From Corallococcus terminator (GTDB taxonomy: Bacteria; Myxococcota; Myxococcia; Myxococcales; Myxococcaceae): 40,072 bases of DNA. Below are positions 1-40,072 of this stretch, one piece after another (positions within the stretch are counted from its first letter, which is position 1; each line of letters opens with the position of its first letter). The notes below the pieces were generated by a model. It searched no databases. It had not been told where the DNA came from and saw only the letters and a program-made list of their open reading frames with translations. A program made the translations under genes and the position numbers. The stretch covers positions 1-40,072 of the forward strand of contig NZ_RAVZ01000041.1 of assembly GCF_003611635.1 (NCBI RefSeq). Reading direction: 5' to 3'.

Positions 1-1290
1 CATCCCCACCCCGCCAAACGGCAGGTTCGGGTTCGCCACGTGGATGAGCACGTTGTTCACCACCACCCCGCCCGACGTCGTGTGCTGGAGCACCTCCTCC
101 ACCACCTTCGAGTCCTGCGCGAACACGTACAGCGCCAAAGGCTTCCCGCCTTCGTTGATGTGCGCGTAGATCTCCTCGCGCCGCTCGTACGTCAGCACCG
201 GCAACACCGGCCCGAAGATTTCCCCCTCCATGATGGGCATCGCCTTCGTCACCCCGGACAACACCGTCGGGGAGATGTACCGCGACGGCCCGTCCGCCGT
301 GCCGCCCGCCTCCACCCTCGCCCCCGCGGCGACCGTGCGGTCCAACACCTCCTTGAGCCGCTTCCAGGCCGCCGGGTCCACCACCCGCGCGAAGTCCGGG
401 CTCGCCTGCCGCTCCGCCTCCGTCGTCCCGTAGAAGCGCGTCAACACCGTCTTGAGCGCGTCCAGGAACGCCTGCTGCTTCGACGCCGGCACGTAGATGT
501 AGTCCGGCGCCACGCACGTCTGGCCCGCGTTGACGAACTTGCCCCACGCCAGCGCCTCCGCCGTCGCCACCAGGTTCGCCGACTCATCGATGATGACCGG
601 CGACTTGCCGCCCAACTCCAGCGTCACGCTGGACAGGTACTTCGTCGCCGCCGCCATCACCTTGCGGCCGATGTTCGGGTTGCCCGTGAAGAAGAAGTGG
701 TCGAACGGGTGCTGGAGCAGCGCCTCCGCCACGTCCGCGCCGCCCTCGAACGCCGCCACCTCGTTCTCCGGGAACACGTCCCGCGCCAACTGCGCCAGGA
801 AGCGCGACGTGTGCGGCGTCTTCTCACTGGGCTTGAACATCACCGCGTTGCCCGCGGCGATGGCCGCGATGAGCGGCGCCACCAGCAGTTGGAACGGGTA
901 GTTCCACGGCGACAGGATGAGCACCACGCCCTTGGCCTCGTAGCGCACGTGGCTGGACGCGCCCTTGAGCGTCAGCGGCGTCGCCACCCGCTTGGGCTTC
1001 ATCCACCCCTTCAGGTGCTTCACCGTGTGGTTCAGCTCCTCCAGCGTCGGATGGATTTCCGTCAGCTCCACCTCCACCGCCGGCTTGCGGAAGTCCTGGT
1101 GGATGGCCTCCGCCAACTGCGTGCGGCGCTGGATGATGGCCTCGCGCAGCTTGCGCAGCTTCGCGATGCGCTCCGCGGGCGTGCTGCGCGACAGGTTCCA
1201 GCGGTTCGCGCGCTGTGACTCGAACACCGCGCGGATGCGTTCAATCTCCGCCGAGGGCTTGGGAAGGAGGGACGCGACGGCTTCCAGCAT
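1..1290 (-). CDS. Aldehyde dehydrogenase family protein (partial, C-terminus beyond window)
   Basis: This enzyme oxidises an aldehyde to the carboxylic acid with NAD(P)+. The ATG at 1288-1290 opens 430 codons that run off the left edge, so only the last few dozen residues of a typical class-3-like ALDH are missing. Visible signatures are SPWNYPF (substrate/NAD region), FFFTGNPNIG (cofactor glycines), the general-base glutamate in LELGGKSP and the nucleophile cysteine in NAGQTCVAPD. The reading frame starts 39 bp after the stop of the TetR gene on the same strand, so the two are probably co-transcribed and controlled by the operators at 2018-2055. The actual aldehyde (fatty, coniferyl or other) cannot be told from sequence. 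Confidence 0.93.
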   Translation of the reverse strand, partial: MLEAVASLLPKPSAEIERIRAVFESQRANRWNLSRSTPAERIAKLRKLREAIIQRRTQLAEAIHQDFRKPAVEVELTEIHPTLEELNHTVKHLKGWMKPKRVATPLTLKGASSHVRYEAKGVVLILSPWNYPFQLLVAPLIAAIAAGNAVMFKPSEKTPHTSRFLAQLARDVFPENEVAAFEGGADVAEALLQHPFDHFFFTGNPNIGRKVMAAATKYLSSVTLELGGKSPVIIDESANLVATAEALAWGKFVNAGQTCVAPDYIYVPASKQQAFLDALKTVLTRFYGTTEAERQASPDFARVVDPAAWKRLKEVLDRTVAAGARVEAGGTADGPSRYISPTVLSGVTKAMPIMEGEIFGPVLPVLTYERREEIYAHINEGGKPLALYVFAQDSKVVEEVLQHTTSGGVVVNNVLIHVANPNLPFGGVGM

Positions 1291-1329
1291 GACGGGCTCC
1301 GTTTCGGACAGACATGTACCGCGGGTGGG

Positions 1330-2004
1330 TCAGCGGGCCTGGAGCCCGCGAAGAAGGGTGGTGATGGCCGCTGTCAGCTCGGCGGTGAAGTCCACGCGCA
1401 ACGGGGCCATGTGCGGCAGCGTCAGCACCTCGCGCGCCACCGGGGCGATGTCCGCCATCTGCCTCAGGCCCGTCACCAGCGCGTGCACGTGGCGGATGAG
1501 CTGCCCGGCGTCCTCGGCGGTGAGGAAGGGCAGGCGCTGCTGGAGCAGCCCCGCCGTTTCTCCCATGGAGACGAGCACGCGCTCCTTGAACCGCAGCGTC
1601 TGCTCCACCGTCACGTTCTGCTCCAGCATCGTCTGCATCCGCGCGAGCAGCCGCGTGAAGGTCTCCTCCCCCTCCAACGACTCCGCCACCGTGCGCGATA
1701 GCTGCTCCCCCGTCCACGCCCCGTGGCCCTGCGCCAGCCGCTGGTTCAACTTCGCGAACCACGCCGTCAGCAGGTCGTCCAGGAGCGCCAGGAACAGCGC
1801 CTCCTTCGTCGGGAAGTAGAGGAACACCGTCCCCTTGGCCAGGCGCACCCGCGCCGCCACGTCCGCCATCTTCACCTCGGCGAACGACGTGGCCTCGAAC
1901 AGCGCCCGCGCCGCGTCCAGCAGCTCCCGCCGCCGCGCTTCCTTGTCCTTGTCCCGCCTGGCGCGCGGGGGAGCGAGTCGTCCGGGTTCCGATGGGCCCA
2001 CCAT
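1330..2004 (-). CDS. TetR-family transcriptional regulator
   Basis: A 224-residue repressor-like protein. The N-terminal helix-turn-helix is clear: a helix beginning RRRELLDAARALFE, then VKMADVAARV and the recognition-helix/clamp sequence KGTVFLYFPTKEALF typical of TetR proteins. The C-terminal ligand domain is divergent, as is usual for this family. I chose the ATG at 2002-2004 over the GTG one codon upstream; neither has a strong ribosome binding site. The gene lies just downstream of two palindromic operators and upstream of the aldehyde dehydrogenase, suggesting autoregulation and an aldehyde or a related compound as inducer (inference). Confidence 0.92.
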   Translation of the reverse strand: MVGPSEPGRLAPPRARRDKDKEARRRELLDAARALFEATSFAEVKMADVAARVRLAKGTVFLYFPTKEALFLALLDDLLTAWFAKLNQRLAQGHGAWTGEQLSRTVAESLEGEETFTRLLARMQTMLEQNVTVEQTLRFKERVLVSMGETAGLLQQRLPFLTAEDAGQLIRHVHALVTGLRQMADIAPVAREVLTLPHMAPLRVDFTAELTAAITTLLRGLQAR

Positions 2005-2017
2005 CACTCGGAGTTAA

Positions 2018-2055
2018 ATGACCGCCGGTCATCCGTCAAGCTGACCGCCGGTCAT
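2018..2055. promoter_or_regulatory. Twin palindromic operator, probably for the adjacent TetR protein
   Basis: Two copies of the palindrome TGACCG-C-CGGTCA lie at 2019-2031 (extended to 15 bp, 2018-2032) and 2042-2054, with centres 23 bp apart. They sit directly upstream of the TetR start codon (2004, minus) and about 70 bp before the start of the PLD-like gene on the plus strand. Two near-identical palindromes about two helical turns apart fit cooperative binding by two TetR dimers and could control both directions. Confidence 0.75.
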
Positions 2056-2123
2056 TCATCCAGCGGCCAACGCTCGTGGAGGAATGGCGCAGTGTGGTTG
2101 GGTGTGCGACGCTGGGTGACATC

Positions 2124-2744
2124 ATGAGGCCCATCGACGCGGAGTTGCTGGCGGGCAGCGCGCTGTACCGGGAGGTGGTGCTGGCGAAGCTGGCCCACGC
2201 GCGTGAGTCGGTGTGGATCGCCACCGCCAACGTGAAGGCCATGTACGTGGAGGGGAAGGCGGGGAAGTTCGTGCCGCTCCTGGAGGTGCTGGATGGGCTG
2301 GCGGCGAGGGGCGTCGCGCTCAGGCTCCTGCACGCGGAGTTGCCCAGCCGGCCGTTCCGGGCCGCGTTCGACGCCCGGGCGCGGCTGGTGAAGGGGGGGC
2401 TGGAGATGAAGGTCTGCCCGCGCGTGCACTTCAAGGCGGTGGTGGTGGACGGGGCCTGGGTCTACCTGGGCAGCGCGAACCTCACCGGCGCGGGGCTGGG
2501 GGCCAAGGGGGACGACGTCCGCAACTTCGAGATGGGCTTCGTCACGGAGGACTTCGACGTCATCGACCGGACGACGGCCCTTTTTGACGCGGTGTGGAAT
2601 GGCGCGGAGTGTCGAGGGTGCCGGCTCCGCACGGTGTGTCCAGACCCCATCTTGCCCTCCGGCGTGGGACAGGCGAAGAAACAGGGTGGGAAGCAAGGCC
2701 GGGATGCAGTGAGACTGGGGCAGTCTCGGCGCTTGCGTCGTTGA
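2124..2744 (+). CDS. Phospholipase D-like (HKD) domain protein
   Basis: A 206-residue protein with one HKD motif, H102-F-K104-(x4)-D109, followed by the family-typical YLGSANLTGAG. Superfamily members cleave phosphodiester bonds (lipid or nucleic acid) and use two HKD motifs; a single-motif protein of this size would have to work as a dimer, like the Nuc/BfiI type. A short cysteine group (C163, C166, C172) follows the domain and the C-terminus is basic, which might mean metal or nucleic-acid binding. The ATG at 2124 follows GGGTGA; an in-frame GTG at 2076 is an alternative. The substrate is unknown. Confidence 0.85.
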   Translation: MRPIDAELLAGSALYREVVLAKLAHARESVWIATANVKAMYVEGKAGKFVPLLEVLDGLAARGVALRLLHAELPSRPFRAAFDARARLVKGGLEMKVCPRVHFKAVVVDGAWVYLGSANLTGAGLGAKGDDVRNFEMGFVTEDFDVIDRTTALFDAVWNGAECRGCRLRTVCPDPILPSGVGQAKKQGGKQGRDAVRLGQSRRLRR

Positions 2745-2827
2745 TGGGAGAGCACCGCATGCAGCCGTCCGCGAAGCGTCACCACGCATGTCCCTGCGCG
2801 CAACGCGCCCAGGGGGACTAGGCCCGG

Positions 2828-4225
2828 GTGGCGCTCTTCGGTTCAAAGGCGAATGGCGACGCGGGGAACGACGACCGTGGACGCCAGCTTCAGGTGAAGC
2901 GGCGCACCTACTGGTGGTGCGCGCTGTTCTTCACGCTGGGCTCCCTGGCGCACCCGCTGGTGTTGGGCGCGCCGAATCCGGCGTTCTTCCTGGTCCACCT
3001 GGTGTGGTCCGCGGCGTTCGTCGTGCTGGGTGCGCTCGTGGGCGCCGGGTGGATCCGCGGCCAGGAGAGCGGCGTCGCGGCGGGCCTGGTGAGTCTGGTG
3101 GCGCTCACGCTGAGCGTCCACCTCACCGGCGGCCTGTCGAGCCCGCTGTATCCTTCCTTCTACACGGTGCCGCTGCTCGTCGCCGTCTTCACGCCGGGCC
3201 AGCGGCTGCCGGTGTGGTCCGCCATCGTGGGCACGCTGGTCGCGGTGGTGCTGATGACGACGTGGCAGTCCCACGCCCCATGGTCGGCGCTGCTCGGCCA
3301 GTCCATCAGCCTGGGCTTCACGTTCCTGGTGTCGGCGTACGGCGCGGAGACCTTCCGCCGCCTCCAGGCCGCGGAGCGGTCCGCGCACCTGGAGCGCGTG
3401 GAGGCCCTGCGCCAGCTCGCGGACAGCGAGCTGCGCCGCGTGCGCGTGGAGCGCCAGCGCGCGGAGGTGGAGCGGCTGGTGGTGGTGGGGCAGCTCGCCG
3501 CGGGCGTGGCCCACGAGGTGAACAACCCGCTCGCGTACGTGAAGTCGAACCTGCGCTACCTGGAAGAGGAGTGGGCGGAGGGCGCGCCCGCGGACCTGGA
3601 GGACGTGCGGCGCGTGCTGGAGGAGACGCAGCAGGGCGTGATGCGCATCCAGCAGATCGTCACCGACCTGCGCATGTTCTCACGCGATGAGCCCGGCGGC
3701 ATGGAGTCCTGCGACGTCGCGGCGACGCTCGCCGAAGCCCAGCGGCTGGCGTCGGTGCGCCTGCGGAGCCTGGGCGTGGTGGAGCGCGACGTGACGCCCG
3801 ACCTCGCCCCCGCGCGCGTCACCCCCCGTCACCTGGTGCAGGTGCTGGTGAACCTGCTCATCAACGCCGCCGACGCGCTGGAGTCCGTCCGCCCCAGCCG
3901 GCCCGCGCACGTGGTGCTGCGCGCGCGCATGGAGGACGGTCACGTGCGCGTGGAGGTGGAGGACAACGGTCCGGGCATCGCCGACGCCGTGCTGCCGCGC
4001 CTCTTCGAGCCCTTCTTCACCACCAAGCCGCCCGGACAAGGCACCGGCCTGGGACTGGCGCTGTGCCGCGAATACGTGGCGCGCGCCGGTGGAACGCTGG
4101 AGGCGGAGAACCGCGCGCAAGGCGGTGCGCGCTTCATCCTCCGACTGCCCGCGGCGGGCGCTGCCTCCCAGCCGCCGCGCCGGGAAGGGTCCGTCACCGA
4201 GGGCACGGAGCCCGCGGCCGACTAG
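2828..4225 (+). CDS. Membrane sensor histidine kinase
   Basis: A 465-residue two-component sensor kinase. Residues about 28-175 contain five or six hydrophobic membrane segments, with no extracellular sensor domain of note. A charged coiled-coil linker (about 175-215) leads to the HisKA box GVAHEVNNPLAYV with phospho-acceptor H229. The ATPase domain has the N-box NLLINAADAL, G1 DNGPGIAD, the F-box LFEPFFTTKPPG and G2 GTGLGLAL. The start is a GTG at 2828 behind AGGGGGA. No response regulator gene lies beside it, so it is an orphan kinase, as is frequent in myxobacteria. Signal and partner are not deducible. Confidence 0.93.
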   Translation: MALFGSKANGDAGNDDRGRQLQVKRRTYWWCALFFTLGSLAHPLVLGAPNPAFFLVHLVWSAAFVVLGALVGAGWIRGQESGVAAGLVSLVALTLSVHLTGGLSSPLYPSFYTVPLLVAVFTPGQRLPVWSAIVGTLVAVVLMTTWQSHAPWSALLGQSISLGFTFLVSAYGAETFRRLQAAERSAHLERVEALRQLADSELRRVRVERQRAEVERLVVVGQLAAGVAHEVNNPLAYVKSNLRYLEEEWAEGAPADLEDVRRVLEETQQGVMRIQQIVTDLRMFSRDEPGGMESCDVAATLAEAQRLASVRLRSLGVVERDVTPDLAPARVTPRHLVQVLVNLLINAADALESVRPSRPAHVVLRARMEDGHVRVEVEDNGPGIADAVLPRLFEPFFTTKPPGQGTGLGLALCREYVARAGGTLEAENRAQGGARFILRLPAAGAASQPPRREGSVTEGTEPAAD

Positions 4226-4244
4226 CGCGCGGGCGTCCTTCGGC

Positions 4245-4619
4245 TCATCGCTCCAGCGCGTGCGCGACCTGACCCAACAGGCGCAGGCGCGGGGAGTCCA
4301 GCTTGCGCACGGTGCGCATGAGGCGGCGCACTTCCGGGCGCTCGCGGTACTCCGGCGGATCCTCCGCGAGCTGCGGCGCGCCGTCCTCCGCCACCGTCGC
4401 CGTCGCGCTCAATCCCAGCAGCACATCCGAGGAGCAGCTCAGCACCAGGCACAGCTTCCGCAACGTCCGGACGCTGGGCAGCATGTGGCCGCGCTCCAGC
4501 CGTCCGTAGACCTCGGTGGCGATGCCGACGCGCTCGGCCACATCGGCCTGCGTCAGTTCCAGCCGCTGCCGGGACGCGCGGACTGCGTTTCCAATGAGGG
4601 TGGCCAGTCGTTGTTCCAT
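4245..4619 (-). CDS. XRE-family helix-turn-helix regulator
   Basis: A 124-residue DNA-binding protein with a Cro/CI-type HTH at residues about 8-66 (LELTQADVAERVGIATEVYGRLERG). A roughly 50-residue tail is rich in E, R and L. I chose the ATG at 4617-4619 because the HTH starts soon after it; the frame is open further upstream but that part is not protein-like. It is clearly paralogous to the regulator at 26702-27049: same length class, the same HTH layout and the shared DELLGL/DVLLGL segment after the HTH. It converges on the histidine kinase gene with only 19 bp between stops. The target is unknown. Confidence 0.87.
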   Translation of the reverse strand: MEQRLATLIGNAVRASRQRLELTQADVAERVGIATEVYGRLERGHMLPSVRTLRKLCLVLSCSSDVLLGLSATATVAEDGAPQLAEDPPEYRERPEVRRLMRTVRKLDSPRLRLLGQVAHALER

Positions 4620-5045
4620 GGCGTCGAAAACCTGTCGAAAGAGGAGCTTCTCCCCCCGCTTTTGAGACGGAGAGGTACCGGGGAGAAGTCGCTGCCTTGC
4701 GTGACCTCGTGAGACACAGATTACGAGTGGGGTCTGACATCTCTGGACGTGCGGACGAACGCCGCAAACCCGCGACAACTCGCGGTTTCCGCCGTTCCGG
4801 CGCGCGCGTTTCGCAAGGCTTCCCGGGTGCTGTTTTCTTGCGCGATGCGAGCGTCGAACCGGGGTGGTAGGCGCGGGCGCGCGCTTCCCTCCCACGACGT
4901 CACGGGAAGGCCTTGCGGGGTCGCACGACCCGCAGGGTTGTTCCGCGCTGTTCTGGACGTTTTGAAGGGTCCGGGGAGACCGCGCGCTCCGGCAATCCAG
5001 CGCCGGAGCGGGTCCTTCACCGCGGAGTTTGCGGCGGCGAACGCT
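4620..5045. other. 426-bp intergenic region upstream of the XRE gene
   Basis: No convincing gene is present on either strand. It should hold the promoter of the XRE gene (minus). It contains a short inverted repeat CCGCGA-CAAC-TCGCGG at 4770-4785, loosely flanked by AAA and TTT, that could be an operator, and a stronger hairpin at 4985-5010 listed separately. Composition is slightly less GC-rich than in the flanking genes. Confidence 0.6.
4985..5010 (-). terminator. Hairpin downstream of the nitronate monooxygenase-like gene
   Basis: Perfect 9-bp stem CGCTCCGGC / GCCGGAGCG with an 8-nt loop, 36 bp beyond the stop codon at 5046. There is no T-tract after it on the minus strand, so intrinsic termination is plausible but not certain. 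Confidence 0.45.
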
Positions 5046-5936
5046 TCAGCCCGCGGCGTCCACGGACGGCAGCGCGGCGCGCGCTTCGGCGTACTCGCGC
5101 ACCATGCGCTCCACGACGGCGGCCGCGGGCAGCACGTCCTTGACGAAGGCCACGCCGTGGCCCGCGCTCCAGGTGTCCTTCCACGCCTTGCCCTGGCCCG
5201 CGCGGAAGCGCTCCAGCGCGTTCTTGAGGAAGTTGCCGTGAACGCCCGTGACCTCCTTCGTGTACTCGAGGTCCTCCGGGCTCGCGTCCACCAGCGCCTG
5301 CTTGTAGTCGGGCGCGGCGCCCGCTTCTTCCGTCGCCAGGAAGCGCGTGCCCAGGTACGCGCCGTCCAGCCCCATGGCGAGCGTGGCGGCCAGGTGGCGC
5401 CCCGTGGAGAGCGCGCCCGCGAGCACCACCGGGATGCCCAGTTCCTGCTTGAGCCACGGGCCCAGCACCAGCGGGCTCAGGTGGCCCGCGTGGCCGCCCG
5501 CGCCGGAGCCCACCGCGACGAGCGCGTCCACGCCGGCCTTCGCGGCCTTCTCCGCGTGGCGCAGCGAAATCACGTCGCTCCACACCTTGCCGCCGTACGC
5601 GTGCACGCGCTCCACCACGGGCGTGGGGTCGCCCAGGCTGGTGATGACGAGCGGCACCTTGCGCTCCACCGTCGCGGCCATGTCCTCCTCCAGCCGTTCG
5701 GCCCACTTGAGGATGAGGTTCACGCCGAAGGGCACGTCCTTCGGGAACGTGGCGAGGAAGTCCCGGTACGCCTGCGCGGTCCGGTAGTTGAGCGACGGCA
5801 CCGCGCCGATGGCGCCCGCGCGGCCTGCGGCCTCCAGCAGCGCCGCGTTGGACACCAGGAACATGGGGGCGGCGATGATGGGATAGCGGATGCCCAACAT
5901 CCGGGTCACGGCGGTGTCGATGCGCGAAGGGGCCAT
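5046..5936 (-). CDS. Nitronate monooxygenase / 2-nitropropane dioxygenase-like FMN protein
   Basis: A 296-residue TIM-barrel flavoprotein. Near the N-terminus RYPIIAAPMFLVSN resembles the family's first strand with its APM motif. The phosphate-binding and catalytic segment VGSGAGGHAGHLSP (about 142-155) carries the conserved histidine, and VVLAGALSTGRHLAATLAMGLDGAYLGTRF completes the FMN phosphate site as two consecutive segments. Family members oxidise alkyl nitronates, or act as enoyl-reductase-like flavoproteins, so the substrate is open. The start chosen is the ATG at 5934-5936; an upstream ATG (6002) would add 22 low-complexity residues. It is divergent from the pom operon. Confidence 0.88.
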   Translation of the reverse strand: MAPSRIDTAVTRMLGIRYPIIAAPMFLVSNAALLEAAGRAGAIGAVPSLNYRTAQAYRDFLATFPKDVPFGVNLILKWAERLEEDMAATVERKVPLVITSLGDPTPVVERVHAYGGKVWSDVISLRHAEKAAKAGVDALVAVGSGAGGHAGHLSPLVLGPWLKQELGIPVVLAGALSTGRHLAATLAMGLDGAYLGTRFLATEEAGAAPDYKQALVDASPEDLEYTKEVTGVHGNFLKNALERFRAGQGKAWKDTWSAGHGVAFVKDVLPAAAVVERMVREYAEARAALPSVDAAG

Positions 5937-6174
5937 GGGTGCATTGGAGCACGCGTGCGCGCGGGCGCGAGGCCGAAAAATCGGCCTGGGCGGCGTTGTC
6001 AATCGCAGCGTGTCTCCAGAGGGGAAAACCCCTGGTGTTTCCGTGGTTTACGTAGCACGTAGGGCTGACGTAAGGTGCGCCCCCCGGCCGAGGTCGGGAA
6101 AGCCGGGGGTTCCCTTCGGTGACGCGAACCGGGGAGCGCCGCCGAGCGTTTTTGCGGGGAGGCCAGACTCAGCC
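5937..6174. promoter_or_regulatory. Divergent promoter region upstream of pomY
   Basis: The 238-bp gap between the flavoprotein gene (minus) and pomY (plus) holds two small perfect hairpins with AAAA loops (AGGCCGA/TCGGCCT at 5970-5987; AGGGG/CCCCT at 6020-6033). It also holds three copies of ACGTA(G/A) at 6050, 6057 and 6068, the outer two giving an inverted repeat TTACGT/ACGTAA. These are the best candidates for regulatory sites of the cell-division operon; no clean -35/-10 pair could be assigned. Confidence 0.45.
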
Positions 6175-8409
6175 GTGAGTGATGAGCGTCCGGACGCGCT
6201 GCTCAAGAGCGCACTCGAAAAGATCGTCTACTTCGAGGCCCGTGCGCAGCAGTTGCATGGCGAGCTGGCGAACGCGCGCGACGAACTGTCGCACCTCAAG
6301 GAAGACCTGGCGGAAGCGCACCAGCGTGAGCTGGACCTGCGCCGTGAGCTGGCGGAGCTGGAGGTTCGCAGCGGCCGTGCCCTGGGCGAGCGCGAGGAGC
6401 TGACGCGGCTCAACCATGCGCTGCGCCTGGAGCGCAACCAACTGATGGAGAAGCTGCTGGATGCCAGCCGGATCCATTCGTCCGGGCATTCGCGCAGCGC
6501 TTCCCTGGACGATGACGACGAGCTGGGGTTCGACCTGGCGTCGTTCATCTCGCAGCTTCGCAGCGAGGTGATCCTCCGCAACGACACGGTGCCCCCGGTG
6601 CGCACGCCCCTGCGCGGGCCCGCGGTGCCGCTCAAGGCGTCCGAGCCGATCGTCCCGTGGACGGACCGTCCCGCGCCGCCGGTTCCGCAGCGGGCCTCGG
6701 CGGCCTTCGTGGCGGGGGACTCGGGGCTGTCGCCGGTGGCGCGCGAGGCGCAGCGGCTTCAGAACGAGGGCCGGCTGCGGGTGAGTCCGGAGCAGATGGC
6801 GGAGTTGTCGGGCCACGCGGGCAGCCCCACGGACGAGACGCTGTTCGGGTTCTCGGTGCGGGAGTTGTCGGCGGCGGACGCGGCGGCGCGGGTTCGCGCG
6901 GCGGAGCGGCTGAAGGCGCTGGCGCATCCGGCGGCGGCGCCCGCGTTGGCGGCGGCGCTGCACGCGGAGACGGACGCGATGGCGCAGGTGGCGCTACTCC
7001 AGGCGTTCGCGGGGCTGTGCCGGGAAGAGGGCGCTTCGGTGGTGTCGCCGCTGTTGTCCTCGCCGGTGCCGGAGGTGCGCATCGCGGCGCTCAAGGCGCT
7101 GCTGGTGCTGGCGCCCCGGGACGCGGCGCCGCATCTGGCGCAGGCGATGAAGGACTCGGACCGGTCGGTGCGCAGGCGCGCGTCGCTCTTGGCGCTGGGG
7201 CTGGAAGGGGAGACGGCGCGGCGGCTGGGCGAGGACGCCATCCACGACACGGACTCGGAGGTTCGCGCGCTGGCGGCGCTGGCGCTGGGCGCGGGTCGGG
7301 GCGAGAACGCACGGGCGCTGCTGCTGGAGGCGCTGGACGACGGCGAGGCGCGCGTGCGCAAGGCGGCGGCGCAGAGCCTGTCGCGCATCCTCGGGCATGA
7401 CGTGTCCGCGGTGGTCACGTTGGATGATGCGCACCGGCGCCGGGAGATCCGCCGTCTGGCGACGCTGCCCGTGAAGCCCGTGCGCGCGACGCTGGAAGTG
7501 AAGGCCGTGGTGCCCGTGGTCGCGCGTGTCGCGCAGCCGGTGGGGGTCGCGCAGCCGGCGGGTGCCGCGCAGGCCGTGGGTGTCGTCCGGTCCGTGAGTG
7601 TCGCTCAGCCGGTGGGTGCCGCGCAGGCCGTGGGCGCCGCGCAGCCGGTGGATGTCACTCGGGCCGTGGGTGCTGTTGCGCCGCAAGCGGTTCACGTCCC
7701 GCCTCAGGCGGTGAACGTCGCGCTGCAGGCGCACGCATCGCAGCAGGCGGTGCTGGATGCCGCGCAGCAGGCCTTGCAGATCGCTCAGGCTGCGAATGCG
7801 ACGCAGCAGGCGAACGTGGATGCCGCGCAGGCCGCGGTGAGCGTCGCACGCCAGGCGGTGGCGAACGCTTCGTCGCAGGCCGCCGTGAATGCCTCGCTGA
7901 CAGCCCAGGCCTCGAACGATTCGCGGTGGACGGTGGCCCCTCCGATGGCTGCCCCCGCGCTCGCGGTCGCCACCGTGGGCGTATCCCGCGCCGCACCATC
8001 CGTGATGCACGGGGCCGTGCCCGCGATGGCGGCGAACGGCGGTGCCGTGTCCTTCTCCCCGGGTGCGCCCCCGTCCCGGCCCGTCGCCTCCGTGCCGCCT
8101 CCTCCCGCTGCCCCCGCCGTGCGCCGGACGCCCGTGCAGGCCGCGCTGGTGGCCATGGGCGCGCCTCCGCCCACCCGCATTCCGGCGCCTCCCGTCACGC
8201 CGCCCGTTCCGCCGCGCCGTGGACCCTCTCCCGTGGAAGCGCTGTGTGGGGCGATGTTGCAGGAGGTGCGGGTCGCCGTCCGGGGACGCTCGCTCCCTGA
8301 GCTGACGACCGGGCTGTCCGCTCCCATGGAGCTGGCACAGGAGGCTGTTGCCCTGCTGGTGGCCCGAGGGGCCATCGTGCGAAGGGGGCACAAATACTTC
8401 GCCGCTTGA
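6175..8409 (+). CDS. pomY: PomY: coiled-coil/HEAT-repeat protein of the PomXYZ division-site positioning system
   Basis: A 744-residue protein with the architecture known for Myxococcus PomY. There is a coiled coil at residues about 5-95, an acidic stretch (LDDDDELGF), HEAT-like repeats at about 225-405 (for example VRIAALKALLVLAP and VRRRASLLALGL), and a long low-complexity tail rich in A, V, Q and P. A compact C-terminal segment follows (ALCGAMLQEV ... HKYFAA). In M. xanthus PomY joins PomX and PomZ in a cluster that scans the nucleoid and stimulates FtsZ-ring formation at midcell. The GTG at 6175, behind GGGGAGG, was taken as start because upstream codons overlap the divergent gene's promoter. 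The tail (residues about 450-650) contains degenerate tandem repeats. Confidence 0.9.
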   Translation: MSDERPDALLKSALEKIVYFEARAQQLHGELANARDELSHLKEDLAEAHQRELDLRRELAELEVRSGRALGEREELTRLNHALRLERNQLMEKLLDASRIHSSGHSRSASLDDDDELGFDLASFISQLRSEVILRNDTVPPVRTPLRGPAVPLKASEPIVPWTDRPAPPVPQRASAAFVAGDSGLSPVAREAQRLQNEGRLRVSPEQMAELSGHAGSPTDETLFGFSVRELSAADAAARVRAAERLKALAHPAAAPALAAALHAETDAMAQVALLQAFAGLCREEGASVVSPLLSSPVPEVRIAALKALLVLAPRDAAPHLAQAMKDSDRSVRRRASLLALGLEGETARRLGEDAIHDTDSEVRALAALALGAGRGENARALLLEALDDGEARVRKAAAQSLSRILGHDVSAVVTLDDAHRRREIRRLATLPVKPVRATLEVKAVVPVVARVAQPVGVAQPAGAAQAVGVVRSVSVAQPVGAAQAVGAAQPVDVTRAVGAVAPQAVHVPPQAVNVALQAHASQQAVLDAAQQALQIAQAANATQQANVDAAQAAVSVARQAVANASSQAAVNASLTAQASNDSRWTVAPPMAAPALAVATVGVSRAAPSVMHGAVPAMAANGGAVSFSPGAPPSRPVASVPPPPAAPAVRRTPVQAALVAMGAPPPTRIPAPPVTPPVPPRRGPSPVEALCGAMLQEVRVAVRGRSLPELTTGLSAPMELAQEAVALLVARGAIVRRGHKYFAA
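7510..7920 (+). repeat. Degenerate tandem repeats inside pomY
   Basis: About 410 bp coding for an Ala/Val/Gln/Pro-rich tract. The first part (about 7525-7670) repeats a 21- to 30-bp unit reading GCGCAGCCGGTGGGTGTC and variants (peptide AQPVG / AQAVG). The second part (about 7700-7870) repeats units encoding QQA, AAQQA and QAVNVA. Such tracts can expand and contract, and the encoded tail is predicted to be disordered. Confidence 0.8.
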
Positions 8410-8456
8410 GGCAAGGTGCATCGGCCGGGCCTCACACGTCATCCGAAGGGTCGTTC

Positions 8457-9416
8457 ATGGAAGCGCCGACGTACAGCTCGAAGCAGGTGGCCGAGATGCT
8501 CGGCGTGACTCCGAAGGGCATCCCCGCGGAGCTGCGCAAGGACAGCTACGGCCCCGACGACGTGTGGGAGCTGCGCACGACGCTCAACCGCTTCCCGCCC
8601 AGCGCGGGCCACCGCCGCCAGCTCTTCCTCAACTTCAAGGGCGGCACCGGCAAGACGTCGCTGTCCACCTCCTACGCGTGGCGCCTGGCGGAGCTGGGCT
8701 ACGCGGTGCTCCTCATCGACCTGGACAGCCAGGGCCACGCCACCAAGTGCCTGGGCTACGAGGGCGAGGACTTCGAGAAGACGCTCCTGGACGTGCTGGT
8801 GCGCAAGACGCCGCTCATCCAGGTGGTGCAGAAGTCCATGCTGCCCAACCTGGACTTCATCCCGTCCAACCTGAGCATGTCCACGGTGGACCTGGCGCTG
8901 ATGCCCATGGCTGGCCGCGAGTTCAAGCTGCGCAACGCGCTCAAGGACGTGGAGGCGCAGTACGACTTCATCGTCTTCGACGCGCCGCCGTCCTTCGGCC
9001 TGCTGAACCTCAACGCGCTGATGGCCGCGAACGACTTGTTCGTGCCGGTGCTCGCGGACTTCCTCTCCTTCCACGGCCTGAAGCTGCTGTTTGAAACGGT
9101 GCAGAGCCTGGAGGAGGACCTGAACCACGTGCTGGACCACGTGTTCATCGTGGTGAACTCCTTCAACGCCACCTTCAAGCTGGCGAAGGAGGCGCTGGAA
9201 GCCCTCCAGACGCACTACCCGGAGTACCTGCTGCCCACCATCATCCGGCAGTGCACCAAGTTCGCGCAGGCCTCCAGCGAGGGCCGCCCGGTGTTCGTGG
9301 CGGATCCGACGTCCAAGGGGGCCACCGACATCCAGGCCATGCTCGACAACGTGCTGCCGCGCCTGGTGGCCGCGCACGCTCCGCCCAAGAGCGGCGGCGC
9401 CACGAAAGCCGGCTGA
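8457..9416 (+). CDS. pomZ: PomZ: ParA/MinD-family ATPase for division-site positioning
   Basis: A 319-residue ParA-type ATPase. The deviant Walker A KGGTGKT puts G62 and K66 in place, the A-prime aspartate is D90 (IDLD90SQG), and the Walker B region is FIVFDAPPS. K268, a DNA-contact residue known from M. xanthus PomZ, is present at the same number, so the start at ATG 8457 (SD GAAGGG) gives exact agreement with the numbering I recall for PomZ. ATP-bound PomZ dimers bind the nucleoid non-specifically and tether the PomX/PomY cluster; hydrolysis moves the cluster to midcell. It lies between pomY and pomX with gaps of 47 and 9 bp. Confidence 0.96.
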   Translation: MEAPTYSSKQVAEMLGVTPKGIPAELRKDSYGPDDVWELRTTLNRFPPSAGHRRQLFLNFKGGTGKTSLSTSYAWRLAELGYAVLLIDLDSQGHATKCLGYEGEDFEKTLLDVLVRKTPLIQVVQKSMLPNLDFIPSNLSMSTVDLALMPMAGREFKLRNALKDVEAQYDFIVFDAPPSFGLLNLNALMAANDLFVPVLADFLSFHGLKLLFETVQSLEEDLNHVLDHVFIVVNSFNATFKLAKEALEALQTHYPEYLLPTIIRQCTKFAQASSEGRPVFVADPTSKGATDIQAMLDNVLPRLVAAHAPPKSGGATKAG

Positions 9417-9425
9417 GATTCCGCC

Positions 9426-10994
9426 ATGAAGAAAGCCTTCGAACAGAACGTGTCCCGCGCGAAGCCGCGCCTCCGCCTGGGGGCGTTCACCGGCGCCCTC
9501 GACCCGGCCGAACCCACGGCGCCCGCCGCCGAGTCCGCCCCGGAAGCCCCTCCGCCCGTCGCGGAGTCGCCGGACCTGTCCGCGGAGGTGCGTGCCCGCA
9601 TCGAACGCGGCCGGGCCCCGCGTCCCACGGCCGCCGAGGCCATCGAGGCCGCGCTGAACGCGCCCTCCGCCCGCGCGCAGTCGCCGCAGGCCGCCCAGGG
9701 GTTGCCGGCGGTGACGGCGCCCACGTTCTCGCCGGTGTCCCACGCGCTGTCCGCGCTGGTGTCCCCGGAGGCGCGGCAGGAAGAGGAAGAAGCGCCGCCC
9801 GAGCCGTGGCTGGAGCACGAGTCTCCAGAGGCCGCGCCCGCCTGGAACGTGGCGGCGACCCAGCCCGCGGAGGAGTCCGCCTGGGACGCGGAGGCCGTGT
9901 CCCCCGTCTCACACCGCGAGGTCGCCGAAGCGGTCGCGGCGTCCGCGTGGAGCGTCTCCGCGGCGCACGTCGCGCAATTGAATGAGTCCACGCTGGAGTC
10001 CTTCGCCGTGGAGCCGGTGGCCACCGAGCCGACGCACGCGCGCTCCGAGTCCGCCGCGCCGACGCAGGCCCCGCCGGTCACCTTCGCTTCGCCGCCCCCG
10101 GCGATGGCGCGGGCGGAAGCCCCCCGGGCCGAGCCGGTCACCTTCGCCGGGCCCCCGCCAGCGGTACAGTTCGATGGACGGATGGGCGTTCAGGCCCTCC
10201 GCATGCCCGAGGCCGAGCCCATGACGACGTACGCTGCCGTCCAGGCCACCACCGTCACCACCGCCGAGCCGGTGGCCCGACAGGAGGCCCCGCCAGCCCA
10301 GGTCGAAGTGCAGACGCCCGCCCCTCCGCACGAGGCCATGGACTCCGAGTCCCGCCGCGAGCGCCTCAAGGCCCGCCTCAAGGCGGTGCGCGAGAACCCG
10401 CGTCCGGAGCCGCTGCCCGCCACCGTCGCGGAAGCCGGCCAGCGCGCGGTGGAGCGCATCACCCACCTCCAGTCGGACCTCACCAAGGTCAAGGCGCTCA
10501 ACCTCACGCTCACCCAGGACCTGGAGGTGGCGCGCCGTCAGGCGGAGAAGGCCACCGAGGAAGCCCGGCTGCGCATGGACGAGGCGCGCCGCCTCACCGC
10601 GGAGATGGAAGGCCGCGTGAAGCTGCTCGCCGACCTGGAGCGTGAGTTGGCCGCCCTGGAAGGCGAGCGCGACGAAGCGCTGCTGTCACTCCAGGAGTCC
10701 CGTCAGGCCCTCCAGGCCGCGTCGAAGGAACACGACTCGCTGGAGCAGGTGGTGGCGCGCGGCAAGCAGGCCCTGGCCGACAGCCTCGCGGAGGAGGAGC
10801 GCCTCGCCGTGGAGCTGGAGAGCGCCAAGGACGAGTCCGCGTCCCTGCGCCGCGCGGTGGAGACGCTCCAGGGCGAGCGCGACGTGCTGGCCCAGCAGGT
10901 CGCGTCCCTCACCGCCGAACGCGCGGAACTGCTGGAGGCGCGCAAGGCCCTGGAGTCCGTGCACCGCGCCCTGAGCCAGGCCACGATGCGCTGA
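9426..10994 (+). CDS. pomX: PomX: scaffold and PomZ ATPase-activating protein
   Basis: A 522-residue protein. The extreme N-terminus MKKAFEQNVSRAKPRLRLG matches the short conserved PomX peptide that stimulates PomZ, including the key basic residues K13 and R15. A long Ala/Pro/Glu-rich region, probably disordered, covers residues about 20-300. The C-terminal half (about 310-520) is a continuous coiled coil, rich in E, R, L and A heptads, that in M. xanthus forms filaments and binds PomY and PomZ. The central region seems longer than in the roughly 400-residue M. xanthus protein (from memory). It begins 9 bp after pomZ and is the last gene of the operon. Confidence 0.93.
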   Translation: MKKAFEQNVSRAKPRLRLGAFTGALDPAEPTAPAAESAPEAPPPVAESPDLSAEVRARIERGRAPRPTAAEAIEAALNAPSARAQSPQAAQGLPAVTAPTFSPVSHALSALVSPEARQEEEEAPPEPWLEHESPEAAPAWNVAATQPAEESAWDAEAVSPVSHREVAEAVAASAWSVSAAHVAQLNESTLESFAVEPVATEPTHARSESAAPTQAPPVTFASPPPAMARAEAPRAEPVTFAGPPPAVQFDGRMGVQALRMPEAEPMTTYAAVQATTVTTAEPVARQEAPPAQVEVQTPAPPHEAMDSESRRERLKARLKAVRENPRPEPLPATVAEAGQRAVERITHLQSDLTKVKALNLTLTQDLEVARRQAEKATEEARLRMDEARRLTAEMEGRVKLLADLERELAALEGERDEALLSLQESRQALQAASKEHDSLEQVVARGKQALADSLAEEERLAVELESAKDESASLRRAVETLQGERDVLAQQVASLTAERAELLEARKALESVHRALSQATMR

Positions 10995-10998
10995 CGGT

Positions 10999-11022
10999 GC
11001 CCCGCGAAGGACGGCGCGGGGC
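10999..11022. terminator. Hairpin terminator between pomX and the M48 protease gene
   Basis: Perfect 8-bp stem GCCCCGCG / CGCGGGGC with loop AAGGACGG, placed in the 42-bp gap between two converging genes. It could serve both strands. There is only a weak T-rich stretch (TGCTTCTC) on the plus side. Confidence 0.6.
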
Positions 11023-11036
11023 TGCTTCTCCCGCGC

Positions 11037-12044
11037 CTACTTCGCGTCCTTCGCCACGCCCGTGGACTTCGCGTCCGGGGTCTTCAACGTGGCGAAGCTG
11101 GCGGGCAGCTCGGGGCTCTTCGGATCCGCGGGGAGCTCCAGCTCCACGAAGCTTCCCGGGGGCTGGGCCTTCGACAGGGCCTTGAGGTACTTCCGGATGC
11201 GGTCCTGACGGGCCTTGCTCTTCGGGTGGTTCGAAAAACCGCCCCCGACGTTGCCCGTCTTCCCGAGCAGCGCGATGTATTGCTCCGGGTCGTAGCCTGA
11301 GGAGAGCATGAGCTGGACGGCCATCTCGTCCGCTTCGAACTCCTGGTTCTGGTTGTTGCCCGCCATGACGACCTTCAGGGTCGCCTTGACGATGTGCTCC
11401 ATCATCCCCGTGTCCGCATCCAGGTCCAGCGAGCCATCGGACTTGCTCGCGGCGTCGATGGACTGCTTGAGCCGGGGGGAGAGGATTCCACCCACTGCCG
11501 CGCTCTTGCAGAGCGCGACCTTGACCGAGGCGTACTGGTGCAGGGCGTGCTTGAGCACCACATGGGCAACCTCATGCGCGAGCACGCCCGCGAGCTGCCC
11601 TTCGTTGTCCACCTGCTCCAGCAGCTTGCGCGACACCAGCACGTAGCCCCCCGGCGCGGACACGGCATTGAGCGCCTCCGTGTCGTTCAACACGCCGAAA
11701 TTCCACGTGAGGGTTGGACGCTGCGACTGGGCCGCGAGGTTGCGGCCCACCGTGTTGATGTACACGTGCACCTGCTCATCCGTCTTGTTGCGCAACAGCA
11801 GCCCACCGCCGCCCTGCACGAAGTGGATGGTCAGCGCGCTGCCCAGCGCGTACTCCTCATTCACCGCGGGCTCCGCGCCCAGCTTGGAGCACTGACCTAC
11901 CTCGTCGATGCCCTGGACGGCCCGGCTCGCGACATTGTTCGAGTTCACTGGCACGAGGGTCTTCGCCGCGCTCCTGACCCGGACGCAGGACGTCAGCCCC
12001 AGCCCCAGGCCCATCACCACCAGCACCTTCAACCCGGCGCGCAT
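11037..12044 (-). CDS. M48-family metalloprotease lipoprotein
   Basis: A 335-residue predicted periplasmic zinc peptidase anchored by lipid. The signal peptide ends in the lipobox LTSC (C20). The zinc motif HEVAH is at 157-161 and the third ligand is probably E235 in QEFEADEMA, the arrangement of M48/BepA-Loi-type proteases that handle outer-membrane proteins. The tail after about residue 290 is Pro/Lys-rich. Its ATG shares one base with the TGA of the upstream SH3-like gene (TGATG), indicating translational coupling. It is the last gene of a three-gene minus-strand unit with the CHASE2 cyclase. Confidence 0.92.
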   Translation of the reverse strand: MRAGLKVLVVMGLGLGLTSCVRVRSAAKTLVPVNSNNVASRAVQGIDEVGQCSKLGAEPAVNEEYALGSALTIHFVQGGGGLLLRNKTDEQVHVYINTVGRNLAAQSQRPTLTWNFGVLNDTEALNAVSAPGGYVLVSRKLLEQVDNEGQLAGVLAHEVAHVVLKHALHQYASVKVALCKSAAVGGILSPRLKQSIDAASKSDGSLDLDADTGMMEHIVKATLKVVMAGNNQNQEFEADEMAVQLMLSSGYDPEQYIALLGKTGNVGGGFSNHPKSKARQDRIRKYLKALSKAQPPGSFVELELPADPKSPELPASFATLKTPDAKSTGVAKDAK

Positions 12045-12631
12045 CACTTCGTCTCCTTCCGCGCCGGCGTGACGCCCTTCGCGTTGGCCTGCGCCCCGGT
12101 CTTCGTGTCCGGTCCCACCACCGGGAACAGCCCTGCCTGCTTCACGTGCTCGGCGATCACCTTGGGCGAGACGCCCGTGGCCAGCTTCTCCATGGATTTG
12201 ATCTGCTCCACCGCCTTCGCGTAGTCGCCCCCTTGTCCCCGGCCGTACTTCTCCGCCCCGGGGCTCAGCGCCTTCACCGCCGCACCGCTGGACACGAAGG
12301 CCGCCGGATCGACGGCGCGCGTCTGCCCGTCCTTCGCCACCAGCTCCATGTTGGGCGGCTTCGTGGACAGGTTCGTCTGGAACACGTACCCGGGCTTGCC
12401 CTTGGGCTCGGTGACGAGGTGCCACTGCTTGTCCGTAGGGGCCGCGCCCTTCCACGTCACCTGCTGTCCGGGCTGGAGCACCACCACCACGTTCGCCGTG
12501 GCCTCCGGGCTTGCGAGGACGCGCGTATTGCGCGCCTTCACGTAGAGCTTCTCACCGGGCTTCGCCGCCCACGCCGCCGCTGCTGGCACCCCCAGCGCCA
12601 GCAGCAGGACGCCCATCGTCAGTCGCTTCAT
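12044..12631 (-). CDS. Secreted SH3-like domain protein
   Basis: A 195-residue exported protein. A signal peptide (MKRLTMGVLLLALGVPAAA, cleavage likely near AWA-AK) precedes a bacterial SH3-like fold at about 30-95, with VKARNTRVLASPEA, VVVLQPGQQVTW and GYVFQTNL. The remainder is Ala/Lys-rich and probably helical. Bacterial SH3 domains usually bind peptidoglycan or protein partners in the envelope. The ATG at 12629-12631 has the SD GGGGAG. It lies 27 bp after the cyclase stop and is coupled to the M48 protease, so cyclase, SH3 protein and protease probably act in one envelope process (inference). Confidence 0.85.
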   Translation of the reverse strand: MKRLTMGVLLLALGVPAAAAWAAKPGEKLYVKARNTRVLASPEATANVVVVLQPGQQVTWKGAAPTDKQWHLVTEPKGKPGYVFQTNLSTKPPNMELVAKDGQTRAVDPAAFVSSGAAVKALSPGAEKYGRGQGGDYAKAVEQIKSMEKLATGVSPKVIAEHVKQAGLFPVVGPDTKTGAQANAKGVTPARKETK

Positions 12632-12658
12632 GGTCGTGCTCCCCAACTTCCTACGCCG

Positions 12659-15001
12659 TCACTTCTCAAGATTCGCCACGCCGTCGAATTTTTCGGGCGG
12701 TGACTCCTGGTACTCCCGGCAGCGCTCCAGCAGCTTCCCCGTGGGCCCATCCTCTGGCGCCCTCGCTGCCTCCGCCTCCAGCACCGCCGCCGCGTCCGCG
12801 AACCTCGCCCGCCGGAACAGCTCCAGGGCCTCATGGTAGTGCGTCACCGTGCGCTGCTGCTCCGGCGACAACTGGCCCTTGAGCGCGAGCAGCTCATACA
12901 CCGTGACGGCCTCCGTCTTGCCCGCCACCCGCACGCGGTCCAACTCGCGCACCTCGATGTGGTCCTTCGCCAGTTCGTACGTGCGCGGGCCAATCATGAT
13001 GACCGACCCGTAGGCCTTGTTCGCGCCCTCCAGTCGCGCGGCCAGGTTCATCCCGTCGCCAATGGCCGTGTAGCTGAAGAGCTGGTCGCTGCCGAAGTTG
13101 CCCACGAAGTTCACCGCGCTGTTCAGGCCGATGCGCGTGTACACGTCCGGGAAGCCCTTCTGGCGGAAGTCCACGCGCAGGGCCTCCACCGCCGCCTTCG
13201 CCGCCAGCGCGCCCCGGCACGCTCGGATGGCGTGGTCCTCCTGGTCCATGGGCGCGCCGAACAGGCACACCACCGCGTCGCCGATGTACTTGTCCAGGCA
13301 CCCGCCCTCGTGCAGCAGCGTCCCGCTCACCGTCGTCAGGTAGGTGTTGAGGATGCGCACCAGTTGGCGCGGATCCTCCTTGAAGCGCTCGCTGAAGGTG
13401 GAGAAGCCGCGGATGTCGCTGAAGAAGGCGGTGATCTCCTTGTTCTCCCCATCCAGGCGCGGAAGCTGGCGCGAGCGGATCATCTGCTCCACCAGCTTCG
13501 GCTCCATGAAGTGGCTGAACGCCTGTCGGATGAACTTCGTCTCGCGGTTGGCCACCAGGTGGTTGAAGGCCAGTGCCGCCACGCTGGCGCCAATGCCCGC
13601 GAGCGACGGCATCGCGGTGAGCACATGCGTGTGCGACGTCTTGAGGACCCACCCCATGAGCACGTACAGCCCGAACACCAGGCCCACGGGCCACGCCACC
13701 TCCAGCGGCGCCCAGCGCGCCGTCATCAACAGCACCGCCGACAGCAGCGCGGCCAGGAAGGCGATGCCCAGGTCCACGCTCCAGTGCGCGCGGGTGATGA
13801 ACTGGCCGGCCAGGAACGTCTCCATCACGGCGGCCTGCTTCGCGACCCCCGGCTCCGTGGAGGAGAAGGGCGTCGCCTTGATGTCATTGAGGCCCGGTGT
13901 GGTGCCGCCGATGATGACCACCTTTCCCCGGAAGGTGTCCGCGGCCAGCTCCAACGGCTCGCCCTTCTTGCGGTGGATCCAATCCTGGAGCACTTCGATG
14001 AGGCGCACCATCGGGTAGCGCTGGTGCAGCGGGCCGCCGTAGTCCAGCGCCGCGCTGCCGTCCGGATCCACAAGCCACGTCCGCTCGCCCAGCCGCAGCG
14101 TGCGGCCGGAGAAGGTGACCTCCTTCGCGCCCAGCAGGTCCGCCATCATGCGCACCGGCAGCGTCACGTAGGTGTTGATGCCATCCGAGTACGCGAAGCG
14201 CGTGCGGCGCATGGTGCCGTCCGTGTCCGCCTCCGTGTCCACCAGCCCGAAGCCCTGCACCGCTCCTATCAGGGCGGGAATGGGCAGCACCGGGTTGCGC
14301 GGCTCCAGCCTGCCTTGGTTCGACATGTACAGGAGTTCGGGCAGGGGCTGGCCGTCCGTCCGGCTCGCCGGAAACGCGAGCGCCCTGGCTTGGGCATCGA
14401 GCGTGGGCGTGGCCGTCGCGGGGCCATCCTCGAACTCCTCCGGGAACGTGTCGTCCTGCGACGGAGGCGAGACCGGGGGCGCCGCTTCGGGCGTGGCCAG
14501 CGGCACGGGGGCCTGGAAGTCCACGGGGGGCAGGGAGGGCGCGTTGCCGTTGGTCGCCATGCCCAGGTAGAAGGGCATGCCCGTCTCGCGCAGCACCTGC
14601 GCGAACCCCAGGTCGGCGGATTCGTCCGACGCGCGCTCGTCCATCACCGCGTCGAAGAGGACCGCCTTCGCGCCCGCCGCCTTCAGCTCCTGCACGATGC
14701 TCGCCCACAGCGTGCGCGTGTACGGCCAGTTGCCGAAGTTGATGCGCAGTTGTTCGTTCTTGCTGATGCGGTCGAGGGTGGTCTGGTCGATGGCCACCAC
14801 CACCACGTGCGAGGACGGCTTCCGGCCCACCAGGTATGTGTTCAGGGCCCGGTCGTAGGCGCCGTGCTCCGGTACCTCCAGCAGGCGGGTGCCGTACTGA
14901 CAGGCCCCCGCGACGAGCGTCGCCACCAGCGCGATCCCGAGCATCACCCGCCCATGGTCGCGCCAGCGCTGCTGGATGGTCTTCCACGGCTCACCGGCCA
15001 A
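12659..15001 (-). CDS. CHASE2-domain class III adenylate cyclase
   Basis: A 780-residue receptor cyclase. After one N-terminal membrane helix (about 19-36) comes a large extracytoplasmic CHASE2 sensor (about 40-400), then about three membrane helices (410-480), and a class III nucleotide cyclase domain (about 515-710). Metal-binding aspartates D529 (FFSDIRGF) and D575 (KYIGDAV), substrate-selecting K571, and the transition-state pair N652/R656 (MNLAARLE) are present. The residue that often is Asp or Thr before YTAIGD is S643; with K571 kept, ATP is the likely substrate. A short helical tail may be a TPR fragment. It heads an operon with the SH3 and M48 genes. Confidence 0.93.
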   Translation of the reverse strand: MAGEPWKTIQQRWRDHGRVMLGIALVATLVAGACQYGTRLLEVPEHGAYDRALNTYLVGRKPSSHVVVVAIDQTTLDRISKNEQLRINFGNWPYTRTLWASIVQELKAAGAKAVLFDAVMDERASDESADLGFAQVLRETGMPFYLGMATNGNAPSLPPVDFQAPVPLATPEAAPPVSPPSQDDTFPEEFEDGPATATPTLDAQARALAFPASRTDGQPLPELLYMSNQGRLEPRNPVLPIPALIGAVQGFGLVDTEADTDGTMRRTRFAYSDGINTYVTLPVRMMADLLGAKEVTFSGRTLRLGERTWLVDPDGSAALDYGGPLHQRYPMVRLIEVLQDWIHRKKGEPLELAADTFRGKVVIIGGTTPGLNDIKATPFSSTEPGVAKQAAVMETFLAGQFITRAHWSVDLGIAFLAALLSAVLLMTARWAPLEVAWPVGLVFGLYVLMGWVLKTSHTHVLTAMPSLAGIGASVAALAFNHLVANRETKFIRQAFSHFMEPKLVEQMIRSRQLPRLDGENKEITAFFSDIRGFSTFSERFKEDPRQLVRILNTYLTTVSGTLLHEGGCLDKYIGDAVVCLFGAPMDQEDHAIRACRGALAAKAAVEALRVDFRQKGFPDVYTRIGLNSAVNFVGNFGSDQLFSYTAIGDGMNLAARLEGANKAYGSVIMIGPRTYELAKDHIEVRELDRVRVAGKTEAVTVYELLALKGQLSPEQQRTVTHYHEALELFRRARFADAAAVLEAEAARAPEDGPTGKLLERCREYQESPPEKFDGVANLEK

Positions 15002-15286
15002 GGCCCCTCCCCAAAGAGGTCACGGCCGGAACGCTACCCCAAGGGGCCGGGCTTCGCGGCATCCCGGGAGCCCTTCGGTGTCGGACCTCCCTCCAGGAGG
15101 GGCCGTCAGAGAGGTGAGAGCAGGAGTCCTTGCGAGCCTTTGGAGCCCCTGGCGTCCCGCCGGCCAGCGCAGAGCGGGGTGTTGCCGTCCCCAGGGGGCC
15201 GCCGGACCTTGCGTGAACAGGGCGCGGCCGCGGCCCTCTTGCGTCGCATGGGTCGCGCCTTCCCACCCCCGTTCAAGGAGCACCTC

Positions 15287-16486
15287 GTGGCTTTGGATCT
15301 CTTCCAAGAAAAAGGCATTCCCCTGGAGCGGCAGGTCTTCACCTGGAAGGACCTGGTGCGCAGGCCCTACAGCAAGCTGGACGATGATGCGTTCACCCGG
15401 ACGCGCGTCATCCTGATGAACGGCATCGAAGCGGATGCGCTGCGCATGAAGCACATCTTCGCGCGGCTCAACCGGGAACTGCGGCCCCACCTGGCGCTGG
15501 TGCGGCGCGCGGAGCACCACCAGCAGACGATGGTCAACTGGCTCAACCCGCCGGACCAGAGCCCCCTCGAAACGACGCTTGGCTTCGAGCAGTTGGCCAT
15601 CGAAGCGACCGCCAGCGTGGCCATCCATGAGCCAGACCCCTATCTGGCCCAGACCTACCGGTTCGGGATGCTGGAGGACTTCGACCACCTGTACCGCTAC
15701 TCGGCGCTCTACGACCGGGTGGAGGGCAAGGACCCCAACAACCTCATCCAGTCCTATTCGGACATCCGTCCCGGACGCCCCACGTCGCTGGAGCACCGCC
15801 ATCCGCTGGATGACGTGCGCACGCCCTACGACCACAAGACGGCGGATCCGCTGTCCAAGCTGCACGCCATCACCATCACCGCGTCCGAGTTCCAGACGCA
15901 CGACTACTACATGACCGTGGGCCCCCAGTTCGCGGACCCCGTCGCGCGACAGCTCTACGCGGAGATCGCCTCCATCGAGGAGCAGCACGTCACCCAGTAC
16001 GGCTCGCTCTGCGATCCGGACGAATCCATGCTGGAGAAGTGGCTGCTGCACGAGGCCGCGGAGGTCTACAACTACTACTCGTGCCTCGCGTATGAGACGA
16101 ACCCGCACGTGAAGGCAGTGTGGCAGCGCTTCGTGGACTACGAGCTGGGCCACCTGCACTACGTGATGGAGCTGTTCAAGGAGATGGAGCAGCGCGACCC
16201 GGCGGAGGTGCTGCCCCGCACGCTCCCGGAGCCCATCGCGTTCAAGGAGCACCGCGAGTTCGTGCGCAAGGTGCTCGCGCAGGAGGTGGACATGCGCTCC
16301 AACGGTCCGGACTACGTGGCGCGGCTGCCGGAAGGCCACCGCTCAAGCATCTACCAGGCGCAGCTCAATTCGGAAGGGTCGCCGTCGGAGACGGTGGCGG
16401 CCGGTTACCACTGGAGGCCGGGCACGGAGCTCGCGGCGAAGGCGGAGCGCATGGGTTCGGTGCAGGAAGGCAGGAGGCTGCAATGA
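15287..16486 (+). CDS. Large ferritin-like domain protein
   Basis: A 399-residue, mainly helical protein with repeated carboxylate/histidine pairs typical of ferritin-like diiron bundles: AEHHQQ (about 75-80), LEDFDHLYRY (about 129-138), SIEEQHVTQYG and YELGHLHYV. Two four-helix bundles may be present, one in each half. The chemistry (oxidase, peroxidase or iron storage) is not evident. The start is GTG 15287, placed 6 nt behind a perfect AAGGAG; the frame stays open upstream only because it runs antisense to the cyclase gene. The stop overlaps the next ferritin-like gene by ATGA, so the two are coupled and may form a complex. Confidence 0.78.
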   Translation: MALDLFQEKGIPLERQVFTWKDLVRRPYSKLDDDAFTRTRVILMNGIEADALRMKHIFARLNRELRPHLALVRRAEHHQQTMVNWLNPPDQSPLETTLGFEQLAIEATASVAIHEPDPYLAQTYRFGMLEDFDHLYRYSALYDRVEGKDPNNLIQSYSDIRPGRPTSLEHRHPLDDVRTPYDHKTADPLSKLHAITITASEFQTHDYYMTVGPQFADPVARQLYAEIASIEEQHVTQYGSLCDPDESMLEKWLLHEAAEVYNYYSCLAYETNPHVKAVWQRFVDYELGHLHYVMELFKEMEQRDPAEVLPRTLPEPIAFKEHREFVRKVLAQEVDMRSNGPDYVARLPEGHRSSIYQAQLNSEGSPSETVAAGYHWRPGTELAAKAERMGSVQEGRRLQ

Positions 16487-17247
16487 GCAAGGACACCGTC
16501 GCCGACATGGGACTGAACCGCACCGGCATCAAGACCTCCCCCATCGACAGCAAGGACATCGTCCAGGAGGCGCAGCGCGCGCCGCCCAGCAGTCCGGGGG
16601 ATGCGCAGGGCATCCACCGGGTGCGCCAGCAGTACGCGCGGGAAGCGGACGGACTGGGCCACGTGCCTCCGCCGTCCAGCTTGAAGGGCGTGGCGAAGAC
16701 CGCGGCGGGCCTGCTCAAGGGACAGAAGTCCACCGTGTTCATCGACAAGCTGGGGGAGCGGCTCGCCTTCGAGCGCACCGGCGTCCGGCTCTACGAAGGT
16801 GCCCTCTCCAAACTGGAGGTGTACGGAAGCTGGGAGGGCGGACCGTCCCGTGAGCTGCTCACGAAGATCCTCGATGACGAACTCAGCCACTTCGCGCTCA
16901 TGACGGAGACCCTCCAGGGCCTGGGCGCGGACCCCACGGCGATGACGCCGTCGGCGGATCTCTCCGCCGTCATCTCCCAGGGCGTGCCCGCCGCCATCGC
17001 GGATGCGCGCACCAACCTGCGCCAGTGCATGGAGGCGCTGCTGGTGGCGGAGCTGACCGACAACGCGAGCTGGGAGCTGCTCATCGACCTGGCGCGCGGA
17101 CTGGGGCACGACACGCTCGCGGACCGCTTCCAGTTGGCCCTGGACGCGGAGGCCGAACACCTGTCGCTCGTGAAGGGCTGGCTCGCGGCGGGCGTGGCCA
17201 CCGAAGCCCGCGCTCCCCTGGAGTCCGCGTCCGTCCCCGCCCCTTGA
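16483..17247 (+). CDS. Second ferritin-like protein, coupled to the first
   Basis: A 254-residue protein. An unstructured N-terminus (about 1-75) is followed by helices carrying ferritin-like E/H pairs: ERLAFERTGVRLYE, DDELSHFALM (ExxH), ELTDNASWELL and AEAEHLSLV (ExxH). This is the one-bundle diiron pattern of rubrerythrin/Dps-like helical proteins. The ATG overlaps the previous stop (ATGA) and follows AGGAGG, so both genes are made together. A role in iron handling or oxidative stress is inferred only from the fold. Confidence 0.78.
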   Translation: MSKDTVADMGLNRTGIKTSPIDSKDIVQEAQRAPPSSPGDAQGIHRVRQQYAREADGLGHVPPPSSLKGVAKTAAGLLKGQKSTVFIDKLGERLAFERTGVRLYEGALSKLEVYGSWEGGPSRELLTKILDDELSHFALMTETLQGLGADPTAMTPSADLSAVISQGVPAAIADARTNLRQCMEALLVAELTDNASWELLIDLARGLGHDTLADRFQLALDAEAEHLSLVKGWLAAGVATEARAPLESASVPAP

Positions 17248-17425
17248 GGCGTGCAGCCGGGCCCGGGGAGGCCGTTGCGTTGGGCATGACCCACTGTCGG
17301 TCGGGAGTGTTCACGAAGCGGACTCCCTGGGCCACGGGCAGGCAGGCACGCATGGCCTTGGGTGGCGGGAGGACACAGCTTGTGGCTTCGCCCACGACTT
17401 CTTCACGGGCAGGGAGGGACACGCC

Positions 17426-17956
17426 ATGCACCTCAGCGAACTGGGAGGCTCCGAGGGCCTCGAGCACAACCCCACGCTCAACCGCGAGTCGGCGGTGGCG
17501 CTGGGCGCGTTCGGCGCCATCACGGCCGGGGCCGTCTACCTGGGCGCGCGAGGCACGCGCGAGGCCGTGTCGCAGGGTTGGTACAAGCGCCTGAAGAAGC
17601 CGCCCTTCCAGCCGCCCGGAGCGCTCTTCGGCCCCGTGTGGACGACGCTCTACGCGCTCATCGCCGTCTCCGGCTGGCGCATCTGGGGCTCTCCGGCGGG
17701 CACGAAGCGCTCGAAGGCGCTGGGCCTGTGGTTCGTCCAACTGGGGCTCAACGCCGCCTGGTCCCACCTGTTCTTCAGGAAGCGCGACGTGCGCGCCGCC
17801 GCGGTGGAGAACTGGGCCCTGCTGGGCAGCATCGTGGCCTATACCGCCGCCGCCAGCGGCGTGGACCGCAAGGCCCCGTACCTGATGGCCCCGTACCTGG
17901 GCTGGGTGACCTTCGCCAACGTGCTGTCCACCGACATCGCCCGCCGCAATGCCTGA
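17426..17956 (+). CDS. tspO: TspO/MBR-family membrane protein
   Basis: A 176-residue, five-helix membrane protein. Family signatures are WYKRLKKPPFQPPGALFGPVWT in two adjacent parts, LNAAWSHLFF and APYLGWVTFANVL. TspO proteins bind porphyrins and modulate stress or photosynthesis-gene responses in bacteria. There is a longer than usual polar N-terminus (residues 1-25) before the first membrane helix. The ATG at 17426 follows GGGAGGGA. It stands alone between the ferritin-like pair and a strong terminator. Confidence 0.94.
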   Translation: MHLSELGGSEGLEHNPTLNRESAVALGAFGAITAGAVYLGARGTREAVSQGWYKRLKKPPFQPPGALFGPVWTTLYALIAVSGWRIWGSPAGTKRSKALGLWFVQLGLNAAWSHLFFRKRDVRAAAVENWALLGSIVAYTAAASGVDRKAPYLMAPYLGWVTFANVLSTDIARRNA

Positions 17957-17978
17957 CGTCGTCGGTCCGGGGAGACGT

Positions 17979-18009
17979 GCGCGGGCCCTCTCTTCGAAGA
18001 GGCCCGCGC
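17979..18009. terminator. Strong bidirectional hairpin terminator after tspO
   Basis: GCGCGGGCC at 17979-17987 pairs with GGCCCGCGC at 18001-18009, with an additional inner stem CTTC/GAAG. It is followed on the plus strand by GTTTCGT. It separates two converging genes (tspO and the small gene at 18035). Confidence 0.8.
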
Positions 18010-18034
18010 GTTTCGTCCCCTCATCATGAAGGCT

Positions 18035-18220
18035 TCAATTGCGCAGGCGGTTGGGACGGCCCGCGTTGTTGAACGACAGCACCGCGGCGAAGTAGCGAGC
18101 CTGGTTCTCCGAAGCGCAGCGCACCTCCTGGATGCGCCCCGCGACCTTCACCCGGACCAGCCACCCCTCGTTGTCGCGGCTGACAGGGGTCTCGCTCGGC
18201 GGCATCGTCATGTTTTCCAT
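18035..18220 (-). CDS. Small protein of unknown function
   Basis: A 61-residue protein starting MENMTMPPSETPV and continuing with a compact, probably beta/alpha core (GWLVRVKVAGRIQEVRC and ARYFAAVLSFNN). I do not recognise a family. It is taken as real because the ATG at 18220 has a very good SD (GGGAGGGAG), a sigma-54-like promoter lies about 32 bp upstream, a strong terminator follows, and codon use matches the neighbours. It sits downstream of the triple-PAS histidine kinase on the same strand, 145 bp away, and has its own promoter, so it may be a separately regulated small effector. Confidence 0.7.
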   Translation of the reverse strand: MENMTMPPSETPVSRDNEGWLVRVKVAGRIQEVRCASENQARYFAAVLSFNNAGRPNRLRN

Positions 18221-18251
18221 TGTGGTGCTCCCTCCCGTGCACTCCCCTAGA

Positions 18252-18266
18252 GCACCCGCCGTGCCA
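18252..18266 (-). promoter_or_regulatory. Candidate sigma-54 (-24/-12) promoter for the small gene
   Basis: On the minus strand TGGCAC-GGCGG-GTGC matches the TGGCAC-N5-TTGC consensus with correct GG-GC spacing and one mismatch. The expected start of transcription would be near 18240, giving a leader of about 20 nt that carries the ribosome binding site of the gene starting at 18220. Confidence 0.5.
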
Positions 18267-18365
18267 GGGGATGGATGCGTGGGATTCCAGCCCTTTGCAT
18301 CGGGCCCGGGGCCCTTGCGTCACCGCCGGGGCTGAAGTTCTTTCAGCGCGGCCCGCACTCCGGGT

Positions 18366-20315
18366 TCAGTGCAGGTGGCGATCACCCTGGGCGCGCGGCA
18401 GGGGCTGGCGGCTGGCGGCGAGTGTTGGCAGCGCGACGTAGAAGGTGGAGCCCTGGCCCGACTCGCTCTCCACCCAGATGCGGCCGCCGTGGCGCTCCAC
18501 GATGTCGCGGCTGATGTAGAGGCCCAGGCCCAGCCCGCCGTAGGAGCGCGTGGACGCGTTGCGCGCGCGGAAGTAGCGGTCGAAGAGCTGCTGCTGCTGG
18601 TCCTCCGGGATGCCGATGCCCGGGTCCTTCACGGACAGCACCGTCACGTCCTCGTTCACCGACAGGCGCACGCGGATGGTGCCGCCATCCGGGCTGTACT
18701 TGAGCGCGTTCTCCAGCAGGTTGAGGACCACCTGCTCCAGCCGGTACGCGTCGCCCTGGACGGACACCGGCTCCGCGGGAGGCTCGAAGTCGAAGACGTG
18801 GTTGCCACGCTGCCCCTCCAGGCTGGTCAGCGTGTGCTCCACCAGCACGTCGAAGCGGGTCTCCTCCGGGTGCAGCGCCAGCCGGCCGGCCTCGATGCGC
18901 GAGGCGTCCAGCAGGTCGTTGATGAGGCCGGTGAGGCGCGTGAGCTGATGGCGCGCGTGGCGCAGCACGCCGGGGTCCACCTGCTCGCCGCGCTCCAGGC
19001 GGCGCTCCAGCGTGGCCAGGCGCAGGCTCAGCGGCGTCAGCGGCGTCTTCAATTCGTGGCTCGCGATGGAGAGGAAGTCGTCGCGCACGCGGATGGCCTC
19101 CTGGGCCTCGCGGTACAGGTGCGCGCGCTCCTCCTCCGCGCGCTTGGTCTCGGTGATGTCCTCCACGAGGACGCCCAGGCCCAGCACGCGGCCGTCGGGT
19201 GTGCGCACCGGGTAGATGCTGCCGCTCATGTAGCGCCGGGGACCTTCGAGCCCCAGGTCCCCGTCGGTGGTGGACTCGCTGCGCACCAGGGGCTCCCCGG
19301 TCTTCAGCACCTGCTGCAGGAGCTCCTGGACGGCGGGGCCCGCGTGGGGGCCGAACAGCTCCAGCGGGGTGTGGCCCGGATGGGCTTCGGCGGGGACGCC
19401 GTTGATGCGCGCGAGCGTTTCGTTGACGCGCACGTATCTCAGGTCCGTGCCCACGAAGCCGATGCCCACGGGGGCGCTGCGAAAGAGCAGGTCCAACTGG
19501 GCGAGGTGCGCCTCGCGCTCGGACTCCACGTGGCGGCGGTCGGTGATGTCCTCCACGATGCCGACGCCACCCTCGACCTCGCCGTCCTCCCTGTAGCAGG
19601 GGGCGAAGCGCACTCGCACGGGGATGACCTTGCCGCTGGTGAGCGAGCGGTAGTCCCCTTCGAAGTCGCAGGTGCGGCCGCCCAGCGACTCGCGCACGCA
19701 GGCCATCAGCCGCTCGTCGCGCAGCGTGAGGAGGTTCAGGCCCACGATGTTGCGCTTGGTCGTTCCCAACTGGCGCGCGAACAGCTCGTTGCAGGCGGTG
19801 ATGATGGGCGCGCGGTCGAAGTGGAAGATGCCCAGGGGCGCATTCTCCACGAGGATTCGGTAGAGGCGGTCCACCGTCTCCTCGTGGTGCGGGAGGGTGT
19901 CGGGGCCGCCGGGCACGTGCTCCACCGGCTCCTCCAGCGTGTCGATGACCTCATGCAGCCGGCGCATGGTGAGCACGATGCGCTCCTGTTCGCCCTCGCC
20001 GCTGGTCCCCACCGTCAGCTCCACCATCAACTCCACGCCATCACGGCGCCGTGAGAAGACCCGGGTCGGACGCCCCCCGAGCACCTTGCGGCGCGACAGC
20101 AGGTAGCGCGGCAGGCTCAGGCCATGGAAGCGTTGCAGGCGGTGAGGGAAGAGTTCGGAGACCGGCTTGCCCAGGAGCTGGTCGCGCTTCCAGCCCAGCA
20201 ATCGTTCCGTCGCCGCGTTGATGTGCAGGATGCACTCGTCCCCGTCGCAGGCGATGACCGGTTCCACCGCCGCATCCAGGACGGCCTCCAGCTCTCGTGC
20301 GGGTCCTACGACCAT
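18366..20315 (-). CDS. Triple-PAS sensor histidine kinase
   Basis: A 649-residue soluble sensor kinase without membrane segments. Three PAS domains lie at about 8-115, 145-262 and 275-392; the second and third end in the PAC-type motif VEDITDRR / VEDITETKRAEEE. The HisKA box is SIASHELKTPLTPL (phospho-acceptor H420), and the ATPase domain shows NLLENALKYSPDGG, DPGIGIPED and GGLGLGLYISRDIVE. I chose the ATG at 20315 because AGGAG stands 6 nt before it; an ATG at 20336 is possible. No response regulator is adjacent, so the partner is elsewhere. PAS ligands are unknown. Confidence 0.94.
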   Translation of the reverse strand: MVVGPARELEAVLDAAVEPVIACDGDECILHINAATERLLGWKRDQLLGKPVSELFPHRLQRFHGLSLPRYLLSRRKVLGGRPTRVFSRRRDGVELMVELTVGTSGEGEQERIVLTMRRLHEVIDTLEEPVEHVPGGPDTLPHHEETVDRLYRILVENAPLGIFHFDRAPIITACNELFARQLGTTKRNIVGLNLLTLRDERLMACVRESLGGRTCDFEGDYRSLTSGKVIPVRVRFAPCYREDGEVEGGVGIVEDITDRRHVESEREAHLAQLDLLFRSAPVGIGFVGTDLRYVRVNETLARINGVPAEAHPGHTPLELFGPHAGPAVQELLQQVLKTGEPLVRSESTTDGDLGLEGPRRYMSGSIYPVRTPDGRVLGLGVLVEDITETKRAEEERAHLYREAQEAIRVRDDFLSIASHELKTPLTPLSLRLATLERRLERGEQVDPGVLRHARHQLTRLTGLINDLLDASRIEAGRLALHPEETRFDVLVEHTLTSLEGQRGNHVFDFEPPAEPVSVQGDAYRLEQVVLNLLENALKYSPDGGTIRVRLSVNEDVTVLSVKDPGIGIPEDQQQQLFDRYFRARNASTRSYGGLGLGLYISRDIVERHGGRIWVESESGQGSTFYVALPTLAASRQPLPRAQGDRHLH

Positions 20316-20554
20316 GCCTCGCTCCTGGGAACCCACGCCACACCGGGTGACGTCGGTCCTGCCGGGACATGGGGGTCCCCCGGCGTTGACGGGCGCGGCG
20401 ACGGCCGACCCGTGCGCTTCCCCTTTGCCTACAAATACACACTGTGAGCCGGCTCGGCGCGGCGAAACCGGAAACCCACCGTGGGCAGCACCCCTGGAGG
20501 GAAGGCAGGCGGGCGACTCATTCCCAAGAGGGATGGCGTCGCCGCCGTGCGTGC

Positions 20555-23191
20555 CTAACGCCGTCGCTTGGGCGGGGGCGTGCGGCCACGCTTCGTGGAC
20601 CTGGGCTTCACCGCCCGCTTGCGCACGGGGCGGGCCGTGGACTTCGACGCGGGGGAGGCTTCACGCAGGGAGAGGGTCTCCAGCTTCTCGCGCAGCCTGC
20701 GCGTCTCCTGCTTGAGCGAGTCCAGCTCCTCGCGCAGGGAAGCGACCTCGCGGGCCTGCGGCGCGCCCTCGCGCAGGGAGCGCACGGCCTCGCGGGCGTA
20801 GCGGCGGGTGCGGGGGTCGCTGAAGGTCGTGCCTTCCAGCGCGGACAGCAGGCGGCGGTCGCCCAGCGTGGAGGCCGCGTCGCACACCGCCAGTTGCACG
20901 CGGAACTGCGGATCGCGCAGGAGCTGGGCGAACAGGTCCACCGCTTCGCGTTTGCGGTTCGCGACCTCCGCCAGCTTCGCCACGGCGACCACGGCGGCGC
21001 GGCGCAGGAACGCCGGCTGTCCATACGCGGTGCGGGCCACGGCCACCGGGAAGGCGGCCGCGTCCTGCGTCTCCGCCAGGCCGTCCATGGCCCCGGCGCC
21101 AATCACATCCTGGAACGAGGGCCGCGCGGCGGCGGCCTCCAGCAGGGGCAGGGCGTCCGGCGCGCGCACGCGACCCAGCCCGCGCGCGGCCTCGGCCTCC
21201 ACGAAGTAGCTGGCGTCACCGGCTTCCACCAGATCGCGCAGCCGTCCGGCCACCTGGGCGTCGTGGCGGAACTCGCCCAGCGCGGCCACCACGGCGCGGC
21301 GCACGCGCGGGTGCGCGGTGTCCAGTGCGTCCAGCAGGTGCGTGCGGGCCTCCGGGGTGCGGATGCGGCCCAGGGACTTCGCGCACGCGGCGCGGGTGGC
21401 CCAGAAGAAGCCCGTGTCCGTCAGCGCCCGGCCCAGGGACTCCACGGAGCGCAGGCCGCCGTCCTTGCCCAGCGCGAGCGCGGCTTCCGTGCGCGCGCGG
21501 GGTTCGGGGGCGGAGGCGAGCTCCTCGCGCCACAGGCCCACGGCCTTGTCCACGTCCAGCGTGCCCAGCACGTCGCGGCGCGGATCCACGCGCACCTGCG
21601 AGGGCGCGGCGGGGCAGGGCAGGTGGAAGCGGTGCTCCGCGTCGGTGATGTCCAGCCGGTGGCGCGTGTCCTGCCCGTTCACGGTGACGACCACGTCCAG
21701 CGGGAGGCGGAAGACGGGCGTGCCGGCATCGGTGCGCTGCGTCTGGCGCACGGCGATGCGCAGGCGGGCGTCGTCGGCCTCGTAGCGGACCTCCACCTTC
21801 AGCTCCGGGTGGCCGGGGGAGAAGACGTACTGGTCGAAGACGGGGTCCAGGTTGTGGCCGGTGGCCTCTTCGAAGGCGCGCGCCAGGTCCACCGTCTCCA
21901 CCACGCCGTGGCGGTGGCGGGCGACGTAGTGGCGCAGGGCGCGCACGAAGAGGTCGTCGCCCACGCGGCGGCGCAGCTCGTGGAGGACCAGTCCGCCCTT
22001 CTCGTAGAGGTGGCGGTCGAACAGGTCCATGGGGGCCTGGAACGAGCGCGCGACGATGGGGCGCGCGTAGCGCTCGCGCGTCTCGGACAGGTACGCGTCC
22101 AGGTCGAGCATGCGGTGGTGGTCGGCTTCGTCGCGGTCGTCGCCGCGCTCCTTCCACAGCACCTCGAAGTAGGTGGCGAAGCCTTCGTTGAGCCAGCCGT
22201 GCGGCCAGTCGCGGCAGGTGAGCAGGTCGCCGAACCACTGGTGCGCCAGCTCGTGGGAGATGAGCGGTTCGGCGTTGTAGTCCAGGTGCGCGCGCGCATC
22301 GTGCAGCACCGTGTCCACCAGCGTGGTGGCAGTGGTGTGCTCCATGCCACCCAGGATGAACTCGGTGACGAACACCTGGGCGTAGCCGCTCCAGGGATAG
22401 GGCTCGCCGGTGATGGATTCGTAGGCGGCGACCATCTGGGGCGTGCGCGCGACGCACCGGAGCGCGTCCTCGCGGCGGCCCTTGGGGAACAGGTAGCGCA
22501 GCGGCGTGGTGCCGACGGTGTCGGTGGCCTCCTCGAATTCGCCCACCACCAGCGTGACGAGGTAGGGCGCGTGCGGCTGCGCCATGCGGTGGTGCTGGGT
22601 GCGGCGCTCGTCGGTGGTGAGGTCGCTGACGAGCACCCCGTTGGACAGGGACGTCATCGCGGCGGGGAAGGTGGCGATGACCTCCGATGTGGCCTTCTGC
22701 GCGGGCGTGTCCAGGCACGGGAACCAGCAGCGCGCGTCGATGTCCTGTCCCTGCGTCCACGCTTGGAGGGGCCGGTCGGGGTAGCCAGCGTCGGGGCCCC
22801 AGAAGTAGAGGCCGCGGCGGGGACGGGCGCGGTAGGTGAGCGCGATGTCACACGCCTGGCCCGCTTCCAGCGCGCGGGGCAGCTCCACGCGCACGTGGGC
22901 GCCGGAGTTGGAGAAAGGGACGGTGCGGCCTTCGACGCGCGCGTCGGTGACGTCCAGGTCCACCGCGTCGAAGGTGACGGTGGAGACGGTGCGGACCGCG
23001 GACACGCGGGTGGTGCAGGTGCCGGAGATGGCGCGCTGGGGGAAGTCCAGGTCCAGCTCGATGCGCACGTGCTCGGCGCGCACGGGGCGGGGCGCGGCGT
23101 AGTGCTCGGTGGCGCCGGGGAGGCTGAACGGATGCGGGTCGGAGGACCCGATGGCGGCGGCGGCAGGGGCGTGGCGGTGGCAGCAGCGCAT
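20555..23191 (-). CDS. M1-family metallo-aminopeptidase with C-terminal HEAT-like repeats
   Basis: An 878-residue zinc aminopeptidase. The N-terminal beta domain covers about 35-215; the catalytic domain holds the exopeptidase loop GGMEH (281-285), where the usual Asn is His, and the zinc site HELAH (313-317) with E336 in WLNEGF. From about 530 onward are HEAT-like helical repeats (for example HPRVRRAVVAALGEF), then a coiled coil (about 815-845) and a very basic tail ending PPPKRRR. The start at 23191 lies just before the domain; upstream codons are not protein-like. No signal peptide is clear, so a cytoplasmic peptidase is likely. It is similar in layout to other bacterial M1-HEAT proteins. 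Confidence 0.93.
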   Translation of the reverse strand: MRCCHRHAPAAAAIGSSDPHPFSLPGATEHYAAPRPVRAEHVRIELDLDFPQRAISGTCTTRVSAVRTVSTVTFDAVDLDVTDARVEGRTVPFSNSGAHVRVELPRALEAGQACDIALTYRARPRRGLYFWGPDAGYPDRPLQAWTQGQDIDARCWFPCLDTPAQKATSEVIATFPAAMTSLSNGVLVSDLTTDERRTQHHRMAQPHAPYLVTLVVGEFEEATDTVGTTPLRYLFPKGRREDALRCVARTPQMVAAYESITGEPYPWSGYAQVFVTEFILGGMEHTTATTLVDTVLHDARAHLDYNAEPLISHELAHQWFGDLLTCRDWPHGWLNEGFATYFEVLWKERGDDRDEADHHRMLDLDAYLSETRERYARPIVARSFQAPMDLFDRHLYEKGGLVLHELRRRVGDDLFVRALRHYVARHRHGVVETVDLARAFEEATGHNLDPVFDQYVFSPGHPELKVEVRYEADDARLRIAVRQTQRTDAGTPVFRLPLDVVVTVNGQDTRHRLDITDAEHRFHLPCPAAPSQVRVDPRRDVLGTLDVDKAVGLWREELASAPEPRARTEAALALGKDGGLRSVESLGRALTDTGFFWATRAACAKSLGRIRTPEARTHLLDALDTAHPRVRRAVVAALGEFRHDAQVAGRLRDLVEAGDASYFVEAEAARGLGRVRAPDALPLLEAAAARPSFQDVIGAGAMDGLAETQDAAAFPVAVARTAYGQPAFLRRAAVVAVAKLAEVANRKREAVDLFAQLLRDPQFRVQLAVCDAASTLGDRRLLSALEGTTFSDPRTRRYAREAVRSLREGAPQAREVASLREELDSLKQETRRLREKLETLSLREASPASKSTARPVRKRAVKPRSTKRGRTPPPKRRR

Positions 23192-23382
23192 GGCGGGGGA
23201 CTCTTTCGCATGCCCGCGCCGGGGTCGAGCCACATCGAACCGGCTTATCCGGAATTCTGGGACCGGGCTCCCTCCGAGCCTCCCCGAGCCTCCCCGAGTC
23301 GCCCGGACAGAGGTCCAGGAAGGTGACAGGGGCGCAAGGCAGCGGTTGAGAAACGCCGGGGGCTTCCACAGGATGTGGGGAC

Positions 23383-24198
23383 GTGCAGGCCGTCCTCTAC
23401 TTCTCCGACAAGCAGGTGCGCGAGAAGCTCTTCGCGTTCGTGGATGCAGCACCCGGGCTGTTGCTGGTGGCGGGGGTGCGCCACGGTGCCGCGATGACGC
23501 GTCCCCCGCAGGCGCGCGAGCCCTTCGCCGCGCTGGAGGACCTGTTCGGTGACGTGCTGGCCCAGGTGCTGGTGGCGGACGAAGGCACCACGGAGGGCAT
23601 GTGGCGTGACCCACTGGGTGACCTGGGGGACCGGCTCTACCCGGAGGACAAGAAGAGTGCGTACGCGGCGTCCACCGGCTACCTCCTCCTGAAGGGAGGC
23701 CAACCCCTCACGGTGGTGCGCAAGCAGGGCGGCCCCGCCGCCGACCTGTGGTTCCTCCAGGAGGCCCTGAGTCGGTTGAGTCCGGGCATCCCCCCGCCCG
23801 ACCCGGAGAAGCGCCCCGGAACGCGCCGTCCCGAACGCGCCCCGCGAACGCCGCCCCGCTACGGGCCCGCCAGCGCCCGGGAGGACTCCCCGCCCCGCTC
23901 CGGTGCGCGCGGGGAGCCGCCGCCCCGCTCGGAATCCGATGATGCGACGCCGCCTCGGGGGCGCCGCGCGGTGCCTCCTCCGGCCGCCGCGGAGCCCGAG
24001 GCGAAGGACCCGTGGGTCGTGCTGGGCATCGCGCGGGGGACGCCCAGGGACGAGGCGCGCAAGGCGTTCCGTGCGCTCATCGCGCAATACCACCCGGACA
24101 AGGTGGCGCACCTGGCGCCGGAGTTCCACACGCTCGCTGAGCGCCGCACACGCGAAATCATGGCCGCGTGGGAGGCGTTGGAGCACGACCCGGCCTGA
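23383..24198 (+). CDS. J-domain (DnaJ-like) co-chaperone
   Basis: A 271-residue protein whose C-terminus (about 208-270) is a J domain: DPWVVLGIARGTPRDEARKAFR in two adjacent parts and the HPD tripeptide at 237-239 (AQYHPDK), which stimulates DnaK ATPase. Residues 1-130 form a separate alpha/beta domain of unknown type with a thioredoxin-like flavour, and 135-207 is a Pro/Arg-rich linker. The start is GTG 23383, preceded by GGATGTGGGG. J domain at the end rather than the start is unusual for DnaJ itself and points to a specialised co-chaperone. Its client is unknown. Confidence 0.86.
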   Translation: MQAVLYFSDKQVREKLFAFVDAAPGLLLVAGVRHGAAMTRPPQAREPFAALEDLFGDVLAQVLVADEGTTEGMWRDPLGDLGDRLYPEDKKSAYAASTGYLLLKGGQPLTVVRKQGGPAADLWFLQEALSRLSPGIPPPDPEKRPGTRRPERAPRTPPRYGPASAREDSPPRSGARGEPPPRSESDDATPPRGRRAVPPPAAAEPEAKDPWVVLGIARGTPRDEARKAFRALIAQYHPDKVAHLAPEFHTLAERRTREIMAAWEALEHDPA

Positions 24199-24214
24199 GC
24201 CCGCGTCACGTCCT

Positions 24215-25189
24215 TCAGAGGATGAGCGCTGGCGGGGCCGCCGCGCCCAGGTGGAAGCGCGCGATGAGGGGCACGTGGTCGGACAGGCCATGGAAGCGGC
24301 TGGTGAGGTCGCCGAAGGGGCGGGTCTCGTCCGCGTCCAGCCAGCTCACGCCGCCGCCAGAGAACAGGTGGTCCAGGTGCATGCGCATGTGCATGAAGCC
24401 GGCGGTGGGGAAGGCGCGTGAAAGGGTCGGGTTGATCTGCCCCACGGCGGCCTGCGCGCACGTCAGGTGCGCATCGCCGGTGAGGTAGCGGTACACCGGC
24501 GACGACGGCGGTGAGTTGAAGTCGCCGCACACCACGAACGGCTCCGTCTTCGAGTGCAGTTGGATGAACTCGGTGAGCTTGCGCGCCTCGTGGAGCTGGT
24601 TGGTGCCGCAGCCCATCTTGTCGCGCGTGGCCCAGAACTCACGGGCGAACGGCGTGGGCAGGCTCAGGTGCGTGTTGAAGATGTGGAAGGCGCGCTGGTC
24701 ATCGCGGCGCAGCACACGCATGTGAGCGCAGATGCGGCTCTGCTTGCGCTCCTTCAGGCCCTGCACGTGGTGGTGCGTGATGTGCTCCGGGGCCTCCACG
24801 TTGTGCTTGTCCACCTGGAGGGTGCGCGTGTTGACGAGCATCGCGAGCCCGGTGGTGTAGAGCGACAGCTCGCCCAGCTTGTAGTGGTGCGCGCGGAAGT
24901 AGAACGCCTCGTAGGGCATGTCCCGCCCCTGGAGCGCGAAGGTCTCCTCCACGCGCTCCATGAAGGCTTCCAACTGCGTCTCACCCGGGCGTGTCGGCCG
25001 GTGGACGATGTTGCTGCGAAGCGAGGAGGTCTCCACCTCCTGGAGGCACACGACATCCGGCAGCGGGTCCAGCGTGGCCAGGGCGGCGGCCACGCGGCGC
25101 TTGGGCCCGATGGTGCTCGCGAGCCCCTTCAGCATGTGGCCGAAGTAGCGGACGTTGTACGTGACGATGCGCAGTGGGGACGCGTCCAT
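24215..25189 (-). CDS. Endonuclease/exonuclease/phosphatase (EEP) family enzyme
   Basis: A 324-residue metal-dependent phosphodiesterase or phosphatase with the complete DNase-I-like set: NVRYFG near the start, CLQEVE (metal Glu), NTHLSLP (His), CGDFNSPPSS (Asp/Asn), HLDHLF and the C-terminal LSDHVPLIARF. Such enzymes act on DNA, inositol phosphates, sphingomyelin or nucleotide adducts; the sequence does not discriminate. There is no signal peptide, so a cytoplasmic role is likely. The ATG at 25187-25189 has the SD GGAGGTGG. It converges on the J-domain gene (16 bp between stops). Confidence 0.9.
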   Translation of the reverse strand: MDASPLRIVTYNVRYFGHMLKGLASTIGPKRRVAAALATLDPLPDVVCLQEVETSSLRSNIVHRPTRPGETQLEAFMERVEETFALQGRDMPYEAFYFRAHHYKLGELSLYTTGLAMLVNTRTLQVDKHNVEAPEHITHHHVQGLKERKQSRICAHMRVLRRDDQRAFHIFNTHLSLPTPFAREFWATRDKMGCGTNQLHEARKLTEFIQLHSKTEPFVVCGDFNSPPSSPVYRYLTGDAHLTCAQAAVGQINPTLSRAFPTAGFMHMRMHLDHLFSGGGVSWLDADETRPFGDLTSRFHGLSDHVPLIARFHLGAAAPPALIL

Positions 25190-25528
25190 GGGCCTGTCGC
25201 CACCTCCAGGGCTCTTGCCGCGAAAGGTGGGAAGCAAAGGTACGAACGTCCAGGCCCCTTCGCAGCGCTCGGCGCCGGATTCGTCGTGGAACCCGCCGAT
25301 GTGCCGACAAACGGACGAAGCGCCCGCCTGCCTGCCTGCGCCATTTTCTCGCAGGGGCCGCGGAGCGCCTCGCCGTCCTTCGGCACGGCCCATGACGCGC
25401 CAGTGGATGAGGTCTGCCCGGTAGTGGGTGCCATCGGCGTTGCGCGGGTATGGGGGGCCGCGAAGGCGCACTTGATCAAGGTCCATTTATAAATAGACTC
25501 CAGAGGTCTATAAAGAAGAAGAGGCCAC
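25190..25528. other. 339-bp divergent intergenic region
   Basis: No credible gene is found on either strand. The left part should carry the promoter of the EEP gene. The right end (25470-25515) is strikingly AT-rich for this genome and holds the palindrome CTTGATCAAG (25471-25480), the TATAAA-like boxes at 25488 and 25509 and the inverted repeat described separately; it is the likely promoter of the pseudokinase gene. Confidence 0.6.
25493..25511 (+). promoter_or_regulatory. Inverted repeat in the pseudokinase promoter
   Basis: ATAGAC-N7-GTCTAT is a perfect 6-bp inverted repeat within the AT-rich promoter segment. It includes TAGACT-N5-GGTCT (25494-25509), a pattern with identical spacing found upstream of the kinase at 27203. 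It may be an operator for the XRE regulator encoded between the two kinases. Confidence 0.5.
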
Positions 25529-26692
25529 TTGCAGACCACCGACCCCGTCCATCCCTCCGGCCGCGATGGCCAGAAGCGCCTCCCAGGCGAACACTCCTTT
25601 GACGACGAGCGACCGCGCGTCCTCTTCCAGATCGCGGAGACCCGCTACGTCTTCCTGCGCACCGTGGACCGTCGCCCCAATGGAGAGGTGCTGATGCTGG
25701 CCGAGCGCCACGAGCCGCACGGTCTGCCGGGCCCCGTCTTCATCAAGCGCTTGCACACCCCGGCCACGCAGGCGAGACGCCACCGGCTCGTGGAGGAAGT
25801 GCAGCTTGCCTACCGACTGCATCATCCCGCGATCGCCCAGGTGCACCAGTTCAAGGTCCGGGAGCGCAAGCCCTACGTCATCATGGAGTACGTGGACGGT
25901 CCCTCCATGGACACCGTGCTGTGTCTGATGGCCATGCGGCAGTGCCCTGTGTCCGTGGCCTTCGCCCTGTTCGTGGGGGCCGAACTGGCGGACGCGCTCG
26001 AACATGCCCATTCGTTGACCGATGATGCGGGTCGTCCGCTGGGCCTGGTGCATCGGGATGTCAGCCCGCGCAACGTCCGGGTGGCCCGTGACGGCGCGGT
26101 GAAGCTGACGCACTTCGGTGCCGCCTATTCCCACCTGGTAGGCCGTGAGGAAACCCAGGGGCAGCTCCGCAAGGGGGACGTGGCCTATGCCTCGCCGGAA
26201 TACCTCCAGGGATCCCCGCTGACGCCCGCTTCGGACCTCTTCTCCCTGGGACTCTTGTTGCTGGAGCTGGCCACTGGGCGGCACCTCTTCCAGGAGGCGT
26301 TGAACGGCGGAGACATGGAAGAGCGCTCCGGGCTCCATGGTGTTCAGGTGGAAGAGGAGCCCTCCCTGCCGCTGACCTGCATGCTGGCGCAGGTGCAGCG
26401 TTACACGCCCGAGGACGTCGCCCATGCGGTTTCGGAGCTCCCCGAGGATTTGGGTACCGCGCTCCAGCAGGCCTTGCGACGAGATCCCGGGGCACGGCAG
26501 GCCACCGCGGGTGCCCTTCGGGATGCACTGCGCGCCTGCCTGGGTCGGGAGCAACAGCGGGGCGGAGGCCGGCTGTATGGACGCAAGGAGGCAGCGGAGG
26601 AACTGACGCGTCTCATCGCCGACGCCAGCGTCGTCCGAGACCAGGTCGAACTGGAAGACGAAGACCTCTTCCCTACGAAGTCTCGGGGGTAG
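25529..26692 (+). CDS. Hanks-type Ser/Thr protein kinase homologue, probable pseudokinase
   Basis: A 387-residue kinase-fold protein. ATP lysine K73 (VFIKRL), helix-C glutamate E89 or E90, the catalytic loop HRDVSPRN (H175-R-D177, N182), the SPE motif and the alpha-F aspartate (SDLFSLG) are present. The metal-binding DFG motif, however, reads HFG (H195), and the N-lobe shows no clear glycine loop, so phosphotransfer is doubtful. The C-terminal 60 residues are acidic. No membrane helix is visible. A TTG at 25529 behind AAGAAGAGG is used as start; no in-frame ATG lies before the N-lobe. It converges on the XRE gene with 9 bp between stops. It could act as a scaffold or allosteric partner of the kinase at 27203. 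Confidence 0.82.
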   Translation: MQTTDPVHPSGRDGQKRLPGEHSFDDERPRVLFQIAETRYVFLRTVDRRPNGEVLMLAERHEPHGLPGPVFIKRLHTPATQARRHRLVEEVQLAYRLHHPAIAQVHQFKVRERKPYVIMEYVDGPSMDTVLCLMAMRQCPVSVAFALFVGAELADALEHAHSLTDDAGRPLGLVHRDVSPRNVRVARDGAVKLTHFGAAYSHLVGREETQGQLRKGDVAYASPEYLQGSPLTPASDLFSLGLLLLELATGRHLFQEALNGGDMEERSGLHGVQVEEEPSLPLTCMLAQVQRYTPEDVAHAVSELPEDLGTALQQALRRDPGARQATAGALRDALRACLGREQQRGGGRLYGRKEAAEELTRLIADASVVRDQVELEDEDLFPTKSRG

Positions 26693-26701
26693 GAAGGCCT
26701 G

Positions 26702-27049
26702 CTAGCGCGATAGCGCGCGAGCCATGGCGACGAGGGCGTCCAGCTTCTCCTCCTCCAACTCGCGCGCCAGCGTCACCAGCCGTCGCAGCGCGGGAGGCTC
26801 TTTCTGGGCCTCACGGCGGGCTTCCGTTTCCGTGCGGGCCAGCCCCAGCAGTTCGTCCGAGGAGACTCGCAGCGCCATGCTCAACTTGCACAGCATCGTC
26901 GCGCTGGGGACCATCTTCCCGCGTTCCACCCGGCTGTAGACCATGGAGTTCATCCCCACGGTGGCGGCCACCTCTGCTTGCGTCAGGCCCAACCTCGCGC
27001 GGGCTTCGCGCGCGGCCTTGCCCACCTTCTTCCCCAGTTGTTCGTCCAT
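26702..27049 (-). CDS. XRE-family helix-turn-helix regulator between two kinase genes
   Basis: A 115-residue protein with a Cro/CI-type HTH at about residues 7-63 (LGLTQAEVAATVGMNSMVYSRVERG) and a helical E/L/A-rich tail that may dimerise. It is paralogous to the regulator at 4245-4619. The ATG at 27047-27049 is chosen since the HTH begins immediately after. It is divergent from the kinase at 27203 and convergent with the pseudokinase, placing it physically in the centre of the kinase patch. GTCT/AGAC inverted repeats just upstream (27088-27118) are candidate autoregulatory sites. Confidence 0.88.
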   Translation of the reverse strand: MDEQLGKKVGKAAREARARLGLTQAEVAATVGMNSMVYSRVERGKMVPSATMLCKLSMALRVSSDELLGLARTETEARREAQKEPPALRRLVTLARELEEEKLDALVAMARALSR

Positions 27050-27087
27050 GCGTGGGGACGGAGCGTAGCGCAAAGCCCATGCTCCAG

Positions 27088-27133
27088 GTCTCAAGACTCG
27101 ACTAGACTTACAGGGTCTTCAAGGTGTTAGACT
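27088..27133. promoter_or_regulatory. Cluster of AGAC/GTCT inverted repeats between XRE and kinase genes
   Basis: GTCT-CA-AGAC at 27088-27097, TAGACT-N5-GGTCT at 27103-27118 and a further TAGACT at 27128-27133 crowd a 46-bp stretch of the 153-bp divergent region. The middle element has exactly the same spacing as the one at 25494-25509 before the pseudokinase. Confidence 0.5.
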
Positions 27134-27202
27134 TTCTGGCCTCCAGTGTCGCCGCGACCGGAACGCTGCCGCAGGAGACTTCCGGATACAGAGGGTGGAC
27201 GC

Positions 27203-29011
27203 GTGAACGGCCAGCACTTCGCGGACCTGTTGCCGGGCACGGATGTCGGCGGCTTCATCGTGGAGGCGCTGCTGGGCCGGGGTGGCAGTGGCGTGGTGTA
27301 TCGCGCGCGACGTGGGGGCGAGTCTTTCGCGTTGAAGCTCCAGTCGCGGATGGGACTTGGGGGTTGGGCCGCGCGGGAGGTGGCCATCCTGATGCGCCTG
27401 GAGCATCCCAACGTGGTGGGCTTCCGCCACTGCGGCCTGCATCCGGAGCAGCGGCCCACGTGGTTCTACCTGGCCATGGAGTTGGTGGAAGGGCGCACGT
27501 TGCACCACTGGGTCCGCGAGGAGAATCCCAGTGCACGGCGCGTGGTGGCGCTGATGCGGGACCTGTCGCGCGGCCTGGAGGCGATGCATGTACGGCAGAC
27601 GCTGCACCGGGACATCAAGGAGTCCAACATCCAGGTGCGCGAGTCCAACGGGCAGGCGGTGCTGCTGGACGTGGGGGTCGGTCACTACGAGGGCGCGCCA
27701 CGGTTGACCCAGGGCGTCCTGCCGCCCGGCACGCCGCAGTACCGCAGTCCTGAGTCGCTGGCCTACCTGCGTGAGCACGGGTGGCAGGAGGACGCCCACT
27801 ACGAGGCCTCGCGCGCGGATGATCTGTATGCGTTGGGGGTCGTCCTCTACTGGATGCTCACGGACCGGCGGCCCTTCGAATCGCCCGACACCGCCACGGA
27901 AATCGACGCTGTCATCCACGAGTCCCCGATGCCGCCCCAGGTGTGTAACGCACGCGTGCCAGAGGCCCTGGGCCAGCTCTGCCTGCGCCTGCTCGCGAAG
28001 GCGCCCGAGGCGCGCGGAGAAGGTGCCAGGGCCCTGGGCGAAGCACTGGCGGCGCTGGTGATGGATGCTGCGTGGGATGTCCCACTGCTTCCGGATGTGG
28101 CGGAGGCCCCCCTGGCTTCGGTGCCTTCGGACGAGGCCGAGGAGCACGACGCCTGGATGGTGCACGGCGAGGCGCTGGGACCCCCGCATCGAGGTCGGGT
28201 GCTTGTTCCGCCAGTCATGCCAATGCAGGCCCTGGCGCCGGTGCCACCGCCGCGTTCCGTTCGTCGGTGGAGAGATGGATGGAAGAAGTGGGGACTGCTG
28301 GCGTGCGGGGCGGCGGTGCTGGTGGCGGCGTGGGGAGGCTTCGCTCGGTCGCGCCCGGAGTCGGCTCCGGAAGTAGCGTCCGCCGAGGCTTCACCGGAAG
28401 CTGCCCGGGCCGCAGTCGCGCCACCGTGGGTGGCGGTTCCCCCTGTGGCCGTCGCCTCCCAGGTGGCGCATTCGTGGAAAGAAGAAACGCCCGTGACGAA
28501 GACCTCTCCCGCGCCCGCTCGTCGTATCCGTTCCCGTGCGGCGGTGTCCCGCGCCCTGCTCGCCGCGGCGACCTGCTCCACCCTGGCCTGCCCCGCGGGG
28601 CCTCAGGTGCGGCCCTCGCCACCGCCCGAGGAGTGTCCAGCGGGGGCCGTGGAGGCTATGCGGACGTTGGGGATCAACGTGGGAAAGAGGATCGATGCGG
28701 CGCTCAATTCCCGGTTCGAGGATGGGGGAGCCATCTCGGTAAGGGAAGGACCGTGGCGCCTCGAAACGCTCGAGAAGATGGGCAGTCTCCCGAATGGAAC
28801 CGTGGTGTTCGGTCGCCTCATCCGAGGGGAGTACCTGTACGGCCGCTTCACCGAGGTCCGAACAAAGAAGGGTGAGCGCTACCCGGTATGCCTGGAGATT
28901 CTGGATGGAGGTGGGGTCGAGCACGGAATGCCCATCTTGAATGGGAGTACGGAGGACATGGCGGTCGTCAAGAGCACGGTCTACCTGCGTGCCGTGGACC
29001 ATTTCGAGTGA
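27203..29011 (+). CDS. Membrane-anchored Ser/Thr protein kinase with an extracytoplasmic domain
   Basis: A 602-residue Hanks-type kinase. The glycine loop GRGGSGVVY (25-33), K45, helix-C E59, the catalytic loop HRDIKESN (H135-D137, N142) and the metal aspartate D156 (DVG instead of DFG) are intact, so activity is likely. A membrane helix (about 363-380) follows a variable linker. After an Ala/Pro region comes a second hydrophobic stretch resembling a lipobox (LLAAATC) and a C-terminal globular domain (about 475-602) that I recall as common behind myxobacterial kinases. A GTG at 28493 could start that part as a separate lipoprotein. The start GTG 27203 follows AGAGGGTGG. Its stop overlaps the DUF2381 gene. 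Confidence 0.88.
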   Translation: MNGQHFADLLPGTDVGGFIVEALLGRGGSGVVYRARRGGESFALKLQSRMGLGGWAAREVAILMRLEHPNVVGFRHCGLHPEQRPTWFYLAMELVEGRTLHHWVREENPSARRVVALMRDLSRGLEAMHVRQTLHRDIKESNIQVRESNGQAVLLDVGVGHYEGAPRLTQGVLPPGTPQYRSPESLAYLREHGWQEDAHYEASRADDLYALGVVLYWMLTDRRPFESPDTATEIDAVIHESPMPPQVCNARVPEALGQLCLRLLAKAPEARGEGARALGEALAALVMDAAWDVPLLPDVAEAPLASVPSDEAEEHDAWMVHGEALGPPHRGRVLVPPVMPMQALAPVPPPRSVRRWRDGWKKWGLLACGAAVLVAAWGGFARSRPESAPEVASAEASPEAARAAVAPPWVAVPPVAVASQVAHSWKEETPVTKTSPAPARRIRSRAAVSRALLAAATCSTLACPAGPQVRPSPPPEECPAGAVEAMRTLGINVGKRIDAALNSRFEDGGAISVREGPWRLETLEKMGSLPNGTVVFGRLIRGEYLYGRFTEVRTKKGERYPVCLEILDGGGVEHGMPILNGSTEDMAVVKSTVYLRAVDHFE

Positions 29012-29952
29012 ACCTGTGCCTTCTTGCTGCCCGGAGTCATGAGGCTGTCGCGTTCACGTGGAAGGTCGCCCTGGTGGCGGCTCTCACCCTTTCCGCGGGA
29101 GCAGCAGCCCAGGTTCGGGATGCTTCCGACGAGGAGGGCGTGGGTCGTATCGATGTGTCCGCCGAGCGGGAGGGGACGCCTCATGAGCTCACCGTCAGTC
29201 CGGGTCTGGCCACCCTGCTGTTGAGCGATTCGCCCGTCGCGCGATGGGAGCTGACAGGACGGGAGAATTTCCGCCGGGTCATGGAAGGGACGGACACGCT
29301 CGCGCTGCTGCCCCGGAGTGATGTGAAAGAAGGCACGCGGTTGAAGCTGACCCTCGTCTTCGCGGATGGGGCGGCTCCTGCGCGTGCGGAACTGGTGCTG
29401 GTGGTGCATCCCGCCCTGGCGCAGCGTCAGGTGGAGTTGTACCGCCACCCACGTTCCATGGAGTCCTATCAGCAGGAGGTTCGGCAACTTCGCGCGGAGG
29501 TCGGACGCGCTCAGGCGGAGGTGGAACGCCTGCGCGCGACGCAAGCGCGGCCCGATGGACTGACCGGATTGCTGGCCTCGGGGGTGATGATGGATGAGGG
29601 CGTGGCTTTCCGTGACCTGACGCTCACTTTTCAAAGGACGCAAAAGGAGGCGCTGTCGATGCGGCGGGTCACCACCTTCCGCGCTGCGACGCGGGCCGCG
29701 ATCCGAGCAACGTTGCAGAGCCATTTGGACGTGTCCTGGCGGCCCATGGGGGCTGCGCTGGTGGACGGGACTGGACGCACCGTGTCCCCACTGGGCATCT
29801 GGCCCCAGGAGGCCATCGCCCCCGATGCGGAGGGGCTGATCATCTTGGAACTCGAGCTGCCCTCATCGAAGGCGCTGGGTCCCTACACCCTCAAGCTGTG
29901 GGCGGAAGGCGGAATGCACGCCGTCACGGTGCGCAACATCTCCTTCCCGTGA
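29008..29952 (+). CDS. DUF2381 (TIGR02268-type) myxobacterial secreted protein
   Basis: A 314-residue protein of a paralogous family that is largely restricted to myxobacteria. A signal peptide (hydrophobic core KVALVAALTLSAGAAA) is followed by a beta-rich domain with the family-typical stretch LTLVFADGAAPARAELVLVVHP in two adjacent parts. Then come a short coiled coil (about 150-190) and a second beta domain ending GPYTLKLWA. The function of the family is unknown; its genes often lie next to Ser/Thr kinase genes, as here. The GTG start overlaps the kinase stop by GTGA, so the two are translationally coupled. It is likely periplasmic, facing the kinase's external domain. Confidence 0.83.
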   Translation: MNLCLLAARSHEAVAFTWKVALVAALTLSAGAAAQVRDASDEEGVGRIDVSAEREGTPHELTVSPGLATLLLSDSPVARWELTGRENFRRVMEGTDTLALLPRSDVKEGTRLKLTLVFADGAAPARAELVLVVHPALAQRQVELYRHPRSMESYQQEVRQLRAEVGRAQAEVERLRATQARPDGLTGLLASGVMMDEGVAFRDLTLTFQRTQKEALSMRRVTTFRAATRAAIRATLQSHLDVSWRPMGAALVDGTGRTVSPLGIWPQEAIAPDAEGLIILELELPSSKALGPYTLKLWAEGGMHAVTVRNISFP

Positions 29953-30008
29953 TCGAGTTGCTTGAGGAGGTGTCGCGCCGTAGGCAGCGGCCACATCCGG
30001 GTTGGTTT

Positions 30009-30575
30009 TCATTCCGGCTCGGAGGCGAGGCTTTCCTCGAAGAACTGACGGACCTTCTCCGTCCAGCGCGCCAGCAGCGCCCATTCCGGCGGCGGGACCG
30101 ACCGCCACTCGAGTCGTAGCGAGCCTTCATGGAATGACTGCTCGATGCCATACCGCGCTCCATCCACGAACACGATCTTCCTGAAGGGGAAGTACAGGGG
30201 CGGGAAGGCGAGGGAGTCGGCCTCTTCCTCCAGGTCGTGCCAGCGCTCTCCATCAACCCTCGCGTCCGTGACCTGAAGCCGCGTGGGTGCGCCTTTCAGG
30301 AAGCCTTCGAGGTCGAGCACCTTGGCGAGGTCCTCTCGCTCCTGGAAGCGGTTCCAGGTCACCCGACGCAGTCGGAGCGCCGGAGACTCCTCCCTCGTTT
30401 CCTTCCAGAGGAGCCAGACATGGTGGTCCTCGAATGATGGGTAGCACCAGGTCCGCAGCAGGGGGCGGATATCGCCGAGGGCTGGCGCCAGCGTCTCGGG
30501 CGCTTCCAGCACCTTGCCCGCCTGATTGCCCAGGCGCATCCAGGCGTCGAACACCAGATTCTCCCGGGTCGCCAT
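30009..30575 (-). CDS. Protein of unknown function in the HipA-like/DUF3037 operon
   Basis: A 188-residue protein without signal peptide or membrane helix; I do not recognise a family. It is rich in aromatic residues (TWCYPSFEDHHVWLLWKE; LAFPPLYFPFRKIVFVDG), suggesting a compact beta-rich fold. The ATG at 30573-30575 has the SD GGAAGGGG; an earlier ATG at 30620 overlaps the DUF3037 stop and is an alternative. It is the third gene of a minus-strand unit, 41 bp behind DUF3037. Codon use resembles the neighbours but is slightly less GC-biased at third positions. Confidence 0.72.
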   Translation of the reverse strand: MATRENLVFDAWMRLGNQAGKVLEAPETLAPALGDIRPLLRTWCYPSFEDHHVWLLWKETREESPALRLRRVTWNRFQEREDLAKVLDLEGFLKGAPTRLQVTDARVDGERWHDLEEEADSLAFPPLYFPFRKIVFVDGARYGIEQSFHEGSLRLEWRSVPPPEWALLARWTEKVRQFFEESLASEPE

Positions 30576-30616
30576 TCCCACCCCTTCCTTCGCGCTGGCT
30601 CCAAATACCTCGTGTA

Positions 30617-31015
30617 TCAAACCGCCGGCTTCACCCGCACCATCGTGTCCAACAGGTGCTCCAGCGAGCGGTCCGGATCATCACACAGGCCCACGTGCAC
30701 GGGGCCCGTCTGGAGCATGGTGCTGCGCGGCGCCACCAGCCAGTGCCAGCGCTCCTTCTGCGGCAGCCGTCCAATGGGCCCCGCGTCCTTCCCGCCCGCG
30801 CACACGCGGCGGAAGCTCTCCAGGTGGCCCTTCAGCAGCTCCACGTCCGCGTCCGGTGACAGCGCCTTGAGCCGCGCCTCATCCAACTCAACGCGCGCTC
30901 CCAGGAAGCGGTGCTGCACGCAGAAGAGCACCACGCCCACGTTGATGAACTCCTCGCGCTCCACGCGAGGCACCAGCCGGATGATGGCGTAGTCAAACGA
31001 GCTGGGCGTGGGCAC
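30617..31015 (-). CDS. DUF3037 family protein
   Basis: A 132-residue cytoplasmic protein beginning MPTPSSFDYAIIRLVP, with the characteristic RVEREEFINVGVVLFC segment of DUF3037 proteins. The biochemical role of the family is unknown. It is encoded with a HipA-like kinase in many bacteria (from memory), and here the two genes overlap by 23 nt. The start is a GTG at 31013-31015, preceded inside the kinase gene by GAGGAGG. Tight overlap implies stoichiometric production and perhaps a complex. Confidence 0.85.
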   Translation of the reverse strand: MPTPSSFDYAIIRLVPRVEREEFINVGVVLFCVQHRFLGARVELDEARLKALSPDADVELLKGHLESFRRVCAGGKDAGPIGRLPQKERWHWLVAPRSTMLQTGPVHVGLCDDPDRSLEHLLDTMVRVKPAV

Positions 31016-31775
31016 GCGTCGCCTCCTCGATGAACGCCGGTGCCGCTTCCAACCTGCGCATCAGCCACGTTACATACGCCGCGCGGTGCTCCGCCGTGGA
31101 CGCGAACGCGGGCTCCTGGCCCAGCCACGCCTCCGGAATCGCCCCCACGATGCGCTCCACCACCTCCCGCGTCACCCGCTCGCGCAGCAGGTCCCCGGCC
31201 TCCGCCAGCGCATGCGCCCAGGGCAGCAGCACGTGGTCCTTGATGGGCGCGAAGCGTCCCTGGCTGCGCTCCTCCCAGCCGTCCCACGAGTGGTGGAAGT
31301 ACAGCGCCGCCCCATGGTCGATGAGCCAGAGGTTGCGGTGCCACACCAGGAGATTGGGGTTCTTCGGCGTGCGGTCCACGTTGGTCACGAACGCGTCGAA
31401 CGCCACGATGGCGGACGCCACCTGCGCCTCCGGCACCGGCACGGCCAGCGGGTCGAACGTCACCGAGCGAGGCAGGTAGTCCAGCGCCAGGTTCAACCCG
31501 GCGCTCGACTTGAGCAGCTCGCGGATCTCACTGTCCGGCTCGTTGCGCCCCAGCGACGTGTCCAGCTCCACGAACACCAGCTCCGGCACCCGCAGGCCCA
31601 GCACGCGCGCCAGCTCTCCGGCCAACAGCTCGGCGATGAGCGCCTTGGCGCCCTGGCCGGCTCCCCGGAACTTCACGACATAGAGCCCCGCGTCGTTCGC
31701 CTCCACGATGGCGGGCAACGAGCCCCCTTCGCGTAGGGGCGTTACGTAGCGCGTGGCGGTGACCGTCCTGAGCAT
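30993..31775 (-). CDS. HipA-like kinase family protein
   Basis: A 260-residue protein with the HipA-type kinase core: ATP lysine K35 (YVVKFRG), helix glutamate E49 (AELLAGELA), the catalytic region FVTNVDRTPKNPNLL (probable D134 and N139 or N141) and the metal aspartate D153 (LIDHGAAL). It is shorter than E. coli HipA (440 residues), lacking its N-terminal domain, and has no HipB-like HTH partner. Instead it overlaps a DUF3037 gene. The ATG at 31773-31775 follows GAGGACGAGG. It may phosphorylate a cellular target, and DUF3037 may be regulator or substrate (inference). Start chosen over an upstream ATG at 31859 that adds 28 unlikely residues. Confidence 0.85.
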   Translation of the reverse strand: MLRTVTATRYVTPLREGGSLPAIVEANDAGLYVVKFRGAGQGAKALIAELLAGELARVLGLRVPELVFVELDTSLGRNEPDSEIRELLKSSAGLNLALDYLPRSVTFDPLAVPVPEAQVASAIVAFDAFVTNVDRTPKNPNLLVWHRNLWLIDHGAALYFHHSWDGWEERSQGRFAPIKDHVLLPWAHALAEAGDLLRERVTREVVERIVGAIPEAWLGQEPAFASTAEHRAAYVTWLMRRLEAAPAFIEEATRAHAQLV

Positions 31776-31888
31776 CCTCGTCCTCGACAGTTCCCGGGCA
31801 CTCCGGGGGTGGAGGCTGTACCACGACCCCTGCTCACCGGGGAACACACCCGCCCCCACCCGGACTTCCCACCATCGCCAATTCAGTT

Positions 31889-31909
31889 GCGCGCAATTGA
31901 ATTGCGCGC
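31889..31909 (+). promoter_or_regulatory. Perfect 21-bp palindrome: probable OhrR operator
   Basis: GCGCGCAATT-G-AATTGCGCGC is a perfect 21-bp inverted repeat ending 12 bp before the ohrR ATG. Its CAATT-G-AATTG core resembles OhrR/MarR operators. A possible -35 TTGCGC (31887) and a weak -10 TACCTA (31910) are 17 bp apart with the palindrome between them, so OhrR would block RNA polymerase. Confidence 0.8.
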
Positions 31910-31921
31910 TACCTATCTCCC

Positions 31922-32356
31922 ATGTCGTCGGAAGACTTCCTCCGCCTGGACCTCCAGCTCTGCTTTCCGCTCTACGCGGCGTCGCGAGCGATGGTGCAGG
32001 CCTACACGCCGCTCCTGTCGAAGCTGGGGCTGACGTACCCGCAGTACCTGGTGATGCTGGTGCTGTGGGAGACGGACGGCGTGTCGGTGAAGGAGCTGGG
32101 AGAGAAGCTGTACCTGGACTCCGGCACGCTCACGCCCCTGCTCAAGCGGCTGGAGACGCTGGCGTTCGTGCGCCGGGAGCGCTCCAAGGAGGACGCGCGG
32201 TCGGTGCGCGTGTCGCTCACGCCGCAGGGGCGCGCGTTGCGCCGCAAGGCCGCGTCCATCCCGGAGGCCATCGCCTGCCGCACCGGCCTGACGATGGAAG
32301 AGCTGGCCCGGCTGCGCCGGGACGTCCAGCGCCTGTTCGAATCGGTTTCAAGGTAG
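31922..32356 (+). CDS. ohrR: OhrR: MarR-family organic hydroperoxide sensor/repressor
   Basis: A 144-residue winged-helix repressor. The peroxide-sensing cysteine is C14 in LDLQLCFPLYAASR, in the same place as C15 of Bacillus subtilis OhrR; nearby tyrosines that stabilise the reduced thiol are present (QAYTPLL, LTYPQY). The wing and recognition helix are visible in LGEKLYLDSGTLTPLLKRLE. Reduced OhrR represses; oxidation by organic hydroperoxides releases it. It is only 37 bp upstream of ohr, and the palindrome at 31889-31909 is its likely operator. No Shine-Dalgarno precedes the ATG, which fits a leaderless or nearly leaderless message. Confidence 0.95.
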   Translation: MSSEDFLRLDLQLCFPLYAASRAMVQAYTPLLSKLGLTYPQYLVMLVLWETDGVSVKELGEKLYLDSGTLTPLLKRLETLAFVRRERSKEDARSVRVSLTPQGRALRRKAASIPEAIACRTGLTMEELARLRRDVQRLFESVSR

Positions 32357-32393
32357 TTCGCCAACCCAAACGCAGCACCTGAAGGAGCACCCC

Positions 32394-32840
32394 ATGGCCC
32401 AGGTCACCATCGCCGAGAAGCTCTACTCCACCACCGCCACCACGCACGGCGGCCGCAACGGTCGGATCTCGCTCAACGACAGCCCCCTGGACAACCTGGA
32501 GCTGGCGATGCCCAAGACGCTGGGCGGCTCCGGCAAGACGACGGCCACCAACCCCGAGCAGCTCTTCGCCGCGGGCTTCTCCTCCTGCTTCGAGAGCGCC
32601 CTGCGCCTCGTGGCGGGCAAGATGGGCAAGAAGCTGGATGAGAAGGCGGGCGTGAAGGCCACGGTCACCATCGGCAAGACGCCCGAGGGCGGCTTCGGCC
32701 TCGCGGTGGAGCTCCAGGGCATCCTGCCCGGCATTCCCCACGAGGAGGCGCAGAAGCTGATGGAGGCGGCCCACCAAGTGTGCCCGTACTCCAACGCCAC
32801 GCGCGGCAACATCGAGGTCAAGGTCTCCGTCGCCGAGTAG
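32394..32840 (+). CDS. ohr: Ohr: organic hydroperoxide resistance protein
   Basis: A 148-residue OsmC/Ohr-family thiol peroxidase that reduces organic (notably fatty acid) hydroperoxides with lipoylated partners. The catalytic cysteine is in AAGFSSCFESAL and the resolving cysteine in HQVCPYSNATRGN; LGGSGKTTATNPEQLFA is the typical Ohr N-terminal region. The ATG at 32394 has the SD GAAGGAG. It forms an operon with ohrR and is followed by a hairpin terminator at 32856. Confidence 0.96.
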   Translation: MAQVTIAEKLYSTTATTHGGRNGRISLNDSPLDNLELAMPKTLGGSGKTTATNPEQLFAAGFSSCFESALRLVAGKMGKKLDEKAGVKATVTIGKTPEGGFGLAVELQGILPGIPHEEAQKLMEAAHQVCPYSNATRGNIEVKVSVAE

Positions 32841-32855
32841 TGCGCGACGCTCCAC

Positions 32856-32891
32856 CCCGGGCTCCCGCGCGCGTCGCACGGGAAGCCCGGG
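32856..32891. terminator. Hairpin terminator between ohr and the rhodanese-domain gene
   Basis: CCCGGGCT at 32856-32863 pairs perfectly with AGCCCGGG at 32884-32891, with an additional inner CCCG/CGGG pairing. It lies between converging stops (32840 and 32904). There is no T-tract on either side. Confidence 0.6.
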
Positions 32892-32903
32892 AGGCGCGGG
32901 CCG

Positions 32904-34301
32904 TTACACCTTGCCTGCTTCCACCACGCGCACCTTGTCGCCGCCCTCGAAGTGCACCTCGAACACGGGCAGCCCCTTCGCCAGGTGCTGGAGCGTGTGG
33001 CCCAACTGGATGTTCGCGATGGCGTTCATCTCCGTGCGCAGCGGCTCGACGTGGTGCGGCTCCAGTGCCACCAGTTGGGGCAGGCGGCGGAAGAACTCCA
33101 CGTAGTGGTCGCGGTGTTTGGCCGCCACCTGCGGGTGCGCGACGAACACCTGCTTGGGCCCCACGGACGGAGACACGAGCGGGATGGAGGACATGTCCCA
33201 GAGCTCCTGCTCCACGTACACGGACAGCACCGCCGCCTCGTCGTGCGCGCCCGCGAGCGTGACGAACTCCAGGTCCGGCATGCCCTGCCAGCGCAGGTCG
33301 TGGTACGCGCGCAGGAACGAGCGCACCAGCTCCGGACGCACGCCGTAGTCCCCTGGCTTCGTCAGCATCAGCTTCAGGTGGCCGCAGCCCAGGTGCGCGG
33401 GCTCCAGCAGGTGCTCCATCAGCGCGGAGCGCGATTCCGGCGCCGGGTGCCCCAGCAGGGCGTGCCACCCCGCCTCGTCTTTCAGGGGCGGCAGGGCTCG
33501 GTTGGACAAGCGCGGGTCGCTGGAGATGGCGGTCACCAGCTTCTCCCACGCCTGCGTGTCGGTGTGCATGTAGAAGCGGCCGAACACCTCCAGCTCCTGG
33601 AGGAGGAGCTCCTCCACCGTGCGGAAGTCCAGTGTCTTGCCGGTGATGCGCTCCACGCTGGCGAGCGCCAGCAGGAACTCGCCCGCGTCGCCGCCCGGCG
33701 TGCCGATGACGCCCTGCTCGTCGCGGCCGTCCACGCACGAGCGCCGGCCGTTCATCAGGAGCGCGGACAGCCGCGCCCACCGCACCTGACTGGGGTCACC
33801 TACGTGCTGTTCGATGTGCGCCTTCGTCAGGGGGCCGTCCAGGGGGCCTTCCTCCACGAAGGTCGCGGTGGTGAGGCCGCGCTCGAAGATGTGCGAGTGC
33901 CGCGTGGCGGAGTAGCCCGCGTTGCGCCACGCGAGCATCCCGCCCGACAGCGCCGCCACGTACCGCATGCCCAGCGCCTGGAGGAACTGCGTCGCCAGGC
34001 CCGCGCGCCGGCCGCTGTGTGACACCAGCACCACGGGCACGTCCGGGCCCAACTGCTGGTACACCTCCGCGATGCGCTCCAGCGGCACCCAGAGGGAGCC
34101 GGGGATGTGGCCCATCAGGCCGGTGAGCTCTTCCCTCTCCCGGATGTCGATGACGCGCAGCGCGCGGCCCTGTTCGGCCACGAACTGCACCGGCACGCGC
34201 GGGGTCATCGCGCCGCTGGCTCGCAGTTCGGCCTTCCACTTCATCTGGAAGAGGACGGTGTTGATGTGAGGAGCCACTGCGTCAGGAGGCGGAGTGGTCA
34301 T
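32904..34301 (-). CDS. Inactive rhodanese domain fused to a carbonic-anhydrase-like region
   Basis: A 465-residue protein. Residues about 30-130 are a rhodanese fold (VIDIREREEL, GHIPGSLWVP, GGMLAWRNAGY), but the active loop reads SHSGRR with S94 in place of the catalytic cysteine, so sulfurtransfer is unlikely. Further on, C189-V-D191-G-R193 matches the CxDxR zinc/dyad motif of beta-carbonic anhydrases and H303-L-G-C306-G matches their HxxCG ligand pair, though separated by about 110 residues rather than the usual 50-60. The rest is unassigned. The start ATG at 34299-34301 overlaps the bestrophin stop by 20 nt. The carbonic-anhydrase assignment is inference; the rhodanese domain is certain. 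Confidence 0.8.
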   Translation of the reverse strand: MTTPPPDAVAPHINTVLFQMKWKAELRASGAMTPRVPVQFVAEQGRALRVIDIREREELTGLMGHIPGSLWVPLERIAEVYQQLGPDVPVVLVSHSGRRAGLATQFLQALGMRYVAALSGGMLAWRNAGYSATRHSHIFERGLTTATFVEEGPLDGPLTKAHIEQHVGDPSQVRWARLSALLMNGRRSCVDGRDEQGVIGTPGGDAGEFLLALASVERITGKTLDFRTVEELLLQELEVFGRFYMHTDTQAWEKLVTAISSDPRLSNRALPPLKDEAGWHALLGHPAPESRSALMEHLLEPAHLGCGHLKLMLTKPGDYGVRPELVRSFLRAYHDLRWQGMPDLEFVTLAGAHDEAAVLSVYVEQELWDMSSIPLVSPSVGPKQVFVAHPQVAAKHRDHYVEFFRRLPQLVALEPHHVEPLRTEMNAIANIQLGHTLQHLAKGLPVFEVHFEGGDKVRVVEAGKV

Positions 34302-35175
34302 GGGGAGGCGTGCCAGGCGCTGGCAGGAAGGCCAGCAGGTTGTTCTGGATGTTCTCGCAGATGGCGTCGAGCGGCAGGTCGTTGTCGTCGGTGCCGAAGG
34401 GGTCCTCGATTTCGACGCCGATCTCCTCGATGCCGAAGAAGACATACGTGACGACGAAGGTGGCGGGCACCGTCACCCACCCGAAGGTGTCCACCAGCGA
34501 AAAGGGCAGGGTGGCGCAGTAGAGGATGAGGGCGCGGCGCAGGTGCACCATGTACGCGAAGGGCATGGGCGTGCGGTGGATGCGCTCGCAACCACCCAGG
34601 TAGTCGATGAGCAACTGCACGTTCTGGTCGAGCTGCATCTGGACGTACTCCGGATACAGCCCCGAGCGGCGGCCTTCGTCCAGCACGGCCGTCATCCGCC
34701 GCGCCACGCTGAGCGGGACATGCTGCGCGCTCAACACTTCCTGCACGAAGGCCTGGGGCAACTCCGCCACCTTGGGGCCGAGCTGACGCTGGCCGCGCAG
34801 CCACGCGGCGGCGGCGAAGGGGAACGCGGCCGTCCAGCGCACCAGCGGGGCGTACAGGGGCGTGCGGCCCAGGAACACCTCCGACGCGCGTGCCAGGTTG
34901 CGCGTCTCGTTGACGATGCCGCCCCACAGCTTGCGGCCCTCCCAGAAGCGGTCATAGGAGGCGTTGGTGCGGAACACGAGCAGCAGGCTCAAGCTCATGC
35001 CGGCCAGCGTGTGCACCGTGAGGGGCACGCCCACGTGGGTCACGTGCAGCGAGAAGGCCACCACGCCCGCGGACCAGAGGACGAACAACAACACACGGCC
35101 GACGATCTGCTTCACCATCGAACCACGCAGGTAGTGGAAGTAGCTCCACCATCGATGCGGATCATACTCAACCAT
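34282..35175 (-). CDS. Bestrophin-family anion channel
   Basis: A 297-residue membrane protein of the bacterial bestrophin (YneE/KpBest) type. There are four main hydrophobic regions; the signature LLLVFRTNASYDRFWEGRKLWG (two adjacent parts) lines the pore side of helix 2, and the C-terminus carries IEDPFGTDDNDLPLD, the conserved acidic/clamp region. Bestrophins are pentameric channels for chloride, bicarbonate or, in some bacteria, cations. The ATG at 35173-35175 has GGGAGG upstream; an earlier ATG (35208) is less likely. The downstream gene overlaps it by 20 nt, implying functional coupling with the rhodanese/carbonic-anhydrase-like protein. Confidence 0.93.
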   Translation of the reverse strand: MVEYDPHRWWSYFHYLRGSMVKQIVGRVLLFVLWSAGVVAFSLHVTHVGVPLTVHTLAGMSLSLLLVFRTNASYDRFWEGRKLWGGIVNETRNLARASEVFLGRTPLYAPLVRWTAAFPFAAAAWLRGQRQLGPKVAELPQAFVQEVLSAQHVPLSVARRMTAVLDEGRRSGLYPEYVQMQLDQNVQLLIDYLGGCERIHRTPMPFAYMVHLRRALILYCATLPFSLVDTFGWVTVPATFVVTYVFFGIEEIGVEIEDPFGTDDNDLPLDAICENIQNNLLAFLPAPGTPPHDHSAS

Positions 35176-35339
35176 GTGTCTTGAAGCCTCCCGTTGGGGG
35201 GCGCGCATGCTAACCGCACCGCGCCGCGTCGCGAGGCCTGCTTTTGCAGGATTGCGGATGCCCGACGCTCCGGGCCGTGGCCTGCCCGACAGCCCTTCGG
35301 CTAAGGAGGAGGGAGGCCCGCTCCCAAGGAGGCGCCCCC

Positions 35340-37178
35340 ATGCGCCGTCACGTCACGCTCCCGCTGATGGTCCTCCTCGCCGCACCGCTGGCCGGGTGCA
35401 GCTTCCTGCGCACGGACGTCCTGCTGGACACCCTGAACGCGCCGGAGTCATCCAAGCCCCAGGACGCGCCGCCCCGGGTCCCGGCGGTGGAGCGCGTGGC
35501 GGGGCTCACGCGCGCGCAGCTCATGGATTCGTATGTGGACGCCGAGCGCGCGGGCGGGTGGATGGACGCGCTGGGGGCGTCGCCGGAGGCCGTACTGGAC
35601 ATGACGGCGTGTCTGCTCCAGCGCGCGGGGGCCGATACGGCGGCCTGTTATGAGAACGACGCGCGCACGGGCTACATCGACCGGACGGTGAAGGCGTCGG
35701 CGTGGGGCATTCCGCTGCCCGCGCAGTCGCTCTCCGTGGCGACGCCGTCGGAGGCGGAGGTGGACGCGGAGCGCTTCCTCGCGAACACGCTGGGGCTCGC
35801 GCCGTCGCTCGCGGCGTTGCAGCAGTCGCTGGAGGTGCCGCTGACGCGCGAGGCGCTGGCGCAGGGCATCCGGGAGGGCGCGGCGTCCGCGGCCGGCTAC
35901 GTGCGGGCGCGCACGTGGCGCCGGGACCTGAAGCGGCCCACCAACGCGGTGGTGCTGAGCGGCGGCGGGGCCAACGGCGCGTTCAGCGCAGGGGCCATCT
36001 GGCGGCTCTTGGGCATCCTGGAGCAGTGCCGGGGCAAGCCCGCGCCGGAGGGGTGCGGGGATGCGCGCATCGACCTGGCGGCGGGGACGAGCACCGGGGC
36101 GCTCATCAGCACGCTGGTGGACCTGTTCCACACGCCGGGGCAGGAGGCGAAGGCGCGCCAGTTGCTGCTGGGCAACTACACGTGCACGGTGGAGTCGGAC
36201 CTGTACTGCGTGAACTCCACGTGGTTGTGGAACCTGGCGGACGACACGCGGGGGCTGGTTCAGTTCGACGGCGTGTATTCGAAGCTGGATGCGTTCATCC
36301 AGCCGGCCATGCTCCACAACGGCACGGAGCTGGTGTCGGTGTCGGTGGACTTCCAGACGGGGGATGTCTTCGGCGTGAGCGACCAGGATCCGGCGGACTT
36401 CAAGGCCGGGGGGACGGACGCGGAGCGCAAGCGGGGGATGACGCGGGCCATCGTGGCGTCCATCGTGGAGCCGGTGCTGTCGGATCCGGTGAAGGTGCTG
36501 CCGTCGGCCTCCGGGAACCGGAATGGGACGTACTACGACGGCGGGGTGCGCTCCGGGCTGCCGCTGCTCCAGGCGGTGCAGCGCGGGGCGGAGCGGGTGC
36601 TGGTGATTTCGACGGGCGGGGTGAACCCGAGTCCGGAGAAGGATCCGAAGAACGCGATGAGCGTGCTCATGCGCACCATCGACCTGTTCGTCGCGCAGCC
36701 GCGCGTGGGCGAGGTGCAGCAGGCGGAGCTGCTCGCGGTGACGCGCCGGTTGGGCGAGTACAACGTCTGCACGCTGAGGGGCGCGAGCGAGGACTTCTGC
36801 CGCCGCAAGGGCACGGGCTTCCAGGCGCCGGGGTTGGTGGCGCCGGCGGCGGGGCAGGCGGTGTGGATGGGCTCGGCGCGCTTCGACCAGGTGGCGACGA
36901 GCTGGCGCACGGCCTGGATGTTCAAGCCGGAGACGGGGCTGGCGACGGCGAGCGGCTATTCGTTCACGCCGGAGGTGATGCAGCCGCTCTTCGTGGCCGG
37001 GGTGGAGTCGCTCCAGAAGCGGTGCACGGAGGTGCTGGGCCTCTTCGACATCCAGGGCACGCTGGCGGCCCGGGAGTGCGCGCGCCAGTGGGTGGAGGTG
37101 TCGGACGAGGCGCGCGAGGCGCTCCCGTCCGTGGCGCAGTGCCGCAAGGACAAGCCGGAGCGCCGCACGTGTGACTGA
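35340..37178 (+). CDS. Patatin-like phospholipase lipoprotein
   Basis: A 612-residue predicted lipid-anchored hydrolase. The signal peptide ends in lipobox LAGC (C20). The patatin domain begins near residue 202: oxyanion loop SGGGANGAFSAG (207-218), nucleophile S251 in GTSTG, and the dyad aspartate D400 in YYDGGVRSG. Patatins hydrolyse acyl esters of phospholipids. Residues 40-195 are an additional N-terminal helical region without family. The ATG at 35340 follows AAGGAGG. It is likely located in the periplasm or outer membrane, where it could remodel lipids. It stands alone, convergent to the lipoprotein gene at 37191. Confidence 0.92.
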   Translation: MRRHVTLPLMVLLAAPLAGCSFLRTDVLLDTLNAPESSKPQDAPPRVPAVERVAGLTRAQLMDSYVDAERAGGWMDALGASPEAVLDMTACLLQRAGADTAACYENDARTGYIDRTVKASAWGIPLPAQSLSVATPSEAEVDAERFLANTLGLAPSLAALQQSLEVPLTREALAQGIREGAASAAGYVRARTWRRDLKRPTNAVVLSGGGANGAFSAGAIWRLLGILEQCRGKPAPEGCGDARIDLAAGTSTGALISTLVDLFHTPGQEAKARQLLLGNYTCTVESDLYCVNSTWLWNLADDTRGLVQFDGVYSKLDAFIQPAMLHNGTELVSVSVDFQTGDVFGVSDQDPADFKAGGTDAERKRGMTRAIVASIVEPVLSDPVKVLPSASGNRNGTYYDGGVRSGLPLLQAVQRGAERVLVISTGGVNPSPEKDPKNAMSVLMRTIDLFVAQPRVGEVQQAELLAVTRRLGEYNVCTLRGASEDFCRRKGTGFQAPGLVAPAAGQAVWMGSARFDQVATSWRTAWMFKPETGLATASGYSFTPEVMQPLFVAGVESLQKRCTEVLGLFDIQGTLAARECARQWVEVSDEAREALPSVAQCRKDKPERRTCD

Positions 37179-37190
37179 GGGGCGCGGGGG

Positions 37191-38471
37191 CTACTTCCCG
37201 CCGTCCTTCACCCAGGCACCCCAGCCCGCGAGCGCGCCGCCGTCCTCGGCGACGCGCTTGCCCTTGAGCGGAGCGCGGAAGATGGCGTCCGACAGGGTGC
37301 CGAAGCGGGGCTCGTCCGCGAGTCCGTGGAGCGCGGCGCCCCACGGGTCCGCGGCGTAGGAGGCGACCTGCACGCGGCGCTCGGCGCCTTCGCCCAGCGG
37401 CGTTTCGAAGACGATGGCGGGGATGGGTCGCTGGGCGACGGTGATTGTCTCCCGGCGCGAGGTGGCGGTGCCGGCGGTGACGGGCGGCCACTGCTGCGGC
37501 AGGCTGACGGCTTCGCTGACGAGCGCGAGGAGGGCCTCTTCCACGGGCGTGGCGTCGGCCTCCTGGAAGTCCGCGCACGGCGCGTCGCCGGTGGGGCCGG
37601 TCAGGTCCTTGCGCAAGAGGAAGCCGCGTTCAGCGCCCAGGCAGACGCGGCGCACGGAGGACGTGCCGGAGATGTCCTGGCGCACGTCGTACCAGGTGCC
37701 CGGGCCCCAGGGCTGCTCCATGACGGGGAGGGTGCCTGCGGCGTCGGTGCCCTGGCGGAAGGACACGAGCGTGAGCTGCTGGCTGCCGCTGGCGCCGAAG
37801 CCGGAGAGGGTGGTGCTGGCGTCGAGCAGGCCGTGGGTGAGGTACAGCGGTCCGGGCTCCGAGGCATACAGGCGGTTCTGGAGGGGACCGTCGCTGGGGC
37901 GGCTGTCGTGCAGGTAGCGCTGCGCGTCCCAGGTGCGGCCGGCGGCGGTGGTCTGTTCGGTGGAGCGCTGGCCGCGGTGTTCGGCCTTCCAGGCCTGCGT
38001 CTCTTCCATGCGCATGGGCAGCACGCGGCGCTGGGAGAGGCGCGGGTGGGCGAGCGGCTTGCCCTGATCATCGGTGAAGGTGACGGTGAGCCACGCCCAC
38101 GGAGCCTGCACGGCGACGACCTCCAGGGCGACGTGGCCGGCCACGCCGGTGCCCGCGTCGGGGGGGCCGGCGACGCGCTGGCCGCCCGGGCGGCCCCGGT
38201 GCGCGGAGAAGGCGTACTCCACGCGGTCGCCGACGCGGGCGCGCTGCCACGGTGAGGCGGTGGCGGGGGTGGAGGTGTCGCCGGCATCTGGAATGACGGA
38301 AGCGTCGGGCGTGGTGGAGGCGGTGGTGTCGGGTTGCGGGATGGAAGAGGTGCCATCCGCGGGCGGCGTGGCGCGGGGCTTCACGCTTTCGCAGCCGGAG
38401 GCCGCGCCCAGGGCGAGCACGGCGCACAGCAGGAGGTGCCGGGAGGAGGAACGGGGGAGGGTGCTTCGCAT
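37191..38471 (-). CDS. Lipoprotein of unknown function
   Basis: A 426-residue exported protein. The signal peptide (LLLCAVLALGAASGC) ends in the lipobox AASGC. A Thr/Pro/Asp-rich linker (about 35-75) follows, and then one or two beta-rich domains with many aromatic and charged residues (ARVGDRVEYAFSAHRG; WLTVTFTDDQGKPL; GTWYDVRQDISGTSSV). I do not recognise a catalytic motif; it may belong to one of the DUF families found only in myxobacteria (DUF6068 comes to mind, unverified). It is convergent with the patatin gene, 12 bp between stops. Confidence 0.78.
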   Translation of the reverse strand: MRSTLPRSSSRHLLLCAVLALGAASGCESVKPRATPPADGTSSIPQPDTTASTTPDASVIPDAGDTSTPATASPWQRARVGDRVEYAFSAHRGRPGGQRVAGPPDAGTGVAGHVALEVVAVQAPWAWLTVTFTDDQGKPLAHPRLSQRRVLPMRMEETQAWKAEHRGQRSTEQTTAAGRTWDAQRYLHDSRPSDGPLQNRLYASEPGPLYLTHGLLDASTTLSGFGASGSQQLTLVSFRQGTDAAGTLPVMEQPWGPGTWYDVRQDISGTSSVRRVCLGAERGFLLRKDLTGPTGDAPCADFQEADATPVEEALLALVSEAVSLPQQWPPVTAGTATSRRETITVAQRPIPAIVFETPLGEGAERRVQVASYAADPWGAALHGLADEPRFGTLSDAIFRAPLKGKRVAEDGGALAGWGAWVKDGGK

Positions 38472-38549
38472 GCGTGGGCCTCGGGAGGGGCGTCACGGGA
38501 TGCGCCCCCTCGCAGGCCGCTAGATACACCGGGCCGGGGGCTGGGACGG

Positions 38550-38568
38550 CGCGGAGTCCGTCTCCGCG
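38550..38568 (-). terminator. Hairpin downstream of the sitA-sitI pair
   Basis: Perfect 7-bp stem CGCGGAG / CTCCGCG with loop TCCGT, 34 bp beyond the sitI-like stop codon. It is a probable terminator for the toxin-immunity operon; no T-tract is present. Confidence 0.5.
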
Positions 38569-38602
38569 TTCGAAGGCAACGTGCTGTAGCCGACAGGGGC
38601 AG

Positions 38603-39313
38603 CTACCCGACGGTGATCTCCCGGTAGAAGACGTCACTGGGACCCAGACGGTTCACGGTGTCGACGAAGCGCTCGGAGACGACGATGCGGTTGGTTTCCT
38701 CCACGCCGAAGAGGTCGAGTCCGGCGGGCACGGATTCGCGCAGGAGCCAGCGCTTCGGGGGCAGCATGAAGCCGTGGCGTCCGCAGAACGGGCAGGTGGG
38801 TTCCCGATCGTAGATGCAGTCGGGATGCAGCTTCGCCAGGGGATGCACTTCCAGTTCGTAGAGGGGCAGTTCCTTCGTGCGCCTGGTGCGCAGTTGCGCG
38901 TGGACCGGGATGATGCCTTGCAGTCCTTCGCCCAGAAGCAGGTCGCGCGCATCCTCCCGCACGAGCACCTGCCACGGGGGCCACACGGTCACGGGACCGA
39001 AATGACCGCGCGCGGTGCCTGCCAGGGGACCCAACCGGCATCCCGGTTCAAGCAGGAATTCCGGTGGGGCGAACGGGCGTACCAGGGCCAGGCGCCGTGC
39101 ATATTCCTCGGCGGACTGCGGCCATCCATCGGTCAAGGAATCATTGTCCGGCAGTCCGGACAAGTCGACCGATGGATAGGCCTGCATCACGCTCCAGGTT
39201 TCGCAGCGGGGGCATAGGACGCTCGGCAGACACCATTTGTGCTCCGCACGGTACTCCCCGCTCCACTGTCCCGAGTCGGGGTCGCGCAGCACGGCCGGTT
39301 CGAAGTAGCGCAT
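38603..39313 (-). CDS. SitI6-type double-CXXC(G) immunity protein
   Basis: A 236-residue cytoplasmic protein of the myxobacterial double-CXXCG paralogous family, whose members protect against SitA6-type toxins. The first zinc-type pair is C34-P-R-C37 (with E, not G, after it; C28 nearby) and the second is C174-P-F-C177-G. Between them lies a mixed alpha/beta region without known motifs. The ATG at 39311-39313 is 3 nt behind the stop of the toxin gene, with a GGAGG before it, so the immunity protein is made together with the toxin. Family and role are from established knowledge of the Sit system; specificity is inferred from linkage. Confidence 0.87.
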   Translation of the reverse strand: MRYFEPAVLRDPDSGQWSGEYRAEHKWCLPSVLCPRCETWSVMQAYPSVDLSGLPDNDSLTDGWPQSAEEYARRLALVRPFAPPEFLLEPGCRLGPLAGTARGHFGPVTVWPPWQVLVREDARDLLLGEGLQGIIPVHAQLRTRRTKELPLYELEVHPLAKLHPDCIYDREPTCPFCGRHGFMLPPKRWLLRESVPAGLDLFGVEETNRIVVSERFVDTVNRLGPSDVFYREITVG

Positions 39314-39316
39314 CCG

Positions 39317-40018
39317 TCAGTCCTCCACTGGGGATGGAATGAGGTCCACCTGCTGCCAATACGTCATCGTCAGACCAAAGAGGCCATGTTTCTGGATCAT
39401 CAAGAAGGCCTGATCGAAATGCTGGGCCTTGTTGGTTCTCACTCCAGGACCATCAATGTAGGCCTGCCATTCTTGATTCCACGGACCACCGCTGGCCCCT
39501 CGATGGATGCGTTTGTGCAGGTCCACGTCCACGGCGAGCACGTACTGGTGCACGTTGATCCCCTTGTTGCGGAAGTGCTTCGTAAACGCCTGAGGGAAGA
39601 TGTGGTGCCGCTCCTTGGGCCGCTTCGCCCACTCGGCCATCGCCCGCTCCCGCTGCACCTGGCTGGGCAGCTTCTCGCGCGGCTGGAAGCGGAACACCAT
39701 GACGGGCCGCGCATCGCGCGGAAGCTCCTGCGCGCTGCCCCAGTTGCGTTGAGGCCCGCTCCCCGGCGCCACGAACACCGGCGGCGCCGTCGCCCCCCGC
39801 GTGAGCACGATGCGGCCCTTCGCCAGGTCCTCGCACGGGAACAGCGCACAGGCTTCCTCCGTGCACAGAGGTTCGAGGCACCGGTCCTCCCCACTGTCCT
39901 CACATTCCCGTTCGGACCCGGCTTCCTCCCAGACACCCTCGGATGAGAACGTCGCGACCGGCGACGTCGAGGCACAGCCACACCACAGGCCCACGAACAG
40001 CCAGCACAACCAGCGCAT
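39317..40018 (-). CDS. SitA6-type polymorphic toxin lipoprotein
   Basis: A 233-residue lipoprotein toxin of the kind transferred between myxobacterial cells by TraA/TraB outer-membrane exchange. The N-terminus MRWLCWLFVGLWCGC is a signal peptide with an imperfect lipobox (Trp at -3, C15 probably lipidated). A Cys-rich spacer (C39, C47, C52, C57, C62) follows. The C-terminal domain carries ERHHIFPQ (H138, H139), D164/D166, H168 and IHRGASGGPWNQEW, a histidine-rich metal-finger pattern like HNH/AHH-type nucleases, so DNA or RNA cleavage in the recipient is likely (inference). The ATG at 40016-40018 follows GGGAG. It is directly upstream of the immunity gene. Confidence 0.88.
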   Translation of the reverse strand: MRWLCWLFVGLWCGCASTSPVATFSSEGVWEEAGSERECEDSGEDRCLEPLCTEEACALFPCEDLAKGRIVLTRGATAPPVFVAPGSGPQRNWGSAQELPRDARPVMVFRFQPREKLPSQVQRERAMAEWAKRPKERHHIFPQAFTKHFRNKGINVHQYVLAVDVDLHKRIHRGASGGPWNQEWQAYIDGPGVRTNKAQHFDQAFLMIQKHGLFGLTMTYWQQVDLIPSPVED

Positions 40019-40072
40019 GACGCTCCCGGGAAGCACGGCCCGCGCACCATGCCAGGACACCCACCCCCACTC

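What the first reader, a model, noticed from the sequence alone, without database searches (positions are those of the whole stretch)
32904..35175. Bestrophin channel translationally coupled to a rhodanese/carbonic-anhydrase-like fusion
The downstream gene overlaps the bestrophin gene by 20 nt. Its rhodanese loop has Ser in place of the catalytic Cys, and a later region carries CxDxR (C189-R193) and HxxCG (H303-G307), the zinc and Asp-Arg dyad motifs of beta-carbonic anhydrases. Algal bestrophins are bicarbonate channels that work beside carbonic anhydrases; a bacterial operon joining the two activities would be a bicarbonate/CO2 uptake, export or sensing module in a heterotroph. The long spacer between motifs means it would be a divergent subfamily.
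Basis: partly seen in the sequence, partly recalled or inferred. Interest (0 to 1): 0.75.

Follow-up and report, generated by a model that had tools for sequence, protein, structure and literature searches.

The report
Bestrophin channel with bacterial zeta-like carbonic anhydrase
A soil bacterium carries a membrane channel gene tightly joined to a gene for an unclassified enzyme whose predicted shape matches a carbonic anhydrase class described so far only from diatoms, so the pair probably handles carbon dioxide and bicarbonate.

Summary
A bacterial bestrophin gene (34282-35175, minus strand) overlaps by 20 nt a 465-aa protein: a rhodanese domain with Ser94 at the catalytic Cys position, plus a 326-aa C-terminal domain (CTD) with no significant Pfam, NCBIfam or PDB sequence match. 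The CTD is a coherent family, mainly in Myxococcota, with distant members in Rhodothermia and Gemmatimonadota. C189, D191, R193 and H246 are invariant in 60 of 60 aligned members, C306 in 59. The CTD model (pLDDT 91) matches the zeta-class cadmium carbonic anhydrase of diatoms (Z 10.6-11.3); beta-CA CsoSCA is next (Z 3.7), no non-CA chain exceeds 2.9. Bestrophin is adjacent in 17 of 63 loci, from two bestrophin subfamilies. A relative of the window's bestrophin is 4-nt-coupled to a canonical beta-CA in another Myxococcota genome. Other neighbours include DabA/DabB and SulP transporters. Best reading: a zeta-like CO2/bicarbonate enzyme with a dead rhodanese, working beside a channel. Activity, metal geometry and channel selectivity are untested. 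A sulfur role (COS hydrolase) is the main rival: basal relatives mostly keep the rhodanese Cys, with sulfur genes nearby.

The parts
34282..35175 (-). Bacterial bestrophin (PF25539), 297 aa; neck residues by alignment with KpBest M60/L64/F68
   Evidence: PF25539 E 1e-91; closest solved chains are KpBest entries E 6e-42 and the plant-type 7ek1 E 4e-26; neck
34282..34301 (-). 20-nt overlap of bestrophin end and downstream start (ATG at 34301); no Shine-Dalgarno-like stretch seen by eye just before it, consistent with translational coupling
   Evidence: the same 20-nt overlap in C. praedator (L025/L045: gene start 3967, bestrophin stop 3986)
32904..34301 (-). Rhodanese + zeta-CA-like fusion, 465 aa
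33921..34163 (-). Rhodanese domain, residues 47-127, catalytic Cys replaced by Ser94
   Evidence: PF00581 E 4.2e-13; closest fold the BpPRF rhodanese domain, Z 16.1-16.3; Ser at this position in 39 of 63 related loci
32907..33884 (-). C-terminal zeta-CA-like domain, residues 140-465
   Evidence: model pLDDT 91.2, pTM 0.89; zeta-CA CDCA1 Z 10.6-11.3; no Pfam match at E<=0.001 in 60 members (best 0.0056 in one member)
33723..33737 (-). CVDGR, residues 189-193: C189 (ligand candidate), D191-R193 dyad
   Evidence: C189, D191, R193 60/60
33564..33566 (-). H246 in FxxHxD: proposed second metal ligand
   Evidence: 60/60; C189-H246 spacing 57 in 59 of 60 rows
33378..33389 (-). GCGH, residues 305-308: C306 proposed third ligand
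   Evidence: C306 59/60; G305, G307, H308 60/60

Best explanation
The C-terminal domain is a metal-dependent carbonic anhydrase-type enzyme built on the two-lobe zeta-CA fold (one chain mimicking a beta-CA dimer), with C189/H246/C306 as ligands and D191-R193 as dyad. Its rhodanese domain has lost the catalytic Cys in most lineages and probably acts as a docking or sensing domain. Made by translational coupling with the bestrophin, it works at or near the cytoplasmic side of the channel, interconverting CO2 and HCO3-. A channel is passive and the cell interior is negative, so the likeliest net use in this heterotroph is release of respiratory CO2 as bicarbonate, or pH/CO2 buffering, rather than concentration. 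Shown: fold match, ligand conservation, recurrent linkage. Inferred: metal, activity, physical contact, ion carried, direction.
For: Zeta-CA fold: five CDCA1 entries at Z 10.6-11.3 (180-183 residues aligned, rmsd 3.5-3.7), then CsoSCA at 3.7; no non-CA chain above 2.9. Ligand and dyad candidates invariant. G305-C306 agrees with a Gly just before the second metal residue of CDCA1, implied by mutants G316A/G324A 'flanking' the stretch between two metal residues (PMC4413181). Bestrophin adjacent in 17 of 63 loci, upstream co-directional, convergent, or downstream, needing 8 changes on the CTD tree (quick tree), while genomes that have bestrophins carry 1 to 7 in the rows shown (4 in the window's own). 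Linked bestrophins fall in two subfamilies; one clade rejected at p-AU 7.6e-43. In G013 a bestrophin 50.5% identical to the window's overlaps a canonical beta-CA by 4 nt. DabA (E 4e-226) and a DabB-like gene lie upstream on the same strand in L049, and the sister locus L048 has the same clusters. SulP transporters flank the gene in L102 and L150.
Against: No significant sequence or profile relation to any CA family. Foldseek itself gave no significant PDB match (best E 0.63; pea beta-CA at rank 20, E 2.4); the zeta match comes from VIA-align's second look at Foldseek's candidates. The candidate H-C spacing is mostly 59-60 against about 10 implied for CDCA1. KpBest, the closest solved bestrophin, is a Na+ channel with an IIF neck; the window's neck MLF also lacks the middle Phe. 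Corallococcus genomes without the gene keep the bestrophin in place (4 inspected), so the channel does not need it. 46 of 63 loci show no adjacent bestrophin (5 of the 63 loci are truncated at the gene). The genome already has 4 beta-CAs. Basal relatives sit among sulfur genes.
Confidence: 0.55

Rival explanations
1. The domain is a sulfur enzyme on a CA-type fold, for example a COS or CS2 hydrolase (COS + H2O to H2S + CO2), feeding or once feeding a rhodanese/persulfide pathway.
For: Fused rhodanese related to the persulfide dioxygenase-rhodanese BpPRF (Z 16). Several basal members keep a Cys loop CRSGRRS (L091, L093, L094, L098, L099, L100, L103, also L106) or have no fused rhodanese. Basal loci lie near MBL-rhodanese proteins (L098, L099, L102), TauE/SafE (L149), DUF6691 (L097, L098; YeeE-like is recalled), a free rhodanese (L105) and SulP (L091, L099, L102, L150). 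COS and CS2 hydrolases of beta-CA ancestry are known (recalled).
Against: In the large clade that includes the window the rhodanese Cys is mostly Ser (39 of 63 loci in all), and known neighbours there are bestrophin, DabAB or a permease. A beta-CA takes the same position beside the related bestrophin in G013. SulP also pairs with CAs (recalled).
Confidence: 0.2
2. The CTD binds metal and CO2/HCO3- but is a non-catalytic sensor or regulatory subunit that gates the bestrophin, with the dead rhodanese as adaptor.
For: Rhodanese Cys mostly lost in the large clade; the partner varies (channel, DabAB, amino-acid permease, SulP); four beta-CAs are already in the genome.
Against: Complete conservation of the ligand candidates (C306 in 59 of 60) and the Asp-Arg dyad fits catalysis better; the equivalent beta-CA in G013 keeps the motifs GCSDSR and HYGCGG.
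Confidence: 0.13
3. The bestrophin neighbour is incidental and has no functional tie to the fusion protein.
For: The gene was not found in 11 of 16 genomes of the genus; in the 4 of these inspected the bestrophin stays. Many loci have other neighbours.
Against: 17 of 63 loci with a few bestrophins per genome (my arithmetic, 4 genes and a 4-kb reach in 10 Mb: roughly 0.2% chance per locus), three arrangements, two bestrophin subfamilies.
Confidence: 0.07
4. It is an ordinary divergent beta-carbonic anhydrase as the reader read it (C189, H303, C306).
For: Motif letters present in this protein; CsoSCA, a divergent beta-CA, is the next fold match (Z 3.7).
Against: H303 is His in only 41 of 60 rows; no PF00484 match in 60 members; hhalign probability 0.2% or less against beta-CAs; the zeta fold scores far higher.
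Confidence: 0.05

Closest known systems
Zeta-class carbonic anhydrase CDCA1 of Thalassiosira weissflogii (3bob, 3boh, 3boj, 3uk8, 7bez)
   Same: Two-lobe fold (Z 10.6-11.3); two Cys + one His candidate ligands with Cys-x-Asp-x-Arg (the CDCA1 dyad is recalled); Gly-Cys at the second Cys
   Different: No detectable sequence similarity (PF18484 not among matches); about 50 extra residues between His and the second Cys and about 38 more after it (estimated from aligned ranges and partly recalled CDCA1 numbering); one domain, not three repeats; bacterial; fused to rhodanese
DabA of the DAB inorganic-carbon pump
   Same: Cys-x-Asp-x-Arg, His, Cys site in a protein with two beta-CA-like domains working with a membrane partner (PMC13144422: outline, Results part 1 of 3 and passages)
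   Different: No PF10070 match and no profile relation; partner is a bestrophin, not DabB, except in L048/L049, where DabA, a DabB-like gene and the fusion occur together
Chlamydomonas CCM: bestrophin-like BST1-3 with carbonic anhydrases and LCIB
   Same: Bestrophin plus CA pairing (PMC6708349, abstract start in a search listing)
   Different: Different CA classes; photosynthetic; here a bacterial gene pair in a heterotroph
Persulfide dioxygenase-rhodanese fusion BpPRF (5ve3-5ve5)
   Same: Closest rhodanese domain (Z 16.1-16.3, 34-35% identity); Ser at the Cys position resembles the C314S inactivating mutant
   Different: No dioxygenase domain; a CA-like domain is C-terminal instead
KpBest bacterial bestrophin
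   Same: Sequence family (E 6e-42)
   Different: Neck M-L-F against I-I-F; coupled to an enzyme gene

Membership tests
Zeta-class carbonic anhydrase | CDCA1 fold (two lobes in one chain) | tested here: met
   Z 10.6-11.3 over 180-183 residues to five CDCA1 entries; best non-CA row 2.9
Zeta-class carbonic anhydrase | Two Cys, one His and Asp/Arg conserved in sequence | tested here: met
   C189, H246, D191, R193 60/60; C306 59/60; which His is the ligand is inferred
Zeta-class carbonic anhydrase | Those residues meet at one metal site | not testable with these tools
   No model coordinates are given
Zeta-class carbonic anhydrase | Sequence family PF18484 | tested here: not met
   No PF18484 match at E<=1 in 60 members nor at E<=10 in 8 spliced cores; so it is not filed as a zeta-CA, only as zeta-CA-like
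Zeta-class carbonic anhydrase | CO2 hydration with Zn or Cd | not testable with these tools
   Needs assay
Beta-class carbonic anhydrase | PF00484 sequence family | tested here: not met
   No match at E<=1 in 60 members; hhalign probability 0.2% or less
Beta-class carbonic anhydrase | Conserved HxxC with the His as ligand | tested here: not met
   H303 is His in 41/60 rows
LCIB / theta-CA | PF18599 sequence family | tested here: not met
   No match in 60 members at E<=1
LCIB / theta-CA | Fold | tested here: inconclusive
   Not among rows, which does not exclude it
DabA | PF10070 sequence family | tested here: not met
   No match in 60 members at E<=1; hhalign probability 0.1% or less
DabA | Fold | tested here: inconclusive
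   Not among rows, which does not exclude it
Rhodanese | Rhodanese fold/family | tested here: met
   PF00581 E 4.2e-13; fold Z up to 16.3
Rhodanese | Catalytic Cys (active sulfurtransferase) | tested here: not met
   Ser94
Bestrophin | PF25539 family | tested here: met
   E 1e-91
Bestrophin | Anion/bicarbonate conduction | not testable with these tools
   Neck lacks the middle Phe linked to Cl- preference

The most novel reading that the evidence does not exclude
A previously undescribed bacterial carbonic anhydrase class, a prokaryotic structural relative of the diatom cadmium (zeta) enzyme, that has repeatedly been recruited to membrane carriers likely to handle inorganic carbon (two bestrophin subfamilies, DabAB, perhaps SulP) and in this genome forms a channel-enzyme unit with a bestrophin. 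It may mark a bacterial source of a fold described only from diatoms.
Probability: 0.45. Interest if true: 0.85.

Novelty: new variant of a known kind. Interest (0 to 1): 0.72.

Why it matters
The zeta class has been described only from diatoms (PMC4413181, parts 1-2 of 4 read; table of PMC7215798, passages), and bacteria are credited with alpha, beta, gamma and iota CAs (PMC8425729, passages). A bacterial family with the zeta fold would give the class an evolutionary context, offer a soluble bacterial protein for testing Zn/Cd exchange, and put forward a partner and a function for bacterial bestrophins; a 2016 abstract (PMC4893618, start seen in a search listing) called the exact physiological roles of the bestrophin family unknown.

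Tried and rejected
Canonical beta-CA reading: rejected on sequence, profile and motif conservation. LCIB/theta-CA as first guess: no PF18599 in 193 Myxococcota genomes (control silent, so no proof of absence) and none in 60 members; neither LCIB nor DabA is listed by VIA-align, which excludes nothing. DabA relation: no profile signal (DabA set of 8 sequences; four of ten DabA loci were dropped because my motif filter missed them; of 28 beta-CA loci 25 passed the filter). PF18484 in bacteria: 0 of 189 Myxococcota genomes, 0 of 5 genomes of distant loci and 0 of 198 genomes of the Roseithermus phylum, all with silent controls. Cutting out the His-Cys insertion (A4) brought no relevant PDB or Pfam hit. 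Weak Pfam matches of single members (best DUF3040, E 0.0056) were taken as chance. The viral structure library gave nothing significant. Plasmids: no match. Many flanking ORFs gave no Pfam match and may be spurious reading frames; other loci had unrelated neighbours (kinase, TPR, PEGA, ketoacyl synthase, HipA and more). Rows left out of A3 (60 rows: window + 59 of the 63 loci): L045 and L055 as near-copies, L079 (frame break), L106 (partial). Five loci truncated at the gene (L047, L064, L067, L086, L106) were left out of the linkage count on the tree, not of the 17 of 63. The loci overlap in genomes and were not summed. Literature on the pairing or on bacterial zeta-CAs: searches; no listed title is on either subject; lists were capped (20 of 110, 20 of 44) and the listed papers were not all read.
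Full report
Observation. The bestrophin gene (34282-35175, minus strand) and the downstream ORF (32904-34301) are as described, with a 20-nt overlap. Bestrophin is PF25539 at E 1e-91; the downstream protein has PF00581 at 47-127, and no other Pfam or NCBIfam match passes its cut-off. The Ser at the rhodanese Cys position is S94, and CVDGR is 189-193. The window is a 40,072-base contig of a 10.35-Mb genome close to Corallococcus (CTD 93% identical to a Myxococcaceae MAG and to C. praedator).

The family. Searching with residues 140-465 gave matches in 20 of 195 Myxococcota genomes. A search with alignment A2 gave 63 loci in genome contigs. A search with alignment A3 gave matches in 4 of 195 genomes of the class of Roseithermus and 1 of 249 of the phylum of the Gemmatimonadetes contig; the last two counts include genomes already known to carry the gene (two and one). 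It is sporadic: 5 of 16 genomes of the window's genus have it. In a 60-row alignment C189, D191, R193, H246, D248, G305, G307, H308, H353 and H389 are 60/60 and C306 is 59/60, the exception being a broken gene in L096; H303 is His in 41/60. C189 to H246 is 57 residues in 59 of 60 rows; H246 to C306 ranges from 48 to 89, with 59 or 60 in 48 of 60 rows.

Fold. AlphaFold2 of the CTD with this alignment reached pLDDT 91.2 and pTM 0.89. Foldseek against the PDB found nothing significant (best E 0.63; pea beta-CA at rank 20, E 2.4). VIA-align on Foldseek's top 1000 gave five entries of the diatom cadmium carbonic anhydrase CDCA1 at Z 10.6-11.3 (180-183 aligned, rmsd 3.5-3.7, 18-21% identity), then three CsoSCA entries at 3.2-3.7, and no unrelated chain above 2.9. 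In the full-length model the rhodanese domain matches BpPRF at Z 16.1-16.3. The review PMC4413181 (parts 1 and 2 of 4 read) says a CDCA1 repeat is thought to mimic a beta-CA dimer, with two Cys and one His on the metal, and that Gly316 and Gly324 flank the stretch between two metal residues, which implies ligands at 315 and 325 with a Gly just before the second; the family here has an invariant Gly305 before C306. The trio C189/H246/C306 is therefore an inference from conservation and topology; distances could not be measured.

No sequence bridge. None of 60 members matched PF18484, PF00484, PF18599 or PF10070 at E<=1 (best match of any kind DUF3040 at 0.0056 in one member). The profiles hit no relevant PDB chain (spliced core). 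hhalign against 25 myxobacterial beta-CAs and 8 DabA sequences gave probabilities of 0.2% or less. So the domain looks like a zeta-CA and probably works like one, but a defining sequence feature was tested and not met, and it is not filed as a member.

Linkage. Of 63 loci 17 have a bestrophin directly beside the gene, upstream on the same strand, convergent downstream (L050, L051, L059, L070) or downstream on the same strand (L081). On the CTD tree (quick method, 20 of 59 inner branches weakly supported) this takes 8 changes. Bestrophins are few per genome (4 in the window's own; 87 of 189 genomes have any). The 18 linked bestrophins, window included, are not one clade against 37 unlinked ones (p-AU 7.6e-43): the Corallococcus ones belong to a different subfamily from the other 14, so the association arose at least twice or the partner was swapped. 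In the four Corallococcus genomes without the gene that I inspected, HipA_2, MarR, OsmC, bestrophin, patatin and DUF6068 stay in the same order, with only the fusion gene missing. In G013, not among the matching genomes, a bestrophin 50.5% identical to the window's ends in an ATGA overlap with a canonical beta-CA (GCSDSR, HYGCGG). By eye this was the only bestrophin/beta-CA pair within 5 kb in the listed rows, and both lists are cut, so it is one case.

Other partners. In L049 the order on one strand is DabA (PF10070 E 4e-226, Cys-Ile-Asp-x-Arg present), a DabB-like antiporter subunit, then the fusion gene, whose ATG lies 63 nt past the DabB-like frame; L048, a very close sister, has the same gene clusters. 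In L102 the CTD gene, without rhodanese, lies between two SulP transporter frames and overlaps both; L150 has SulP parts on both sides with thioredoxin and HiPIP genes between. The SulPs scanned (L102, L099) score far below the BicA cut-off, so bicarbonate transport is not shown. Seven Nannocystis loci share an upstream gene cluster; the one scanned is an amino-acid permease. Sulfur genes surround several basal lineages: MBL-rhodanese proteins near L098, L099 and L102, TauE/SafE in L149, DUF6691 in L097 and L098, a separate rhodanese in L105. Many other loci have no recognisable or clearly unrelated neighbours.

Rhodanese. At the Cys position the 63 loci read Ser 39, Cys 16, Asp 1, absent or not covered 7. 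On the tree (5 Cys/Ser changes) the basal rhodanese-bearing rows have Cys (L084 has Asp), and the large clade that includes the window has mostly Ser, with Cys in L064, L072, L081, L082, L087, L089, L090 and L095. The simplest history is an active rhodanese in a sulfur setting that lost its Cys as the protein took up other partners, with some reversals.

Mechanism. I favour a CO2/bicarbonate enzyme beside a channel, probably releasing respiratory CO2 as bicarbonate or buffering pH, because a channel cannot concentrate an anion against an inside-negative potential (general knowledge). Against it: KpBest, the closest solved bestrophin, conducts Na+, and Phe at the middle neck position favours Cl- (PMC8496536, passages); the window has M60/L64/F68. 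The 14 linked bestrophins outside Corallococcus have A, G, V or T at the first neck position, while 34 of 37 unlinked ones have I (others V 2, P 1), a possible sign of a wider neck, but the unlinked set is dominated by close orthologues and the Corallococcus linked ones have I or M. The COS-hydrolase rival remains open.

Novelty. Reviews place zeta-CAs in diatoms (PMC4413181, 'only in diatom species'; PMC7215798 table, passages) and list alpha, beta, gamma and iota CAs for bacteria (PMC8425729, passages). Searches listed no title on a bacterial zeta-CA or on this operon; the lists are capped and subscription journals are mostly not held.

Noticed in passing
L184 4932-6424 (G013:C84): Bestrophin overlapping a canonical beta-carbonic anhydrase by 4 nt (ATGA) in another Myxococcota genome; bestrophin 50.5% identical to the window's.
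   Followed up: yes
L049 1-6122, L048 295-6912: DabA, DabB-like and rhodanese-CTD genes in a row on one strand: a DAB-type carbon pump with a second CA-like protein.
   Followed up: partly
L102 4221-8663; L150 1-3883: CTD gene between SulP-family transporter genes in two Rhodothermia genomes; L150 also has thioredoxin and HiPIP.
   Followed up: partly
window 34972-34998; linked bestrophins: First neck residue is A/G/V/T in 14 of 14 linked bestrophins outside Corallococcus, against I in 34 of 37 unlinked ones (a set biased to close orthologues).
   Followed up: partly
L185-L188: Clean absence of the fusion gene in four syntenic Corallococcus loci, with the bestrophin left in place.
   Followed up: yes
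L096 5419-6924 (same contig as L041): Broken gene: rhodanese and CTD in separate frames, C306 replaced by Gly; bestrophin still upstream.
   Followed up: no
window 31922-32840: MarR-type regulator followed by an OsmC-family gene on the plus strand, an Ohr/OhrR-like pair (likeness recalled).
   Followed up: no
window 37191-38471: DUF6068 gene next to a patatin gene (35244-37178); the order is conserved in Corallococcus, where several loci show a second, weaker DUF6068 match.
   Followed up: no
G075 and G078 (same genus): DabA present in two genomes of the genus that lack the fusion gene, not found in the window's genome.
   Followed up: no
L052, L053, L055-L058, L079: A shared gene directly upstream of the fusion gene in Nannocystis; the one scanned (L056) is an amino-acid permease.
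   Followed up: no
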